From Prochlorococcus sp. AG-459-N19 (GTDB taxonomy: Bacteria; Cyanobacteriota; Cyanobacteriia; PCC-6307; Cyanobiaceae), in NCBI GenBank assembly GCA_003209375.1, contig QCRF01000002.1, positions 1 through 64,000 on the forward strand: DNA of 64,000 nucleotides, written 5' to 3'. The notes under the pieces are model-generated. The model was not told where the DNA came from, did no database searches, and saw only the letters and a program-made list of their open reading frames with translations. The translations under genes were made by a program, and so were the position numbers. Below are positions 1 to 64,000 of the stretch, piece by piece; position 1 is the stretch's first letter, and each line of letters opens with the position of its first letter.

Positions 1-871
1 GAGTTCTTCCGATGGAAGAGGTATTTGGGTAGGTCAGAAGAGATTTGCTGGTAAGCTTAATCTCTTTGTACTCGACTCCGAAATATTGGTAGTAAATGTT
101 TTAGGAATAGAAAAATACCTTAATAGCGTAGTGGGTTCAGAAATGCCAACAAAATGGCCTATTGAAGCATTAAAGGCACAAGCAATTGCCTCAAGAACTT
201 ATGCTTTAAAGCAGAAGGGAAATAATTTATTTGATATAGATTCAACCCAGAAAAATCAAGTCTATAATGGCTTGGAATCAAGAACTTATAAAACTATCAG
301 AGCCGTTAAAAGTACAAGATCTTTGGTTTTAACGTATAAAAATAAATTAATTAATGCTTTGTTTCATAGCAGCTCAGGTGGAATGACAGAAAATAGTCAA
401 GATGTATGGAAAAATAAATATCCATATTTATCAAGTGTGAAAGATTTTGATAAAAATAATCCAAAATTTAGATGGCAAAAAAAAATTTCGAGTAATGAAT
501 TAATAAATTTATTTCCAAAGATTGGAGGTTTAAAAAATATAGAGATTCTAGATATTACTAGTACAGGGAGGGTAAAAAATTTAAAACTTATTGGGGCTTA
601 TGGTTCGGATCAAATATCTGGGGTAGATTTTAGAAAAAGATTAGGCCTCAACAGTAATTTTATCAGATTTAAATTTTTTGAGGAAGAATCAAACAACAAT
701 ACTCCTCAAAAGAAAGGGTTGATAGTTTTTGGACAAGGATCAGGTCATGGAGTCGGAATGAGTCAATGGGGGGCTAAATATCTGGCGTCTAAAGGCCAAA
801 AAGCTGAAAGAATATTAAAGCATTTTTATAAGGGTGTGCAGATTAAACCTTTTAGAAAAGATTACCTATAG
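1..871 (+). CDS. SpoIID/LytB-domain protein, 5' end cut by the window
   Basis: The reading frame is open from base 2, so the start lies before the window; the TTG at 86 is internal and unlikely to be the true start. The visible part carries SpoIID-family motifs: YLNSVVGSEMP and AQAIASRTYAL near the left end, and SGHGVGMSQWGAKYLA near the C-terminus. SpoIID in spore formers is a lytic transglycosylase that acts on peptidoglycan. Cyanobacteria do not sporulate but carry homologues, probably for cell-wall turnover; that role is inference. It ends 3 bases before the convergent truB stop. Confidence 0.85.
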   Translation, partial: SSSDGRGIWVGQKRFAGKLNLFVLDSEILVVNVLGIEKYLNSVVGSEMPTKWPIEALKAQAIASRTYALKQKGNNLFDIDSTQKNQVYNGLESRTYKTIRAVKSTRSLVLTYKNKLINALFHSSSGGMTENSQDVWKNKYPYLSSVKDFDKNNPKFRWQKKISSNELINLFPKIGGLKNIEILDITSTGRVKNLKLIGAYGSDQISGVDFRKRLGLNSNFIRFKFFEEESNNNTPQKKGLIVFGQGSGHGVGMSQWGAKYLASKGQKAERILKHFYKGVQIKPFRKDYL

Positions 872-874
872 AAG

Positions 875-1792
875 TTATTTAGCATTAAGGACTAATTTTG
901 GATTTATATTAGATTGCTCTTCATTGAAGAAACCTATCCCAAGGAGTATTTGTTTTTTATCTATTACTTTTATGGGTTTTTTGTAGTCAAAAGATTTGTT
1001 TCCCTGGAAGTAATTAATATCAACTCTAATTGCTCTTCCTGTTTGCCAAAAATTGATTTGTTCTTCGGTACTTAAGACAAATGATGAAATGTGATTAAGA
1101 GCAGAAATTGTTGGAATAATGAAATTTTTCGAGTTTTTTTTATCTTTTTCGATATCAGATATTTTTATTGAGTTTTGTTCATCAAAGCCACAAGCTGAAA
1201 TTCTTTTTAGTTGTAGAAGGCAACCCTCGGAATTAAGAATTTCTCCTAAATCTCTTGCAATTGCTCTTATGTATGTGCCAGCCGAACATTTGATCTTTAT
1301 TTCTATGATTCCGTTTATTTGATCCCATTTCATTAAAGTAAGTTCGTCTATTTTTACTTCTCTTGGTGCTAATTCAAAATCTTCATTCCTGAAAGATTTC
1401 TTATAAGCTCTCTCACCATTAACGTGCACACTGGATACTTTCGGCGGAATTTGTTTAATAATTCCTCTAAATCTATTTAAGTATTGATCTAATTTTTCAT
1501 CACTGATTTTAGGCCAACTTTTTTGATTAATTATTTCTCCGTGAATATCATCAGTGTTAGTTCTTATCCCTAATTTAATTTGTCCTATGTAAGTTTTTCC
1601 CTGAGGGAGATATTGAATAAATCTTGTTGCACTGCCTATCGCGATTGGTAATATTCCTATAACTTCTGGGTCAAGAGTTCCTGTGTGACCGACTTTTTTC
1701 GTATTAAGTAACTTCCTTATTTGTTTAACACAATCATGTGAAGTACATCCTTTATCTTTATTAATTACTAAGAATCCATCTTTAGTTTCCAT
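875..1792 (-). CDS. truB: tRNA pseudouridine(55) synthase TruB
   Basis: This 305-residue protein matches TruB along its length. It converts U55 in the T-loop of tRNAs to pseudouridine. The N-terminus shows [15 protein letters not shown], and the motif VGHTGTLDP carries the catalytic aspartate at residue 41. [18 protein letters not shown] segment near residues 168-184 is typical of the family. The ATG start at 1792 fits the usual TruB N-terminus. It is convergent with the SpoIID-like gene, with 3 bases between the stops. Confidence 0.96.
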
Positions 1793-1868
1793 TTTTAATA
1801 TTAAGAATACTTTGAGAAAGATTTATAACCATCCTATGATTTTGATATTGGAAATTTAGAGAAAGAAA

Positions 1869-2609
1869 TTGAAAAACAATAATTTTATTTTAAAAGAGTT
1901 TTTAGACAATGCTTTTAATTTGAAATCACATTTAATGGAATACTTATCTATTAGAGAAAGTGATTTAGATGGATTCCTTGCAAATGCAAAGATGAATTTG
2001 GCAAATTCGCATCCTGGAGATGCTTTGAATGATGTTTCGGATTTTTATACTGAAATAGTTGGAGATCGGCATGTAGCTGATTTGGCTGCTTGGCATATCA
2101 CAAGCAAGGACTACATCGCTGATACTTTAAAACTTCAGCAGAGATTTTCTAGAGATTTGGTTTTAGATTTTGGAGGAGGAATTGGAACGCATGCCTTAGC
2201 TAACGCTATGTCTTCAAAAGTTGAGCATGTTTTTTTTGTAGATATTAATGAGACAAATAGAAACTTTGTTGAATACAGGGCAAAGAAATTAGGACTCGAA
2301 AAAAAACTTACCTTTTGTAAAAAAATTCAAGATACACAAATATTGAAATTTGATACGATAGTTTGTCTTGATGTTTTGGAACATCTTGCAGATCCAGCTT
2401 CTCAAATTAATAATTTCAGAGGGATAATGGATAGTAATTCTATTGCTCTATTCAATTGGTATTTTTACAAAGGCGATGATAATGAATATCCGTTTCATAT
2501 CGATGATATTCAAGTTGTTGAAAAGTTTTTTGAGACTCTTCAATCAAATTTTTTAGAAGTATTTCATCCTATTCTTATAACTACAAGAGCTTATAAAAAA
2601 GTTAGATAA
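1869..2609 (+). CDS. Class I SAM-dependent methyltransferase, substrate unknown
   Basis: A 246-residue protein with a Rossmann-type methyltransferase core. The glycine-rich SAM loop reads [11 protein letters not shown] at about residues 98-108, the acidic strand-2 end is VFFVDIN, and [13 protein letters not shown] is the usual motif IV region. The N-terminal 90 residues are a helical extension that I do not recognise. The start taken is TTG at 1869, behind a purine-rich GAGAAAGAA stretch; an internal ATG at about 1935 is the alternative. The gene stands alone on the plus strand, and its 3' end overlaps the end of rpmA by 8 bases. The substrate cannot be inferred. Confidence 0.75.
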
Positions 2610-2862
2610 CTATATTAACTCTTTTTCTATTTCTTAAATTTCTTTTAATGCTTTCGAAACTTACTGTTCCTTCTTTGAGTGCAAAAAGGGTGTCATCTTT
2701 ACCTTTTCCGACATTGATCCCCGGCAAAAAAGATGTACCTCTTTGGCGAATTAAAATTGATCCGGCAGTTACTTTTTCTCCTCCATAAGCTTTTACACCT
2801 AATCTTTTGGAATTTGAATCTCTTCCGTTTCTAGTAGAACCTGTTCCTTTTTTATGTGCCAT
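2602..2862 (-). CDS. rpmA: 50S ribosomal protein bL27
   Basis: An 86-residue protein starting [19 protein letters not shown], the standard bL27 start, followed by [21 protein letters not shown]. bL27 sits near the peptidyl transferase centre with its N-terminal tail reaching the tRNA ends. The mature protein begins directly with AHKKG and lacks the Firmicutes-type cleavable leader. It lies 9 bases downstream of rplU, the normal L21-L27 pair. Confidence 0.98.
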
Positions 2863-2871
2863 TAGAAGTTT

Positions 2872-3315
2872 TTAATTTGTAGATTTTTCGGATTTTGGAT
2901 TAGTTTCCTTTTTAGCAGTTACTTCCTTTTTAGAAGAAGACTTAGGAGCACTTTTACCTATTTTAATAGATTTTACCATAACTCTTGTAAGTTCTTGTCT
3001 GTGTCCCATCTTTCTTCTTGTCTTTTTTTTGGGACGCATCTTGTATACAAGAATCTTCTTATCTCTTTTATGAGAGACTACTTCTAATTCGATTTTTGCA
3101 TTTTTAACATAAGGTTTACCAATAGTTATAGACTCTTTGTCCTTTACAAATAAAACTTTTTCAAGTGTTATCTTGTCTTTCTCTTTTGCATTTAACCTGT
3201 CTATGTCATAGTATTTATCAACTTCGAACCAAAATTGTTGACCTGAAGTTTCTGCTATTGCATACAATTCATTACTTTCAGAAGAATTGTTTGAGGATTT
3301 TTTAGAATTTGTCAT
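2872..3315 (-). CDS. rplU: 50S ribosomal protein bL21
   Basis: A 147-residue protein with the bL21 core: YAIAETSGQQFWFEVDKYYDIDRL in the N-terminal half and KMRPKKKTRRKMGHRQ near the end. It is longer than the usual roughly 100 residues because of a Ser/Asn-rich N-terminal tail (about 17 residues) and a Lys/Ser-rich low-complexity C-terminal tail (from about residue 122). It is first in an rplU-rpmA operon and is transcribed away from kaiB. A palindromic element lies in its 5' leader (3333-3361). Confidence 0.95.
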   Translation of the reverse strand: MTNSKKSSNNSSESNELYAIAETSGQQFWFEVDKYYDIDRLNAKEKDKITLEKVLFVKDKESITIGKPYVKNAKIELEVVSHKRDKKILVYKMRPKKKTRRKMGHRQELTRVMVKSIKIGKSAPKSSSKKEVTAKKETNPKSEKSTN

Positions 3316-3332
3316 ATCTTAAAGACGCTACT

Positions 3333-3361
3333 AGGCTCAAATTAATAATTTGATTAAGCCC
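3333..3361. promoter_or_regulatory. Inverted repeat in the rplU leader / rplU-kaiB intergenic region
   Basis: The arms CAAATT (3338-3343) and AATTTG (3347-3352) are perfect complements around a 3-base AAT loop. Outer arms AGGCT (3333-3337) and AGCC (3357-3360) can extend the stem with a 4-base bulge. It lies 18-46 bases before the rplU start codon, so it could be a leader hairpin on the rplU transcript or an operator between the two divergent genes. Function is inference. Confidence 0.4.
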
Positions 3362-3380
3362 AATAAGCAATCATAATAGT

Positions 3381-3411
3381 TTGTTTATTTTCTTATTTTG
3401 TAGTGTAATAA
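3381..3411 (+). promoter_or_regulatory. Possible kaiB promoter
   Basis: TTGTTT at 3381-3386 and TAATAA at 3406-3411, separated by 19 bases, stand 45 bases before the kaiB ATG. The spacing is slightly long and such matches are frequent in AT-rich DNA, so this is only a candidate. Confidence 0.22.
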
Positions 3412-3455
3412 GTCAAGGGTTGTTTTAAATTTTTTATATCAATTCAGGAACTATA

Positions 3456-3776
3456 ATGATGGCAGCAAGGAAAACATATATTTTAAAACTCTATGTAGCT
3501 GGAAATACTCCTAATTCGATGAGAGCTTTAAATACCTTAAGAGAAATTTTAGATAATGAATTCAAAGGAGTCTATGCTTTGAAGGTTATAGATGTACTTA
3601 AGCAACCCCAACTTGCAGAAGAAGATAAGATTTTAGCCACCCCAACACTAGCTAAAATTTTACCGCCACCAGTACGAAAAATAATAGGTGATCTCTCAGA
3701 TAGAGAGAAAGTTTTAATTGGCTTAGATCTACTTTTTGATGAATTAACTGAAACTGAATATAGTGGAGATAAATAA
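3456..3776 (+). CDS. kaiB: Circadian clock protein KaiB
   Basis: A 106-residue protein with the thioredoxin-like KaiB fold: [19 protein letters not shown] at residues 7-25 and [21 protein letters not shown] in the second half. KaiB binds KaiC and promotes its dephosphorylation in the clock cycle. The start has two ATGs in a row (3456, 3459); either would serve. It is 66 bases upstream of kaiC on the same strand. kaiA, which precedes kaiB in most cyanobacteria, is not present upstream; rplU lies 140 bases away. Confidence 0.97.
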
Positions 3777-3842
3777 TATATTTTTAAACTTTTATAATTA
3801 AAGAATAATTTAAAATTTACTTTTTTTAATTGGCACAAACCT

Positions 3843-5372
3843 ATGAATGATAAGAAATTTAGTAAATCAAATAAAATGCAAGTACAAAAATTACCAACCG
3901 GAATCGAAGGCTTCGATGATGTTTGCAGGGGTGGGTTACCTGTATCTCGAAGTACACTCGTAAGTGGCACGTCAGGAACTGGCAAAACTGTTTTTTCATT
4001 GCAATATTTACACCATGGGATTTGTAATTTTGATGAGCCTGGAATCTTTGTAACCTTTGAAGAATCGCCTTTGGATATTATTAGAAATGCCGCAAGTTTT
4101 GGTTGGGATTTACAAGAATTAATTGATCAAAATAAACTTTTTATCTTGGATGCTTCTCCCGACCCTGATGGTCAGGATGTTGCGGGTAACTTTGACTTGT
4201 CTGGTCTTATTGAGCGAATTAGTTATGCAATTAGAAAATATAAAGCTAAAAGAGTTGCAATAGATTCAATAACGGCGGTCTTTCAACAGTATGACGCTAT
4301 TTACGTTGTTAGAAGAGAAATATTTAGACTAATAGCAAGATTAAAAGAAATAGGAGTGACAACTGTTATGACTACAGAGAGGGTTGATGATTACGGACCA
4401 ATTGCTAGATATGGAGTAGAAGAATTTGTATCTGATAATGTTGTCTTATTAAGAAATGTTCTTGAGTCAGAAAAGAGAAGAAGAACTCTAGAAGTATTGA
4501 AGTTAAGAGGTACTGTTCACATGAAAGGTGAATATCCATTTACCATGGGAATGGATGGAATAAGTGTCTTTGCCCTAGGAGCAATGAGATTAACGCAAAG
4601 ATCCTCAAATATTAGGATTAGCTCTGGAGTTAAAGATCTTGATGATATGTGTGGTGGAGGCTATTTTCAAGATTCTATTATTCTTGCCACTGGAGCAACT
4701 GGAACAGGCAAAACAATGCTTGTATCAAAATTTGTTGAAGATGCTTACAACAATAATGAAAGAGCAATACTTTTTGCATATGAAGAATCTAGGGCTCAAT
4801 TGCTAAGGAACGCGACTAGCTGGGGAATAGATTTTGAAAAAATGGAAAGTGATGGGTTATTGAAAATTATTTGTGCATATCCTGAATCAACAGGTTTAGA
4901 AGATCACTTACAAATTATAAAAACGCAAATTAATCAATTTAAACCAAAAAGAATGGCAATTGATTCTCTCTCTGCCTTAGCCAGAGGTGTAAGTTTAAAT
5001 GCATTTAGACAGTTTGTAATAGCTGTTACCGGTTATACGAAACAAGAGGAGATAGCAGGCTTTTTTACTAATACAGCAGAAGAATTTATGGGAAGTCATT
5101 CTATAACTGATTCTCATATTTCAACAATCACAGATACTATATTGTTGCTTCAATATGTAGAAATAAAAGGTGAGATGGCAAGAGCTTTAAATGTTTTTAA
5201 AATGCGGGGATCATGGCATGATAAACGAATAAGAGAATTTATCATTACTAATAGTGGCCCAGAAATAAAAGATTCTTTTTCTAATTTTGAACAAATATTT
5301 AGTGGTGCCCCTCACAGAGTTGTGCCTGATCAAAATGTCCAAAATATTTTTAAAGGATTAGAAAATAATTAG
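3843..5372 (+). CDS. kaiC: Circadian clock ATPase/kinase KaiC
   Basis: A 509-residue protein with two RecA-like halves, CI and CII. Walker A motifs are GTSGTGKT (residues 42-49) and GATGTGKT (284-291); catalytic glutamate pairs are at 73-74 (TFEES) and 314-315 (AYEES). The phosphorylation sites of Synechococcus KaiC (S431, T432) correspond to S427 and T428 in SHISTITD, with the following DTILLLQYVE intact. KaiC therefore appears competent for autophosphorylation and dephosphorylation. Without kaiA the Prochlorococcus clock is known to behave as a damped timer reset by light. The gene converges on the nblS-like kinase with 7 bases between the stops, too little for a separate terminator. Confidence 0.98.
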   Translation: MNDKKFSKSNKMQVQKLPTGIEGFDDVCRGGLPVSRSTLVSGTSGTGKTVFSLQYLHHGICNFDEPGIFVTFEESPLDIIRNAASFGWDLQELIDQNKLFILDASPDPDGQDVAGNFDLSGLIERISYAIRKYKAKRVAIDSITAVFQQYDAIYVVRREIFRLIARLKEIGVTTVMTTERVDDYGPIARYGVEEFVSDNVVLLRNVLESEKRRRTLEVLKLRGTVHMKGEYPFTMGMDGISVFALGAMRLTQRSSNIRISSGVKDLDDMCGGGYFQDSIILATGATGTGKTMLVSKFVEDAYNNNERAILFAYEESRAQLLRNATSWGIDFEKMESDGLLKIICAYPESTGLEDHLQIIKTQINQFKPKRMAIDSLSALARGVSLNAFRQFVIAVTGYTKQEEIAGFFTNTAEEFMGSHSITDSHISTITDTILLLQYVEIKGEMARALNVFKMRGSWHDKRIREFIITNSGPEIKDSFSNFEQIFSGAPHRVVPDQNVQNIFKGLENN

Positions 5373-5379
5373 AAAGTAA

Positions 5380-7452
5380 TTAGATAATTTCTTTAATTTC
5401 TGAACCTGAAAAAGATTCTGAATTATTAATGGCTTTTGTTAATAATTCATCTTTATCAGATTGTGCAAGGGCTAGATCAAACCAGAAAGTTGTTCCTACA
5501 CCTAATTCACTAGCCATACGAATCTCCCCACCATGCTTTTCAATTATGCCCCGAACTATAGATAAACCTAAGCCGGTACCTTGCTCAGTATGAACGGAAT
5601 TTTCTACTCTATAAAAACGATCAAATATTTTTTCTTGATCAGCCTGAGATATTCCTGAGCCAGTATCAGCAATCTCAATTCTTACTTTTGGTAGTGGTGA
5701 AACTAATTCGCACTGAGGGGCTTCATCATTTTTAATAGTTAAAGGGAAAGCGGGACAGGAATCTGGCCAAGTATAAGCTCTTATAATAAGGGAGCTGTTT
5801 TTTGGACTAAATTTCAATCCATTACCCAGCAAATTATCAAAAACCTGTAAAAGTAAATCAAAATTTCCAAGAATTGGAGGAATAGTTTCCTCTATATCAT
5901 GAGCTAATGAAACATTTTTTTCTGTAGCATTAAGTCTATAATTTCTAAGAGTCTGTTCTATTGCTGGCTTTATGTCCATTTGCTCTAGCTGAACAATTTT
6001 TCCAGACTCTAATCTTGATAAATCTAATACATCATTTACGAGCCTTGTTAACCTATCAGTCTCTGAATTTGCAATACCCAAAAATTCTATTTGTTCTTCA
6101 TCTGATAGTTGATCTTTTAAATCATGTAAGGTCTCAACATAGCTTTTTATATTAAAAAGTGGTGTTCTTAATTCGTGAGAAACATTACTAATAAATCTAT
6201 TTTGTGCTGCGTTAAGTTCAACTTCTCTGGTTAAGTCTTGAATTGTTACAGCAATACCTTTTAATTCAACTTTATTTGTATCTAAAACTGATTGCAAGAC
6301 AATTCTTAAGGTTCTTGCTGGTTCTCCTAAACTGAATCTTAAGTCGTCCTTCTCCTTTTCCCTGTTTAAAATAGATTCTATATTTGTATGTAAGTCGTTA
6401 GATAAAATCTCTGGGATTTCATTTAAAAACTGTTTACCCTCTAAGAATCTTCCTTCCCAACGAAATAATCTCTTTGCTGTTGGATTAGTTAGTACAATTT
6501 TGCCTTTTGAGTCCAATAATATAGCACCATCAGCCATTGTGGCTATAAGGGATTGCTGTTTGATTTGTGCCGCTTTTAGTTCTTCTATATTAGCTTCGTC
6601 ATAATTTTCTAACTGCGTGGCCATTCGGTTAAATCCATTTAAGAGTTCTCCAAGATCACCTGTCATAGGTAAAGAAATTCTAGACTTAAAATTTCCTCTT
6701 GAAATTTCTCTTACACCTCTTACTAACTCTCTGACTGGTCTTGTAATTGTTAGTGCATTGAATACAGCTCCAAGTATTAATAAAACCCAAATTGAGATAA
6801 AAACTGCAATTGTTACTTCTCTAGTTAATGCGGCACTGGCTAGTGCTTTTTTATTAGGGGTGACCCCCAAAGCTAAAGTTCCAAGATATTTGCCTTTCCA
6901 CAACATGGGAACAAATACATCTGTTACTTGACCTTGAGGTGTCGAATGCTGCCTAACTAAAGGAAATTGTGGTCTCTTCTTCAATTCTGAGGGCAATTTT
7001 AATCTTCGGGTGAGCTGAAACTGACTGTCTGAGGTTGCCGGTGTTGCACTGATCGGAATCCCAAGTTGAACAATATCTTCAGCATCAGTAAAGAATATAT
7101 AACGCAGGTTTCGACTTGATCTCCAAAACTTTTCAGCTACGTTTGAAATTTCTTTTTTTTGGTTATTAGCGACTAATTCTGTGACATTCCCAGATAATAA
7201 CAAGCCAAGATCTCGAGCATATCTAGTATCATTCATTCCTGCATCTCTTTGAATACTATTTAATGCAAAAAAAGTTATTCCTGTCATTAGAAGGCTTACT
7301 ACAAGAGTCGCAATAGCTAATAACTTTGTTCTTAAACTGAACCCACTCCACCAAACTAGTAGTCCATTAATCCAATAGTTGTTATTCATATCTTCATTAT
7401 CAGTAAAGTTATTGTTATATTTTTTATTTTCTCGATCATTAGTATCCACCAT
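5380..7452 (-). CDS. nblS: Membrane sensor histidine kinase, NblS/Hik33 (DspA) type
   Basis: A 690-residue kinase with this order: membrane segment at about 42-63, extracytoplasmic sensor region to about 210, second membrane segment about 213-233, HAMP linker about 234-283, PAS-like domain about 295-405, then the phosphoacceptor NVSHELRTPL with His426, and an ATPase domain with NGLKFSPK, DTGSGIS and GTGLGLSIVRG boxes. This architecture and length match NblS/Hik33, the conserved cyanobacterial kinase for high-light, cold and nutrient stress. It controls hli and photosynthesis genes in other cyanobacteria; the Hli gene in this window (28903-29163) is a possible target by inference. It is followed by purD, 4 bases from the purD stop. 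Confidence 0.9.
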   Translation of the reverse strand: MVDTNDRENKKYNNNFTDNEDMNNNYWINGLLVWWSGFSLRTKLLAIATLVVSLLMTGITFFALNSIQRDAGMNDTRYARDLGLLLSGNVTELVANNQKKEISNVAEKFWRSSRNLRYIFFTDAEDIVQLGIPISATPATSDSQFQLTRRLKLPSELKKRPQFPLVRQHSTPQGQVTDVFVPMLWKGKYLGTLALGVTPNKKALASAALTREVTIAVFISIWVLLILGAVFNALTITRPVRELVRGVREISRGNFKSRISLPMTGDLGELLNGFNRMATQLENYDEANIEELKAAQIKQQSLIATMADGAILLDSKGKIVLTNPTAKRLFRWEGRFLEGKQFLNEIPEILSNDLHTNIESILNREKEKDDLRFSLGEPARTLRIVLQSVLDTNKVELKGIAVTIQDLTREVELNAAQNRFISNVSHELRTPLFNIKSYVETLHDLKDQLSDEEQIEFLGIANSETDRLTRLVNDVLDLSRLESGKIVQLEQMDIKPAIEQTLRNYRLNATEKNVSLAHDIEETIPPILGNFDLLLQVFDNLLGNGLKFSPKNSSLIIRAYTWPDSCPAFPLTIKNDEAPQCELVSPLPKVRIEIADTGSGISQADQEKIFDRFYRVENSVHTEQGTGLGLSIVRGIIEKHGGEIRMASELGVGTTFWFDLALAQSDKDELLTKAINNSESFSGSEIKEII

Positions 7453-7456
7453 AAGC

Positions 7457-8788
7457 TTAATCCTTCTTAGAAAAAATTTTTCTGACTTGATGACCTATGT
7501 CATTTCTGTAGAAAATACCCTCAAAGTGTATTTCTCTTAAATTTTTGTATGCTTTTTCAAAAACCATATCGAAATCTTTATCTTGACACACAATACTTAA
7601 GACTCTTCCCCCATCAGTTAATAATTTGCCATTTTCACTTAAAGAAGTACCTGAGTCGAAAATTTGACAATCATTTGAGTCAATCTTACCAATTTTTATT
7701 TGAAAGCCAGTTTTATATTCGTAAGGATAACCATTCGACGTAGCAATTACACATCCACTAACTTTATTAGAAGTATTAATTTTTTCATAACCAGTTAAAT
7801 TTCCCATTGAGCATTTTTCTAAAAGAAATACAAAATCTTGATCCATCAAGGGCATTATTGTTTGACATTCTGGATCACCAAATCTGCAATTATATTCTAT
7901 AACTTTGGGCCCGGATTTTGTGATCATTAACCCAAAATAAATTACGCCTCTATAATCAATATTTCTTTGTTTTAGTTTATTTATTGTAGGCTCAATTATC
8001 TCTTTTTTGATTCTATCAAGGGAAGCTTCTGTTAATAATGGAGCCGGAGAATAAGCTCCCATACCTCCTGTATTTGGCCCTTTATCATCCTCGTTAAGTC
8101 GTTTGTGATCTTGGGCGGTTGGAAGTAATGTATATCTCTTCCCATCGCATAAAGCAAAAACTGAAACTTCTGGACCGTGGATTTTTTCTTCTAGAACAAT
8201 TACATCTCCAGAGTTCCCAAATTTACCATTAAAAATTGCTTCTGCGGCTTTAAAACATTCATCTTTTGAATTAGGAATAAAAACGCCTTTACCAGAAGCT
8301 AGGCCATCAGCTTTTACTACCAATGGAATAGATGATGAATTGATAATTTTTTTGGCTTCTTCTAGAGAATTGACCTTCCAAAAATTTGCCGTCGGAATAT
8401 TTGCGTCTTGCATAAATTCCTTCGCCCAAGATTTGCTAAATTCTAATTTTGCTCCATCTTTATTAGGACCAAATACTTTAAAATCTTTTTTGCGTAGAAA
8501 ATCAGCTAATCCATTTGCCAGAGGTATTTCTGGTCCGATTACAACTAAATCTATTTTAAGAAAATTAAGCTTTTCTACTAGTAGATTATTATTATTAATA
8601 TCAATTTTTATTCTTTCACATTTATTTATTCTCTGCGTACCAGCGTTACCGGGGATTACATAAACTTTTTTAACTAATTCATTTTTTTGAATAGCCCAAG
8701 CCAAAGAGTTTTCTCTACCGCCATTTCCAATTATTAAGATATTTTCTAATCTAATGAAACTCTTAGATCTTGGTGAATGAATTGCCAT
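7457..8788 (-). CDS. purD: Phosphoribosylamine-glycine ligase PurD
   Basis: A 443-residue ATP-grasp enzyme that joins phosphoribosylamine and glycine in the second step of purine synthesis. The N-terminal domain begins ILIIGNGGRENSLAWAIQ at residue 17, PLVVKADGLASGKGV marks the ATP-grasp nucleotide site, and EYNCRFGDPECQ is the metal-binding segment. A 16-residue leader before the conserved ILIIG is slightly longer than usual, but no better internal start is visible. It is divergent from purC, with 132 bases between the start codons, so both purine genes may share a control region. Confidence 0.96.
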   Translation of the reverse strand: MAIHSPRSKSFIRLENILIIGNGGRENSLAWAIQKNELVKKVYVIPGNAGTQRINKCERIKIDINNNNLLVEKLNFLKIDLVVIGPEIPLANGLADFLRKKDFKVFGPNKDGAKLEFSKSWAKEFMQDANIPTANFWKVNSLEEAKKIINSSSIPLVVKADGLASGKGVFIPNSKDECFKAAEAIFNGKFGNSGDVIVLEEKIHGPEVSVFALCDGKRYTLLPTAQDHKRLNEDDKGPNTGGMGAYSPAPLLTEASLDRIKKEIIEPTINKLKQRNIDYRGVIYFGLMITKSGPKVIEYNCRFGDPECQTIMPLMDQDFVFLLEKCSMGNLTGYEKINTSNKVSGCVIATSNGYPYEYKTGFQIKIGKIDSNDCQIFDSGTSLSENGKLLTDGGRVLSIVCQDKDFDMVFEKAYKNLREIHFEGIFYRNDIGHQVRKIFSKKD

Positions 8789-8920
8789 ATATTTGTTTTT
8801 TAAGGTTATGAGGTTTCGATTAATAATCAGTTAAAATGTATTAAACAATTTGAAATTAATCTCTAACAATTATGTTAATTACAAAAAGTACTTTAGTAAC
8901 CATAATGAGGTTCTAAATTA

Positions 8921-9658
8921 ATGAATAATAAATATGAGTTGATATATGAAGGCAAAGCAAAAAAAGTATTTACTCATGATGATGTAGATAAAGTAAAAAT
9001 TGAATTTAAAGATGATGCTACAGCTTTTAATGCGCTGAAAAAGGAAAAATTTGAGGGTAAAGGCAAACTTAATTGCCTAATTAGTGCAAAAATTTTTGAG
9101 ATTCTCATTAAGGAGAAAATTCCAACTCATTTTATTGGTCTTGAAAATGAAAATACAATGATCGCAAAAAAAATAAAAGTAATTCCACTAGAAATTGTTC
9201 TAAGAAATACTGCTTATGGTTCTTTGTGTAAACAAACGACTATTAAACCTGGAACTTTCCTATCAAAACCATTAATTGATATCTACCTTAAAAATGATGA
9301 ACTTAATGATCCCCTCATTACAAAAGATAGAATTGAATTAATGAATATATTAAACTCTGATGATTTAGAGTTATTAATCAATTTAACTTTAAAAATTAAT
9401 TTAATCCTTAAAAGTTTTTTTAAAAATATTCAACTTCAACTTGTGGATTTCAAGTTGGAATTTGGTTATGATTTTAGAAATAACATTCTTCTCGGGGATG
9501 AGATTAGTCCTGATAATTGTAGATTGTGGGATTTAAACCAAAAAAATGATACAATAGTAAGTCTTGATAAAGATAGATTTAGGAATGATTTAGGGGGTCT
9601 AATTGAAGCTTATAGTGAAATTTATAGACGAATAAACGATTTTCTCCAACCTAATTAA
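8921..9658 (+). CDS. purC: SAICAR synthase PurC
   Basis: A 245-residue protein starting with the family motif YEGKAKKVF, followed by FKDDATAFNALKK and, in the middle, PLEIVLRNTAYGS. It makes SAICAR from CAIR and aspartate in purine synthesis. DFKLEFGYD at about residues 181-189 is the conserved C-terminal signature. It lies 32 bases before the bamA gene, at the head of a plus-strand run that otherwise builds the outer membrane. Divergent from purD. Confidence 0.97.
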   Translation: MNNKYELIYEGKAKKVFTHDDVDKVKIEFKDDATAFNALKKEKFEGKGKLNCLISAKIFEILIKEKIPTHFIGLENENTMIAKKIKVIPLEIVLRNTAYGSLCKQTTIKPGTFLSKPLIDIYLKNDELNDPLITKDRIELMNILNSDDLELLINLTLKINLILKSFFKNIQLQLVDFKLEFGYDFRNNILLGDEISPDNCRLWDLNQKNDTIVSLDKDRFRNDLGGLIEAYSEIYRRINDFLQPN

Positions 9659-9690
9659 ACGATGATTTATTTACCTTAATAAAAACTACT

Positions 9691-11823
9691 ATGCAAAAAC
9701 ATTTTTTAAATTTTAGTAAAGTTTGCACAAATGTTGTCTGCTCTCCATTGATTTTGATATCAAATAGTTCGGAAATGTTTGCTAAGTATTTGCAAAATGA
9801 CGTGGAGCAATCACTCAAAAGCTTAGAAATACAAAATATTAAAAATGGTTTTTTTCAGGGGATTGATACTCAAGAAAAGAAAAATTTATTTGTTGCAGAA
9901 AAAAATAGTGATGTTAATGAAGAAAGTGTCCTTATTTCAGAAATAATTATTGAAGGTTGGGAAAATCATCCTGAGGGCAGAAAACTTGAATTGGCGGCCT
10001 ATGACTCCATGAGCATAAAGCCTGGAAGTATTGTTGATAATAGAATTTTAAAACAAGATCTTAATGCAATATATGCTAGTGGTTGGTTTTCAGGGGTTAA
10101 AATAGATTCTCAAGAAGGACCATTGGGAGTGAGGCTAATTGTAAGAGTAGTGCCTAATCCCATTTTGAAGAAAGTTGAACTTAAGCCAATAAACTCTGTA
10201 ATTTCTAATGAATACGTAGATGATATTTTTAATAATTACTATGGAACAACTCTTAACCTAAACGAAATTCAAAATAAGATAGAAATAATAAAAAAACGTT
10301 ATGAAAAAGAGGGTTATTCTTTAGCTAGAATTTATGGCCCAGATAGAATCTCTGAGAACGGAATAGTGACATTAAAGGTTTCTGAGGGCATCATATCAGA
10401 TGTAAAATTAAGATTTCCAGGCTCTGATGGTGAATCTATTATTGATGGAAAACCTAGAAAAGGGAAAACAAAAGACTGGGTTATAAAAAGAGAGTTAAAA
10501 ACACAGCCGGGTACGATTTTCAATCGAAAAATCTTAGAGGCTGATATCAGTCGACTTTATGCCACATCATTATTTGATGATGTAAAGGTATCTCTTGGCC
10601 AAGATAATTTAAATCCTGGACAAGTCATAATTTTCTTAGATTTGAGCGAGCAAAGGACAGGATCATTAACAGGCGGCCTTGGTTATAGCAATAGCTCTGG
10701 GATCTTCGCCACAATTGGTTTGCAGGAAACAAATGCGCTCGGTAGAGCGTGGTCTACTAACATAAACTTAAATTTTGGAGAATATTCGACAACCTATAAT
10801 TTTTCTTTATCTGATCCGTGGATTAAGGGAGATAAACATAGAACTTCATTTAGAACAAATCTTTTTCTGAGTAGAGATTATCCTCAAGAATTTAAAAGTG
10901 AAAAAAATGGTAGAATATACGCTGTAAATGATAAAACTACTTCAACATCGGATACTTTTTCATCAATTGTTTTAGAAAAAACGGGAGGTGGATTCTCTTT
11001 CTCAAGGCCACTTAATGGTGGGGATCCATTTAAGGTCACTAAATGGAGAGTGTTAGGAGGTATGAATTTAAAGAGAGTAAAGATGATTGATGGCAGTGGG
11101 AACAAAAAACCTTATGGTGATCAGACGCCAACCACTGGAAATATAAGCGATATTATCTGTATTGGATTTTCTCCAAATGATGGTTCATGCCCTGAAGAAA
11201 ATACATTAGTAAGTTTTATTGCGAGTACATCTAGAAATAATTTAAATAATAATATTAACCCAACTGCAGGAAACAAATTCACCTTTGGTACCGAGCAGTT
11301 TGTTTCAATGGGTAAAAATTCTCCAACTTTTAATAGATTTAGAACGTCATATTCATATTTTATACCGACAAAATTGATTAATTTAACCAAAGCATGTAAG
11401 TCTAGTAATGCAACTAGTGAAGATTGTCCTCAAGCTATTGGTTTTCAATTGAAGGCTGGAACTATTCTTGGGGAATTGCCTCCTTATGAATCATTTTGTA
11501 TGGGAGGGACATCATCTGTTAGAGGATGGGGATCATGTGATTTGGCTGTAAGTAAAAGTTTTGTTGAAGGTACCGTAGAATATAGATTTCCTGTTTGGAG
11601 AATGATATCGGGTGCTTTATTTGTTGATGCAGGAAGTGATTTAGGATCTCAAAATGATGTCCCAGGAAAACCTGGCAAATTATTACAGAAATCAGGTTCC
11701 GGTTATTCTCTCGGAGGTGGAGTTGGAGTGAAAACGCCAATTGGTCCATTAAGATTAGATGTTGCCAGCAAGGACTTAAGCGGAGATTGGAGATATACAC
11801 TAGGAGTTGGATGGAAATTTTAA
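9691..11823 (+). CDS. bamA: Outer-membrane assembly protein BamA (Omp85)
   Basis: A 710-residue Omp85 protein: an N-terminal region, then about three POTRA repeats from residue 90 to 330 (including GWENHPEGRKLELAAYDSMS and FNRKILEADISRLYATSLFDDV), then a 16-strand beta-barrel domain ending in LGVGWKF. The C-terminal phenylalanine and the barrel motif GGTSSVRGWGSCDLAVS fit the family. It inserts beta-barrel proteins into the outer membrane. No clear signal peptide is visible with the ATG at 9691; residues 1-20 are only weakly hydrophobic. The stop TAA is followed directly by the GTG start of lpxC with no intergenic base. Confidence 0.93.
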   Translation: MQKHFLNFSKVCTNVVCSPLILISNSSEMFAKYLQNDVEQSLKSLEIQNIKNGFFQGIDTQEKKNLFVAEKNSDVNEESVLISEIIIEGWENHPEGRKLELAAYDSMSIKPGSIVDNRILKQDLNAIYASGWFSGVKIDSQEGPLGVRLIVRVVPNPILKKVELKPINSVISNEYVDDIFNNYYGTTLNLNEIQNKIEIIKKRYEKEGYSLARIYGPDRISENGIVTLKVSEGIISDVKLRFPGSDGESIIDGKPRKGKTKDWVIKRELKTQPGTIFNRKILEADISRLYATSLFDDVKVSLGQDNLNPGQVIIFLDLSEQRTGSLTGGLGYSNSSGIFATIGLQETNALGRAWSTNINLNFGEYSTTYNFSLSDPWIKGDKHRTSFRTNLFLSRDYPQEFKSEKNGRIYAVNDKTTSTSDTFSSIVLEKTGGGFSFSRPLNGGDPFKVTKWRVLGGMNLKRVKMIDGSGNKKPYGDQTPTTGNISDIICIGFSPNDGSCPEENTLVSFIASTSRNNLNNNINPTAGNKFTFGTEQFVSMGKNSPTFNRFRTSYSYFIPTKLINLTKACKSSNATSEDCPQAIGFQLKAGTILGELPPYESFCMGGTSSVRGWGSCDLAVSKSFVEGTVEYRFPVWRMISGALFVDAGSDLGSQNDVPGKPGKLLQKSGSGYSLGGGVGVKTPIGPLRLDVASKDLSGDWRYTLGVGWKF

Positions 11824-12660
11824 GTGTTTTCTTGGCCTGCTAATTATGATTTCTGTTATACCTTAGCTGGTGTTATCTCCAGAGAGGGTGTAGGTCTTCA
11901 TAGTGGAGAAAAAACAAGAGTTACAATTTCTCCTTATGAAAAAGAGGGATATTATGTTTCTTTCAAGGATAACCCTGGCGAGATTTTTAAGCTTACTCAA
12001 GATTTAATTGGAAGTACCATGCTTTGCACAGCTGTTAAACTGGGAGGAAGAAATTTATATACTATTGAACATTTATTATCCTCAATGGCTGGGTGCGGGT
12101 TAAGTTATATTCATATTGAGGTGGAGGGGAAAGAGATTCCACTTTTGGATGGATCTGCAATTCAGTGGGTTAAAGATTTTGAAGAAGTAGGGATCAAAAA
12201 GGCACCAAAACCAGATAATTTTTTTCGAGAAATTAATAAACCAATAATTTTAAATAAAGAAGACTCTGTTATAGCGGTGACTCCCTCTGAAAAAACTAGA
12301 ATTATATCCACCATAAGTTTTTCTTATAAAGCAATTGGAAATCAAACTTTTGTGATTGATTTGAATCCAAAAAGTTTTGTTGAAATGATTGCCCCCGCAA
12401 GAACATTCGGTTTTAAAGATCAATTTCAAGAATTAAGTGAACTTGGATTAATAAAAGGTGGAAGTTTGAATAATGCCCTTGTTTGTGATGGTGATAAATG
12501 GGTTAATCCACCATTAAGATTTGATAATGAACCAATAAGACATAAAATTTTAGACCTTATAGGGGACTTGGCTTTGGTAGGGTTACCTAAGGCTCAAATT
12601 TTAATTTATAAAGGATCACACTCTTTAAATGCTTTATTGGCCTCATCTCTAAAAAATTAA
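11824..12660 (+). CDS. lpxC: UDP-3-O-acyl-N-acetylglucosamine deacetylase LpxC
   Basis: A 278-residue zinc deacetylase for the committed step of lipid A synthesis. Predicted zinc ligands are His83 (in TIEHLLSS), His240 and Asp244 (in [11 protein letters not shown]); Glu82 and His266 are the expected catalytic residues. GVGLHSGE near residue 23 is the family start motif. The start is GTG immediately after the bamA stop, so translation is probably coupled. At 278 residues it is a little shorter than the roughly 305 of E. coli. Confidence 0.95.
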
Positions 12661-12677
12661 CTTTATCTTTAATCGTT

Positions 12678-13136
12678 TTGGAAAAAAAATTATCCAGTGA
12701 AAATAATCAACTCTCCTCTGAAAACATACTAGGTTTATTACCTCATAGATATCCCTTTGCTCTTGTAGATAAAGTCATAGAGAATATTCCTGGGAAGCGT
12801 GCTGTTGCAGTAAAAAATGTAACTATAAATGAGCCTCAATTTCAAGGCCACTTTCCTGAAAGACCCTTAATGCCAGGTGTACTCATTGTTGAATCAATGG
12901 CTCAAGTTGGGGGAATAATAGTAACGCAAATGCAGGACCTGCCTAAAGGACTTTTCGTTTTTGCTGGTATTAATAATGTTAAATTCAGAAAACCTGTTGT
13001 GCCTGGAGATCAATTGATAATTTCTTGTGAGTTGTTGAGTATTAAAAGACAAAGATTTGGCAAGGTTAAAGGTGAGGCACACGTTGATGGGAAGTTGGTT
13101 TGTGCTGGAGAATTAATGTTCTCATTAGTCGATTAG
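12678..13136 (+). CDS. fabZ: 3-hydroxyacyl-ACP dehydratase FabZ
   Basis: A 152-residue hotdog-fold protein that dehydrates 3-hydroxyacyl-ACP in fatty-acid elongation. The catalytic pair is His23 in LLPHRYPF and Glu72 in [11 protein letters not shown]. The start is TTG at 12678; there is no upstream ATG and the protein needs residues from about 15 onward, so TTG is the best choice. It is placed in the usual position between lpxC and lpxA. Confidence 0.96.
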
Positions 13137-13140
13137 GAAA

Positions 13141-13983
13141 ATGGAAAATAAAAATGCTGAATCAAGGTCAAGTTTTAGTGATATTAAAGTTCACCCAAAC
13201 GCTTTTGTTGATCCAAAAGCTGAATTGCATGATGGGGTCATTATCTCTCAAGGAGTAATTATCGGACCTTATGTGACTATAGGGAAAGGAACGGAAATAG
13301 GACCGAATGCTGTTATTACAGGAAAAACGCAAATTGGTAGTAATAATAAAATCTTCCCAAATGTTTTTATAGGTCTTGATCCCCAAGATCTAAAATATAA
13401 AGGGGCTTCAACTGAAGTAATTATTGGAGATAATAATACTTTTAGAGAATGTGTAACCATTAATAAGGCAACTGAAGAAGGAGAAAAAACTATTATTGGT
13501 AATAGTAATTTGTTAATGGCCTATACCCATATTGGTCATAATTGCGAACTTGGAAATAGGATAGTTTTATCAAATAGCGTTCAAGTTGCAGGCCATGTAA
13601 AGATCGAAGATAAAGCTATTATTGGCGGCTGTTTAGGGATTCATCAATTTGTCCATATTGGATATTTAGCAATGATTGGAGGAATGACAAGAGTTGATAG
13701 GGACGTTCCTCCTTTCTGTTTAGCAGAAGGACATCCTGGGAGATTAAGAGGTTTGAATAGGATTGGAATCAAAAGAAGTGGTTTGATGGAAAATGAGGAT
13801 TTTGATTTAAAACTTTTGCAAAGTACTTGGAATCTCCTTTTTAAATCTGGTGATGTGATTTCAAATTCATTAGAAAAAATAATGACAGGAGAATTAGATC
13901 TTTCATCTTCAAAATTGTGCAGTTTTTTGAAAGAGTCAATATCTAAAGAAAGACGTGGACCAATGCCTGTAATGAATTCATGA
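13141..13983 (+). CDS. lpxA: UDP-N-acetylglucosamine O-acyltransferase LpxA
   Basis: A 280-residue left-handed beta-helix protein with hexapeptide repeats through residue about 195 (VIIGPYVTIGKGTEIGPNAVI and similar). The catalytic histidine expected in the family is His133 in THIGHNCELG. It transfers the first acyl chain to UDP-GlcNAc in lipid A synthesis. It starts 4 bases after fabZ and its stop overlaps the lpxB start by 4 bases (ATGA). Confidence 0.96.
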   Translation: MENKNAESRSSFSDIKVHPNAFVDPKAELHDGVIISQGVIIGPYVTIGKGTEIGPNAVITGKTQIGSNNKIFPNVFIGLDPQDLKYKGASTEVIIGDNNTFRECVTINKATEEGEKTIIGNSNLLMAYTHIGHNCELGNRIVLSNSVQVAGHVKIEDKAIIGGCLGIHQFVHIGYLAMIGGMTRVDRDVPPFCLAEGHPGRLRGLNRIGIKRSGLMENEDFDLKLLQSTWNLLFKSGDVISNSLEKIMTGELDLSSSKLCSFLKESISKERRGPMPVMNS

Positions 13984-15158
13984 ATAAAAAAATATTTATA
14001 AGTACTGGAGAAGTCTCTGGAGATTTGCACGGAGGCCTGTTAACAAAAGCATTATTAGATGAAGCTAAAAAAAAATCCATAGATTTAGAAATTTGCGGAT
14101 TAGGTGGCGAGAGGATGAAAAAGGAAGGCGTAAAAATTCTTCAAGATACTACATCAATTAGTGCAATAGGAATTTGGGAGGCTTTACCTCTTATTCTTCC
14201 AACAATACGAATTCAAAAAAGGTTCTATAAATTACTAAAAAAACATCCTCCAGATTGCTTAATTTTGATTGACTATATGGGTCCCAATATAAAAATTGGA
14301 ACTAAATTAAAAAGGTCGAAGACTAATATTCCAATTTTTTACTATATTGCTCCTCAAGAGTGGGCTTGGAGGATTGGCAACAATACCACAACAAATCTAA
14401 TAAGATTTTCTGATAAAATTTTTGCGATTTTCAAGAGAGAAGCATCATTTTATAAAAAAAGAGGTGGAAATGTTTTGTGGGTGGGACATCCAATGATTGA
14501 TTTGATAAAAAAACTTCCCCTAAAGAAAGATGCCAGAACTATTCTGAACCTTCGCCCAGATCAAAACATACTACTTTTGATGCCCGCATCAAGACCTCAA
14601 GAATTACGATATATATTACCTACTTTTATGAGAGCTGCTAAAAAATTACAACAAAAATATCCCAGTTTGGTAGTCTATATCCCCTCCTGTCGGGGGGCTT
14701 TTGACGAAATATTCAAAAAAGGCTTTAGAAAATATCAAGTTAAAGGCCTTGTGATTTCTCAAAAAGATAGTGCAAAATTAAAGCCTTATATTTATTCGCT
14801 CACTAAAATTGCTTTTTGTAAATCTGGGACAGTTAATATGGAATTAGCTTTATATGGAGTTCCGCAGATTGTTGGTTATAGAGTAAGTAGGGTGACGGCC
14901 TTTATTGCTAAAAAAATACTCAATTTTAAAGTAAGATTTATTTCCCCTGTAAATTTGTTAGTTAATAAATTAATAATTCCTGAGTTTGTACAGAAAGAGT
15001 TTGACGAAAATAAAATCTTTTATAAATCTTGTAGGATTCTTGAGGGGAAGTCAGAAAAAATAAAAATAAAAAAGGGTTATAATTTTTTAAAAAAAGAATT
15101 AGGTGAAGAAGGCGTAGTCCAAAGAACTGCAAAAGAGATTATCAATTCTATTATTTAA
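13980..15158 (+). CDS. lpxB: Lipid-A-disaccharide synthase LpxB
   Basis: A 392-residue GT-B glycosyltransferase that joins lipid X and UDP-diacylglucosamine. Family motifs: ISTGEVSGDLHGG at the N-terminus, IDYMGPNIK, YYIAPQEWAWR and FCKSGTVNMELALYG. The ATG overlaps the lpxA stop, a coupled pair. lpxC, fabZ, lpxA and lpxB are all here. lpxD is not in the window, so it must be elsewhere if the pathway is complete. Confidence 0.96.
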   Translation: MNKKIFISTGEVSGDLHGGLLTKALLDEAKKKSIDLEICGLGGERMKKEGVKILQDTTSISAIGIWEALPLILPTIRIQKRFYKLLKKHPPDCLILIDYMGPNIKIGTKLKRSKTNIPIFYYIAPQEWAWRIGNNTTTNLIRFSDKIFAIFKREASFYKKRGGNVLWVGHPMIDLIKKLPLKKDARTILNLRPDQNILLLMPASRPQELRYILPTFMRAAKKLQQKYPSLVVYIPSCRGAFDEIFKKGFRKYQVKGLVISQKDSAKLKPYIYSLTKIAFCKSGTVNMELALYGVPQIVGYRVSRVTAFIAKKILNFKVRFISPVNLLVNKLIIPEFVQKEFDENKIFYKSCRILEGKSEKIKIKKGYNFLKKELGEEGVVQRTAKEIINSII

Positions 15159-15175
15159 AACTTTATAATTAAAAA

Positions 15176-15778
15176 ATGAAATATTTGTTACCCCTAATAA
15201 TAGCTTTTTCAATATTTATTAACCCTTTAAACACTTTTGCAGAGGAATTAATTCTTGCAGGAGGATGTTTTTGGTGTTTAGAACATGATTTAGAGTCATT
15301 GAAGGGAATAAATTTTGTACAAAGTGGCTATTCTGGAGGAGATTTACAAAATCCTACCTACGAAAATCATGAAGGACATCAGGAAGTGGTTTTGGTAGAC
15401 TATGACTCCCAATTGGTAACTTTACCCGAGATACTTAGGCTTTATTTCAGAAATATTGATCCTTTGGATGGTAAGGGTCAATTTTGTGATCGTGGAGATT
15501 CTTATAGGCCAGTGATCTTTTTCAAAGATGCAGCTGAGGAAAGTGATGCCACAAATGCAATTGTTTCGGCCTCTAATGAATTGCGTGTGCCATTAGAAAA
15601 AATATCTGTAGAACTAAAATCAAAAGGTCAATTTTGGTTGGCTGAAGAATATCATCAGGATTTTGCTGAGAGAAATGAATTAAAATATAAGTTCTATAGA
15701 TTCTCATGCGGCAGAGATCAGAGGTTGGATAAATTATGGGGCGATAACGCTAGATCAACTAATATTTGGAATGAATGA
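15176..15778 (+). CDS. msrA: Peptide methionine sulfoxide reductase MsrA, probably exported
   Basis: A 200-residue MsrA with the catalytic motif GGCFWC (active-site Cys31, with Cys34 close by). It reduces the S form of methionine sulfoxide in proteins. The first 22 residues are a hydrophobic stretch ending in TFA, followed by EELILAGG, which looks like a cleavable signal peptide; most MsrA proteins are cytoplasmic. Export to the periplasm or thylakoid lumen is inference from this sequence. It follows lpxB by 17 bases and converges on pepA. Confidence 0.93.
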   Translation: MKYLLPLIIAFSIFINPLNTFAEELILAGGCFWCLEHDLESLKGINFVQSGYSGGDLQNPTYENHEGHQEVVLVDYDSQLVTLPEILRLYFRNIDPLDGKGQFCDRGDSYRPVIFFKDAAEESDATNAIVSASNELRVPLEKISVELKSKGQFWLAEEYHQDFAERNELKYKFYRFSCGRDQRLDKLWGDNARSTNIWNE

Positions 15779-15789
15779 TTTAAATATAG

Positions 15790-17262
15790 TTATTTATTTT
15801 TAATCCATTGAACAAGAGTTTTAACACCAAAACCGGTTGCACCTGATGGGTTAATTCCCTTATTCTTGTCAGTCCAACAAGTCCCAGCAATATCAATATG
15901 AGCCCATTTTATATCTTTATCAAAGAATTCTTCTAAAAACAAAGCAGCAGTTATTGAGCCACCTGCTCTAGGACCTGTATTTTTCATGTCAGCTATATGA
16001 GACTTTAGACCTTCTTTATAAGATTTTTGTAAAGGCATTTGCCATAATTCTTCTCCGGACTGAGCTGATGCAGCTTTTAGGTCATTTGCTAGATCTTTAT
16101 TATTGCTCCAGAATCCAGCTACATCATTCCCTAATGCAACAACAATAGCTCCTGTTAAAGTCGCGAGATCTATTATTGAATCCGGTTTTAAATTTGATGC
16201 GTAAGTTAAAGCATCAGCTAATGTGAGTCTACCCTCTGCATCAGTGTTATTTATTTCAATTGTCTTACCATTAGATGCTTTAACTACATCTCCAGGATGT
16301 ACTGCAGATCCATTTATCATATTTTCACAAGATGCCACAATAAAGTGAATTTCTAATCCCTTTGGTTTTATAGCTCCAAGGGCTTTTGCCGCTCCTAATA
16401 CTGCAGCACTTCCGCCCATATCATATTTCATCATCTCAATTTGAGATGCTCCTACTTTCAGATTGTATCCTCCAGAATCAAAGGTTAAACCCTTCCCAAC
16501 AAGCGCAATTTTTTCTTTTATAGGCCCCTCTGACTTTAAAGTAAGATGTATAAATTTAGGATCTAGATCAGAACCTTTTGCTACAGCTAAATATGCACCC
16601 ATTCCTAAATCTTCACAATCTTTTGCCTCTAAAATTTTTACTCCCAAACCATGATCTTTAGCTATTTGAGAAGCTTGCATAGACATTTCCTGAGGAGTAA
16701 GGCTATTTGGAGGGGCGGCTACAAGTCTTCTTGCTAGTTCTACACCTTCACATATTTGTGATGTCTCTTCAAAGCTAATATTCTCAAATTTTTTCAGATT
16801 CAAAAACTCTATTTCTTTAAGAACTTTCTTTTCATCTTTTTTCTTATTGAATCTGTTGTCCTTATAGGCAGATAATCTGACTGACTCTGCTAGTCGATTT
16901 ATTTCTAGTTGTGAATTTACAAGTTCCCAAGGTAGTAGGATACTCATTTTTTCATTTTTATCAACAGTTTTCCTAACTAGATTTCCTATAGAGTTTTCTA
17001 TATCACTTTTATTTAGGTCTTTTGATTTGCCAAGACCAACTATTAATAAAGTTTCTAATTTTTGATCTAAAAATTCAAAGCTTAAAGTTTTTCCTTTTTC
17101 TCCTTTAAATTTTTTTTGAGTAACTTTTTTTAGTAATAATTTTGGGTCAATAACAAATTTTATGTTTTCAAGTTGGCCTGCAATATCTTCCTCTAAAACT
17201 CCAAAAATTAATGAAGCACCTTGCCAGTTATCTAGATTTTTTTGGAATGTGGAAAATTGCAT
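15790..17262 (-). CDS. pepA: Leucyl (cytosol) aminopeptidase PepA, M17 family
   Basis: A 490-residue two-metal aminopeptidase. The signature NTDAEGRL is at residues 339-346, and the metal and lysine site [10 protein letters not shown] at 256-265. The N-terminal roughly 165 residues form the macro-like domain and the rest the catalytic domain. It removes N-terminal residues from peptides. It starts with ATG at 17262 and lies downstream of the GIY-YIG-like gene on the same strand (24 bases apart). Confidence 0.95.
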
Positions 17263-17286
17263 TTGTAAAATGGATTTAATTAACTT

Positions 17287-17898
17287 TTAATTGTTTGTGA
17301 AAGTAGTTGCCCACCTATCTCGAGTTTCTTTATTAAAAGGTGGTAACCATAAATATATCAGTTGCTGTTCTAATTTACGTCTTAATTTTACTTCTTTAGG
17401 TACATCTAAGAAGAAACGAATATCTTGGTGACTTGAGAGTTTGTTATGAGCTAGGGCTTCTTTATAGTTCATGAGGTAATTTTTACAGTCATGTTCTCCC
17501 TTCCATCTTTTATTTGCTGAATTTGTTTCTCCTATATATAGGATTATTTTAGAACTCTCCATCGAGTCAATTACAAAATACATCGCTGGCCCATTGTGTA
17601 TATATTGATTAGTTCTCCAAAAGTTCAATGATATTGGCTGCAAGGAAAACGGATCAATTTTTCTTTCATCGGAAATTGTATTTATAGGAAGACTTGTTTG
17701 GTGCAAAGTTTTATTTTGAGTATCTTTTGAAATTTTGAATTGGTGATTATATATTCTTTCCCTCCATTCAGTTAGGATTTCGCCTTTGATTTTAAGATTA
17801 TTTGAGTGTTGAAAATTAATTGATGTATTTACATTTGAACCAAATAATTCAAATTGTCTATTTTGGCTTGAAATATTATTTACGTTAAATTTTTCCAA
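17287..17898 (-). CDS. GIY-YIG nuclease-like protein
   Basis: A 203-residue protein whose second half resembles a GIY-YIG nuclease core: AMYFVID at about 103-109, ILYIGETNSANKRWKGEHD at about 121-139, with the usual arginine in the second segment, and a possible catalytic Glu in LEQQLIYLWLPPFNKETR. The first 90 residues are Asn/Gln-rich with no recognised domain. Cyanobacteria carry a lineage-specific GIY-YIG family of unknown role. Whether it cuts DNA is not shown by the sequence. Confidence 0.6.
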   Translation of the reverse strand: MEKFNVNNISSQNRQFELFGSNVNTSINFQHSNNLKIKGEILTEWRERIYNHQFKISKDTQNKTLHQTSLPINTISDERKIDPFSLQPISLNFWRTNQYIHNGPAMYFVIDSMESSKIILYIGETNSANKRWKGEHDCKNYLMNYKEALAHNKLSSHQDIRFFLDVPKEVKLRRKLEQQLIYLWLPPFNKETRDRWATTFTNN

Positions 17899-18048
17899 TA
17901 TTTATGAAACATGTCTACTTAATTTAATTCTGAAAAAATATAAATCAAAGAATTATTTATAAACTAAAATTTATTAATCTTCTAATCAATTTAAAAGATT
18001 CTTGTTATCTTGTAATTGAGCCTTAATCTGAGAAGTAAAAAAATAGAA

Positions 18049-18372
18049 ATGGGATTCTTTGAGTCAGACATCGTTCAAGAAGAAGCCAAAAAGCTTTTTA
18101 CAGATTACCAAGAACTTATGAAACTTGGCTCTGATTATGGAAAATTTGATAGAGAAGGGAAAAAAATGTTTATAAAAAAAATGGAATCTCTTATGGATCG
18201 TTATAAGGTTTTTATGAAGAGATTTGAATTGTCTGAAGATTTTCAAGCAAAAATGACAGTAGAACAATTAAAGACACAGTTAAGTCAATTTGGGATTACT
18301 CCTGATCAAATGTTCGATCAAATGAATAAAACCTTAATAAGAATGAAGGATGAACTTGATAAAACTTCTTAA
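18049..18372 (+). CDS. DUF1825-type cyanobacterial protein
   Basis: A 107-residue, highly charged, probably all-helical protein beginning MGFFESDIVQEEAKKLF. This N-terminus and size match what I recall as the DUF1825 family, conserved in cyanobacteria and of unknown function. A TTG at 18016 would add 11 residues, but the ATG at 18049 fits the family start. It has no membrane segment or cysteine. The neighbour tyrS starts 19 bases downstream on the same strand. Confidence 0.7.
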   Translation: MGFFESDIVQEEAKKLFTDYQELMKLGSDYGKFDREGKKMFIKKMESLMDRYKVFMKRFELSEDFQAKMTVEQLKTQLSQFGITPDQMFDQMNKTLIRMKDELDKTS

Positions 18373-18391
18373 AGTTAACGATTAAAGCTTC

Positions 18392-19630
18392 ATGACAGAT
18401 AATTTAAAATTGCCATCATGGCTGTCAAGAGGAATAGAAGAATATTTTCCAATTAAGGGAGCAGATCAGACCTTTTCGGAGATAATTGATCATGCGAAAA
18501 AAAATAACAAAAAATTAAGAGTTAAACTCGGCATCGATCCAACTGGAACCGATATTCATCTTGGGCACAGCATATTGTTTAAAAAACTTAGGGCATTCCA
18601 AGATAATGGACATATTGCAGTTTTAATTATTGGTGATTTTACTGCTCAAATTGGAGATCCAACCGGAAAAAACAAAACAAGAGTTCAGTTATCGGAAAAA
18701 CAAGTTAAGGATAATGCAAAAACATACTTAACCCAACTAGGGATGGGAAAGCCAGCCAATGAATCTATTTTAGATTTTGATTCAAAAGATAGAATAGAAA
18801 TTAGATATAACAGCGAATGGTTAAAAGGATTAAATCTTAATTCGATAATTGAATTGATGGGGAGTGCAACAGTTAGTCAAATGTTAGCTAAGGAGGAGTT
18901 TAATAAAAGGTACACTTCGCAAGTCCCAATTGCTTTGCATGAATTCTTATATCCACTATTACAAGGTTACGATTCGGTAGTTGTTCAATCAGATATTGAG
19001 CTTGGAGGCACAGATCAGAAATTTAATATTGCGATAGGAAGAGACCTTCAAAGGCATTTTAAACAAGACCCTCAATTTGGTGTTCTGCTGCCAATTTTGA
19101 CAGGTTTAGATGGAATTAAAAAGATGAGTAAATCTGAATTTAACACCGTCGGTTTAACTGAAGATCCTCTTTCAATGTATTCAAAATTAGAAAAAGTACC
19201 CGATAATATAATACCCACCTATTTTGAATTACTTACTGAATTAGATTTAAGTTTTCTGGAAAACTCAAATCCTCGTGAATTACAGAGAAGAATGGCTTTA
19301 GAAGTTACTACTTTATTCCATGGAGCCGAAGGAGCATTAAAGGCGCAATCAAACTGCGAAAAATTATTCCTTGGACACAAAGAAAAAGTTGGAGAAATTC
19401 CAGAGATTTCTTTAAAAGAAGTAGTTTTTCCAGTAAAGTTTTTCTACTTATTGAGTGCTCTAAAACTTTTCAAATCTAGCAGCGAATCAAGAAGATCTAT
19501 TAAAGGTGGGGGTGTAAAAATTGATAGCCAAAAAGTAATAAATCCTGATTTAGTTTTTAATTCAAAAAATGATTTGGAAGGAAAAATTTTGCAAATTGGA
19601 AAAAAAATAATTAAGAGGTTTGAAAACTGA
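18392..19630 (+). CDS. tyrS: Tyrosyl-tRNA synthetase
   Basis: A 412-residue class I synthetase. The class motif appears as HLGH in [15 protein letters not shown], and the second signature as KMSKS in [10 protein letters not shown]. The C-terminal 60 residues resemble an S4 RNA-binding domain ([17 protein letters not shown]). It charges tRNA-Tyr. It has the longer catalytic form typical of the TyrZ-like subgroup. The gene is 19 bases after the DUF1825 gene and 6 bases before the pyrF ATG, so the three are probably co-transcribed. Confidence 0.94.
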
Positions 19631-19636
19631 AAATTG

Positions 19637-20365
19637 ATGAATAATAGATTTAATTCAGAAGATAAAATAATATTGGCAATTGATGGATTAGATGTAAGTC
19701 AAGCAAAATTACTTTTAGAAAAATGTCCTAATATTAAGTGGGTTAAAGTTGGTTTAGAACTTTTTGTTAGGGAAGGTCCAAGGGTTATTGAAATATTAAA
19801 AGGTTTAAATAAAAAAATTTTTTTAGACTTAAAATTTCATGATATTCCAAATACCATGCGTGCAGCATGTTTCCAAGTTTCAAAATTAGGGGTTGATATA
19901 ATTTCTATTCATGCTTCAGCAGGTTTAAAAGCTCTTAAGGATTCGAAAAAAGCATCTTTAGAAGGAGCTACCTCAGTCAGTGTAAAACCTCCATTGGTTG
20001 TAGGAATAACTGTTTTAACAAGCTTTTCTCTTAAAGATTTTCAAACTGATCTTGATAGAAATAATTCAATTGAAGAAAATGTATTGAGACTTGCAAAGTT
20101 GTCTTTTGATGCCGGATTAGATGGATGTGTTTGTTCCCCTTGGGAGGTAAAAATGTTGAGATCTATTTATAAGGATAATTTTGAACTTATTACACCAGGT
20201 ATCAGATTAAATATTGAAAATAAAGATGATCAAAATAGAATTATGACTCCCTATGAAGCTATAGATAATGGTGCGTCTAAGTTAGTCATTGGCAGATCAA
20301 TTTCAAACGCTATAGATCCTAATAAAGCTCTAATAGAAATATTTAAATCTATTGATGCTGATTAA
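19637..20365 (+). CDS. pyrF: Orotidine 5'-phosphate decarboxylase PyrF
   Basis: A 242-residue TIM-barrel enzyme of the last step of UMP synthesis. The active-site motif [12 protein letters not shown] is in place, and [12 protein letters not shown] near the C-terminus is the phosphate-binding loop. TTG at 19634 sits directly before ATG at 19637; I take the ATG. It overlaps the end of plsY on the other strand by 17 bases. Confidence 0.95.
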
Positions 20366-20942
20366 TTTTGGATTCTTCTCCCTTAAGCAATCTTGTTATG
20401 TTTGTTCTGTGTTTCCAGATTACTAATAATGCAACAATTAAACTTATAAAAAAGTAAGAGTGCATAAATTTATTTAGGTAAAAAAACATAAAAATAGGAA
20501 GTAAGATTGCAGCTGAAATACTTGATAAAGAAACAAATTTAGTTTTTGTTAGGACTATTAAAAAAATGCCAAGAGATGCGAGTCCAACTTTCCAAGAAAT
20601 AGCTAAAAACATACCTAATCCAGTCGCAACAGCTTTCCCTCCTTTACCTCTAAGCCATATTGGCCAAATATGTCCTGAGATAGCAGATATCCCTGCTATA
20701 ACTTCTATTAATCCTTGATCTGTGTAATATTGAGCAATTTTTACTGCAATAAGGCCTTTCCCAACGTCAATGATAAATACAAAAAGTGCTGGCCATTTCC
20801 CAACATTTCTTAAGACATTTGTGGCACCTGTAGATCCAGAACCTATAGTTCTCAGATCTATATTTTTGAGATATTTCCCAATTAAAAAACCTGTTGGAAG
20901 TGATCCTAAAAGATAACTTGCAAAAATTATTAAGATATTCAT
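20349..20942 (-). CDS. plsY: Acyl-phosphate:glycerol-3-phosphate acyltransferase PlsY
   Basis: A 197-residue inner-membrane protein with several transmembrane helices. Family motifs are [34 protein letters not shown] and [15 protein letters not shown]. It makes lysophosphatidic acid from acyl-phosphate and glycerol-3-phosphate, the first step of phospholipid synthesis. It is the last gene of a minus-strand set with the two unknown genes and the MlaE-type permease upstream. Confidence 0.95.
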
Positions 20943-20947
20943 AAAGC

Positions 20948-21958
20948 TTAGTTTAGTTCAAGATCATCGTAAATTTCATTATCTGAACCAGCAAATGCAA
21001 CCCATAAGGGGAATTGAAGTATTGGAATTTCAACAGAGGTTTCTGCTGCATCAATGATAATAAATGGCAATTCTTCATTCGCTTCTAATCTATCAGCTCT
21101 CTCGATGACACCTTCAGGCCTTTCAAAAAGAACAATCCCACTATTAGGTCCAAAGTCATCCCTTGTTAGACCAAGTGAATCTTGAAGAATTCTTCTCCAT
21201 TCACCTAATCGTTCAGGCTGTGAAGCTAAAATAAGAGTCTGAAATTGATCTCCATATAATTCGCCAAGAATAGATATTAAGCCAGCTGATAACAAGGCAT
21301 TTTTTTGTCGAGATCCTCTACTTTCAAGAGAACCTCTTCCTCCCATGTTAAAGAACCAATCATCCATAATTTCTATGTCTGAGGAATCAAGACTCCGTCT
21401 TAATTTCCAAGGTTCTGCATAAAAGTCGGGTTGTTCTGTGAAACTTGAAAAGCAACTTTTTATAATCTCTTCATCTGGCTTAAATGTCTCGGAAAGAGCA
21501 GGAACATTAACTACATTATTTGTGCTATTGTCTTGCTTTTTCTCATCAAGGGGAGAAGGCTTTACGATTATTGGTTGAGAAACTAATTCAAGTTTCTCTA
21601 CGTTTTGTGAAAGATTCTGCAAAGCTCCAGTTAAGTACTCTTGAAAGCCTTTAACTCTTTTAGCAATATTATCTGACTGTCCTTTAAAATTAGACTCAAT
21701 ATCTTTTTCTATTTCATTTTTTTTTGCTTCTAACTCTTTTATTTCTTTAACTAAAGAATCTTTTTTTGAAAAGAGATCTCTAAAAATTTCATTAGAAATT
21801 TCATCAAAAGATTTAGTTGATTTATCGTTTTTCGGTGTAATTTTTTTATTTTGAGTTGTATTTTTCTTACTAATTTGTTTTGTTTTATCATCTGAAATTG
21901 ACTTATCTATTATTAATTCCTTTTCAGGATTATTGTCGGAAATTTCTGTATTGGTCAT
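20948..21958 (-). CDS. Cyanobacterial protein of unknown function (DUF3086-like)
   Basis: A 336-residue protein. Residues 1-60 are a charged Lys/Asn/Ser-rich tail, 60-130 a likely coiled coil (repeated Lys, Glu and Leu), and from about 165 to the end a folded domain with [22 protein letters not shown] and [19 protein letters not shown]. From memory it resembles DUF3086, a cyanobacterial family often near plsY; this is uncertain. It is 5 bases upstream of plsY. Function unknown. Confidence 0.65.
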
Positions 21959-21993
21959 TTAATAAATTTTGATGATTAGGCAAAGTCTGAATT

Positions 21994-22410
21994 TTAAGAA
22001 TTTTTAATTTCCAGGGAGTCAACTTTTTTTATGAGCTCATCTTTTAATTGCTTTGGATTAAATAAAATTGGTAATAAATGAGGACTGGACTTTTCTCTAA
22101 AATAAAAAATACCTGGGATTATAGGGAAAAAGAATTTCCATGATATCCAGTTCTTGAATGGAAAAGTTCTAATCTCTTTCCCTAATTGTAAAACGATAAA
22201 ATCATCATTTGTTATTTTTATTCTTAAGGTGAATGACTGAAGTAATAAAAAAAAGCTAAAAGAAGCAAAAACTATTGTTGGTAAAGAACCAATATGCAAA
22301 AACAAAAGCATAAAACTTAAAACTATAAGAATGATTGGCAACTGAAATGAAGGAGATATTATTACTGGCTCCTCTTTTTTTGATTTAGTATTAAACATAG
22401 GATCATCCAA
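21994..22410 (-). CDS. Small membrane protein (DUF3119-like), paired with MlaE-type permease
   Basis: A 138-residue protein with two hydrophobic segments at about 23-42 and 46-62, then a PH-like beta-rich tail (IKITNDDFIVLQLGKEIRTFPF). It resembles the cyanobacterial DUF3119 family as I recall it. Its start codon overlaps the end of the MlaE-type gene by 8 bases, so the two are probably translated together. It may act with the permease in lipid movement; this is inference from position. Confidence 0.6.
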   Translation of the reverse strand: MDDPMFNTKSKKEEPVIISPSFQLPIILIVLSFMLLFLHIGSLPTIVFASFSFFLLLQSFTLRIKITNDDFIVLQLGKEIRTFPFKNWISWKFFFPIIPGIFYFREKSSPHLLPILFNPKQLKDELIKKVDSLEIKNS

Positions 22411-23158
22411 ATAAAATTTGCGTTAGTAATACATCCATTAAAGATACAGTAACGAGAGTCATTACAACTGCACCTGTTGTACTTGTTCCAACTTCTTTTG
22501 GTCCCCCTTTGGTTGTAAGTCCATATCCACAAGCAATGATTGAAATAAGTAATCCGAACACTACAGATTTTATTAACATTGCAGTTAAGTCTGCACTGGT
22601 TAAGCTCACATTGCCTGATCTTACAGATGTCCAAAAAACTATTGGAGGAACTTTATAAAAAATTGTGCTCCAAATTTGTCCACTCCATAAAGCTACGGAT
22701 AAAAACAAAAGACACTGTATTGGAGACATTATTACCATCGATAGTAACCTTGGGACTACCAAATATTGGACTGGTTCGGTCCTTAACATGGTTATTGCCT
22801 CAATTTGTTCTGTGACTTTCATAGTACCCAGTTGAGCAGCATAGGCAGTTGCAACCTTTCCAGTCATTAAAGTAGCAGTTAGAAGAGGAGCCATCTCTCT
22901 TGCCATGCCTACTGCTAATAAACCTCCAATTTCACTTGAAACCCCCATACTCGTAAGTTGTGATGCAACTTGAATATTAAAAACTGTACCTGCGGCAATT
23001 CCCGTAATTAATACAATTAATAAACTGCCAGGACCTGACTCCATAAGTTGCTCAAAGAGATCATTTTTGGAAATTTTACCCTTAAAGATAAAATTAATTG
23101 CTTGCCCGCCAATAACTAGGCTGCTCAGAAGTCTTCTGAAAAAATAAAGGTAATACAT
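22403..23158 (-). CDS. MlaE/YrbE-family ABC lipid permease
   Basis: A 251-residue integral membrane protein with the MlaE motifs ITGIAAGTVFNIQVASQL and GMAREMAPLLTATLMTGKV, and EQIEAITMLRTEPVQYLVVPR near the middle. MlaE is the permease of ABC systems that move phospholipids between membranes. No ATPase (MlaF) or MCE-domain partner (MlaD) is in the window, so they must be encoded elsewhere. In Synechocystis and plants the counterpart is TGD1. Member of the group with the DUF3119-like and DUF3086-like genes and plsY. Confidence 0.88.
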   Translation of the reverse strand: MYYLYFFRRLLSSLVIGGQAINFIFKGKISKNDLFEQLMESGPGSLLIVLITGIAAGTVFNIQVASQLTSMGVSSEIGGLLAVGMAREMAPLLTATLMTGKVATAYAAQLGTMKVTEQIEAITMLRTEPVQYLVVPRLLSMVIMSPIQCLLFLSVALWSGQIWSTIFYKVPPIVFWTSVRSGNVSLTSADLTAMLIKSVVFGLLISIIACGYGLTTKGGPKEVGTSTTGAVVMTLVTVSLMDVLLTQILFG

Positions 23159-23167
23159 ATCTTTATA

Positions 23168-24565
23168 TTAGTTTGTAATTAATTTTCGATCCCATTTTCT
23201 CATGATTAAAAGACCAACTATTACCAATATTGAGGGTATAAAACCAATACATAATCTAATAGTTAATTGTGCTGAGTAGCATTGTTCAATAATATTAAGG
23301 CCATCTTTATCAACAAAGCATGATTGATAACCTGATAAATACAATAAAAATCCTAATAATTGAACACTAAACGCGATACCAATCTTCTGAATAAGTACCA
23401 TCCAAGCAGTATATAATCCTGCTGGTTTCTCTGGGTCTTCGTCTATTGCATCAGGTAGTAGTGACCAAGGGATAAGAAAAGCAGTTGAAGCTCCAATGCC
23501 AATAAGACAGATTATGAAAATTAAAAGAATGAACAGAAATATGTTGCTGGCATTTAGGAATAAAATATCTCCAGCTCCTGAAATTTTAGATAATGAAGGT
23601 AAAAATAAAGCTGCTGTACATGAAATAATCCACATAATCGCTCCATAGTTTAACGCTGAAATCCTGTTCAATTTATTTGATACTCTGGTCCATATTTGTA
23701 AACCCACTAAAGCGCTAATTTGGAAAGGTATCGGGATCCACTTCGCAATATAAGTTGGTACGTTCAGTACATCCTCAACATAGATTAACGCTACTGTTTG
23801 CATTAATTGTAAGGCGCACCAGAGAAGAATATAGAGCGTAATAACTTTTAGAAATTTTTTATTTCTGAAGATCCTTTTGAATTGAAGTGTTATAGCTTCA
23901 ACTTTTCCTGAAGGCCTTCTTGCTTTTTTTGCGAATGGAGCTAATCCCCAACAAGAAATTAATGTTGCAGCAACTGCAATACACCCGCTTATTTTACCCA
24001 TTAAAAAATATTCATTATTTGCTGATCCTTCGGAACCTAATACAACTCCAGCAATTATTAAACCAGTTAGTCCTGCGATTATTGAGCCAGTAAATCTAGA
24101 TGCGTTTAGTCTTGTTCTTATTGCTGTTTTTTCAGAAATTTCAGTAGAAAGAGCTGCGAAAGGAAGATTAATACTTGTATAAGCAGTCATTACGATTATA
24201 GAGATTATGGCATAGTAAATAGTCTTAGTTAGAACTGAACCAGTGGGTGTCCACCATATCGCAGCTAAAGAGAAACCAAGGGGAACAGATGCTGCTACCA
24301 TCCAAGGGATTCTAGGCCCCCACCTTGATTTAGTACGATCACTTAACCATCCAATTAACGGATCATTTACTGCATCCCATATCTTTATTAACATTAATAA
24401 TGATCCTGCAATTATTACTGGTAAACCAGCAGAAATAAAGAATTTGAAAAGAAAAAAACCAAATTGTGTCGCGACTAAACCTGTGCCTGCATCTCCTAGC
24501 CCATAAGAGAACATTAATCTTGTTGTTGATCTAGAAATATTTTTTTTCGAGTGTGAATTTTCCAA
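23168..24565 (-). CDS. MFS transporter of the GPH (sugar:cation symporter) type
   Basis: A 465-residue protein with about 12 hydrophobic helices. NDPLIGWLSDRTKSRWGPRIPW between helices 2 and 3 is the characteristic GPH/MelB loop motif. The likely substrate is a sugar or glycoside with a cation, but that cannot be read from sequence. The gene ends 9 bases before the MlaE-type gene's start, on the same strand. Confidence 0.85.
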   Translation of the reverse strand: MENSHSKKNISRSTTRLMFSYGLGDAGTGLVATQFGFFLFKFFISAGLPVIIAGSLLMLIKIWDAVNDPLIGWLSDRTKSRWGPRIPWMVAASVPLGFSLAAIWWTPTGSVLTKTIYYAIISIIVMTAYTSINLPFAALSTEISEKTAIRTRLNASRFTGSIIAGLTGLIIAGVVLGSEGSANNEYFLMGKISGCIAVAATLISCWGLAPFAKKARRPSGKVEAITLQFKRIFRNKKFLKVITLYILLWCALQLMQTVALIYVEDVLNVPTYIAKWIPIPFQISALVGLQIWTRVSNKLNRISALNYGAIMWIISCTAALFLPSLSKISGAGDILFLNASNIFLFILLIFIICLIGIGASTAFLIPWSLLPDAIDEDPEKPAGLYTAWMVLIQKIGIAFSVQLLGFLLYLSGYQSCFVDKDGLNIIEQCYSAQLTIRLCIGFIPSILVIVGLLIMRKWDRKLITN

Positions 24566-24586
24566 TCTTTTTACTTTGTTTATTGT

Positions 24587-24615
24587 TTGATAATGTATTA
24601 TTGCAATGGTAATTC
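24587..24615 (+). promoter_or_regulatory. Possible promoter of tRNA-Gly
   Basis: TTGATA at 24587-24592 and TAATTC at 24610-24615 are separated by 17 bases and end 12 bases before the tRNA. The -10 match is weak. Confidence 0.25.
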
Positions 24616-24626
24616 TATTACTTAAT

Positions 24627-24697
24627 GCGGGCGTGGTTTAGTGGTAAAACCTCAGCCTTCCAAGCTGAAGATGCGGGTTCGATTCCCGCCGCCCGCT
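24627..24697 (+). tRNA. tRNA-Gly (anticodon TCC)
   Basis: A 71-base cloverleaf. The acceptor arm is GCGGGCG at 24627 paired with CGCCCGC at 24690-24696, with discriminator T at 24697. The anticodon loop CTTCCAA sits between TCAGC and GCTGA, giving TCC for glycine. The T arm GCGGGTTCGATTCCCGC is regular. CCA is not encoded. It ends one base before the end of the debranching-enzyme gene on the other strand. Confidence 0.97.
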
Positions 24698-24698
24698 T

Positions 24699-26732
24699 TT
24701 AGAATATATTATTTTTTGCCCCAAATACTTCTTCTGAAATGATTAGTAAAGAGCTTCTACTCTTTATTGAAACAGATTTTTCATTAATGGTTAAGGGTTC
24801 AAAAATCTCAGACATACTAGTGTCGATAACTTTTAACCAATTATATTTACATTTCGGCAAGGCGAAATCGATACTTTTTGAATATGCATTTAAACCTATC
24901 CAAACCAGCGGATTAGTGTTGTCTTGGTTAATGCTAAAGGCAACTGTGTGGGACCAACTACTCCAATCGGGGCTGTCTAACTTTGTTCCATGCCAATGAT
25001 ATGTTGGAATATTTTTATTAGTTTGATTACTAGGGAAGAATGATGGATTGAAAATGTTTATTAGTTTTTTTCGGATTTTTATAACATATTTAAAATATTC
25101 TAATAATTCCAAATCTTGTTGACTATGTCCCCAATTCATCCAGCCCAATAAATTATCTTGGCACCAAGAATTGTTGTTCCCGCCTTGTGATCTTCCTATT
25201 TCATCACCCATAAGTATCATTGGAACACCTTTAGAGATAAGTAAACTAAGAACAAGATTTTTTTGTTGTCTTTTTCTTAAATCATTGATTAATAAGTTCG
25301 TAGTTGGTCCCTCAGTACCATGATTCCAAGAATTGTTATGGTTATCACCATCTCTGTTTTGCTCTCTGTTCGCAAAATTATGTTTTCTATTGAAAGTTAC
25401 TAAATCTTTTAGAGTGAATCCATCATGTGAAGTTATAAAGTTTATTGATTTTGGCAAAATAGTATCTCCTTTATAAATTGATGGAGTACCTTTGATTTTA
25501 TCGCTCATATTCCAAGCTGTATCTTTATCCCCCTTCCAAAATCTTCTTAAGTCATCTCTAAAATGACCATTCCAAGTGAAAGTATTCTTAGATGGGAAAT
25601 CACCTAATTTATATAAACCGCCACAATCCCATGGCTCACTTATGAACTTGATATCGATAAGTTCTGGTTCACATTCTATATCTTCAAAAATTGGAGGATT
25701 ATCAAGCGGTGAAAGATTTTCTCCTCTTGTTAGGGCAATTCCTAAATCAAATCTAAAACCATCAACTCCTAATTCACTCGCCCAACATTTTAAAGATTCA
25801 ATTATTAGTTTTCTAACTAATCCTCTGTTTGCTGCAATAGTATTACCACATCCGGAGACGTCCTGAAAATTTTTATCTTTCCCAATAAAGTAATAAAGAT
25901 TTTCATCTATACCTTTCCAAGATATTGCTGGCCCTTTTGAATCACCCTCGCAAGTGTGATTGTATACAACATCTAATATGACTTCAATGTCTGCTTTATG
26001 ACATTCCTCTACAAATCTTCTAAATTCCTCTCTATTCTTTTCGGCGGATTCATTCGAAAGATATTCAAAATGCGGAGTAAACCAATTAATTGGACTATAT
26101 CCCCAAAAATTTTTTAGACCATTTGGGGCATCAGTAGGATCAAAACAAAAAATTGGAAGTAATTCAATTGTTGTAATACCCAGTTCTTTGAGATAAGGAA
26201 TTTTCTTTAAAAATTTCTTAAAACAACTTTCATCTTTATCAGTTGATTCAGTGAAAGCTTTGATATGGAGTTCATAAATAATTGTTTCTTCCCAAGAATG
26301 TTTTGGTCTTGGATAATCCTTAAAATTAAATAATTTTCTATCGCAAACAACACTTTTAAGACAAGAATTAGTATTTTCTTGATTTTTTAATGCATTTTCT
26401 CTTTTATAACTTTTCCATCCGGTAATACCCCTTGAACATGGGTCAAGTAATACTTTTTTTTCATAGTTATTATTAATCTCATTATTTTTTTGTTTCACTC
26501 TAAAAGCATAAATACAACCTTCATCTAGATCTTTTATTTCCGCATGCCAGTATGGACCTGTATTATGAGTCTGATCTAATTTGAATGTGCTTTTTGGGGA
26601 AATAGAGTCCTCTTTCTCAAACAATAAGATTTCTACATATTCTGCATTTGTGGCTACTACGGAAAAATTAATCCCTTGTGAAGTTAGAGAACTCCCTAAA
26701 GGAAATGGTTTACCTTTATTGAGATGAATCAC
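24699..26732 (-). CDS. glgX: Glycogen debranching enzyme / isoamylase (GlgX/TreX type, GH13)
   Basis: A 677-residue protein with an N-terminal carbohydrate-binding domain (GKPFPLGSSLTSQGINFSV) and a GH13 catalytic barrel. GVDGFRFDLG carries the nucleophile aspartate, ISEPWDCG the acid/base glutamate region, and FITSHDGFTLKDLV the third catalytic aspartate; WCQDNLLGWMNW is typical of TreX/GlgX. It cleaves alpha-1,6 branches in glycogen. The family symbol glgX is assigned from these motifs, but isoamylase (treX) specificity is possible. It is convergent with the tRNA. Confidence 0.88.
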   Translation of the reverse strand: MIHLNKGKPFPLGSSLTSQGINFSVVATNAEYVEILLFEKEDSISPKSTFKLDQTHNTGPYWHAEIKDLDEGCIYAFRVKQKNNEINNNYEKKVLLDPCSRGITGWKSYKRENALKNQENTNSCLKSVVCDRKLFNFKDYPRPKHSWEETIIYELHIKAFTESTDKDESCFKKFLKKIPYLKELGITTIELLPIFCFDPTDAPNGLKNFWGYSPINWFTPHFEYLSNESAEKNREEFRRFVEECHKADIEVILDVVYNHTCEGDSKGPAISWKGIDENLYYFIGKDKNFQDVSGCGNTIAANRGLVRKLIIESLKCWASELGVDGFRFDLGIALTRGENLSPLDNPPIFEDIECEPELIDIKFISEPWDCGGLYKLGDFPSKNTFTWNGHFRDDLRRFWKGDKDTAWNMSDKIKGTPSIYKGDTILPKSINFITSHDGFTLKDLVTFNRKHNFANREQNRDGDNHNNSWNHGTEGPTTNLLINDLRKRQQKNLVLSLLISKGVPMILMGDEIGRSQGGNNNSWCQDNLLGWMNWGHSQQDLELLEYFKYVIKIRKKLINIFNPSFFPSNQTNKNIPTYHWHGTKLDSPDWSSWSHTVAFSINQDNTNPLVWIGLNAYSKSIDFALPKCKYNWLKVIDTSMSEIFEPLTINEKSVSIKSRSSLLIISEEVFGAKNNIF

Positions 26733-27151
26733 TTTTTCTTTATCATTGATAAGTAAAATATTGAGATAATTTATTTAAATTACTGATATTTGAATAATAG
26801 ATACAAAATTTAAAAAAAAAACTCAAATTTAAGGCTTCACTAATCAACTTTATTAGATCTTGGAGAGTATTAATTTTCTAATTAATTACAATTTCTTCAT
26901 CCATCTGCTTAGTGCATAAAACGATTTATAGAGAAAGTTTAATAATGAGAAAACTAGATTTTTCTTGATTTCAAAATACAAATTGTGTTTTTTCATGTGA
27001 TGAGAACGAAATATATCTGAAAATTAATAAAACATAATAAATAGCTCAAATTCTTAAATTCAACCCCCTTTGACATTTTCCCCCTTTGCTAAATGTAGTT
27101 AGATTTTTCATTCTAAATCCAGTGCTACCAACGCTTTTTGCTGTTCTCTAA
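26733..27151. other. Intergenic region upstream of HU, no gene seen in the first 420 bases
   Basis: Very AT-rich sequence between the debranching-enzyme start and the candidate micro-ORF, with no conserved coding signal on either strand that I can support. A TTGACA box at 27070-27075 is followed by no convincing -10 at 16-18 bases, though TAGTTA is 20 bases away. The region could hold promoters for the divergent debranching gene and for an RNA in front of HU. Confidence 0.5.
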
Positions 27152-27289
27152 ATGAAGATGCTTTTTTTTATGAATGAAAAAGCGCGGCTATTAGAAATAA
27201 ATAATGTTGCTAAAAATGTCCCTAAAATTTGTATAAAGCTTTGCGCCACCGGCATTTTCGGTTGCCGTATTTGTATTTGCTCCATATGA
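27152..27289 (+). CDS. Candidate 45-residue cysteine-rich micro-ORF upstream of HU
   Basis: An ATG at 27152 opens 45 codons to TGA at 27287. The second half is cysteine-rich, with the C-terminal pattern GCRICICSI and two earlier cysteines (KICIKLC). There is no clear Shine-Dalgarno sequence, and alternative ATGs exist at 27158 and 27170. The same bases contain a GC-rich hairpin region (27242-27268) which may instead belong to a non-coding RNA. I do not recognise the peptide. Confidence 0.25.
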   Translation: MKMLFFMNEKARLLEINNVAKNVPKICIKLCATGIFGCRICICSI

Positions 27290-27329
27290 TGTGAAAGTTC
27301 GAGGTTTAAACTCGATTTAAATCTTTTTT
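27242..27329 (+). ncRNA. Candidate structured RNA / terminator-like hairpins before HU
   Basis: Bases 27241-27270 contain 17 G or C out of 30, standing out in AT-rich DNA. Two mutually exclusive hairpins are possible: ACCG/CGGT (27248-27262) and CGGCA/TGCCG (27250-27267). A second hairpin, TCGAG/CTCGA with loop GTTTAAA (27299-27315), is followed by six T at 27324-27329 and resembles a weak intrinsic terminator 26 bases before the HU start. An independent small RNA ending before HU is inference. Confidence 0.35.
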
Positions 27330-27355
27330 AACCCCTAGCTTTAATTTAAATTTCA

Positions 27356-27631
27356 ATGAACAAAGCTGATTTAGTAAATCTTGTTGCAGCTCGTACAGAG
27401 CTCACAAAAACGGATGTTTCTTTAGTTGTTGATGCAGCTATTGAAACTATTGTTGATTCAGTAGTGGAAGGCAAAAAAGTCTCTTTACTAGGATTTGGTT
27501 CTTTTGAACCAAGAGATCGTTCTGCAAGACAGGGATTAAACCCTAAGACAGGCGAAAAAATAGCAATACCCGCTAAAAGAGTTCCAACATTTTCTGCAGG
27601 TAAACTTTTTAAGGATAGAGTTCAAGGGTAA
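27356..27631 (+). CDS. hup: HU-family DNA-binding protein
   Basis: A 91-residue protein of the standard HU length: MNKADLVNLVAART at the start, helix pair, then FGSFEPRDRSARQGLNPKTG on the DNA-binding arm and IPAKRVPTFSAGKLFKDRV at the C-terminus. It bends DNA and helps organise the nucleoid. It is isolated on the plus strand with a strong intrinsic terminator just downstream (27664-27690). Confidence 0.97.
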   Translation: MNKADLVNLVAARTELTKTDVSLVVDAAIETIVDSVVEGKKVSLLGFGSFEPRDRSARQGLNPKTGEKIAIPAKRVPTFSAGKLFKDRVQG

Positions 27632-27663
27632 TTTTTTTAATCTATTTCTTCCTTTAATAATTA

Positions 27664-27690
27664 GGTGCTCTTTTAGGGCATCTTTTTTTT
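27664..27690 (+). terminator. Intrinsic terminator of HU
   Basis: A 7-pair stem GGTGCTC / GGGCATC with a 5-base loop TTTTA is followed by a run of eight T. Two G-T pairs are included. Its position 33 bases after the HU stop fits. Confidence 0.85.
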
Positions 27691-27768
27691 AATCGCAAAA
27701 ACATGCAATTAGCTCAATGCCCATTACTCTTAACAAGGCATCCAAAATTTTGAAAATCTTAAGAAGTA

Positions 27769-28080
27769 ATGAAATGTTTAACTACTTTATTCCTAAAATT
27801 TTTGTTGTTATCTAATTTTGTTATGGCTGAAACAATACCTACAAAGTCTAAGATTTTAAAACAATCTAATCATTGTTTTAAAGATTCTCGAACCCAAATA
27901 TGTAAAGTATTAGTTTCTGAAATAGAAAAACTTCAATTAGTAGTATTTGACCAAAATAGATTCAAATGTCAATCAAGTTTATTGGGGCTGCAAACGGAAA
28001 TTGTTGAAGCTTATTTTTTTAATAATTTCTCAAATGAGAGAATTTCATTAATGATCCCATATGTGATTAAAAATTGTTAA
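27769..28080 (+). CDS. Small secreted-type protein, unknown
   Basis: A 103-residue protein with an N-terminal hydrophobic leader (FLKFLLLSNFVMA, then ETIP) that looks like a signal peptide cleaved near residue 20. The mature part has four cysteines spread over about 70 residues, including the last residue, consistent with disulfides outside the cytoplasm. A purine-rich AAGAAG precedes the ATG. I do not recognise the family. First of a group of short genes. Confidence 0.55.
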   Translation: MKCLTTLFLKFLLLSNFVMAETIPTKSKILKQSNHCFKDSRTQICKVLVSEIEKLQLVVFDQNRFKCQSSLLGLQTEIVEAYFFNNFSNERISLMIPYVIKNC

Positions 28081-28134
28081 TTATTAAAATAATTTATTTT
28101 TTTGGAATATTATAAATTTGTTATTTAATTTGTA

Positions 28135-28377
28135 ATGGTAAAAGGTTTTTCTGATAATCAAGTTAAAAATAATACTCAAAATACTCAAATAAAAGAAAAA
28201 AAAGGCTTAGCTGGTTTTCTTAAAGGCAAGAAATTTACTTACACTTTGCCAGGCAAAAAACAAATAAATATTTTTGGATCAATAGTAATAGGCTTAAATA
28301 TCATTTTAGTATTGCTAATCATCCTGTATTTAAAGAATCAAGAATTTCATGACTTTGTATTTAATGTTGGACGTTAG
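28135..28377 (+). CDS. Small single-pass membrane protein, unknown
   Basis: An 80-residue protein with a polar Asn/Lys/Gln-rich N-terminal half and a hydrophobic helix at about residues 46-65 (IFGSIVIGLNIILVLLIILYL), ending in a short charged tail. The topology is that of a single-pass membrane protein with a basic cytoplasmic side (KGLAGFLKGKKFTYTLPGKK). No family recognised. Starts 54 bases after the previous small gene on the same strand. Confidence 0.5.
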   Translation: MVKGFSDNQVKNNTQNTQIKEKKGLAGFLKGKKFTYTLPGKKQINIFGSIVIGLNIILVLLIILYLKNQEFHDFVFNVGR

Positions 28378-28435
28378 CTATATTTTTAGATCGAAAGATT
28401 TTATTAGATGATATATTTAAATTTTAGAAATTCTT

Positions 28436-28693
28436 ATGAGGGTAGTAAATTTAGTTTTTCAAGTATTTTTTTTGTTAATAACTGTTCTATTTTTGATATA
28501 TTTTCTAACAGGATATGACTCTGCTTTTGAGGCAGACCAAAATTGTCATTCATATCTTTCCAGTTACGATAACCTATCTGGAAATTATGGTTGCGATCAT
28601 GATACTGAGACACATCAGTGGATACTTTACGAGTCAAATGACAAAAAAGAACCAGCTAAAATTATTAAGAAATTTAGGTACAAATTTTTATAA
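28436..28693 (+). CDS. Small membrane-anchored protein, unknown
   Basis: An 85-residue protein with one N-terminal hydrophobic helix (VFQVFFLLITVLFLIYFL, about residues 7-24) followed by a polar domain with two cysteines 16 residues apart (NCHSY and GCDHD). It is probably anchored with its C-terminal domain outside. Not recognised. Its end overlaps the following minus-strand small gene by 6 bases. Possible reading frames on the other strand here are shadows. Confidence 0.5.
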   Translation: MRVVNLVFQVFFLLITVLFLIYFLTGYDSAFEADQNCHSYLSSYDNLSGNYGCDHDTETHQWILYESNDKKEPAKIIKKFRYKFL

Positions 28694-28900
28694 ATCAAAT
28701 TTTTTATAAAAAAACTTTGCACTTATTATTGATATTATCGCTGTAATTGCGAACGTAAGATACTGATATATGCTTCCTTCTAAGTAAATTTTATTTTTAT
28801 AAAGAGGATAATCAATGAAAGAGCCTAATGTTCCCCAAATTATTACCCATATAGATACGTATAGGATTGCTTTTATTGGATTAGATTTTTTTTCTTCCAT
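28688..28900 (-). CDS. Small two-helix membrane protein downstream of Hli
   Basis: A 70-residue protein with two hydrophobic segments (about 10-29 and 46-62) joined by a short polar loop. It begins 2 bases after the Hli stop on the same strand, so it is almost certainly co-transcribed with the Hli gene. I do not recognise it. A supporting role in photoprotection is inference from position only. Confidence 0.55.
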   Translation of the reverse strand: MEEKKSNPIKAILYVSIWVIIWGTLGSFIDYPLYKNKIYLEGSIYQYLTFAITAIISIISAKFFYKKFDL

Positions 28901-28902
28901 TT

Positions 28903-29163
28903 TTAATTGATACCAAAAATTGAAGAAGTGACTGGTCTGCCGCTAAAAATTAACTCGGTTAATATAAGCATTAAGAATCCGATCATTGCTGCTCTACCAT
29001 TTACAAGCTCAGCACTGCTATTGAATCCAAAAACGTTCTTAACTTCATCACCCTGATTGTCTACCCATTTTGAGTATTCATTATCAGTTGATGATGTATT
29101 AGTAAGATCATCATTTTGATTTTCTATTTGAGAGTCGTTTTCTTGCATTGATTTTAAGTTCAT
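28903..29163 (-). CDS. High-light-inducible protein (Hli/SCP family)
   Basis: An 86-residue protein with a polar N-terminal part (residues 1-45, Asn/Asp/Ser-rich) and one membrane helix carrying the chlorophyll-binding signature AELVNGRAAMIGF, followed by LMLILTELIFSGRP. Hli proteins bind chlorophyll and carotenoid and protect photosystem assembly under stress. The long polar N-terminus is like the longer Hli types. Last residues are TSSIFGIN. It is 2 bases upstream of the small two-helix protein gene. Confidence 0.9.
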   Translation of the reverse strand: MNLKSMQENDSQIENQNDDLTNTSSTDNEYSKWVDNQGDEVKNVFGFNSSAELVNGRAAMIGFLMLILTELIFSGRPVTSSIFGIN

Positions 29164-29190
29164 TCTAATAATTTTTAAACTAATTTATTA

Positions 29191-30216
29191 TCAAATTAAA
29201 CTCGATATTATAAAAAAAATTAAAGCAAAAATTATTATCCATAAAAATTGTAATCTCGTAATTAATTGACAAATTAATTTGATTTTTTCTTCAGTGCAAT
29301 TATCTCCAGTCTCATTAATTATTGGCTTTTCAATAATTTCATTTTTATATTTACTTTTACCTCCCAATTTAATACCAGAAATATAGGCAAATATAGCTTC
29401 TGAAATTCCAGCATTAGGCGAATCATATTTTTTACCATCAAGATAACTTTTTTTTATGATTGATCCATACTCATTAACTTTGGCGCTAACTAAAGGTAAC
29501 GTGATTAAAACTAATCTTGAAGGAACAAATGTAAAAATATCTTCGATTTTTGCACTAAAAAAACCTAAATATCTAAAATAATCATATTTGTAACCTATCA
29601 TTGAATCTAAAGTACTTATGGCTTTGTAAGAAAAACCAAGTGACAAAGGACCTGGTAGAAAAATTGAAAACTTCATAAAAATAATTCCAATAAAAATCCA
29701 AAATAATGGCCCAAATATTCCATCAACAGAATTTTCGGTAAGGCTCTCGGTACTTGATCTCAAGAGATGTTTCATAGAAGATGACCTTACATCCCTACTT
29801 ACTATTCTTTGTACCTTCTCTTTGATTATTTTCTTATTTTGGTTATTAATTTCCTTGCGTTCTATTAGCTCTGCAATCTCTTTCACACTTGAAATAAGTC
29901 CCTTTGTCGCAATACAACTTGAAAGCCCAAAAAAAATTAACAATCCAACAAAAAAATGATTTCTTGATTGCACATAAATTAGTTCTATGAATTTTCCTAA
30001 ACCAAAACTTATTCCAATAGTGGATATAGCTATGAAGAAACCACCCCAAAACAATATATTTTTATTTTCTCCAAAATTATTTATTAGGTAATCAGATATT
30101 TTTTTTATGTAAAAGCCAATTACTTGAACAGGGTGTATTAAGAATCTTGGATCGCCGATCAATAAATCAAAACCAACCGATCCAAGAAATAGTAAAAATA
30201 AATTTATTTCAGCCAA
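29191..30216 (-). CDS. cbiB: Adenosylcobinamide-phosphate synthase CbiB/CobD
   Basis: A 341-residue integral membrane protein with the CbiB start [17 protein letters not shown] and the motif [19 protein letters not shown] followed by [13 protein letters not shown]. It attaches an aminopropanol-type arm to cobyric acid in cobalamin (pseudocobalamin) synthesis. Its start overlaps the ilvC stop by 13 bases, so the two are translated from one message although the functions are unrelated. Confidence 0.92.
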
Positions 30217-31193
30217 CTGAACATCGAGCGCAGACCTTTACCCACTTTCTCAATTTCATGTTTTGAGTTCTCTTCTCTTAATTTTGTCATTAAGGGTTTG
30301 TTTTTATCGCATTCTTCCACAAAATTCTTAGCGAAAGTTCCATCTTGAATATCCCTTAGAATTTTTTGCATTTCTTTCTTTGTATCATTATTAATAAGTC
30401 TTTTACCACTAACATAATCTCCATATTCTGCAGTATTTGAAATGGAATCTCTCATTTGAGATAAGCCTCCCTTCACCATTAAATCAACAATAAGTTTAAC
30501 TTCATGTAAGCATTCGAAGTAAGCAAGTTCAGGCTGATAGCCAGCCTCTACAAGAGTTTCGAAGCCTGATTTGACTAGTTCTGATAATCCTCCGCACAAA
30601 ACCGCTTGTTCTCCAAATAAATCAGTTTCTGTTTCTTCTTTGAAGTTTGTTTCAAGAATTCCAGCTCTCGTTCCGCCAATCCCTTTAGCGTAAGCCATCG
30701 CCAATGATCTTGCATTTCCGGAAGAATCCTGCTCTACTGCAAACAAAGCTGGAACTCCTTGACCATTCTGATATTCCCAACGAACAGTGTGTCCAGGTCC
30801 TTTTGGGGCAATCATTACAACATCCACAAAACTAGGAGGTTTGATAAGTCCGAATCTTATATTGAAGCCATGAGCAAAACTTAATATCTTTCCTTTTTTT
30901 AAGTTTGGTTCTATTTCTTTTAGGTAAATATCTTTCTGAAACTCATCTGGGAGGAGAATCATAATCCAGTCTGCTTTTTCGCAAGCTTCAGAAACGCTAA
31001 ATACTTGTAGACCATCGCTAATGGCTTTGCTTTCAGACTTACTTCCTTTATATAATCCAACAATTACATCCATACCGCTATCTTTAAGGTTTAGGGCATG
31101 TGCATGACCTTGTGAACCATATCCAATAATCGCTATTGTTTTATTATTTAAGAGACTTAGATCTGCATCTGTGTCGTAAAAGAGTTGGGTCAT
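30204..31193 (-). CDS. ilvC: Ketol-acid reductoisomerase IlvC (class I)
   Basis: A 329-residue class I KARI, with the NADPH site [17 protein letters not shown] at about residues 24-40, [19 protein letters not shown], and [22 protein letters not shown] in the catalytic domain. It makes dihydroxy acids in branched-chain amino acid synthesis. Short class I length. It is downstream of clpP across a 109-base gap and overlaps cbiB. Confidence 0.97.
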
Positions 31194-31302
31194 TAGTTGT
31201 AGCTTCTTTGCATTTGATAATTAATATTTTAGACATTAAAGGTGTAAATAAACCAAAAAATTATTAATTTAAAAATTAAAATTAAATATATATTTAGAAA
31301 AT

Positions 31303-31914
31303 TTAAGACTGATTTGCTTCGCTTGGATGTGTGATTACTCTATCAATTAAGCCATAGTTTTTTGCTTCTTCCGCACTTAGAAAATAATCTCTATCAGTAT
31401 CCTTCTCAATTTTCTCAAATGATTGGCCTGTCATATCTGCCATAGACATATTTAACATATCTTTAATTCTTAAAATTTCCTTAGCTTCTATTTCAATATC
31501 ACTTGCTTGACGTTGAGAAGTTCCTCCTAGAGGTTGATGAATCATTATTCTGCTATGGGGCAAAGCAACTCTTTTACCTTTTGTGCCAGCTGCCAAAAGG
31601 AACGCTCCCATAGAGGCTGCGAGGCCTACGCAGATTGTTACTACATCACTTTTTACGTATTTGATAGTGTCATATATAGCCAAGCCAGCAGTAACTGAAC
31701 CTCCTGGGCTGTTTATATATAGATAGATAGGTTTGGAATTATCATCAGAATCTAGATAAAGCATTTGTGCAACTAGGCTATTAGCAATACCATCATTTAC
31801 TTCCTGTCCAAGAAAAAGAATTCTTTCAACACCTAGTCTTGTATAAATGTCAACCCACCTTTCGTATTGACTTCCTGGAAGTCTGTAAGGCACACTTGGA
31901 GTTCCTATTGGCAT
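31303..31914 (-). CDS. clpP: Clp protease proteolytic subunit, catalytic (ClpP3-type)
   Basis: A 203-residue ClpP with an intact active site: Ser in [20 protein letters not shown], His in MIHQPLGG and the later Asp in the KDTDRD region. The pairing with a non-catalytic ClpR 24 bases upstream is the arrangement of cyanobacterial ClpP3/ClpR, which form a mixed heptameric ring. Numbering as ClpP3 follows that synteny. Confidence 0.94.
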
Positions 31915-31938
31915 GATTTTAAAATAGTTTTGTGAAGG

Positions 31939-32610
31939 TTAAATTTTATTTGGTAAATCTTTTTGACTTGTGAGTATTCTATCGATAACTCCATAATCTA
32001 GGGCTTCTTGGGGGTTGAGATAACTCATCCTGTCAGAGTCTTTTGAAAGTTCTTCGATAGTCTTTCCTGTATTACGAGATAGAATCTCCAGCATAGATTT
32101 TTTATTTTTCAAAACTTCCTCAGCTCTTATTTGGATATCTGTAGCTTGACCTCTTGCACCGCTAATAGGTTGATGTAAAACAATAGAAGCGTGCGGAAGA
32201 GCCGCCCTTTGCCCCTTAGTGCCAGATGAAAGGATAACTGCAGCAGTCCCCATTGCTTGTCCGATACATATTGTGTGTACGGGTGGCTTGATATAGCTTA
32301 TTGTATCGCAGATAGCAAAAGCTTCTGTTTCAAAACCAACAGCGTCACCAGTGTACCAACTCGTTCCTGTTGAATTTATGTAAAAATAAATTGGTTTTTC
32401 TGGATCCTCAAACTCCAGATAGAGAAGTTGAGCAATGATTAGTTCAGTAACATCCATTCCAAGTTGTCTTTTCGCATCATCGTCTGAAAATAATGGTAAA
32501 CCAAGATAAACAATTCTCTCTTTCAGTAAAAGAGAGGGTAGATCGGGGGGCGGGGTCCTCATAACGGTGTTTTCGCCGTAATAAGGAGCAGATACAGTCA
32601 TTTGTATCAC
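31939..32610 (-). CDS. clpR: ClpR, inactive Clp proteolytic subunit
   Basis: A 223-residue ClpP homologue without a catalytic serine. Where ClpP has AASMGA, it has AMGTAA, so the serine position is glycine, while the His in VLHQPIS is kept. It also has an extra insertion near residues 85-95 (STGTSWYTGDAV). This defines ClpR, which joins ClpP3 in the essential cyanobacterial core. The gene starts 32 bases after the PIN/TRAM gene stop and is followed by clpP. Confidence 0.93.
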   Translation of the reverse strand: MIQMTVSAPYYGENTVMRTPPPDLPSLLLKERIVYLGLPLFSDDDAKRQLGMDVTELIIAQLLYLEFEDPEKPIYFYINSTGTSWYTGDAVGFETEAFAICDTISYIKPPVHTICIGQAMGTAAVILSSGTKGQRAALPHASIVLHQPISGARGQATDIQIRAEEVLKNKKSMLEILSRNTGKTIEELSKDSDRMSYLNPQEALDYGVIDRILTSQKDLPNKI

Positions 32611-32641
32611 AAAAATAAGATTGTTCTGATTCTAGCTAGAT

Positions 32642-33751
32642 TTAGCCCTGTGTCGCTGGTGATTTAAAAGATTTGTTTGACTCAGGATTATTTATCAGTT
32701 TTCCAAAGACCATTCTTCCGGTAGGAGTTTGAAGTGCTCCTGTTATGACAATATCTAATCTGCTTCCGACAAAATTTTTTGCTTCATCAATAACTACCAT
32801 TGTTCCATCATCTAAATATCCTATACCTTGCATTTTTTCTTTTCCCTCCCTTACTATTTTTATATTAAGTGATTCTCCTGGTTGTACTTCTGGCCTTAAG
32901 GCAATAACTAGATCGCTTAGATTCATAACTTTCAATTCTTTGACTTCTGCAATCTGAGAGAGATTATAATCAGCGGTAATTAAAGTCCCTGCCATATCCT
33001 CAGTAATTTTCAAGAGTTTTTCATCTACCCCTTTACCTTCATATTTTGTTGGGTTGATTACAAGTCTTCTTCCGTATAATTCTCTTAATTCTTTTAGCAA
33101 TTTTAGACCTCTTCTTCCCTTAGACCTTTTTTCATTGCTGCTTGAGTCAGCTAAAGTTTGTAGTTCATCAATTACACTTTGAGCGACAATTAATTGTCCT
33201 TCTAGCAATCCGCAACTTAATAAGCCATTTATTCTGCCATCAATAATTACGCTGGTATCCAGAATTTTTGGACTTGCAGCAGGGAGTATTCCTTCATTTA
33301 CTAGATATGCATCAGTATTATTTGGATTAAATAGTCTTAATAATGTCCTTCCATGAGTATCCGCCAACTTATATCCAAGTGCACCAAAGAAAATATTGCT
33401 TAATATGGCTGCCAAAGGTTTTGCAAAAAAGACTTCTCTAGGGAATGGAATCAACAGTATTGGAGCAAGCAGGAGATTCGCAACAAGTAATCCTAAAATT
33501 AATCCAACTGACCTACTGATTAATAAATCTGTAGGCATTGTTCTTATTTGATCAAGAAACGTTTTTCTAAGTTGAAGGAATACAAAACCAGCTGCTAATC
33601 CTATAAAAAGACCTATTATTGCTAAAACGATTCTAAAACCCTCTACATTAGACACCTGTTTGAGTATGTCTACTGGCAATAAATCAACTCCGAGCCATCC
33701 TGAAGCTGCTCCAGATAATAAAAATAAAATTAATACTAAGATATCCGTCAT
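32642..33751 (-). CDS. PIN/TRAM-domain membrane protein (YacL-like)
   Basis: A 369-residue protein. Residues 1-130 hold about four hydrophobic helices. From about 160 there is a PIN nuclease-like domain (LDTSVIIDGRINGLL, with acidic residues at conserved places and TADYNLSQIAEV). The C-terminal 60 residues form a TRAM domain (GYLDDGTMVVIDEAKNFVGSR). YacL-type proteins are widely conserved but of poorly known function; RNA binding or cleavage is inference from the domains. It heads the clpR-clpP run. Confidence 0.88.
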   Translation of the reverse strand: MTDILVLILFLLSGAASGWLGVDLLPVDILKQVSNVEGFRIVLAIIGLFIGLAAGFVFLQLRKTFLDQIRTMPTDLLISRSVGLILGLLVANLLLAPILLIPFPREVFFAKPLAAILSNIFFGALGYKLADTHGRTLLRLFNPNNTDAYLVNEGILPAASPKILDTSVIIDGRINGLLSCGLLEGQLIVAQSVIDELQTLADSSSNEKRSKGRRGLKLLKELRELYGRRLVINPTKYEGKGVDEKLLKITEDMAGTLITADYNLSQIAEVKELKVMNLSDLVIALRPEVQPGESLNIKIVREGKEKMQGIGYLDDGTMVVIDEAKNFVGSRLDIVITGALQTPTGRMVFGKLINNPESNKSFKSPATQG

Positions 33752-33847
33752 ATCTATAATCTACTAGGATTTATTAATTGAGTAAATAAGGATTTGATTT
33801 TTTTCGATCATCAATTTCTTTTTGGAGCTTAAAAGTTTATTTAAATT

Positions 33848-35077
33848 ATGAATCAGTATCCAAGAAGCGCTTATGTACACATACCTTTTTGCCATAGAAG
33901 GTGCTTTTATTGTGATTTTGCTGTTATTCCTTTAGGAAACAAAGTTGAAACTTTACAAGGTTATGGAAGCAAAACTGTTAAAGAATATTTGTATTTTTTA
34001 TACAAAGAAATATTGTCAATTAAGCATAAATCACCCCTTTCAACAATTTATGTAGGAGGTGGTACACCATCAATCTTGGATCCTAAACATATCAAAGAAT
34101 TAATTGAGCTTTTTAAAGAAAATTATGGAATTGACTATGGTGCTGAAATTACTATGGAGGTTGACCCAGCTAGTTTTAATCAAGATGATCTTTATGGATT
34201 TATAAATGCTGGGATAAATAGATTTAGTCTTGGAGTACAAAGTTTTAATAATCAGATACTTCAAACGTCAGGAAGGCGGCATTCAAGAGAAGATGCTGAA
34301 AAATCTTGTTTATGGTTAAAGAGAGAATATGATTCTGGGTTAATAAAAAGCTGGAGCTTAGATTTAATTCAAAACTTGCCACTTAGTGGATTTAAAGAAT
34401 GGCAAAATGACTTAAAAAAAGCAATAACATTTTCACCACCACATATATCTATTTACGATTTAAATATTGAAAACGGAACTGTTTTTAAAAAATTAAATAA
34501 TTTAGGAAAATTAAAACTTCCAAGTGATGAAGAAGCGTTTAGAAATAGTGAATCTACTCATTTATTTTTAAAAAACTCAGGCTATTCAAGATATGAAATC
34601 TCAAACTATTGCCTCCCGCGGCATCAATCGAGACATAATAGAGTTTATTGGAGTGGTTTAGGCTGGTGGAGTTTTGGTCAAGGTTCCACTAGTTCGCCTT
34701 GGGGGGAAAAGTTAACTAGACCAAGAGTTAGTAAAGAATATAAAGAATGGGTAATTAGACAATACGAGCTTAAGTTAGATTCGTCCCTAATTAAAAAGGA
34801 TTTTGTTTACAAAGAAATTGATGAAAAAATAATGTTGGGATTAAGACTCAAAGAGGGTGTAGATATCAAAAAATTGTTTAAAGAACAAGACTGGGAAAAC
34901 AAAAAATTTGAAAGAAATTTTACTAAATTGCTTAAAGAATGGGAAAGATTTCTTGAAAGTGGACTCTTAGTAAGAATGGGTAATAGATTCTTTTTAAGTG
35001 AGCCTAATGGAATGGAACTAAGCAATCAAGTTCTTGTTTCTATGTTTAAGTGGTGGGATGAGATTAATAAAGATTAA
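33848..35077 (+). CDS. hemW: HemW-like radical SAM protein
   Basis: A 409-residue radical SAM enzyme. Near the start it reads YVHIPFCHRRCFYCDFAV, with the iron-sulfur cluster motif CxxxCxxC at the three cysteines. STIYVGGGTPSIL and MEVDPASFN follow, then RFSLGVQSFN. HemW is a heme chaperone once annotated as an oxygen-independent coproporphyrinogen oxidase (HemN). Without the N-terminal features of true HemN I favour HemW. Confidence 0.85.
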   Translation: MNQYPRSAYVHIPFCHRRCFYCDFAVIPLGNKVETLQGYGSKTVKEYLYFLYKEILSIKHKSPLSTIYVGGGTPSILDPKHIKELIELFKENYGIDYGAEITMEVDPASFNQDDLYGFINAGINRFSLGVQSFNNQILQTSGRRHSREDAEKSCLWLKREYDSGLIKSWSLDLIQNLPLSGFKEWQNDLKKAITFSPPHISIYDLNIENGTVFKKLNNLGKLKLPSDEEAFRNSESTHLFLKNSGYSRYEISNYCLPRHQSRHNRVYWSGLGWWSFGQGSTSSPWGEKLTRPRVSKEYKEWVIRQYELKLDSSLIKKDFVYKEIDEKIMLGLRLKEGVDIKKLFKEQDWENKKFERNFTKLLKEWERFLESGLLVRMGNRFFLSEPNGMELSNQVLVSMFKWWDEINKD

Positions 35078-35421
35078 TTAAAGCTTTTTATTATGGCTTA
35101 AACTATCGATATAAATTCTAAAAGTGATTTTTTAAATAATTTTATAAATTGCTTCCTAAACTTTTTTCACAATAAGCAATGAAAATTATTATTTTTACTA
35201 AGGATTGACAGTTGATCTAAATTAGGTGAGTAAAACTACCATTTTTTTATGACTATTAATACATTTCTTTTGCTGTTATTAGTTATTGCAAACTACACAA
35301 ACTTATTTTTAAATATCAAAAATAGGAAAAAATGAAACTCTTTAAAAGTACTGCATAACCAAATAAATTTTGTGAATACAACGTTTCTAAGTAATCAGAC
35401 TTTGTATATAAATATATGTGA
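35078..35421. other. Intergenic region between hemW-like gene and panB
   Basis: AT-rich with no strong conserved element. It includes a TTGACA at 35205-35210 without a good -10 at the usual distance and a 28-codon ORF (separate entry). No terminator hairpin is visible for the hemW-like gene. Confidence 0.5.
35249..35335 (+). CDS. Possible 28-residue single-helix membrane peptide
   Basis: ATG at 35249 to TGA at 35333 encodes a peptide with a leucine-rich hydrophobic helix (FLLLLLVIANY) and a basic end (KNRKK). This is the size and shape of small cyanobacterial membrane subunits, but it matches none I can name. There is no Shine-Dalgarno sequence, so it may be chance. Confidence 0.25.
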   Translation: MTINTFLLLLLVIANYTNLFLNIKNRKK

Positions 35422-36195
35422 TTAATTAAGTCTTTTAGATTCTACCCATTCTTTTAATTTATCCTTAAATAATTGCTTCCCTTGAATAATCGGTTGGCAA
35501 AATGGTGGTTGATCATCACTAAGGCCTAACAAATCTGCAGTTACTCTTACTTGTCCATCGCAATAATTACCTGCACCAATACCTATTATGGGGATGGTTA
35601 AAGAATTTTGTATTTCTTTAGCAAGCAAATCAGGAATATGTTCAAGAACTATTGAAAAACATCCTAATTTTTCAAGAATATAAGCCTCTTTTTTAATTTT
35701 TTCTTGGCTTTCTAAGCTTTCTCCTTGTTTCTTTAATCCAATATTTAGATAGCTTTGTGGTGTAAGACCTATATGACCCATAACAGGGATTCCCATTCTT
35801 ATTAATCTAGAAATAACTTTTTGTATTTCTGGTTCAGCTCCTTCTACTTTTACAGCTTTTGCATAAGTGCTCTGAATAATTTTTCCTGCATACTCAACAG
35901 CTTTATCCTCACCACATTGGTAAGTCAGAAAAGGCATATCTGAAACAACTAAAGGTTGTTCCTCAATTTTCTTCTTAAATCCTCTTGAAACAGCATTAGT
36001 ATGATAAATTATGTTTTCTAAAGTTAATGGCAATGTTGATTTGTATCCTAAGCAGACCATTGCTAATGAATCTCCTACTAGTACGAGATCAACATTTGCT
36101 TGTTCTGCAATAGATCCTGAAATGGAGTCCCATGCAGTAAGTGCAATGATTTTGCGAGATTTTTTTTTATAATTAACTAGTTCTGAAGGTAACAT
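35422..36195 (-). CDS. panB: 3-methyl-2-oxobutanoate hydroxymethyltransferase PanB
   Basis: A 257-residue TIM-barrel enzyme for the first step of pantothenate synthesis. The motifs KIIALTAWDSISG, DLVLVGDSLAMVCLGY and VMGHIGLTPQS are those of PanB, and GIGAGNYCDGQV is the conserved end loop. Downstream of the SRP RNA on the opposite strand. Confidence 0.96.
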   Translation of the reverse strand: MLPSELVNYKKKSRKIIALTAWDSISGSIAEQANVDLVLVGDSLAMVCLGYKSTLPLTLENIIYHTNAVSRGFKKKIEEQPLVVSDMPFLTYQCGEDKAVEYAGKIIQSTYAKAVKVEGAEPEIQKVISRLIRMGIPVMGHIGLTPQSYLNIGLKKQGESLESQEKIKKEAYILEKLGCFSIVLEHIPDLLAKEIQNSLTIPIIGIGAGNYCDGQVRVTADLLGLSDDQPPFCQPIIQGKQLFKDKLKEWVESKRLN

Positions 36196-36241
36196 AATAA
36201 ATTTATGTATCTTTTTTAAACAAGAATTGCTAATATGTTTC

Positions 36242-36337
36242 TGACTCGGCCTTTCGCGGTTTTAACGCCTAAACCTGGTCAGGACCGGAAGGTAGCAGCC
36301 ACAAGGGATGCTTGAGGCAGGCGAGATAACCGAGTCA
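36242..36337 (+). ncRNA. ffs: Signal recognition particle RNA (4.5S-type)
   Basis: A 96-base region with complementary ends TGACTCGG (36242-36249) and CCGAGTCA (36330-36337). The apical conserved part is GGTCAGGACCGGAAGGTAGC, which contains the asymmetric loop and GGAA tetraloop of SRP domain IV, the binding site for Ffh. The start of the ffh gene is in the same window (62914). It lies between panB and ftsZ, both on the other strand. Confidence 0.95.
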
Positions 36338-36356
36338 CTCTATTTTACCTCTTAAC

Positions 36357-37466
36357 CTATATTTTTTTATTTTGTCTTAATTTTAAGAATTCAGGAATAC
36401 TTGCTCCTGATTCTTTATTCTCTGAATAATTATATAAGGGCTGACTAGATAATCTATTTTTAATTCTTTGCTGGTTTAATGGTTGGGTTGTTTCAAATCC
36501 TGTAGCAATTACAGTAACTTGTATCTCCCCTTCCATGGCTTCATCTACCACTGCACCAACAATAATATTTGCTTCTTGATCAACAACATCATAAATAATT
36601 TCAGATGCGGAGGTCATGTCTTCTAAAGTCATGTCTTTGCCACCAGTTATGTTTATAACGCAGCCTTTAGCTCCATCAATTCTAGCGGCTTCTAATAAAG
36701 GACTATTCATAGCTGCCTGTGCTGCCTCTATAGCTCTAGATCTTCCTGAACCTATACCTATTCCGAGAAGAGCAGTGCCAGCTTCAGTCATAACTGATCT
36801 TACGTCTGCAAAATCAACATTAACTAATCCTGGGCAAGTAATTATGTCGCTAATGCCTTTGACACCCATCCTTAAAACATCATCAGCATTCCTAAATGCT
36901 TCTTGAAGTGGAGCCCCTGCTATAACATCTTTTAATCGGTCATTTGGAATAACTATAAGAGTATCAACATTTTCTGCTAGTCTTGCGATCCCCTCCTCTG
37001 CTTGACGCATTCTTCTTTTCCCTTCAAAAGAAAATGGTTTGGTTACTATACCTACTGTTAAAGCCCCACTTTGTTTGGCTACTTCTGCGACAACTGGTGC
37101 TGCTCCTGTACCAGTCCCTCCGCCCATTCCAGCGGCTATAAAAACTAGATCAGACCCCTCTAAAGCTTGTTGAAGCTCTTCTTTGGATTCTTCGGCTGCT
37201 TTTTGCCCAATACTTGGATTTCCACCTGCACCTAAACCTCTAGTGAGGTTTTGTCCAAGTTGGACTCTACTCTCTGCAGAAGATTGTAGTAGGGCTTGAG
37301 CATCGGTATTGAGGACTCTAAATGAAACACCTTCTAAATCACTATTTATCATCCTGTTGACTGCATTACTGCCACCACCACCTACACCAATAACTTCTAT
37401 TTTAGCGCTTTGGCTTGGAAGGATTTCTCTCGATTGATCAAAGTTTGGATTGTTACCGAAGCTCAT
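36357..37466 (-). CDS. ftsZ: Cell division GTPase FtsZ
   Basis: A 369-residue tubulin homologue with the nucleotide motif [10 protein letters not shown] at about residues 105-114, [13 protein letters not shown] near the start and FNTDAQ-type NTDAQAL. It polymerises into the Z ring. The C-terminus is a short tail ending in [13 protein letters not shown], a variant of the conserved C-terminal peptide that contacts partners such as the ARC6/Ftn2-like protein in this window. ftsQ lies upstream, 179 bases away. Confidence 0.97.
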
Positions 37467-37645
37467 CTCTTAAATAGGAATCTAATACTAGTATTGGGTG
37501 CATTATGAACTTACTGAGCTCATCTGTAGGAATTTGTTGAGGAAAATCCTAAAAATATTTATTGATTAAATATTTCGTTTGAATGCAAAACCCATATCAA
37601 CACTACAATAATTAAAAAAAAATACTCAGAATACTTTTTCAAATA

Positions 37646-38371
37646 TTAGGGTTTGAACACTTTTATTTTTGGTTTATCTGGATTAGTAAGATCAACATTA
37701 TCTATTTTTTTTGAAAAGCTATTTTTCTTAAATTCATTTTTAAGATTATTGATTATTTGTAATTGATAGTTGATTAAATTTGGCTTAAATCCTAAGAATA
37801 TCGTTTTTAAATCTTTTTCCTCAACAGTTAGAAATCCATCAGATGAAAAAGTTATTTTAACTATTTCTAATTCATAATTTTCTATAGCGACAAAAATTTC
37901 AGATAATATTTTTTTAAATTTTTCTTCCCATCCATAAACTTGTATGGTTAATTTATTCAAATTTTTTTCGTCCACATTTTGCTTATTTATAAAACTTCCA
38001 TCTTTATCAATGAAGCCTAATATTTTTTCGTCGTTAAATATTCTCTCACCGTAAGCTATTGGAATTCTAGAATTAATATGAACTTTCAAACCAAAAGGAA
38101 ATAGTTCTCTACTTACCGAAACATTCTTAAGAGATAAATTTTGTTTTAACTCTTTTTCTAGCAAATTAGTTTCAACAAAAATTAATCGGATAGGAAAATT
38201 TAAAGATGAATTTTTCATCACATCATTCTGCGAAAATAATTCACTACCAGAAATCCTAATGTCCTGAGTATCAACTTTTTTGAGTGTTTTTATGCTTAAT
38301 AAGCTTGTTAAAAATAAAAATGAAATTAGAAAAAAAAAGTTTCTATTTTTGATTCCTTTTTTGTTTTTCAC
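37646..38371 (-). CDS. ftsQ: Cell division protein FtsQ-like (POTRA)
   Basis: A 241-residue protein with an N-terminal membrane helix (FFFLISFLFLTSLLSI, about 11-26) and a POTRA domain at about 34-105 (IRISGSELFSQNDVM, VSRELFPFGLKVHINSRIPIAY). This order and position near ftsZ and ddl support FtsQ. Its sequence is diverged and Lys/Asn-rich. The start overlaps the upstream gene's stop by 4 bases. Confidence 0.85.
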   Translation of the reverse strand: MKNKKGIKNRNFFFLISFLFLTSLLSIKTLKKVDTQDIRISGSELFSQNDVMKNSSLNFPIRLIFVETNLLEKELKQNLSLKNVSVSRELFPFGLKVHINSRIPIAYGERIFNDEKILGFIDKDGSFINKQNVDEKNLNKLTIQVYGWEEKFKKILSEIFVAIENYELEIVKITFSSDGFLTVEEKDLKTIFLGFKPNLINYQLQIINNLKNEFKKNSFSKKIDNVDLTNPDKPKIKVFKP

Positions 38372-38778
38372 AAATCACATCGAGCTTTTTCCATCAGTTG
38401 GTCCATCCATTCTCTCGCTTGCTCTGCATCCGAAAATGGTACATCCATCTCTTTTCCATCCCCTACTAATCTCAACCTGCACTTTCCTTGAGATTCACTT
38501 GTTAGAGGAGCTTCACCTGAAGTTAGTGCCATTAATTCAACTAATTCCAGTTTTTTGATCGTAAAACAATCTTTTTCTTCAAATTTACCAGCTTCAAATG
38601 AGCTCCACTTTAACTCCCCATTTTTTAAAAACGCTGCACCTGAACTATCCAACTTGCACAGTTCAGAATCACTAGCCCAACTTCTAAAAAGATTTTGCCT
38701 TCTTCTTTCTAACCATCCAAGTGCAGTTAATAAAATGAAGATTAGAAGTAATGGTAACCAAAGTAGTCCATGCAACAT
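38368..38778 (-). CDS. Unknown membrane-anchored protein between ddl and ftsQ
   Basis: A 136-residue protein with an N-terminal hydrophobic helix (LLWLPLLLIFILLTALGWL) and a polar domain with DSSGAAFLKNG and EKARCDL at the end. Its composition is less AT-rich than its neighbours: 46% GC over 38401-38520 by count, against 32-35% in single lines of ftsQ and ddl. It uses Trp, Arg and Ala more than the adjacent genes do. It sits in tight overlap with ftsQ (4 bases) and 10 bases after ddl. No family recognised. Confidence 0.65.
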   Translation of the reverse strand: MLHGLLWLPLLLIFILLTALGWLERRRQNLFRSWASDSELCKLDSSGAAFLKNGELKWSSFEAGKFEEKDCFTIKKLELVELMALTSGEAPLTSESQGKCRLRLVGDGKEMDVPFSDAEQAREWMDQLMEKARCDL

Positions 38779-38788
38779 TTGATTTAAA

Positions 38789-39856
38789 TTACAAATCTAA
38801 AGATATATCTACCAGTTTAGCCACAAGTTGTTCAATTTTTAAACCTGAAGCTTCCCAAAGCATTGGAAACATACTGTTTTTTGTAAAACCAGGAATTGTA
38901 TTTATTTCATTTAGTAAAATTTTATTTGAGGATTTTTCTAAAAAGAAATCTACTCTTGCAAAACCAAAAATATTTAGAGCTTTACAACTTTTAATGGCAA
39001 TTTCTTTAATTTCTTTTGTGATTTTAGAATCTATTTCCGCTGGGATAATTATTTTATTATTTGAGTGATATTTTGAATCGTAATCATACCAATCACTTTT
39101 GTAATTTACCTCGCCTATCTCAGAGGTTAAGAGTTTTGAATTCCCAATTATTCCGCATTCAATCTCCCTTACCTCTAAACCTTCCTCTATTAAGATTCTT
39201 GGATCTATTTCCCGAGCCTTTTCTAATGCTAGTAATATTTCCGATTCATTTTTCACTTTGGAGATGCCAAGAGATGATCCAGAGTTCGATGGTTTAACAA
39301 AAACAGGAAATTTTAATTTTTTTAAAATTTCATTAATTATTTTAATTTTTACTTGCTTGTCGTTGAGATCTTCATTCTGAAAAACTAGATAATTAACTTG
39401 TGGAAGTTTAAGATTTGAGAAAATTGTTTTCATCAATATTTTATCCATTCCAAGTGCAGAGCCAAGAATTCCGCACCCGACTAAGGGTTTCTTTGTAAAT
39501 CTGATTAAGCCATGAATTGATCCATCTTCACCATTAAATCCATGTAAAAGAGGAAACCAAACATCAATATTTTGAAAATCGATTCCGTCAAGGAAGTTAA
39601 TTTTTTCTTGATTAAAAGTTTCTTGTTTTTTTGTTATGTAGTTTTCAACTTCACCAATTAGGATTTTTTCTGAAATATCACTATCAAGCCAATCTCCATA
39701 TTTGTTTATGTAAAAGGCTTTAACCATAAAGCGTTCTTTGTTTATTTGTGCATTAAATGCTTGAAAAACTGTTTTTGCAGAGGATATCGATACTTCATGT
39801 TCATTGGAATGCCCGCCAAATATTAATCCAATACATTTTTTCTTTCCCCCGATCAT
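38789..39856 (-). CDS. ddl: D-alanine-D-alanine ligase
   Basis: A 355-residue ATP-grasp ligase with family motifs GLIFGGHSNEHEVSISSAK, KPSNSGSSLGISKV, FARVDFFLEKSSNKILLNEINTIPGFT and HGFNGEDGSIHG. It makes the D-Ala-D-Ala end of peptidoglycan precursors. It is in a miaB-ddl-unknown-ftsQ series with short gaps, joined by cell-wall and division functions. Confidence 0.96.
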   Translation of the reverse strand: MIGGKKKCIGLIFGGHSNEHEVSISSAKTVFQAFNAQINKERFMVKAFYINKYGDWLDSDISEKILIGEVENYITKKQETFNQEKINFLDGIDFQNIDVWFPLLHGFNGEDGSIHGLIRFTKKPLVGCGILGSALGMDKILMKTIFSNLKLPQVNYLVFQNEDLNDKQVKIKIINEILKKLKFPVFVKPSNSGSSLGISKVKNESEILLALEKAREIDPRILIEEGLEVREIECGIIGNSKLLTSEIGEVNYKSDWYDYDSKYHSNNKIIIPAEIDSKITKEIKEIAIKSCKALNIFGFARVDFFLEKSSNKILLNEINTIPGFTKNSMFPMLWEASGLKIEQLVAKLVDISLDL

Positions 39857-39866
39857 TTAAAAAAAT

Positions 39867-41261
39867 TTATAAAGAAAGTTCTCCTGTTAAAGAAAAGGGT
39901 CTTGCTTCATTTATTCTGACATTTATCTCATCTCCCAACGAAAAATTAAAGTTAATGTTTGTGGGAATCTCTACGAAAGTTAATCTATTTGTTCTAGTTC
40001 TACCCATAATTTGTGAGGAATTTTTTGGATTTAAACCCTCAATTAAAACGCTTTCGATATTATTGATATATCTTTGGTTTCTACTCCTAGCAGTTTTCTC
40101 GACCAAATCATTAATTTCTTGTAATCTAGCTTTTTTTACCTCTTCCGAAAGTTGATTCGTCCAAACTGCTGCAGGCGTATTTGGTCTTGGAGAGTATGCT
40201 GCTGTATTAACCTGATCAAAGCCAATTTCTGATATTAGCTTTAATGTATCTTGATATTGTTGCTCGGTTTCTCCTGGGAAAGCAACAATCGCGTCAGCTG
40301 TGATTGATGCATCTGGCATTAATGACCTTATATTCTCGATAATATTTTTATACTTTTTAATAGAATATCCTCTGGACATTTTCTTTAAAATTTCATCATT
40401 TCCACTTTGGAAGGGGATATGGAAATGTTCACAAACTTTATCAAGTTCATAACAAGCTTGAATCAACCTTTTTGAAAAATATCTTGGATGACTAGTAGCA
40501 AATCTTATTCTGCGAATTCCTTTAACATCGTGAATATAATACAAAAGATCAGTTAGGGTATTCTCTTTTCTCCCCTCTTTTGTCGTTCCTGGAAGGTCTC
40601 TACCATAAGCATCAATGTTCTGACCCAAAAGAGTAATTTCTTTAAAATTATCATCAGCTAATTTTTGGATTTCACTTTTGATCGCATTTGGATCTCTTGA
40701 TTGTTCTTTTCCTCTGACCGAGGGGACTACACAATACGAACATCTTTCATTACATCCATAGATGATATTAACCCAGCCACAAATAGAGCTTTCTCTTCTG
40801 GCACTTGTTATATCTTCAGAAATGAAGGTTTCTTCTGTAGCAGCAACTTGATTTCCTAATTCAACTTTTCCCAGAAGATTTTCGAGGTTATTTACATGTT
40901 GAGGGCCCATTACTAGGTCAAGTTCTGGGACTCTTCTTAGTAAGGATTCTCCCTCTTGCTGAGCAAGACAACCTGCAACAACAAGTTTTAAGCTAGGTGT
41001 TTTGTGTTTTCTTTTTGCTTGTCTTCCTAGAAAGCTATAAACTTTTTGCTCTGCATTATCTCTAATAGTGCATGTATTGTACAAGACCAAATCGGCATTT
41101 AATTCATTATCTGCTCTGGTGTATCCCATTTTCTCTAATGTCCCAGCCATTCTCTCAGAATCAGCCTTATTCATTTGGCATCCAAATGTGGTTATCCAAT
41201 AACTGCTAGTAGTTGAATACTTTTGAGTTTTTTTTTCGTCTGATTTTGTTTTTGTTAGCAC
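39867..41261 (-). CDS. miaB: tRNA-2-methylthio-N6-dimethylallyladenosine synthase MiaB
   Basis: A 464-residue radical SAM methylthiotransferase. The N-terminal UPF0004 domain has [15 protein letters not shown], then [10 protein letters not shown]; the radical SAM cluster motif is [21 protein letters not shown] (three cysteines); a TRAM domain ends the protein. It modifies A37 of tRNAs that read codons starting with U. The nearby tRNA-His (41334-41407) is upstream on the same strand. Confidence 0.96.
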
Positions 41262-41333
41262 TTTGCCAGGAATTTTTTATGATTCTTTAATTCAAAATTA
41301 CAAGTTAAATAATTTTGCTGCAATATTTTTGAG

Positions 41334-41407
41334 GGCGAGCGAGGGGATTCGAACCCCCGAATAGCGGCGCCACAAGCCGCTGCCTTAACCACTTGGCGAC
41401 GCCCGCC
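41334..41407 (-). tRNA. tRNA-His (anticodon GTG)
   Basis: A 74-base cloverleaf read on the minus strand. The anticodon stem GCGGC/GCCGC holds the loop TTGTGGC, giving GTG. The acceptor arm starts with an extra G (position -1) at 41407 and ends with C73 at 41334, the pair required for histidine identity, so the extra G is encoded. CCA is not encoded. 72 bases upstream of miaB. Confidence 0.97.
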
Positions 41408-41535
41408 TCACATTTATAAATTTAACAACTCAAGGGTAATTTTTCATAGTTATTTTTATCTTTTAGAGAAATTTGAATTATTTTCTAACTCAGTAAAGTT
41501 TTCCTATGATTTAAAATAAAAGAAAATTTAAAAAT

Positions 41536-42771
41536 TTGAGTAATTCCGGCACAGCTGAGGTTCTTATTCCCAGAAGCCTTTGTTTAATAGAAGATATAGA
41601 TAATCTCATTATCGATATAGAGGATTTATGTTCAGTTTCCATTAGTTGGGAGGATGGATTGGTTTCTGAGTTAAAGCCTTTAAAAAATAAAAGTACAAAA
41701 CCAAAAAATATTTTATTCCCAAGATTTGTTGAAACGCATTCGCATTTTGATAAATCTTTTACATGGGCAGACTTTCCTAATCTGGAATCAAACTACGGAG
41801 GAGCATTATCAGTAAATCTTGAAGAACATAAAACTAGAACCACAGATAAGGTTCTTGAAAGAGTTGAGAAATCATTAAAACTTGCCATACAAAATGGATA
41901 CCGTGCCATTAGAAGTCATATTGATACATACAAAGGTCAATCTATTGATATTTGGATTGAACTTTTTAAATTACAAAAAAAAATTTCATCTGAGTTGACT
42001 TTACAATACGTCGCTCTAGCTCCCTTGGAATTCTGGGATACAACTGATGGAGAAGATTTGGCAAAAATATTTTCCTCTAATGGAGGCATTTTAGGAGGTG
42101 TTCTTGTACCCCCTTTCAATAAAAAAAATACAAGCAAATTTCTAGCAAAGATGCTTCTTCTTGCGAGTAAATATAAATTAGAAATTGATTTGCATATAGA
42201 TGAATCAATTAATGAACCTGGAGTGGGAATAAAAGTTTTATTAGAAACAATCGAAAATTTAAATATTAATAGTATTCCGATCACTTGTAGTCATTTGAGT
42301 AGTCTTATTTCTCTTAGTAATAGTGAGATTTTAAATTTAGGGGAAAAAATGGCTGAGAAAAATATTAAGGTTATTGCCTTACCCCTAACAAATTTTTGGC
42401 TGCTCAATCGAAGTAATAAAACCACTTCATTAAAAAGACCAGTTGCGCCAATAAAGCAATTACAAAAATCACATGTGGATGTATCTCTTGGTAGTGATAA
42501 TGTTCAAGACCCTTGGTACCCATTTGGTAATTTTGACCCTTTTTATACGTTGTCTTGCTCGATGCCTATGCTTCAACTAAGTCCCTGGGAGAGAATGACT
42601 CTATCTTCTATTTTTTTAGCTCCAAGCAGATTATTAAATTTAAAATGGGATGGTTTAATTAAAAAAGGTTGTCCTGCTGATTTTGTGATTTTAGATGCAC
42701 AAAGATGGGCAGATGTTTTTTCGAGCAATTTAAAGAGAAAAGTATTTATAAAAGGCGATTTGTATTGCTAA
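41536..42771 (+). CDS. Amidohydrolase, cytosine deaminase (CodA)-like
   Basis: A 411-residue amidohydrolase-superfamily protein with TTG start. Metal-site segments: ETHSHFDKSF at about 66-75, HIDTYKG, DLHIDES, CSHLSSL, and LGSDNVQDPWYPFGNFDP, which parallels the CodA segment around its catalytic aspartate. The substrate may be cytosine or a related ring compound; it cannot be fixed. No upstream ATG in frame exists. The following gene starts 37 bases later on the same strand, and the two may form a catabolic unit. Confidence 0.75.
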   Translation: MSNSGTAEVLIPRSLCLIEDIDNLIIDIEDLCSVSISWEDGLVSELKPLKNKSTKPKNILFPRFVETHSHFDKSFTWADFPNLESNYGGALSVNLEEHKTRTTDKVLERVEKSLKLAIQNGYRAIRSHIDTYKGQSIDIWIELFKLQKKISSELTLQYVALAPLEFWDTTDGEDLAKIFSSNGGILGGVLVPPFNKKNTSKFLAKMLLLASKYKLEIDLHIDESINEPGVGIKVLLETIENLNINSIPITCSHLSSLISLSNSEILNLGEKMAEKNIKVIALPLTNFWLLNRSNKTTSLKRPVAPIKQLQKSHVDVSLGSDNVQDPWYPFGNFDPFYTLSCSMPMLQLSPWERMTLSSIFLAPSRLLNLKWDGLIKKGCPADFVILDAQRWADVFSSNLKRKVFIKGDLYC

Positions 42772-42808
42772 TTGGCTAATTTATATATTAAGTTCAAAAA
42801 TTTCATTA

Positions 42809-44161
42809 ATGATATCAAAACTTAAATTTATAGACAAATTTAGAGAAGTCAAAAACTTAGAGATCATTGAAAATAAATCCGATGTAAAAAGACTTTCAAA
42901 AGATTTTTATAACTACTCTCCAATCCTTGCTGAAAAATTAGATGAATGTATTGCTGATTTGGTGGTAAGACCTAGTGATCACAAAGCGGTAAAGGAAGTA
43001 GCAGCAATTTGTTGGGAATTATCTATCCCACTTACTTTAAGGGGTTCAGGTACAGGTAATTATGGACAAGCTGTCCCATTATTTAAAGGAGTTGTAATGC
43101 AAATGAGTCAATTTAATAAGTTAGAAAAATTTGATCCAGATACAGGCTTTGTAAAAGTACAGTCTGGCTGTTTTATGGGAGATTTGAATAAAAAATTAGA
43201 GAAATATGGGAGGGAATTGAGGTTACTTCCTAGTACTTGGAAAACTGCAACAATTGGAGGTTTTATTGCAGGTGGATCTGGAGGCATTGGTTCTATTAGG
43301 TGGGGATTTTTAAGAGATCCAGGAAATCTTATAGGTTTAGAGGCAGTAACGATGAATGAAAAACCTGCATTGTTAAAATTTGATGCTGAAGAATCCGAAC
43401 CTCTAAATCATGCTTATGGGACTAATGGAATAATTACTTCTTTATTACTTGCTACCGATATCAAACGTAAGTGGTACTCATTAGTTATCGACTGTATTGA
43501 ATTTGAAAAAACAATAGAAATATTAAAAACTCTTACTAGCGCAGCAATTGATCTTAAATTAGGAGCAATTCTTGAAGAAGAAATTGTAGATCAAATGCCA
43601 AAATGGTTTAAAAGTAAATCTAGAAGTCACAAGATATTAATTCAATCTACTTTTGGAGGAATTAAAACCATCGAGCTAATTTGTAAAAAATTTAAAGTTG
43701 AATCTACCCTACTTGGGGAAGAAGAAAAGCTTGTGAATGGAATTTCTGAAGTCGTATGGAATCATACAACTCTTCATATGAGGTCTAGAGATAAAAATTG
43801 GACGTATTTACAGATGCTTTTGCCACTTAATAATGAACTAGAGTTAATTAATTTTTTGAGAAAAAAATGGGGTAAAAAAGTTCTTTGGCATTTAGAGGCA
43901 GTTTCTCAACAAGGATCCCCGCGATTAGCTGCTTTACCTGTAATAAAGTGGAATGGAGCAGAAGAATTAAATGAGATAATGGAAGATTGCAAGAAACTTG
44001 GTGCTTTTATTTTTAATCCTCATGTTTTAACAGTTGAAGGCGGAGGTCTTGGAGTTGTGGATGCAGATCAAGTAAAAGCGAAATTAAGATTTGATCCTAA
44101 AGGGCTATTAAATCCAGGAAAGTTGGAAGGTTGGGAAGTAAAAGAACAATTCAAAATTTAA
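42809..44161 (+). CDS. FAD-linked oxidase, GlcD-like (FAD-binding PCMH type)
   Basis: A 450-residue flavin protein. The FAD PP-loop region is LRGSGTGNYGQAVPLFKGVV at about residues 76-95, with STWKTATIGGFIAGGSGGIG further on. The C-terminus LRFDPKGLLNPGKL is typical of GlcD and related FAD oxidases. The substrate is unknown; glycolate or another 2-hydroxy acid is possible. It is not accompanied here by GlcE or GlcF. It overlaps the folC stop by 4 bases on the other strand. Confidence 0.8.
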   Translation: MISKLKFIDKFREVKNLEIIENKSDVKRLSKDFYNYSPILAEKLDECIADLVVRPSDHKAVKEVAAICWELSIPLTLRGSGTGNYGQAVPLFKGVVMQMSQFNKLEKFDPDTGFVKVQSGCFMGDLNKKLEKYGRELRLLPSTWKTATIGGFIAGGSGGIGSIRWGFLRDPGNLIGLEAVTMNEKPALLKFDAEESEPLNHAYGTNGIITSLLLATDIKRKWYSLVIDCIEFEKTIEILKTLTSAAIDLKLGAILEEEIVDQMPKWFKSKSRSHKILIQSTFGGIKTIELICKKFKVESTLLGEEEKLVNGISEVVWNHTTLHMRSRDKNWTYLQMLLPLNNELELINFLRKKWGKKVLWHLEAVSQQGSPRLAALPVIKWNGAEELNEIMEDCKKLGAFIFNPHVLTVEGGGLGVVDADQVKAKLRFDPKGLLNPGKLEGWEVKEQFKI

Positions 44162-45390
44162 CATTTTTCTTTATTCGCAAATTTAATAAATTCAGCAACT
44201 AAAAAAATAGAACCTGTTAGAACAGGATGATTAGGTGGCCATTTTTCTAGACAAAATAAATACTCAATGGCAAGTTCAAATGTTTTAAATTCAATTGTTT
44301 TTTGAAGGTCAATTTCTTTAATCTGAGTGAGATCCTTTAATTGCCAACTAAGTTGGTTTGGAACTGGCACAAGTAACAAGCGATCATTTTTCTTTAGAAG
44401 TGTTTTTAATATTGCAAAAATATCTTTTTGTCTTTGTACACCTAAAATCCAATAAATTCCTTTATCTTCATTCTCCCAATTGCTTCGCTCATTAGAGAGT
44501 GCTTTCGCAGCAGAATAATTATGCGCACAATCTACAAGAATTTCTTTGTTAAAATAATTTATTATTTCTAGCCTTCCGTTCCAAGTTGTCTTTTTAAGAC
44601 CTTCAGATATGTGTTTTTCTTTTATATTAAATCCTAAATTATTCAGCGCTTCAATTGCTCCAACAGCTACCGAAGCATTTTGCTTTTGAAAAATCCCTTT
44701 TAATCCAAGCTCATAACTGTTTGAAATTGAATCTTTCCAAATAATTTCTGCTCCTACCTCTTTAACTTTTTTGGTTATTAAATTTTCAACTTGACTATTT
44801 TGATTGCATGAGATGACAATTGAGTTTTTTTCAATAACTGCTAATTTTTCTCCTGCAATTTTTTCAATAGTATCTCCAAGAAATTCTTTATGGTCTAAGC
44901 CAATATTACCAATAGCAATGATTGGTCTAAATTTATGGGCTGTTGTCGCGTCTAATCGTCCCCCTAAGCCAGCTTCAAGAATGATTAATTCAACTTTTTT
45001 ATATTCAAAAAAATTTAGTGCGCAGCAAATGATTTTTTCAAAGGGAGTTAATTCAAATGTTGAAAAATTTTTTTCTATTAATCTATAGCTTTTTTCAAAA
45101 TCAGTTTCATTAATATTTTTTTTATTAACTCTAATCCTCTCGCATAAATCAAAAAGATGAGGAGATGTCGTTACACCGAAATTCCTTTTAGCTTCAAAAA
45201 GTATGCTTTCTAAATATGCCGCTATTGATCCTTTTCCATTGGTTCCAATAATCTGTATCGCAGGGATATTCTTGCAAGGATTACCAAGTTCTTGAAGTGC
45301 TTTTTTAATTCTTGATAAACCTAAATTGATATTATCCCTTTCATATTTAGGAGATAATAATTCAAAAATTTTTAAATTTGCATTTTTCAA
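44158..45390 (-). CDS. folC: Folylpolyglutamate / dihydrofolate synthase FolC
   Basis: A 410-residue Mur-ligase-type enzyme. Motifs are IQIIGTNGKGSIAAYLESIL (P-loop), TSPHLFDLCERIRVN, LEAGLGGRLDATTA and LVDCAHNYSAAKAL. It adds glutamates to folate. Downstream of argD on the same strand, with 11 bases between. Confidence 0.93.
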   Translation of the reverse strand: MKNANLKIFELLSPKYERDNINLGLSRIKKALQELGNPCKNIPAIQIIGTNGKGSIAAYLESILFEAKRNFGVTTSPHLFDLCERIRVNKKNINETDFEKSYRLIEKNFSTFELTPFEKIICCALNFFEYKKVELIILEAGLGGRLDATTAHKFRPIIAIGNIGLDHKEFLGDTIEKIAGEKLAVIEKNSIVISCNQNSQVENLITKKVKEVGAEIIWKDSISNSYELGLKGIFQKQNASVAVGAIEALNNLGFNIKEKHISEGLKKTTWNGRLEIINYFNKEILVDCAHNYSAAKALSNERSNWENEDKGIYWILGVQRQKDIFAILKTLLKKNDRLLLVPVPNQLSWQLKDLTQIKEIDLQKTIEFKTFELAIEYLFCLEKWPPNHPVLTGSIFLVAEFIKFANKEKC

Positions 45391-45401
45391 AATTTAAATT
45401 G

Positions 45402-46577
45402 CTATAACTCCTCAAAAATTGAATTTAGCTTATCCAAAAGAATATTAATTTCTCTTCGAGATATAACTAATGGTGGGACAATTCTTACAACATTCCCTCC
45501 TGCAGGAACTACCAGTAATCCTTTATCAAAAGCTTTTAATGTAATTTTTTTTGCATCAGCATAATCATCATTGATCACAAGACCTTGTATTAAACCTAAA
45601 CCTCTTTTCCCGATAATGATATTTGGAAATTTTTTTGACAATTCTTCAAACCCAGCACTTAATTGTTCCCCTCTTAGATAAACATTATGGATAATATTTC
45701 TTCTATTTATCTCTTCTAATACTGTTAGGGCAGCTTTACAGGCGAATGGGTTCCCTCCAAAAGTGCTTGCATGATCTCCTGGAGAAAAAATGTTGGCTTT
45801 TTCTTTCACCAATAATGCTCCAATTGCATGACCTCCTCCTAATCCTTTAGCAAGGGTGAATCCATCAGGTTCAATTCCTAAATTCTCATAACCCCACATT
45901 TTCCCAGTTCGACCTACTCCACTTTGAACCTCATCTAAAATGAGAAGAGAATTATATTTATCACATATTTCTCGCAGGCTTTTAAAAAATATTTTACTTC
46001 CAGGAATTACGCCCCCTTCTCCTTGTATTGGTTCAACTAAAACGCCGGAAATTTTTTGATCATTATTTTCACACTCTTCAAATAATTTTTTTACCGAATC
46101 AAAATTGTTAAATTTAAAAAATTTGAATCCTTGAATCATCGGTTCGAAACCTTTTTGATATTTGGGCTGTCCAGTGGCACTCAAGGCTGCAAGCGTCCTT
46201 CCATGAAAGCTGGATTCTGCTGCGAGAATAATTGATTCTTTACCTTTATTTGTTGTATTACCATATTTTTTAATTAATTTAATTGCTGATTCATTTGCTT
46301 CTGCACCACTATTGCAGAAGAAGACTCTTTCAGCACAACTCATATTCGTTAAAGTTCTGCTTAATTGTTCTTGTTCTTCAATGTTGTAGAGATTTGAAAT
46401 GTGCTGAATCTTTTTTAGTTGAGTTGATAACCTTCTTCTTAAAACTCTGTCGCTATGTCCAAGACTACAAGTTGCTATGCCAGCTACTGCATCAAGATAC
46501 TTTTTACCTGTGTTGTCCCATAGCCAACAACCTTTTCCTTTTTTGAAAGATATATCGAATCGACTATAGGTATTCAT
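45402..46577 (-). CDS. argD: Acetylornithine aminotransferase ArgD
   Basis: A 391-residue class III PLP aminotransferase. The cofactor lysine is in FTLAKGLGGGHAIGALL, and the aspartate in LILDEVQSGVGRTG. It acts in arginine synthesis. The start is the ATG at 46577. A longer frame to 46658 exists, but its first 25 codons lie inside tRNA-Leu and its peptide is a translation of the tRNA, so it is rejected. The ATG is only 5 bases from the tRNA end. Confidence 0.94.
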   Translation of the reverse strand: MNTYSRFDISFKKGKGCWLWDNTGKKYLDAVAGIATCSLGHSDRVLRRRLSTQLKKIQHISNLYNIEEQEQLSRTLTNMSCAERVFFCNSGAEANESAIKLIKKYGNTTNKGKESIILAAESSFHGRTLAALSATGQPKYQKGFEPMIQGFKFFKFNNFDSVKKLFEECENNDQKISGVLVEPIQGEGGVIPGSKIFFKSLREICDKYNSLLILDEVQSGVGRTGKMWGYENLGIEPDGFTLAKGLGGGHAIGALLVKEKANIFSPGDHASTFGGNPFACKAALTVLEEINRRNIIHNVYLRGEQLSAGFEELSKKFPNIIIGKRGLGLIQGLVINDDYADAKKITLKAFDKGLLVVPAGGNVVRIVPPLVISRREINILLDKLNSIFEEL

Positions 46578-46582
46578 CAAAG

Positions 46583-46664
46583 TGGGAGCGGTCGGACTTG
46601 AACCGACATACCCGAAGGTGCCGCATTTTGAGTGCGGTGCGTCTACCAATTCCACCACGCTCCC
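46583..46664 (-). tRNA. tRNA-Leu (anticodon CAA)
   Basis: An 82-base tRNA with a long variable arm typical of class II. The acceptor begins GGGAGCG and ends CGCTCCCA. The anticodon stem CCGCA/TGCGG carries the loop CTCAAAA, giving CAA for leucine. CCA is not encoded. argD starts 5 bases downstream on the same strand, so they share a transcript unless the gap holds a very short promoter. Confidence 0.97.
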
Positions 46665-46943
46665 AAGACTTTTGAAAAAATGAACTTTTTTATTATAACA
46701 AAAATCAACTTGTTGACTATTGTTTCGGTCAAGGAACAGTGATCAAGATTACGTTTGTTAATAGTTAATCTTTTCGATAAAAACATAGAATTATTTATTG
46801 CATTTGCTGACAAGAAATAAGGTGAAAAAAGAAAATTTAAACATTTATGATACATTTTTGTGATTAAACACGCTTAAAAGTCTTTTTAAAAGGCGTTAGC
46901 TTCATGATTAGTAATATTGTGTTATATTTGATAAAAAAAGCAA
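46665..46943. other. Intergenic region between tRNA-Leu and the micro-ORF pair
   Basis: AT-rich without a supported gene. A frame reading into the tRNA on the minus strand is not credible. A short imperfect inverted repeat at about 46870-46893 has no T-run fitting a terminator. GTTATATTTG at 46921 might be a -10 element for the following ORFs. Confidence 0.4.
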
Positions 46944-47051
46944 ATGTCTAAAACTCAAGCTAAAAAATTATCCCTTGAATTTGTCCCATATCTTTTTATT
47001 GCACTAACTATACTTACAACATTCGTATCCTATAGCGGAACTTGGGCATGA
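46944..47051 (+). CDS. Candidate 35-residue single-helix membrane peptide
   Basis: ATG at 46944 to TGA at 47049. A basic N-terminus (MSKTQAKKL) precedes a hydrophobic helix (FVPYLFIALTILTTFVSY) and a short SGTWA end. Such a shape is typical of small thylakoid-complex subunits, but it matches none I can name. The stop overlaps the start of the next ORF by ATGA, which argues that both are real. Confidence 0.5.
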   Translation: MSKTQAKKLSLEFVPYLFIALTILTTFVSYSGTWA

Positions 47052-47158
47052 ACGAATTCAAATTTAATGGTTTAAACAAAAATTGGTCAAATCGCTTCTT
47101 AGTTTTGTTTTTATTATTTTTGGGTTGTATTTCACTAATCAATATTGCTTACGTTTGA
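47048..47158 (+). CDS. Candidate 36-residue single-helix membrane peptide
   Basis: ATG at 47048 overlaps the preceding TGA, so translation would be coupled. A polar N-terminus (NEFKFNGLNKNWSNR) precedes a hydrophobic helix (FLVLFLLFLGCISLINIAYV). A signal of a conserved micro-operon is the overlap plus two matching topologies. I do not recognise either peptide. Confidence 0.5.
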   Translation: MNEFKFNGLNKNWSNRFLVLFLLFLGCISLINIAYV

Positions 47159-47193
47159 ATCAACTTTCTTAGTTCTAAAATATTTTTAATAGA

Positions 47194-48564
47194 TTAAGCT
47201 ACTTCGAGTTTTGAAAAATCCTCAGCTTTAGGCTCAATTTTATATCCATTATCCTCAAAAGTATCATTACTTATCTCTCTAATAATTTTTACACCCAAAT
47301 TTTTTAGTTTAAATTCAAAATTTTCATAACCTCTATCTAAATGTTCTAATCCATAGATCTTACTAGTACCTTTTGCGATAATTCCTGCAATTATTAATGC
47401 AGCTGATGACCTTAAATCTGAGCCAACTAGATTCATCCCATTAATTGTTTTAACCCCTTTGATGTGAGCTACGTTTTTGTTTAGTTTTATACGGGCGCCC
47501 ATTTCATTAAGTAAATAAATATGATTCATTCTGTTTTCGAAAATTGTTTCAGTTATCTTGGATTCACCATTTGCGATTGTCATTAGAGCTGTAAATGGTG
47601 CCTGCAAATCAGTAGGAAAGCCTGGAAAAGGAGCTGTTTCAATATCTACTCCTCTAATCTCTTTACTCTTGATAGAAATCGAATTACCTTTAATCGTAAT
47701 TTTACTCCCACTCTCTTGAAGCTTAATTGTAACAGCCTCAAGATGATGAGGGATTACTGGAGAAATTGTAATTGAAGAGGAAGTTGCAGCAGCAGCTATT
47801 AGAAAAGTTCCAGCTTCTATTCGGTCTGGAATTACTTTATGGGTACATCCTCCAAGCTTATTAACACCATCAATAATAATTGTTTCTTTACCGGAGTCAT
47901 AAATTTTTGCCCCCATTTTATTAAGCATTTGGCATAAATCTTGAACCTCAGGTTCTCTAGCAGCATTTTCAATAGTAGTCCTTCCTTTGGCTAAAGATGC
48001 TGCCATTATTAAAGTTTCAGTCGCACCTACACTTGGACAATTTAATTTAATATGAGTGCCATGAAGTCTATTTTTGTTGCCCCTTGTTTTTGCCTTGACA
48101 ATTCCTTCTTCAATAATAATGTCTGCTCCTAATGCGATTAGTCCATTAATGTGCTCGTCTATTGGCCTTGAACCAATTTTGCATCCACCTGGTAAAGGTA
48201 CTTGAGCTTCTCCAAATTTAGTTAATAGTGCACCTATACAAAAGAAACTAGCTCTTAATCCTTTAACAAGTTCATATGGAAGTTCTTTAATCGAAATAGT
48301 AGTTGGATCTATTTCTAGTTGGTTGTTTTTACGAATTAAATTCACTCCTAAATTCTTTAGAATATCTCCCATCTTTTCAATATCAGTAAGAAAAGGTACA
48401 TTTTCAAGAATTATTTTTTCATTAGTTAGCAATGATGAGGCTAATAAAACTAAGGCGGAATTCTTCGCACCACTTATTTGAACTATTCCATTTAACTTGC
48501 CTTGGCCAAGAATCTTTAAATTTTGAGATTTAAGATATGACTTCGTTTTGCTTCCGCAAATCAT
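47194..48564 (-). CDS. murA: UDP-N-acetylglucosamine 1-carboxyvinyltransferase MurA
   Basis: A 456-residue MurA with SGAKNSALVLLASSLL at the start, the active-site region PGGCKIGSRPIDEHINGLIALG with the Cys that phosphoenolpyruvate and fosfomycin attack, and FPGFPTDLQAPF. It starts the peptidoglycan precursor pathway. The 18-residue N-terminal stretch before the conserved core is slightly long. Confidence 0.96.
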   Translation of the reverse strand: MICGSKTKSYLKSQNLKILGQGKLNGIVQISGAKNSALVLLASSLLTNEKIILENVPFLTDIEKMGDILKNLGVNLIRKNNQLEIDPTTISIKELPYELVKGLRASFFCIGALLTKFGEAQVPLPGGCKIGSRPIDEHINGLIALGADIIIEEGIVKAKTRGNKNRLHGTHIKLNCPSVGATETLIMAASLAKGRTTIENAAREPEVQDLCQMLNKMGAKIYDSGKETIIIDGVNKLGGCTHKVIPDRIEAGTFLIAAAATSSSITISPVIPHHLEAVTIKLQESGSKITIKGNSISIKSKEIRGVDIETAPFPGFPTDLQAPFTALMTIANGESKITETIFENRMNHIYLLNEMGARIKLNKNVAHIKGVKTINGMNLVGSDLRSSAALIIAGIIAKGTSKIYGLEHLDRGYENFEFKLKNLGVKIIREISNDTFEDNGYKIEPKAEDFSKLEVA

Positions 48565-48753
48565 TAAGACTTAATTTGTTAGATTCATCATGACAAACTA
48601 ATAATATTAAGTCCACCCTATGTAACGTCATGAATATTAATTAAAAGTGAAAATGTATTTTTTGATTTCTTGGGAAATAAAAATTTAATAAATAATTGAT
48701 CATAATATTTATGTAATTAAAATATAGTTGATAACAAATTTTTTAAATTACTC

Positions 48754-49614
48754 ATAGAAAATACTTTTTTAAAAATAACTAGTAAAAACAATAATCTAGT
48801 TAAAAGATTTAGATCATTTAAAAGAGGATCATCTCCAAAAGATCAAGACTTTTTTTGCATAGAGGGTACACATCTCATTGAAGAATTGCTGAAGTCTGGA
48901 AAAAATCCCTCTAAGATTTTAGTTACAGAAAAATGGCTAAGAAAGAATCAAAATCTAAGCAAAAAATTTCATGATTCATTAATAAATATTGTCTCAGAGG
49001 AAGTCTTAGCATCTGCGATTTCAACAATTAAACCAGATGGGATAGCTGCTTTAGTAGAGATTTCTGCAATACCTAATTATAAATTTAATAGAAAAGATGA
49101 TTTTGTTCTTGTTCTCGACAGAATTCAAGATCCTGGGAATATGGGTAATCTATTTAGAACCGCTTTAGCTGCGGGTGTTAATGCAATTTTTTTAGCTGGA
49201 GGTGCGCACCCATTAGGCCAAAAGGTATTAAGAGCATCCTCAGGTGCAGTTTTTCATCTGCCATTTTTAAGATTTGATGGAATTGAAGAAGAAATATTAA
49301 ATTCTTTACTTAAGTCTTTGTCTGAATTATCAAATGTAGGATTTAAGGTTTTCTCTACTAGTAGCCATAATGAGAGTTCAAAGAAACCACCAAAACCTTA
49401 CTGGGAAGTTGATTGGTCTAGACGTACTGCATTAATTTTGGGTAATGAAGGTCAAGGTATTCATAAACAAATTCAAGAAGCTTTTAATGAAACAATTACA
49501 ATTCCGCATAGTAAGATTGTAGAATCATTGAATGTGGCTTGTGTTGCAGTTCCGTTATTACTAGAACGAAAAAGAGTCGCATATACCTCTAATAAATTCA
49601 TAAAAAGTGACTGA
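48754..49614 (+). CDS. SpoU/TrmH-family RNA methyltransferase, start codon uncertain
   Basis: The C-terminal SpoU domain is clear: LDRIQDPGNMGNLFRTALAAG, LGNEGQGI and SLNVACVAVPLLLERKR. The family's N-terminal substrate-binding part (ITSKNNNLVKRFRS, FFCIEGTHLIEELL) is encoded upstream of the first TTG at 48886, in an open frame from 48721. No ATG, GTG or TTG lies in frame there; ATA at 48754 or 48775 are the nearest candidates. The start given is a guess. It methylates ribose in rRNA or tRNA; substrate unknown. The stop overlaps the lpd start by 8 bases. Confidence 0.85.
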   Translation: MENTFLKITSKNNNLVKRFRSFKRGSSPKDQDFFCIEGTHLIEELLKSGKNPSKILVTEKWLRKNQNLSKKFHDSLINIVSEEVLASAISTIKPDGIAALVEISAIPNYKFNRKDDFVLVLDRIQDPGNMGNLFRTALAAGVNAIFLAGGAHPLGQKVLRASSGAVFHLPFLRFDGIEEEILNSLLKSLSELSNVGFKVFSTSSHNESSKKPPKPYWEVDWSRRTALILGNEGQGIHKQIQEAFNETITIPHSKIVESLNVACVAVPLLLERKRVAYTSNKFIKSD

Positions 49615-51046
49615 TTCAAGTTTTGATTTTGATTTAATCGTAATAGGAGCAGGATACGGAGGTTTTGATGCCGCTAAACATGCTGCGGCTAAGGGACTAA
49701 AAGTCGCAATAGTAGAATGTTCTGATATGGGAGGCACTTGTGTTAACAAGGGTTGTGTTCCATCTAAAGCTCTTTTGGCTGCAAGTGGAAAAGTTAGAGA
49801 AATCGCTGATTATGAACATTTAGCTAAATTTGGCATTCATGCTTCTCCAGTAAGGTTCGAGAGATCAAAAATTGCAGATCATGCAAATAATTTAGTTTTA
49901 AATGTTAGAGAAAATTTAACAAAAACTCTTAAAAGGGGTGGAGTTGAAATTATTTTGGGCATTGGCAGAATTGAAGGAAATCAAAAAGTAGGTGTAAGAG
50001 ATAAAAACGGAATTGATAAAATTTTCACATGTAAGAATATTGTTATAGCAACTGGTTCTTCTCCTTTCGTGCCCCGTGGAATAACTTTGGATAAGAGGAC
50101 TGTATTCACAAGTGATGATGCGGTTAAACTTGAGTGGCTTCCAAGATGGATAGCAATTATTGGAAGCGGATATATAGGACTAGAATTTGCTGATGTTTAT
50201 ACAGCTCTTGGTTGTGAAGTTACTATGATCGAAGCCTTGGAAAATATTATGCCAACATTTGATCCAGACATTACTAAAATTGCTAAGAAAAACCTTATTC
50301 AATCGAGAGATATAGACACAAAATCAAATGTCTTTGCGACGAAAATAATACCTGGATGTCCTGTAAAAATAGAACTGACAGATGCAAAATCTAAGGAAGT
50401 TGTAGAAACTTTAGAAGTTGACGCTGTACTTGTTGCAACTGGCAGAAGTCCTAATAGTAATAACTTAAATCTTGATTCGGTTGGTATCGAAACAGTAAAA
50501 GGGTTCATTCCTGTTGATGATCAAATGAGAGTTAAGAATGGTGATGAAATAATACCGAACATTTGGGCTGTTGGAGATGTAACAGGCAAACTAATGCTTG
50601 CCCATACAGCTGCAGCGCAGGGTACAATTGCTGTTGATAATATTTGTGGGGGTAATGTCGAAATTAACTATAAAAGTATCCCTGCAGCAACCTTTACTCA
50701 CCCTGAGATAAGTTCAGTTGGTCTCTCTGAAGCTGAAGCTAAAGAGATATCTGCGAAAGAAAATTTTACTTTGGGAGTTGTCAAAAGTTTCTTTAAAGCT
50801 AATTCAAAAGCATTGGCTGAATTGGAGAGTGAGGGATTGCTAAAGTTGATTTTCAATAAAGATAATGGGAAAGTATTAGGTGCTCATATTTTTGGGTTAC
50901 ATGCAGCCGATTTAATTCAAGAAATTTCGAACGCCATTTCAAGGAACCAAGATGTAATTGAATTATCTAAAGAAGTTCATACTCATCCTACTCTTAGTGA
51001 AGTAGTTGAGGTCGCATATAAACAAGCTGCTTCTCAAATAAAATAA
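49607..51046 (+). CDS. lpdA: Dihydrolipoyl dehydrogenase Lpd (E3)
   Basis: A 479-residue flavoprotein with an N-terminal FAD site IVIGAGYGGFDAA, redox-active disulfide Cys45-Cys50 in GGTCVNKGCVPSK, NAD site IIGSGYIGLEFADV, and the C-terminal HTHPTLSE with the catalytic histidine-glutamate pair. It reoxidises lipoamide of the 2-oxoacid dehydrogenase complexes; pdhA is also in this window. GTG start overlaps the methyltransferase end. Confidence 0.95.
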   Translation: MTDSSFDFDLIVIGAGYGGFDAAKHAAAKGLKVAIVECSDMGGTCVNKGCVPSKALLAASGKVREIADYEHLAKFGIHASPVRFERSKIADHANNLVLNVRENLTKTLKRGGVEIILGIGRIEGNQKVGVRDKNGIDKIFTCKNIVIATGSSPFVPRGITLDKRTVFTSDDAVKLEWLPRWIAIIGSGYIGLEFADVYTALGCEVTMIEALENIMPTFDPDITKIAKKNLIQSRDIDTKSNVFATKIIPGCPVKIELTDAKSKEVVETLEVDAVLVATGRSPNSNNLNLDSVGIETVKGFIPVDDQMRVKNGDEIIPNIWAVGDVTGKLMLAHTAAAQGTIAVDNICGGNVEINYKSIPAATFTHPEISSVGLSEAEAKEISAKENFTLGVVKSFFKANSKALAELESEGLLKLIFNKDNGKVLGAHIFGLHAADLIQEISNAISRNQDVIELSKEVHTHPTLSEVVEVAYKQAASQIK

Positions 51047-51058
51047 TATCTAAAATTA

Positions 51059-51946
51059 ATGGAGATAAGACGCAGGCCACCAAATCCAACAGTAAGGGTA
51101 GAAAACTTAGAATATGCTGTACCTCATAGAGAAGCACAAGCAAAAAATATTCTGGAAGAAATTGTATGGCATAAGGACATTGAAATTAAGAATTTTAAAA
51201 AAATAGTCTCTTTAGAAGATCTCATCAAAAAGATTGAAAAACTTCCCGCTCCCAAAGATTTTTATAAAAATATCTTGGAGTCAAAAATAAAACCAGGAGT
51301 AATTGCTGAAATAAAAAAAGCTAGTCCGAGTAAAGGAGTTATTAGAGAAGATTTTAACCCAGAAGAAATAGCAATTTGTTATGAAGGATTAGGTGCAGCA
51401 TGTATCTCAGTACTTACCGATAAAAGGTTTTTTCAAGGTAGTTATGAAATACTCGAAACTGTAAGGAAATCAACTAATCTCCCTCTACTCTGCAAAGATT
51501 TTTTTATTTCTGCATATCAGATTTATAAAGCAAGATTATCTGGTGCTGATGCAATATTATTAATCGCTGCGATTTTAAGTGATGACGATTTAATTTATTT
51601 AAAGAAAATAGCTGATAATTTAAAGATGAGTGTTCTTGTTGAAGTCCATAACTCTAATGAATTAGATAGGATTCTAAAGTTAAAATCTTTTAATTTGGTT
51701 GGAATAAATAATAGGGACTTAAAGACTTTTAAAACGGATTTAAAAACATCAAAAGAATTGATGCATACATATGCAGATATATTTTTAAAACAAAATATTG
51801 TTCCCATAAGTGAATCTGGAATTAATTGTGCCGAAGATTTAGAATCGCTTAGATCTATTGGAATCATGGGAGTATTAATTGGTGAAACTTTTATGAAAGA
51901 AACTGATATTGAACAATCGTTCAAGAAATTATTTAACTCAATTTAA
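51059..51946 (+). CDS. trpC: Indole-3-glycerol phosphate synthase TrpC
   Basis: A 295-residue TIM-barrel enzyme. Motifs are [60 protein letters not shown] and [14 protein letters not shown]. It makes the indole ring in tryptophan synthesis. A roughly 35-residue N-terminal extension precedes the barrel, common in cyanobacterial versions. Starts 12 bases after lpd. Confidence 0.96.
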
Positions 51947-52001
51947 TATTGACTTCAAATCATGCTATAAAATTGAATAAACAGAATTGTATTGAATATA
52001 T

Positions 52002-52673
52002 ATGCAGGCTGTAATTTTAACAGGTATAGTCGCAGGATTTGTGCATATAGTTAGTGGCGCTGATCATCTAATTGCAATGGCACCAGCAGCGATTAATAAT
52101 CCCCAAAAAGCTCTTAAAAATAGCTTCTCATGGGGCTTGGGACATTCTTCAGGAGTAATCTTGTTAGCTTTTCTAGCGATTTTTATTAAGGATATAACGC
52201 CATTAAACAAATTTTCTAGTATTGCCGAATTTCTAGTTGGAATTTCTCTTCTAATTGTTGGAGTATTTGCTATAAAAAATTCTTTTCAATTAAGTATTCA
52301 CTCGCATTCTCATAAGCATGAGAATGGAATTGCCCATCGTCACTTTCACTTTCATGTTAGGGAACAAAAAAATAATAATAAGCACTCACATGCTTTGACT
52401 GGTTTAGGCTTGCTACACGGTATAGCTGGAGGTTCACATTTTCTTGCAGTTCTTCCTGCTTTAGCACTCCCTTTAACCAGCGCTTGCTTATATTTGATTT
52501 CATATTTGATTGGTTCACTCATAAGTATGAATCTTTTTACTTGTTTAATATCTTTTACTACCTTTAAAGCAAGTCAAAAATTTATTAAAAGATTAATAGC
52601 TGTAGCAGGAGGGCTATCCTTTTCATTGGGATTATTTTGGATTCAAAGAAGTGCTTCTGTTTTTTTGAATTAA
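52002..52673 (+). CDS. Nickel transporter-like membrane protein next to Ni-SOD
   Basis: A 223-residue protein with about six hydrophobic helices. Family-type motifs include VHIVSGADHLIAMAP and LLHGIAGGSHFLAVLP, with His residues in the helices. Between helices 3 and 4 lies a histidine-rich loop (SHSHKHENGIAHRHFHFH, then HSH), a likely metal-binding stretch. It is similar to HupE/UreJ/NicO-type Ni importers and lies next to Ni-SOD, where it is likely to supply nickel. In the literature a sodT gene is described at this place; I assign no symbol. Its last 42 bases overlap the end of the peptidase gene. Confidence 0.8.
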   Translation: MQAVILTGIVAGFVHIVSGADHLIAMAPAAINNPQKALKNSFSWGLGHSSGVILLAFLAIFIKDITPLNKFSSIAEFLVGISLLIVGVFAIKNSFQLSIHSHSHKHENGIAHRHFHFHVREQKNNNKHSHALTGLGLLHGIAGGSHFLAVLPALALPLTSACLYLISYLIGSLISMNLFTCLISFTTFKASQKFIKRLIAVAGGLSFSLGLFWIQRSASVFLN

Positions 52674-53024
52674 AAAATTTTTTAATTTAGGAATAATTAA
52701 TTTAGAGGTGACAATCCCAATTATCTTTTCGTTATTGATTAATCCAAATTTATTACTATCTTCGCTAAATTCAATATTGTCGCCAATAACCTCAACGTTA
52801 TTTTGATTTACTGAATTTATCCTTTTTATTAGGTTTTTATTTTTAATTGGATGATTAAAAATAACTATTTGTCGATTTTTAAGTATTGATTTATTCTTTT
52901 TATATTTTTTAAAAAATACAATATCACCTTCTTTAAGGTAAGGATACATCGATTCACCACTAATTATCGCGGTTTTTCTTAAACCTAAAAAAAATAAAAT
53001 AAAATCAAAAAAAATTTTGAAAAT
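52632..53024 (-). CDS. sodX: Ni-SOD maturation signal peptidase (S26, SodX-like), start uncertain
   Basis: The S26 catalytic motif SGESMYP has its serine just upstream of the ATG at 52949, so that ATG cannot be the start. The frame is open back to 53036 and encodes a hydrophobic helix (VIFKIFFDFILFFLG) and RKTAII. No ATG, GTG or TTG is in frame there. The start at 53024 (ATT) is a guess. An alternative is that the T8 run at 52987-52994 lost a base in the assembly, which would bring TTG at 53008 into frame. LIKRINS carries the base lysine and GDN is kept. It should cleave the Ni-SOD propeptide. Follows sodN on the same strand. Confidence 0.75.
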   Translation of the reverse strand: MFKIFFDFILFFLGLRKTAIISGESMYPYLKEGDIVFFKKYKKNKSILKNRQIVIFNHPIKNKNLIKRINSVNQNNVEVIGDNIEFSEDSNKFGLINNEKIIGIVTSKLIIPKLKNFLIQKNRSTSLNPK

Positions 53025-53032
53025 AACTCTGA

Positions 53033-53506
53033 TTAACTAGCTTTTACAAAGGCATCTGATCTTCCTTTTGAAGCCCAGAAAATATTATGAATTTTTTCTA
53101 CATAACTCATGAGTTCTTCAGCTTGAGCTAAGTCAATATTAACTTTGCATGCACTGCATAATTTGGCCGCTTTCCAAATGGTTTCATGTAAGTCTGGATA
53201 AGTTTCTAGGTGAACTGGTTTAAAGTAATCTGTCCACAAAATTAAAATCTCTTTCTTTGTTTCTTTTGCTTGCTCTTCTTTAACTGCAACATATCTAGAA
53301 AATGTATTACTGTATGTAGCCCACTCTGCTGAATCAGTGCTAGAAGGGGCTTCTAATGCAATAAGTTTCTTTGTCATTGATAAAACTGCTTCAGCTGCAA
53401 CTCTTGTAGATGCTGGGTCGTAAACACCACAAGGACCATCACAGTGAGCATGGACTGTCATTGGGGATTTTTTATCTAGGAAAGAATTGATGAATTTACT
53501 TAACAT
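53033..53506 (-). CDS. sodN: Nickel superoxide dismutase precursor
   Basis: A 157-residue precursor with the Ni-hook sequence HCDGPCGVYDP. A 20-residue propeptide (MLSKFINSFLDKKSPMTVHA) is followed by His21, Cys22 and Cys26, the ligands that bind nickel once the propeptide is removed and His21 is the N-terminus. The mature protein forms a four-helix bundle hexamer and converts superoxide. Use of Ni is usual in iron-poor open-ocean cyanobacteria. Its stop lies at 53033 next to the peptidase frame. Confidence 0.97.
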   Translation of the reverse strand: MLSKFINSFLDKKSPMTVHAHCDGPCGVYDPASTRVAAEAVLSMTKKLIALEAPSSTDSAEWATYSNTFSRYVAVKEEQAKETKKEILILWTDYFKPVHLETYPDLHETIWKAAKLCSACKVNIDLAQAEELMSYVEKIHNIFWASKGRSDAFVKAS

Positions 53507-53584
53507 TTCGAATATTTGGTGTTGTATATATATTACTTGGAGATTAACTAAATTGAAAAGTCTTAGATATTTTTCTTACTTAAT

Positions 53585-54157
53585 TTAATTGACTTTTAAT
53601 AATTCAACTTCAAATATTAAAGTCGCATTAGCAGGTATTACATTTCCAGCACCTCTTGATCCGTAACCAAGTTCCGGAGGTATTGTTAATTTTCTTTTAC
53701 CTCCAACTTTCATGCCTGCTACACCTTCGTCCCAACCTTTTATTACTCGTCCAGCACCCAAGGGAAAGCTGAATGGAGCTCTTCCGATACTGGTATCAAA
53801 TTGTGTCCCGTCTTCTAGAGTTCCTGTGTAATTTACAGTAACTGTTTGACCAGCACTAGCCTCATCGCCTTCACCGTTTACTATATCTGCAATAATTAGA
53901 CCACTTTCTGTAGTTCTTGAATTGTTGTCTAAAGGTGTTTCTTCTGCCATAGCGAAAAGTATAGGATTTGGATCTGATGGGTCTAGTTCAAATAAATTAT
54001 TATTTGAGACATTTGATGATTTTGCAACAGGTGATCTTTGAACTGACTGAGTTTCTGATTCAGCAGCATTAACAACTTGTGGTGAATTAAATTGACTGAA
54101 AAGGGTTAATGAAACACAAAAAACGAAAACTGCAAAACTAATAAAGACTTCTTTCAC
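53585..54157 (-). CDS. FKBP-type peptidyl-prolyl isomerase, membrane-anchored or exported
   Basis: A 190-residue protein. A hydrophobic stretch near residues 6-24 ([17 protein letters not shown]) looks like a signal peptide or anchor, then a polar linker to about 95, then an FKBP domain with [54 protein letters not shown] and [15 protein letters not shown]. It catalyses proline isomerisation of exported proteins, in the periplasm or thylakoid lumen by inference. 79 bases upstream of sodN on the same strand, though not clearly co-functional. Confidence 0.92.
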
Positions 54158-54243
54158 TTGAATTTTGAAAGTTACTAAAAATTAGTCTACAGAATAAAGG
54201 TACAATAAATGGGTGATTATAAATTTAATTTCGTAATTTTAGA

Positions 54244-55731
54244 TTGTTAATCCCAACTCAAATTAAAAGTCTAAGACAATATTTTTACCCTTGTTTAGGA
54301 GGGGTTTTAGGAGGAATTTCTGTTTCAACTCATTTTTGGCTGTTTTTTATGCCGATATCTTTATTTATTTTATGGGAGAGAAGTGAGAGAAAAATAGCAA
54401 ATTTTTGGTGGGGTTTTTTCTTCGTTTTGATAAGTCATTCATGGTTATATGATCTTCATCCATTGACATGGCTGGGGTTTTCATGGCTTGCAAGTTTAAT
54501 TATTGCCATTTCAATATTATTATTTTGCGCTTTTTTGGGTGGGATATTAGTTTATTTATGGGGATTGTTAGTTGAAATTATTCTCTGGAAAGAGGATGTT
54601 TTCAAAATGAAAATATTATCTTTAACAGTAAAAGTATTTTTTTTATCTTTGACCTGGGGGATTGGAGAATTAATACTTTCTCAAACACCTTTTTTTTGGA
54701 TAGGTTTAGGAGAGAGTCTTATCCCAGGTGATGTTTATCTTGCTGGTTTAGCAAGATGGATTGGTGCAAATGGTTTATGCGTATTACAAATATTGATTGG
54801 ATTTTGGATTTTTTACATTCAAGGTAGATGGAAGAGAAAACTTTACTTTAAAAAAATATTTCTTTTAGGACTTTTGGTTATTATTTTCTTACATTTATTT
54901 GGGGGCCTATCGAATGCAATAAAAAGAAATTCTGAATTTCCTGTGGCTATTTGGCAAACAAATATCCCAACAAGAGAAAAATTAAAAATAAACGAAGAAT
55001 TTATTAAAGAAAGGCTATCTATCGCTCAAAAATATGCTTTATCAAACAAAGCGAAACTTCTTGTTGCTCCTGAAGGGACTCTATATAATAATTTTTATGT
55101 ATCTAAAGGCTTTAAGGTTAATACCTTGGCAGGAGGTTTCAGAAACTCCAATAATGAGTTAAGAAGTTCTTTCCTCGGATTTCAAATTGGAGATAAATCT
55201 TTTACCTCATTTATAGATAAAAATAGACTTGTTCCATTAGGTGAAAAAATACCTAAATTTATAGATAGTTTTTCAAGAGGATTATCTGCAGTAGGAGGAA
55301 TTCAACCAGGCTCTGATTCAAGATTTTTTGATCCTAAATTTACACAACCTCTAGCAGTGGCTATTTGTTATGAAATTAGTGATGGATTGAAAATAAGAAA
55401 GGCTATTAATAGCGGTGCAAAACTTATAATAACTGCAGCAAATTTAGATCCCTATCCAACTAAGCTTTACAATCAATTCCTGTCTTTGGCAAGATTGAGA
55501 AGTATAGAAAATAAAAAAGATAATCTACTTGTATCAAACACTGGTCCTTCGGGTTTAGTTAAAGATGATGGAAAAATAATTCAACTTCTAGATTTAAATG
55601 TGGAGCAAAATAAAGTAGTTTTCCCTAATTTTTCATCTGAAAAGACCTTCTATACAAAATTTGGAGATAAACCTATTTTGTTATTGTTTATATTTTTTAT
55701 GGGATTAAATTTCCTTTGGAAAATTAATTAA
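54244..55731 (+). CDS. lnt: Apolipoprotein N-acyltransferase Lnt
   Basis: A 495-residue membrane protein with several N-terminal helices and a C-terminal nitrilase-type domain. The catalytic triad is visible as LVAPEGTL (Glu), PLGEKIPKF (Lys) and AICYEIS (Cys). It adds the third acyl chain to lipoproteins. The start is TTG at 54244. It overlaps the mnmA stop by 8 bases. Confidence 0.92.
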
Positions 55732-56881
55732 TTAATCCTCCACCTAATAAAATTTCTCCTTTATAAAAAACTGCAGCTTGTCCGGGCGTTACCGAACTTT
55801 GACTTTCTTCAAAAATTAATTTAAATGTTGTAGTTGGATGATCTAAATTTTTCAAAGGTATTAAAGTTCCTTTTACTGGATGACTTCTATATCTGATTTG
55901 TGCTTCTACTTCTATCTCCTGTTTAGGTTCTTCGATTGAAACCCAGTTAACCTTACTAATTATTGCTTCCATATTAAATAGATCAGTTTTATCTGCTACA
56001 TAAACTATGTTTTTTACCCTGTCTAAACTTTTTACATATAATGGTTCCGGCCAAGCGATTCCCAACCCTTTTCTTTGACCTACTGTAAAGTGCTGAATAC
56101 CATTGTGCTTTCCTAGGACTTTCCCATTTACATGAACAATTTCTCCTTCTTTGGGTTCAATATGTTTGTCGATAAATCTCTGCATTGATCCATAATGCTC
56201 AACTAAACATAAATCTTGACTTTCTGGTTTTTGAGCAGTTCTAAGGCCTAATCTCAGAGCTTCCTTTCTTGTTTCTTCTTTTTTCATTTCACCAAGAGGA
56301 AATTCTAATCTGCTTAGTACTTCTTGTGAGAGAGAATAAAGAAAATAACTTTGGTCTTTGTTTTCGTCAGCCCCTCTGAGAAGAAGAAAGTCCTTGAATA
56401 CAAAGCTCTTGCAATCAAGTGTTTTAGCATAAGTTGATTCTTTTATCCTTGCGTAATGTCCAGTCGCAATATGAGTAAAGTCTTTTTTGTTTATTGCGTA
56501 ATTAAGCATCTCTTCAAACTTCACATTCTTGTTGCACATCGAACATGGAAGTGGAGTGAATCCTTTCTCATAGCTTTCAGTAGTTTTTTTAATTACCTCT
56601 CTTTCGAAAATTTCTCTTGAGTCTATTATTTTATGATTAATTCCCAAATCTTCACAAAGGCCAGCAGCATCTACTAATCCCTCAGAACAACAGGAGCCTT
56701 GTCCTTTCATTAGCCAAAGAGTTAGTCCCTCAACATTCCAGCCTCTTTCTACAAGAAGAGCAGCTGAAAGGGAACTATCTACGCCACCAGAAAGACCTAC
56801 AATAATATTTTTCTTCTTTTTAGTTTTATTATTAGAAGAAAAAAAGTTCTCTAATTTTTTATCCTTTTGTGTCTTTAACAT
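55724..56881 (-). CDS. mnmA: tRNA-specific 2-thiouridylase MnmA
   Basis: A 385-residue enzyme with the PP-loop [13 protein letters not shown], the first catalytic cysteine in [12 protein letters not shown], the second in [11 protein letters not shown], and the C-terminal domain ending in [16 protein letters not shown]. It adds sulfur at U34 of tRNA-Lys, -Gln and -Glu. It converges with lnt. Confidence 0.95.
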
Positions 56882-56927
56882 GGAAGTTTAAATTTTTGTA
56901 CAGTACTTCAATTGGTTTGTACTCATT

Positions 56928-58493
56928 ATGAATGAAATTGTATGGCCAACAATTGACTCTAAACATTTAATTGTTGATTCAAAGCAAATGTTGATATTAG
57001 AAAAAGAAATGTTTTCTGATGGAATGCCACAAGAAGCATTGATGGAAAAAGCTGGTATCCAAATTAGTAGATGGCTTTTAAAAAAGAAATCTCTTCTCAA
57101 GCATGGAGTAACTGTTTTTATAGGTCCTGGGCATAATGGTGGGGATGGTGCAGTAATAGCTAGAGAGCTTTTTTTGAAAGGTTTTTATGTTCAGGTATGG
57201 TGTCCATTCCCAATCAAAAAAACATTAACAAATAACCACCTTAATTATCTTACATCTATTGGTGTCACAAAATTAGTAGAGCCTCCTGATGCAAATGGGA
57301 AAGAGATTTGGATTGATGCAGTTTTTGGTAATAATCAAACAAGAAAAGTTGATGATAAATTAATTAAACTATTTAATCAAAAATTTCATAAAAAATATGG
57401 AAAGGTAGTAAGTATTGATATTCCAACAGGATTATGTCCTGATAAAGGAAAGCCTTTCTTAGATATCGCAGTAAAGGCAGACTATACCTTAGTCATTGGT
57501 CTTTATAAGATTGGGTTGACCCAGGATTCTGCGTTACCTTTTGTTGGAGAATTGCACCATATAGATGTTGGGATGCCTACTAGTAAACTGTCCAAAGTTG
57601 ATAAAAAGATTTTTAAGATTACTTACAAAGATATAAAAAATATTGATTTACCTTCTTTGCCAAAAAATTCCAACAAACATAAAAGAGGTAGGACATTATT
57701 AATAGCAGGAAGTGAAAAATATCCTGGCGCTGCATACTTAGCATTAAAAGGGGCAATATCAAGTGGAGCAGGCTATATCTCGGCTGTCCTGCCTAAGTTG
57801 GTTGCTGAATCTATTTGGCAAGTTGCTCCAGAAATAGTTTTAAAAGAAACTATGCAATCTAATAAGAATGGAAATTCAACTTTATTTAGTGCATTAAAAA
57901 ATATTGATTTAAATGCATTTGATTCAGTAGCTGTCGGCCCAGGAATAGGAATTGATAATGATGATTGGCAAAAATCAAAAGACTTTCTTATTAGTTATGA
58001 AGGATTATTGATATTGGATGCAGATGCACTTAATAGAATTTCGAAATCTAAGTTAGGGTTAAATTTCTTTTTAGAGAGAAGATATAAAACATGGATTACA
58101 CCACATAGCAAAGAATTTCGAAGATTATTCCCTGAGATCAAATCTGATACCAATTTAGGGCTGGCTCTTGATGCAGCTAAAGAATTTAACATTAGTATTT
58201 TATTAAAGGGAGCTAATAGCATAGTTGCCGATAATAAAAAAGTTTGGCAACTTTTCGGAACCGATTCTCAGACAGCTCGAGCTGGATTGGGTGATCTTTT
58301 ATCTGGATTTGTAGCTGGTAGTTCTGCGATTGATTTAACCTTTTGTGGAAATATAACAACAGATTTTTTTGCTAAATACGTACTTTTGCATTCATTTGCT
58401 GCATCAAAGTGCAAAAGAGGGTCAAATGCTTCTGCTATTGGTGACGAATTGTCAAAAATAATGAGAAATATAAAAATGAGACAAATATCTTGA
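56928..58493 (+). CDS. nnr: Bifunctional NAD(P)HX epimerase/dehydratase Nnr
   Basis: A 521-residue fusion of the YjeF N-terminal epimerase (about 1-215, with GPGHNGGDGAVIARELF) and the C-terminal ADP/ATP-dependent dehydratase (about 235-521, with KRGRTLLIAGSEKYPGAAYLA, AVGPGIG and ARAGLGDLLSGFVAG). It repairs damaged NAD(P)H hydrates. 46 bases separate its start from that of mnmA on the other strand. Confidence 0.94.
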   Translation: MNEIVWPTIDSKHLIVDSKQMLILEKEMFSDGMPQEALMEKAGIQISRWLLKKKSLLKHGVTVFIGPGHNGGDGAVIARELFLKGFYVQVWCPFPIKKTLTNNHLNYLTSIGVTKLVEPPDANGKEIWIDAVFGNNQTRKVDDKLIKLFNQKFHKKYGKVVSIDIPTGLCPDKGKPFLDIAVKADYTLVIGLYKIGLTQDSALPFVGELHHIDVGMPTSKLSKVDKKIFKITYKDIKNIDLPSLPKNSNKHKRGRTLLIAGSEKYPGAAYLALKGAISSGAGYISAVLPKLVAESIWQVAPEIVLKETMQSNKNGNSTLFSALKNIDLNAFDSVAVGPGIGIDNDDWQKSKDFLISYEGLLILDADALNRISKSKLGLNFFLERRYKTWITPHSKEFRRLFPEIKSDTNLGLALDAAKEFNISILLKGANSIVADNKKVWQLFGTDSQTARAGLGDLLSGFVAGSSAIDLTFCGNITTDFFAKYVLLHSFAASKCKRGSNASAIGDELSKIMRNIKMRQIS

Positions 58494-58633
58494 AAGAAAC
58501 AATTTAAGAGAGTTATTTATAGTTTTAAACACATAAGTGTACAAATATTACTTGAAATCTGAAGCGCATATTAAATATTTGGCTATTTTTCAAAAAGTGT
58601 AGGAGAGTTTTAATACCTAAATTAGGTCAAAAT

Positions 58634-59575
58634 ATGGTTTCATCAGTACCAACACAAGCAGAGCAGCCAAAAAGGAGAAGTAATGATCCAATCAGCTGGT
58701 ATTTGCAGAATATCGGCAGAGTCCCTTTATTAACCCCTGCCGAGGAAATTGAACTGGGTAATCAAGTCCAGAAAATGATGATCCTTACAGAAGATGGACA
58801 ACTAAATGAAAAGATTAATGAATTTACAACTCAGCAAAAAAGAACAATAAAAATTGGTCGAAGAGCTAAAGAAAGAATGATGAAAGCTAATTTAAGATTA
58901 GTTGTCAGTGTTGCAAAAAAATATCAAGGTAAAGGATTGGAGCTTCTTGATTTAGTACAAGAAGGCTCTCTTGGCTTGGAGAGGGCTGTTGAAAAATTTG
59001 ATCCGACAAGAGGATATAAGTTTTCTACTTATGCTTTTTGGTGGATCAGACAGAGTATGACGAGAGCAATTGCTTGTCAATCAAGAACAATCCGTTTGCC
59101 TGTTCATTTAAGTGAAAGATTAGCTTCTATTAGAAAAGTTAGTAGAGACTTGGCTCATAAACTTGGTGCTATGCCAAGCAGGATTGAAATTGCAGAGGCG
59201 ATGGAGATTGATGTAGAAGAATTGGATTCAGTTTTAAGACAAGCTTTATCGACAAGTAGTTTAGATGCTCCAGTAAATGGTGATGATGGCAGGAGCTTTT
59301 TAGGTGATTTGATTGCAGATAGTAATAATGAAGAACCCTTGGATCAAGTTGAACAAAAAATGCATCAAGAGCAACTTGGCAAGTGGTTAAGTCATTTAAG
59401 CGAGCAAGAACAACATGTTCTCAAATTAAGGTTTGGACTTGATGCAAATGAGAGACATACACTCGCTGAAATTGGAAGATTATTAGAAGTTTCTAGAGAA
59501 AGAGTAAGACAAGTCGAACTTAAGGCACTAAGAAAATTAAGAAATTTAACTAGAAAATTACCTAGCGGTATTTAA
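58634..59575 (+). CDS. Group 2 RpoD-like sigma factor
   Basis: A 313-residue sigma factor. The start has DPISWYLQNIGRVPLLTPAEE (region 1.2), then region 2 with LRLVVSVAKKYQGKGLELLDLVQEG and FSTYAFWWIRQSMTRAIA, and region 4 with LAEIGRLLEVSRERVRQVE. It has no long N-terminal region 1.1 and is shorter than the primary sigma factor, so it is a non-essential group 2 type. Cyanobacteria use these for stress and light response. Its ATG is preceded by an AGG element. Convergent with pdhA, one base between the stops. Confidence 0.93.
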   Translation: MVSSVPTQAEQPKRRSNDPISWYLQNIGRVPLLTPAEEIELGNQVQKMMILTEDGQLNEKINEFTTQQKRTIKIGRRAKERMMKANLRLVVSVAKKYQGKGLELLDLVQEGSLGLERAVEKFDPTRGYKFSTYAFWWIRQSMTRAIACQSRTIRLPVHLSERLASIRKVSRDLAHKLGAMPSRIEIAEAMEIDVEELDSVLRQALSTSSLDAPVNGDDGRSFLGDLIADSNNEEPLDQVEQKMHQEQLGKWLSHLSEQEQHVLKLRFGLDANERHTLAEIGRLLEVSRERVRQVELKALRKLRNLTRKLPSGI

Positions 59576-59576
59576 T

Positions 59577-60650
59577 CTAATCATCTGCCCAAATATATTT
59601 AGTTAATTCTTGTGAAGGGGGTTCAGGTGCCTCAATAGCATTTTTAACTGACTCTGATATCTCTGCATCAATTCTCTTTTCAATAATTTTTAATTCTTCT
59701 TCCGTTGCGAATTTACCGTCAATTATTTCTTTGGCTAATTTCTTAATAGGATCTCTTTTCCCCCAAAACTCCTTCTCTTTTTCAGACCTTAATTCATCTG
59801 GATCTGCAAGAGAATGCCCTCTGAATCTATAAGTCAAACATTCTAAAAGTGTAGGACCTTCTCCTGCTCTAGCGCGCTCAATTGCTCTTTGTGCTGCTCC
59901 TCTAACTGCTAATACATCCATTCCATCAACTTCCTCGCCGTGCATACCAAAAGCAGAAGCCTTTCGCCATATTTCAGGATTACTAGTAGCTCTATCGTGA
60001 GCCATACCTATAGCCCATTTATTATTTTCAACAACAAAAATTATGGGCAATTTCCATAACTGGGCCATATTTAAACATTCAAAAAACTGCCCATTATTGC
60101 AAGTCCCATCCCCAAAGAATGCTGCAGTTACCGCATCGCTATTGCTATTACCAGTAACCTCCTTTTTGTATTTACTTGAAAAGGCTGACCCTAAGGCAAC
60201 TGGAATTCCCTCTCCAATAAATGCATATCCTCCGAGTAAGTGATGCTCTCTAGAAAATAAGTGCATGGATCCACCTCGGCCTTTGCTGCAACCAGTAGCT
60301 TTACCAAAAAGTTCACTCATTACTTCAAATGAGGGAACACCCGCACTTAGTGCATGAACATGATCGCGATAGGTACTACAAAACCAATCATGTTTCTTTT
60401 GCATGGCGCCAATTACTCCCGTGCTTATAGCTTCTTGACCGTTATATAAATGAACGAAACCAAACATTTTACCTCTGTAATACATTTCTGCACACTTATC
60501 TTCAAACCTACGACCAAGCGTCATATCTTCATAAAGAAATAATCCGGTTTCTCGATCTAATTCGGCTTTTTTTATGTCTTGAAGATTTGAGATTCTCTCT
60601 ACGTGTGTTTCCAAGAAAAATACCTTAACGAAGTTTTGATTTGTTAACAT
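59577..60650 (-). CDS. pdhA: Pyruvate dehydrogenase E1 alpha subunit
   Basis: A 357-residue protein with the thiamine diphosphate motif [20 protein letters not shown] and FVVENN, and RGKGGSMH-type [19 protein letters not shown]. With E1-beta, E2 and the Lpd found here it turns pyruvate into acetyl-CoA. The first 20 residues (from 60650) precede the usual core by a small extension. Divergent from the ARC6/Ftn2-like gene. Confidence 0.96.
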
Positions 60651-60703
60651 TCTAAGCCGTGAAGGGCGATTTTCATGATTTTTTTTAATAACTCTGTAAG
60701 ACC

Positions 60704-60733
60704 TTGTGAAAAAAATTTTTAACTTGATAAAAT
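60704..60733 (+). promoter_or_regulatory. Possible promoter of the ARC6/Ftn2-like gene
   Basis: TTGTGA at 60704-60709 and TAAAAT at 60728-60733, 18 bases apart, stand 30 bases before the TTG start. It is a plausible but unproved sigma-70-type pair. Confidence 0.35.
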
Positions 60734-60763
60734 TTGTCTAAGAATTTTTAATAGGATATTTGT

Positions 60764-62866
60764 TTGGAACTCCCTTTAGACCATTTTCGTTTAATTGGCG
60801 TAAGCCCCTCTGCAACTTCTGAGGAAATATTAAGGGCGTTTCAATTGCGGTTAGATAAAACACCTGATGAAGGATTTACTTATGAAGTTTTAACCCAAAG
60901 ATCTGAGTTGCTTCGCCTCACTGCTGATCTACTTACAGATCCAGAAAGCAGAAGAGAGTACGAAAATTTGTTATTAAATGGGAAGTCTGGATTAGATTTT
61001 TCCTCAAACAGAGAAGTAGCAGGATTAATACTTCTTTGGGAATCGGGTTCACCAAAGGAAACTTTTAAAATCACGAGAAAAGCATTGCAGCCTCCACAAA
61101 CACCAGCTTTAGGTAGTAATAGAGAAGCTGATTTAACATTATTGGCTGCGTTAACAGCTAGAGATTCTGCAATTCAAGAACACCAGGTTAGATCCTATTC
61201 GAACGCGGCAGACTTTTTACATGAAGGTATACAACTTCTTCAAAGAATGGGAAAGCTTGGAGACATAAGAAAAGAACTTGAAGAAGACTTGGTTGCTTTG
61301 CTTCCGTACAGAATTCTAGATCTACTTAGTAGGGATCTAAATGATCAAGAGTCTCATAAAAAAGGCTTAAGTATGTTGGAAAATTTAATTATCAAAAGAG
61401 GTGGTTTGGAAGGCAATAATAAATCTGAATATAAAGATTATTTAAATCAGCAAGAGTTTGAAGCTTTTTTTCAACAAATTAAGCCATTTTTGACAGTACA
61501 AGAACAGATTGATTTGTTTCTTGAATTACAAAAAAAAGGATCAATAGAAGCAGGATTTTTAGCTTTTCTATCCTTAACAGCTATTGGTTTCTCTAGAAGA
61601 AAACCGGAAAAATTATTTGAAGCAAGAAGAATTTTAAAGAAACTAAATTTGTCCGGTCTTGACTCAATGCCTCTAATAGGTTGTTTAGACTTACTCTTAG
61701 CTGATATTGATCAAGCTTCTGCAAGGTTTTCAAGTAGTTCTGATGAAAATTTACGAGATTGGCTCATTAATTATCCTGGAAATAAGTTGGAAGCTATATG
61801 TATTTTCTGTAAAAATTGGTTAGAAAATGATGTTTTAGTTGGGTATAGAGACATTGACTCAAAAGAAGTGGATTTAGATTCTTGGTTTGAAGATAGGGAA
61901 ATTCAAGAATTTATTGAAAAATTAGAAAAGAAATCAAATAAAATTGCAATTAGATCAAATCTTCAAAACCAACAAACTGATAATGAATCTTCTGCAAATA
62001 AGACTGAAGATTTTGAAAATTTAGGTAGTATTGATGAAAGAAGATTACCTTGGCCAGGTGGCATAAAACAAGACTATGAGAAGGTTGAAACCAAAGAAAT
62101 CGAATTCAACGAGGAATACTTTAAGAAAAAACCAATAGAGTTTTATAATTTTTTTATTGAAAAAATTGCTGAATTAAAGTTTAGTTTTGGGGAATTCTTA
62201 AAGGATAAAGAGATTATTAATCGGTCGCCTTATTTAATTTATATCTATGCGTTTTTGATCTTATTTGCATTTGGTATTGGTATTGGATTTTTAAGAAATA
62301 ATTTTAAAAAATCAATTCAGGACGAATCTATTGCTGAAAAACCTTTAATTGCTGTAGATAAAAATCAGAAGCTTAGTGAGATAGATATGATTCAAGAATT
62401 AAAAAAAAATCCTTCAAGTAAATTGAATTCTATTTCTGAGGAATCTGCTTCAATTATTTCCTATGAATTCAAAGAACTTAATACAGCTTTACCTTCTTTG
62501 GAGGATATAAGAAATTTAATTAATGGATGGCTTCTAAGTAAAAGTAATTACCTAGCAGGAAAGAGTGAAATTAATCTTTCTAAGATTGTTAGTAAAGGTC
62601 TTATTGATCGAACAATCGAAGAAAGACGGAACGATAACAAGAAAGGAATATATAAGGAAATTAATTCCCAAATACGCAAGATTGATTTGGAATCGCAAAC
62701 TTCATCTCGGATAGTTGTTTTAGTAGAATTGAATTACTTAGAGAGAATATTCAAGAATTCGGGAGAATTTGTTAATGAAACATCATTAAATCCCCTTAAA
62801 GTTAAATATATTTTGGGTTTTTCAAATAAATCATGGAAATTGGTCGATTTCGTAAGCGGCTTGTAA
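60764..62866 (+). CDS. ARC6/Ftn2 (ZipN)-like cell division protein
   Basis: A 700-residue protein. The first 70 residues are a J-domain-like fold (LDHFRLIGVSPSATSEEILRAF), but there is no HPD triad, as in other cyanobacterial members. A helical middle region follows. A membrane helix lies at about 489-509 (PYLIYIYAFLILFAFGIGIG), and a C-terminal IMS/ARC6 domain follows (LINGWLLSKSNYLAG). It connects FtsZ with the inner membrane. The TTG start at 60764 fits the family N-terminus (MELPLDHF). About 48 bases separate its stop from the ffh start. Confidence 0.9.
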   Translation: MELPLDHFRLIGVSPSATSEEILRAFQLRLDKTPDEGFTYEVLTQRSELLRLTADLLTDPESRREYENLLLNGKSGLDFSSNREVAGLILLWESGSPKETFKITRKALQPPQTPALGSNREADLTLLAALTARDSAIQEHQVRSYSNAADFLHEGIQLLQRMGKLGDIRKELEEDLVALLPYRILDLLSRDLNDQESHKKGLSMLENLIIKRGGLEGNNKSEYKDYLNQQEFEAFFQQIKPFLTVQEQIDLFLELQKKGSIEAGFLAFLSLTAIGFSRRKPEKLFEARRILKKLNLSGLDSMPLIGCLDLLLADIDQASARFSSSSDENLRDWLINYPGNKLEAICIFCKNWLENDVLVGYRDIDSKEVDLDSWFEDREIQEFIEKLEKKSNKIAIRSNLQNQQTDNESSANKTEDFENLGSIDERRLPWPGGIKQDYEKVETKEIEFNEEYFKKKPIEFYNFFIEKIAELKFSFGEFLKDKEIINRSPYLIYIYAFLILFAFGIGIGFLRNNFKKSIQDESIAEKPLIAVDKNQKLSEIDMIQELKKNPSSKLNSISEESASIISYEFKELNTALPSLEDIRNLINGWLLSKSNYLAGKSEINLSKIVSKGLIDRTIEERRNDNKKGIYKEINSQIRKIDLESQTSSRIVVLVELNYLERIFKNSGEFVNETSLNPLKVKYILGFSNKSWKLVDFVSGL

Positions 62867-62913
62867 TTACAAACTTCAAGATCATCTATAATAATTAAAA
62901 TTACTTTTTAATA

Positions 62914-64000
62914 ATGTTTGATGAACTCTCGTCACGCTTTGAAGACGCAGTAAAGGGTTTAAGAGGCGAAACTAAAATTAGTGAAAATAATATTAACGAT
63001 GCCTTGAAGGAGGTAAAAAGAGCACTCCTTGATGCAGATGTTAGTTTGTCTGTAGTAAAAGAGTTTATATCAGATGTCAAAGATAAAGCTGTTGGAGAAG
63101 AAGTTGTTAGGGGTGTAAACCCAGGTCAAAAATTTATAGAAGTTGTAAATAAAGAATTGATTAACATTATGGGGAATGAAAATTCTCCATTAAACGAAAA
63201 TAAAAATAGTCCTACAGTCATTTTGATGGCAGGACTTCAAGGAGCGGGTAAAACAACTGCAACAGGAAAATTAGGACTTTATTTAAAAGAAAAAGATAAA
63301 AAAGTTCTTATGGTGGCTGCAGATATTTATCGACCAGCAGCTGTAGAGCAGCTTAAAACATTAGGAAGTAAATATGAATTGGAAGTTTTTTCAGCTAAAG
63401 AAAAAAATAGCAAACCAGAAGAAATAGCAAAAGAAGCATTGAATTTTGCTAGTGAAAATGATTTTAATTCGATAATTATTGATACCGCAGGAAGACTGCA
63501 AATTGATGATTCCATGATGAGTGAAATGGTTCGAATAAAAGAGGTATCTAATCCTGATGAGGTTTTGCTTGTTGTTGATTCAATGATTGGGCAAGAAGCT
63601 GCAGACTTAACAAAGTCATTTCATGAAAAAGTGGGAATCACAGGGGCAATTTTAACTAAATTGGATGGTGATTCAAGAGGCGGAGCTGCTTTATCAATAA
63701 GAAAAATAAGTGGTAAACCAATCAAATTTATAGGTGTAGGTGAAAAAATTGAGGCACTGCAACCATTTCATCCAGAGAGAATGGCTAGCAGAATCTTAGG
63801 CATGGGTGATGTATTGACACTTGTTGAAAAAGCTCAAAAAGAAGTTGAACTGGCTGATGCAGAAGCGATGCAAAAGAAACTTCAAGAAGCGACTTTTGAT
63901 TTTAATGATTTTGTAAAGCAAATGAGATTGATTAAAAGAATGGGTTCACTTGGTGGATTGATTAAATTGATTCCTGGAATGAATAAAATAGATGATGGGA
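62914..64000 (+). CDS. ffh: Signal recognition particle protein Ffh, 3' end cut by window
   Basis: ATG at 62914 opens a frame of 362 codons running off the window. It begins MFDELSSRFEDAVKGLRG, the Ffh N domain, followed by the G domain: LMAGLQGAGKTTATGKL, DTAGRLQIDD and LTKLDGDSRGG. It binds the SRP RNA, present at 36242-36337, to deliver membrane proteins. The RNA-binding M domain at the C-terminus is beyond the window. Confidence 0.96.
   Translation, partial: MFDELSSRFEDAVKGLRGETKISENNINDALKEVKRALLDADVSLSVVKEFISDVKDKAVGEEVVRGVNPGQKFIEVVNKELINIMGNENSPLNENKNSPTVILMAGLQGAGKTTATGKLGLYLKEKDKKVLMVAADIYRPAAVEQLKTLGSKYELEVFSAKEKNSKPEEIAKEALNFASENDFNSIIIDTAGRLQIDDSMMSEMVRIKEVSNPDEVLLVVDSMIGQEAADLTKSFHEKVGITGAILTKLDGDSRGGAALSIRKISGKPIKFIGVGEKIEALQPFHPERMASRILGMGDVLTLVEKAQKEVELADAEAMQKKLQEATFDFNDFVKQMRLIKRMGSLGGLIKLIPGMNKIDDG

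Follow-up and report, generated by a model that had tools for sequence, protein, structure and literature searches.

Do two overlapping micro-ORFs of a marine cyanobacterium encode proteins and, if so, what kind of proteins are these? The frames lie in a 64,000-nt stretch of Prochlorococcus sp. AG-459-N19, referred to here as the window; its genome (G000) is of Prochlorococcus type and 83% complete. A preliminary description had proposed ORFs of 35 and 36 codons joined by ATGA, each with a short basic or polar start and one membrane helix. Both frames, termed ORF A and ORF B, are present with this arrangement (Table 1) and stand alone on the forward strand between a tRNA-Leu gene and a presumptive murA gene, which served as a search query. 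No terminator was found at the locus between B and murA. The proposed topology was recovered for both peptides. Each begins with a short N-terminus of net charge +2 and contains a single hydrophobic stretch, whose best 17-residue Kyte-Doolittle mean is 1.95 in A and 2.75 in B, and single-sequence AlphaFold models show one helix in A (residues 4-33, mean pLDDT 80) and one in B (residues 3-35, mean pLDDT 89). B carries the conserved pattern GLNxxWSxRFL...GCxSLxNxAY. As the window contains 2364 stop-to-stop frames of at least 15 amino acids, short ORFs by themselves are no proof of genes, and conservation has to decide.

Table 1 Features of the A-B locus and its flanks, in window positions.
Feature	Position	Strand	Description
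Promoter-like block	46908..46928	+	TTAGTAATATTGTGTTATATT, with extended -10-like TGTTATATT; conserved upstream of A
ORF A	46944..47051	+	35 aa, ATG...TGA; predicted single helix; very probably a VPYxF-type micropeptide; MSKTQAKKLSLEFVPYLFIALTILTTFVSYSGTWA
ORF B	47048..47158	+	36 aa, ATG...TGA; predicted single helix; MNEFKFNGLNKNWSNRFLVLFLLFLGCISLINIAYV
ATGA overlap	47048..47051	+	start of B on stop of A; -4 in 68/70 distinct pairs
tRNA-Leu(CAA)	46583..46664	-	Rfam match at these coordinates; anticodon from ARAGORN on orthologous junctions; one flank of the insertion site
murA (presumed)	47194..48564	-	convergent with ORF B; other flank of the insertion site

Among 149 relatives, 72 carry A (E ≤ 1.1e-4) and 71 carry B (E ≤ 3e-9). 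These all belong to the same genus, and the sole discrepancy between the two sets is a genome (G090) in which A sits at a contig end. Profiles of A and B each matched 63 of 400 sampled family genomes (E ≤ 8e-17 and E ≤ 2.3e-18, respectively). Judged by comparing the lists by eye, these are the identical 63 genomes, out of 68 sampled from the window's genus, and in the 332 family genomes sampled from elsewhere neither ORF reached a convincing score. Homologs had been expected in Prochlorococcus and Synechococcus alike; the first part of this expectation holds, the second does not. The two pairs that deviate from the usual overlap have one of -10, where the customary ATG reads ATA and an in-frame ATG lying 6 nt further upstream is used instead. 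Other exceptions to an intact pair are few: B is frame-shifted in L007 and truncated in L077, A of L038 lacks an ATG where it usually starts, and G512 carries a stop within B. Pairwise dN/dS, computed over pairs with pS up to 0.5, was 0.20 for each of the two ORFs (69 distinct pairs), compared to 0.96 and 1.58 in the wrong frames of A and 0.93 and 3.50 in those of B, and variation was highest at third codon positions. A and B are real genes under purifying selection in a coupled arrangement. The overlap and the dN/dS values also support the earlier view that such a pair is unlikely to arise by chance, and the conservation in close strains on which that view depended was found.

The promoter-like block upstream of A corresponds to a GTTATAT-like motif (consensus AGTAATATTgTGTTATAtT) present in 64 of 69 distinct loci, 48 of which have 12-14 nt between the -10-like hexamer and the ATG of A. 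The block is unique in its own genome when three mismatches are allowed, and a promoter motif shared with other genes was rejected on this ground. A -35/-10 scan that returned six promoter-like sites, with 3.5 expected from shuffles, did not list it.

The flanking genes allow a view on gain and loss of the pair. tRNA-Leu follows murA in 21 of 30 inspected loci at a spacing of 20-285 nt, whereas the corresponding gap of the window measures 529 nt and contains A-B, which makes the pair an addition to this junction in a single lineage. Five genomes of the genus are without the pair. Three of them (G022, G471 and G517) also have no strong murA match; the stretch is missing from their assemblies, so they are uninformative on loss, yet they are rated 96-99% complete. 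In the other two, G521 and G527, murA, tRNA-Leu and argD are adjacent without A-B, with murA-tRNA spacings of 223 and 90 nt, which indicates that the pair is dispensable in some lineages. In a murA tree, G527 groups with the A-B-bearing G485 at a support of 100/100, and we conclude that A-B was lost in G527. G521 branches outside on a long branch (support 90/89); a gain of A-B after the split of G521 is likely, if not firm.

Profile searches of Pfam, NCBIfam, PHROGs and the PDB gave no convincing match for A or B. The best PDB match of A was patched (E 0.74), PsaJ of 8jw0 followed at E 1.5, and B retrieved nothing up to E 10. The preliminary description had likened the pair to small photosystem, NDH or cytochrome subunits. 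Small photosystem, NDH and b6f subunits and CydX are indeed like A and B in size and topology but show no sequence relation to them and have different gene neighbors, and the small photosystem, NDH, b6f and oxidase subunits in the PDB, Pfam and NCBIfam were unrelated to either ORF. Thus no known subunit family was matched, while the photosynthetic-membrane direction of that comparison gained support from A's family, which is Hli-coupled and, in phages, has several copies beside psbA (see below). Rfam matched only the tRNA near A-B, and no glutamine-II RNA. The peptide downstream of Yfr6/glutamine-II, also a short conserved Prochlorococcus ORF family, was rejected as a relative, as the 33-aa peptide after the RF01704 riboswitch is polar, unlike A. 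Scans of viral contigs with alignments of A, of B and of A with its host paralogs revealed no relative, and a tblastn search of 50,697 phage records with A and B as queries yielded only chance-like matches; a phage origin of A-B itself was rejected on these results.

The A profile weakly matched further conserved micro-ORFs in these genomes (first matches at E 0.035 and 0.053), namely a 33-aa MSKNNLYIPLKVVPYIF... and a 35-aa MDFISKKQGYVPLKLVPYIF... peptide. In tblastn against the same phage records, the MDF-type peptide retrieved 10 records at weak E-values of 1 to 3, all of them cyanophages and representing five distinct genomes, with the match inside or beside hli and psbA clusters (MKSVPVPLKVVPYIFMVAV... 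and similar peptides); the MSKNN type retrieved none. The chain from A through host paralogs to phages was followed via weak first matches and carries this ascertainment bias. Its members make up what is apparently an undescribed family of single-helix membrane peptides, mostly of 25-39 aa (one member called from the viral loci has 25 aa), which we name VPYxF after the motif PLKxVPYxF.

A shares with these peptides the length, the basic N-terminus and the single helix, with the K-x-[VIA]-P-Y-x-F core placed where that helix begins. It is likewise coupled to another short membrane ORF, although the partner differs in kind and place: B lies downstream of A, whereas Hli lies upstream of VPYxF, and A ends in GTWA/V. 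Alignment of the two profiles by hhalign reached 94.2% (P 1.1e-7, 24 columns). None of 600 permutations of the VPYxF core profile (200 full-column, 200 block-of-10 and 200 block-of-6) attained 33.1, the score of the unpermuted profile; at best, a block-of-10 permutation scored 27.9 at a probability of 92%, which means that the hhalign probability by itself overstates the certainty of the link. An HMM built from VPYxF peptides without A placed A at the top of the 2364 window frames (E 0.0017, against 0.66 for the next frame), as did a phage-only HMM (E 0.061, against 0.74). Against 30,000 frames, 30 of 61 A variants fell below E 1e-3 with the non-A model and 0 of 61 with the phage-only model. 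Judging from these comparisons, A is very probably a diverged VPYxF member.

The opposing reading, in which the likeness reflects convergence of short hydrophobic helices and A-B is a private pair of high-light Prochlorococcus, is unlikely in our judgment. It draws on the shortness of both peptides, on the weak first matches and on the part of the score that permuted profiles retain, but the match is centered on one particular string, K-x-V-P-Y-x-F, in peptides that agree in their basic start and in length, and neither the permutations nor the other window frames reproduce it.

A viral contig scan with alignment A4, whose pattern did not contain hli, gave 162 pattern matches, of which 87 were relatives and 80 were kept. 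These 80 loci are not independent and hold 39 distinct VPYxF peptides. In all 80, the VPYxF start overlaps or abuts an upstream short ORF, at -1 from its stop in 77, 0 in two and -4 in one. The upstream partner is Hli in 68 (called by a [TS]GQ-PG or TGH end, 65 by pattern plus three starting with GTG) and a micro-ORF of HGxxEFAFF type in 12 (11 by pattern plus L407). An hli motif occurs in the stored flank of 79 of the 80 loci and psbA in that of 47, including 9 of 11 HGxxEFAFF loci. Two phage genomes that add to the five above, S-SSM4 and S-SSM6b, have VPYxF as the last member of an hli-hli-VPYxF string in which each stop overlaps the following start. The listed CDS of seven named phage genomes, six from isolates and one metagenomic (metaG-MbCM1), do not include the VPYxF ORF in any case. 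At a dN/dS of 0.25, compared to 0.89 and 1.77 off-frame, the phage VPYxF frames are under selection.

The MTNFKSTINSIPPSMHGILEFAFFVAVGVAAGNMGWV-type (HGxxEFAFF) micro-ORF replaces Hli as the partner in L357 (P-RSM1), L358 (metaG-MbCM1) and L380-L390, and in 9 of 11 viral loci it precedes psbA by ~0.3 kb. All six members examined match phrog_17067 (best E 4.4e-11), a family of 33 positions without functional annotation and with no relation to A or B. In host genomes, an alignment of A with its paralogs found 3-5 places at E ≤ 0.01, including ORF A, in each of 16 genomes of the genus taken from a 251-genome sample. Eight of 23 MDF-type loci directly follow hli and 15 are solo. The zero-gap arrangement hli-TAA-ATG-VPYxF (...PGFV-stop-ATG) was seen at eight loci in 7 of the 16 Prochlorococcus genomes, including G015.

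What, then, is B? Hli proteins (one-helix, LHC-like) are short single-helix membrane proteins as A and B are, but they carry the chlorophyll-binding motif ExxNGRxAM and end in TGQxIPG, features that are also seen in the VPYxF partners. A and B are without this motif, and B does not have the TGQxIPG end either. The B profile compared at 1.0% to Hli and at 0.4% to HGxxEFAFF and showed no relation to VPYxF. A's partner is thus neither Hli nor HGxxEFAFF, both of which were rejected as relatives of B, and by these searches B appears to be without a known relative.

With these data at hand, we propose a two-gene transcription unit, A-B, in high-light Prochlorococcus, which would encode two single-span membrane peptides, probably with their N-termini inside. 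Through the ATGA stop-start coupling, one ribosome may make both membrane helices in a fixed proportion and in one place, as supported at the level of the DNA arrangement. The peptides would most likely assemble together in the photosynthetic membrane, A possibly as a small helix packed against its partner within a complex for photosystem protection or assembly, and B might hold the partner place that Hli has in other cassettes. As A's relatives are joined to Hli, we infer a helix pair in the photosynthetic membrane, together with a thylakoid location, a physical pairing of A and B and a role in photoprotection or assembly. The VPYxF-like peptide of G257 near an alternative-oxidase-family gene and an Hli-type protein (see below) also speaks for this reading. 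Since B is unrelated to Hli by profile, only the arrangement suggests a replacement of Hli by B. Some observations speak against the reading: A itself adjoins no hli or photosynthesis gene, the gene order differs, host VPYxF peptides of the MSKNN and solo MDF types are uncoupled from Hli, and some lineages do without A-B. On balance, we give an even chance to A and B being co-translated photosynthetic-membrane peptides, with A of the Hli-partner type and B as its own partner. Only tentatively do we extend this to the whole family, in which VPYxF would be a previously unannotated Hli partner of the marine cyanophage hli/psbA cassette with several copies in high-light Prochlorococcus, and A-B a host-only branch with B replacing Hli.

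Alternatively, A and B may serve a complex of respiration or electron transfer (cytochrome oxidase, NDH-1 or cytochrome b6f) as accessory single-helix subunits, CydX-like and functionally unrelated to Hli. Size, topology and coupling would fit such subunits, and VPYxF members gave a few matches, four of 27 to TIGR04561 (best E 0.025) and one to CbdX (E 0.038), all below a trustworthy cut-off. With no relation of A or B in the PDB, Pfam or NCBIfam, nearest neighbors that are murA, tRNA-Leu and argD, and a family that accompanies hli in phages, we hold this possibility to be a low one. That A-B acts as a small hydrophobic toxin or inhibits growth in another way is improbable. Both peptides are short and hydrophobic, and PMC2518516 discusses the Prochlorococcus RNAs Yfr6 and Yfr9 (33- and 44-aa ORFs) as possible toxin-antitoxin pairs; yet A-B consists of two coupled products of matching topology, genus-wide and with low dN/dS, no antisense RNA appeared at the locus in the promoter scan or Rfam, and the peptide of Yfr6 has another sequence, which looks soluble. 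That A and B are no genes but arose by chance within a conserved promoter or a structured RNA has a negligible probability. Short frames are common in AT-rich DNA such as the window, but the in-frame dN/dS, the third-position variation, the coupling kept in nearly all pairs and the presence of no Rfam family besides the tRNA contradict it.

If the family-wide reading of VPYxF as an Hli partner is true, Hli in these organisms would work as one half of a co-translated hetero-pair of helices rather than by itself. VPYxF would be an obvious missing component, as the micro-ORF starts on the hli stop in 68 of 80 viral loci; hli expression and Hli-only structural work would lack this partner, and A-B would present the same peptide type with a second, host-specific one. 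In the full-text literature searched, including PMC1242208, PMC2864571 and PMC3037559, we found no description of an Hli-coupled VPYxF peptide, although supplements may list single ORFs, and the string VPYIF is absent from these texts. The 113 new small Prochlorococcus ORFs of PMC2518516 and the two of PMC3898218 may include A, B or the VPYxF ORFs of G015. Hli proteins are a class thought to maintain photosystems under stress whose role in Prochlorococcus and cyanophages is still described as open (PMC2984593).

Several further loci were observed. A 137-142 aa ORF (L099 334-747, G072:C30) has a C-terminus, INWSNKFVVIALLVISAIALSKQAWI (INWSNKF...), that is weakly like B, at E 0.001-0.1 per genome in many genomes. 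The 33-aa VPYxF paralog MSKNNLYIPLKVVPYIF... occurs solo in the window's genome (L217 3278-3379, G000:C21) and in G015 (L379 1031-1132); it is near-invariant across the genus and has no coupled ORF. G264 contains identical hli-VPYxF cassettes ~98 kb apart (L362 and L363, C1:1056800-1058700 and 1154900-1156900), which look like a recent duplication. Finally, genomes of genus g95 carry a 26-aa VPYxF-like peptide, MKLVPYIFMAVAIFSEVSTIATTPII (L212 3331-3411 in G257), which in G257 sits between an alternative-oxidase-family gene (PF01786, E 2.2e-15) within ~1.2 kb and a gene for an Hli-type protein ~0.8 kb away.
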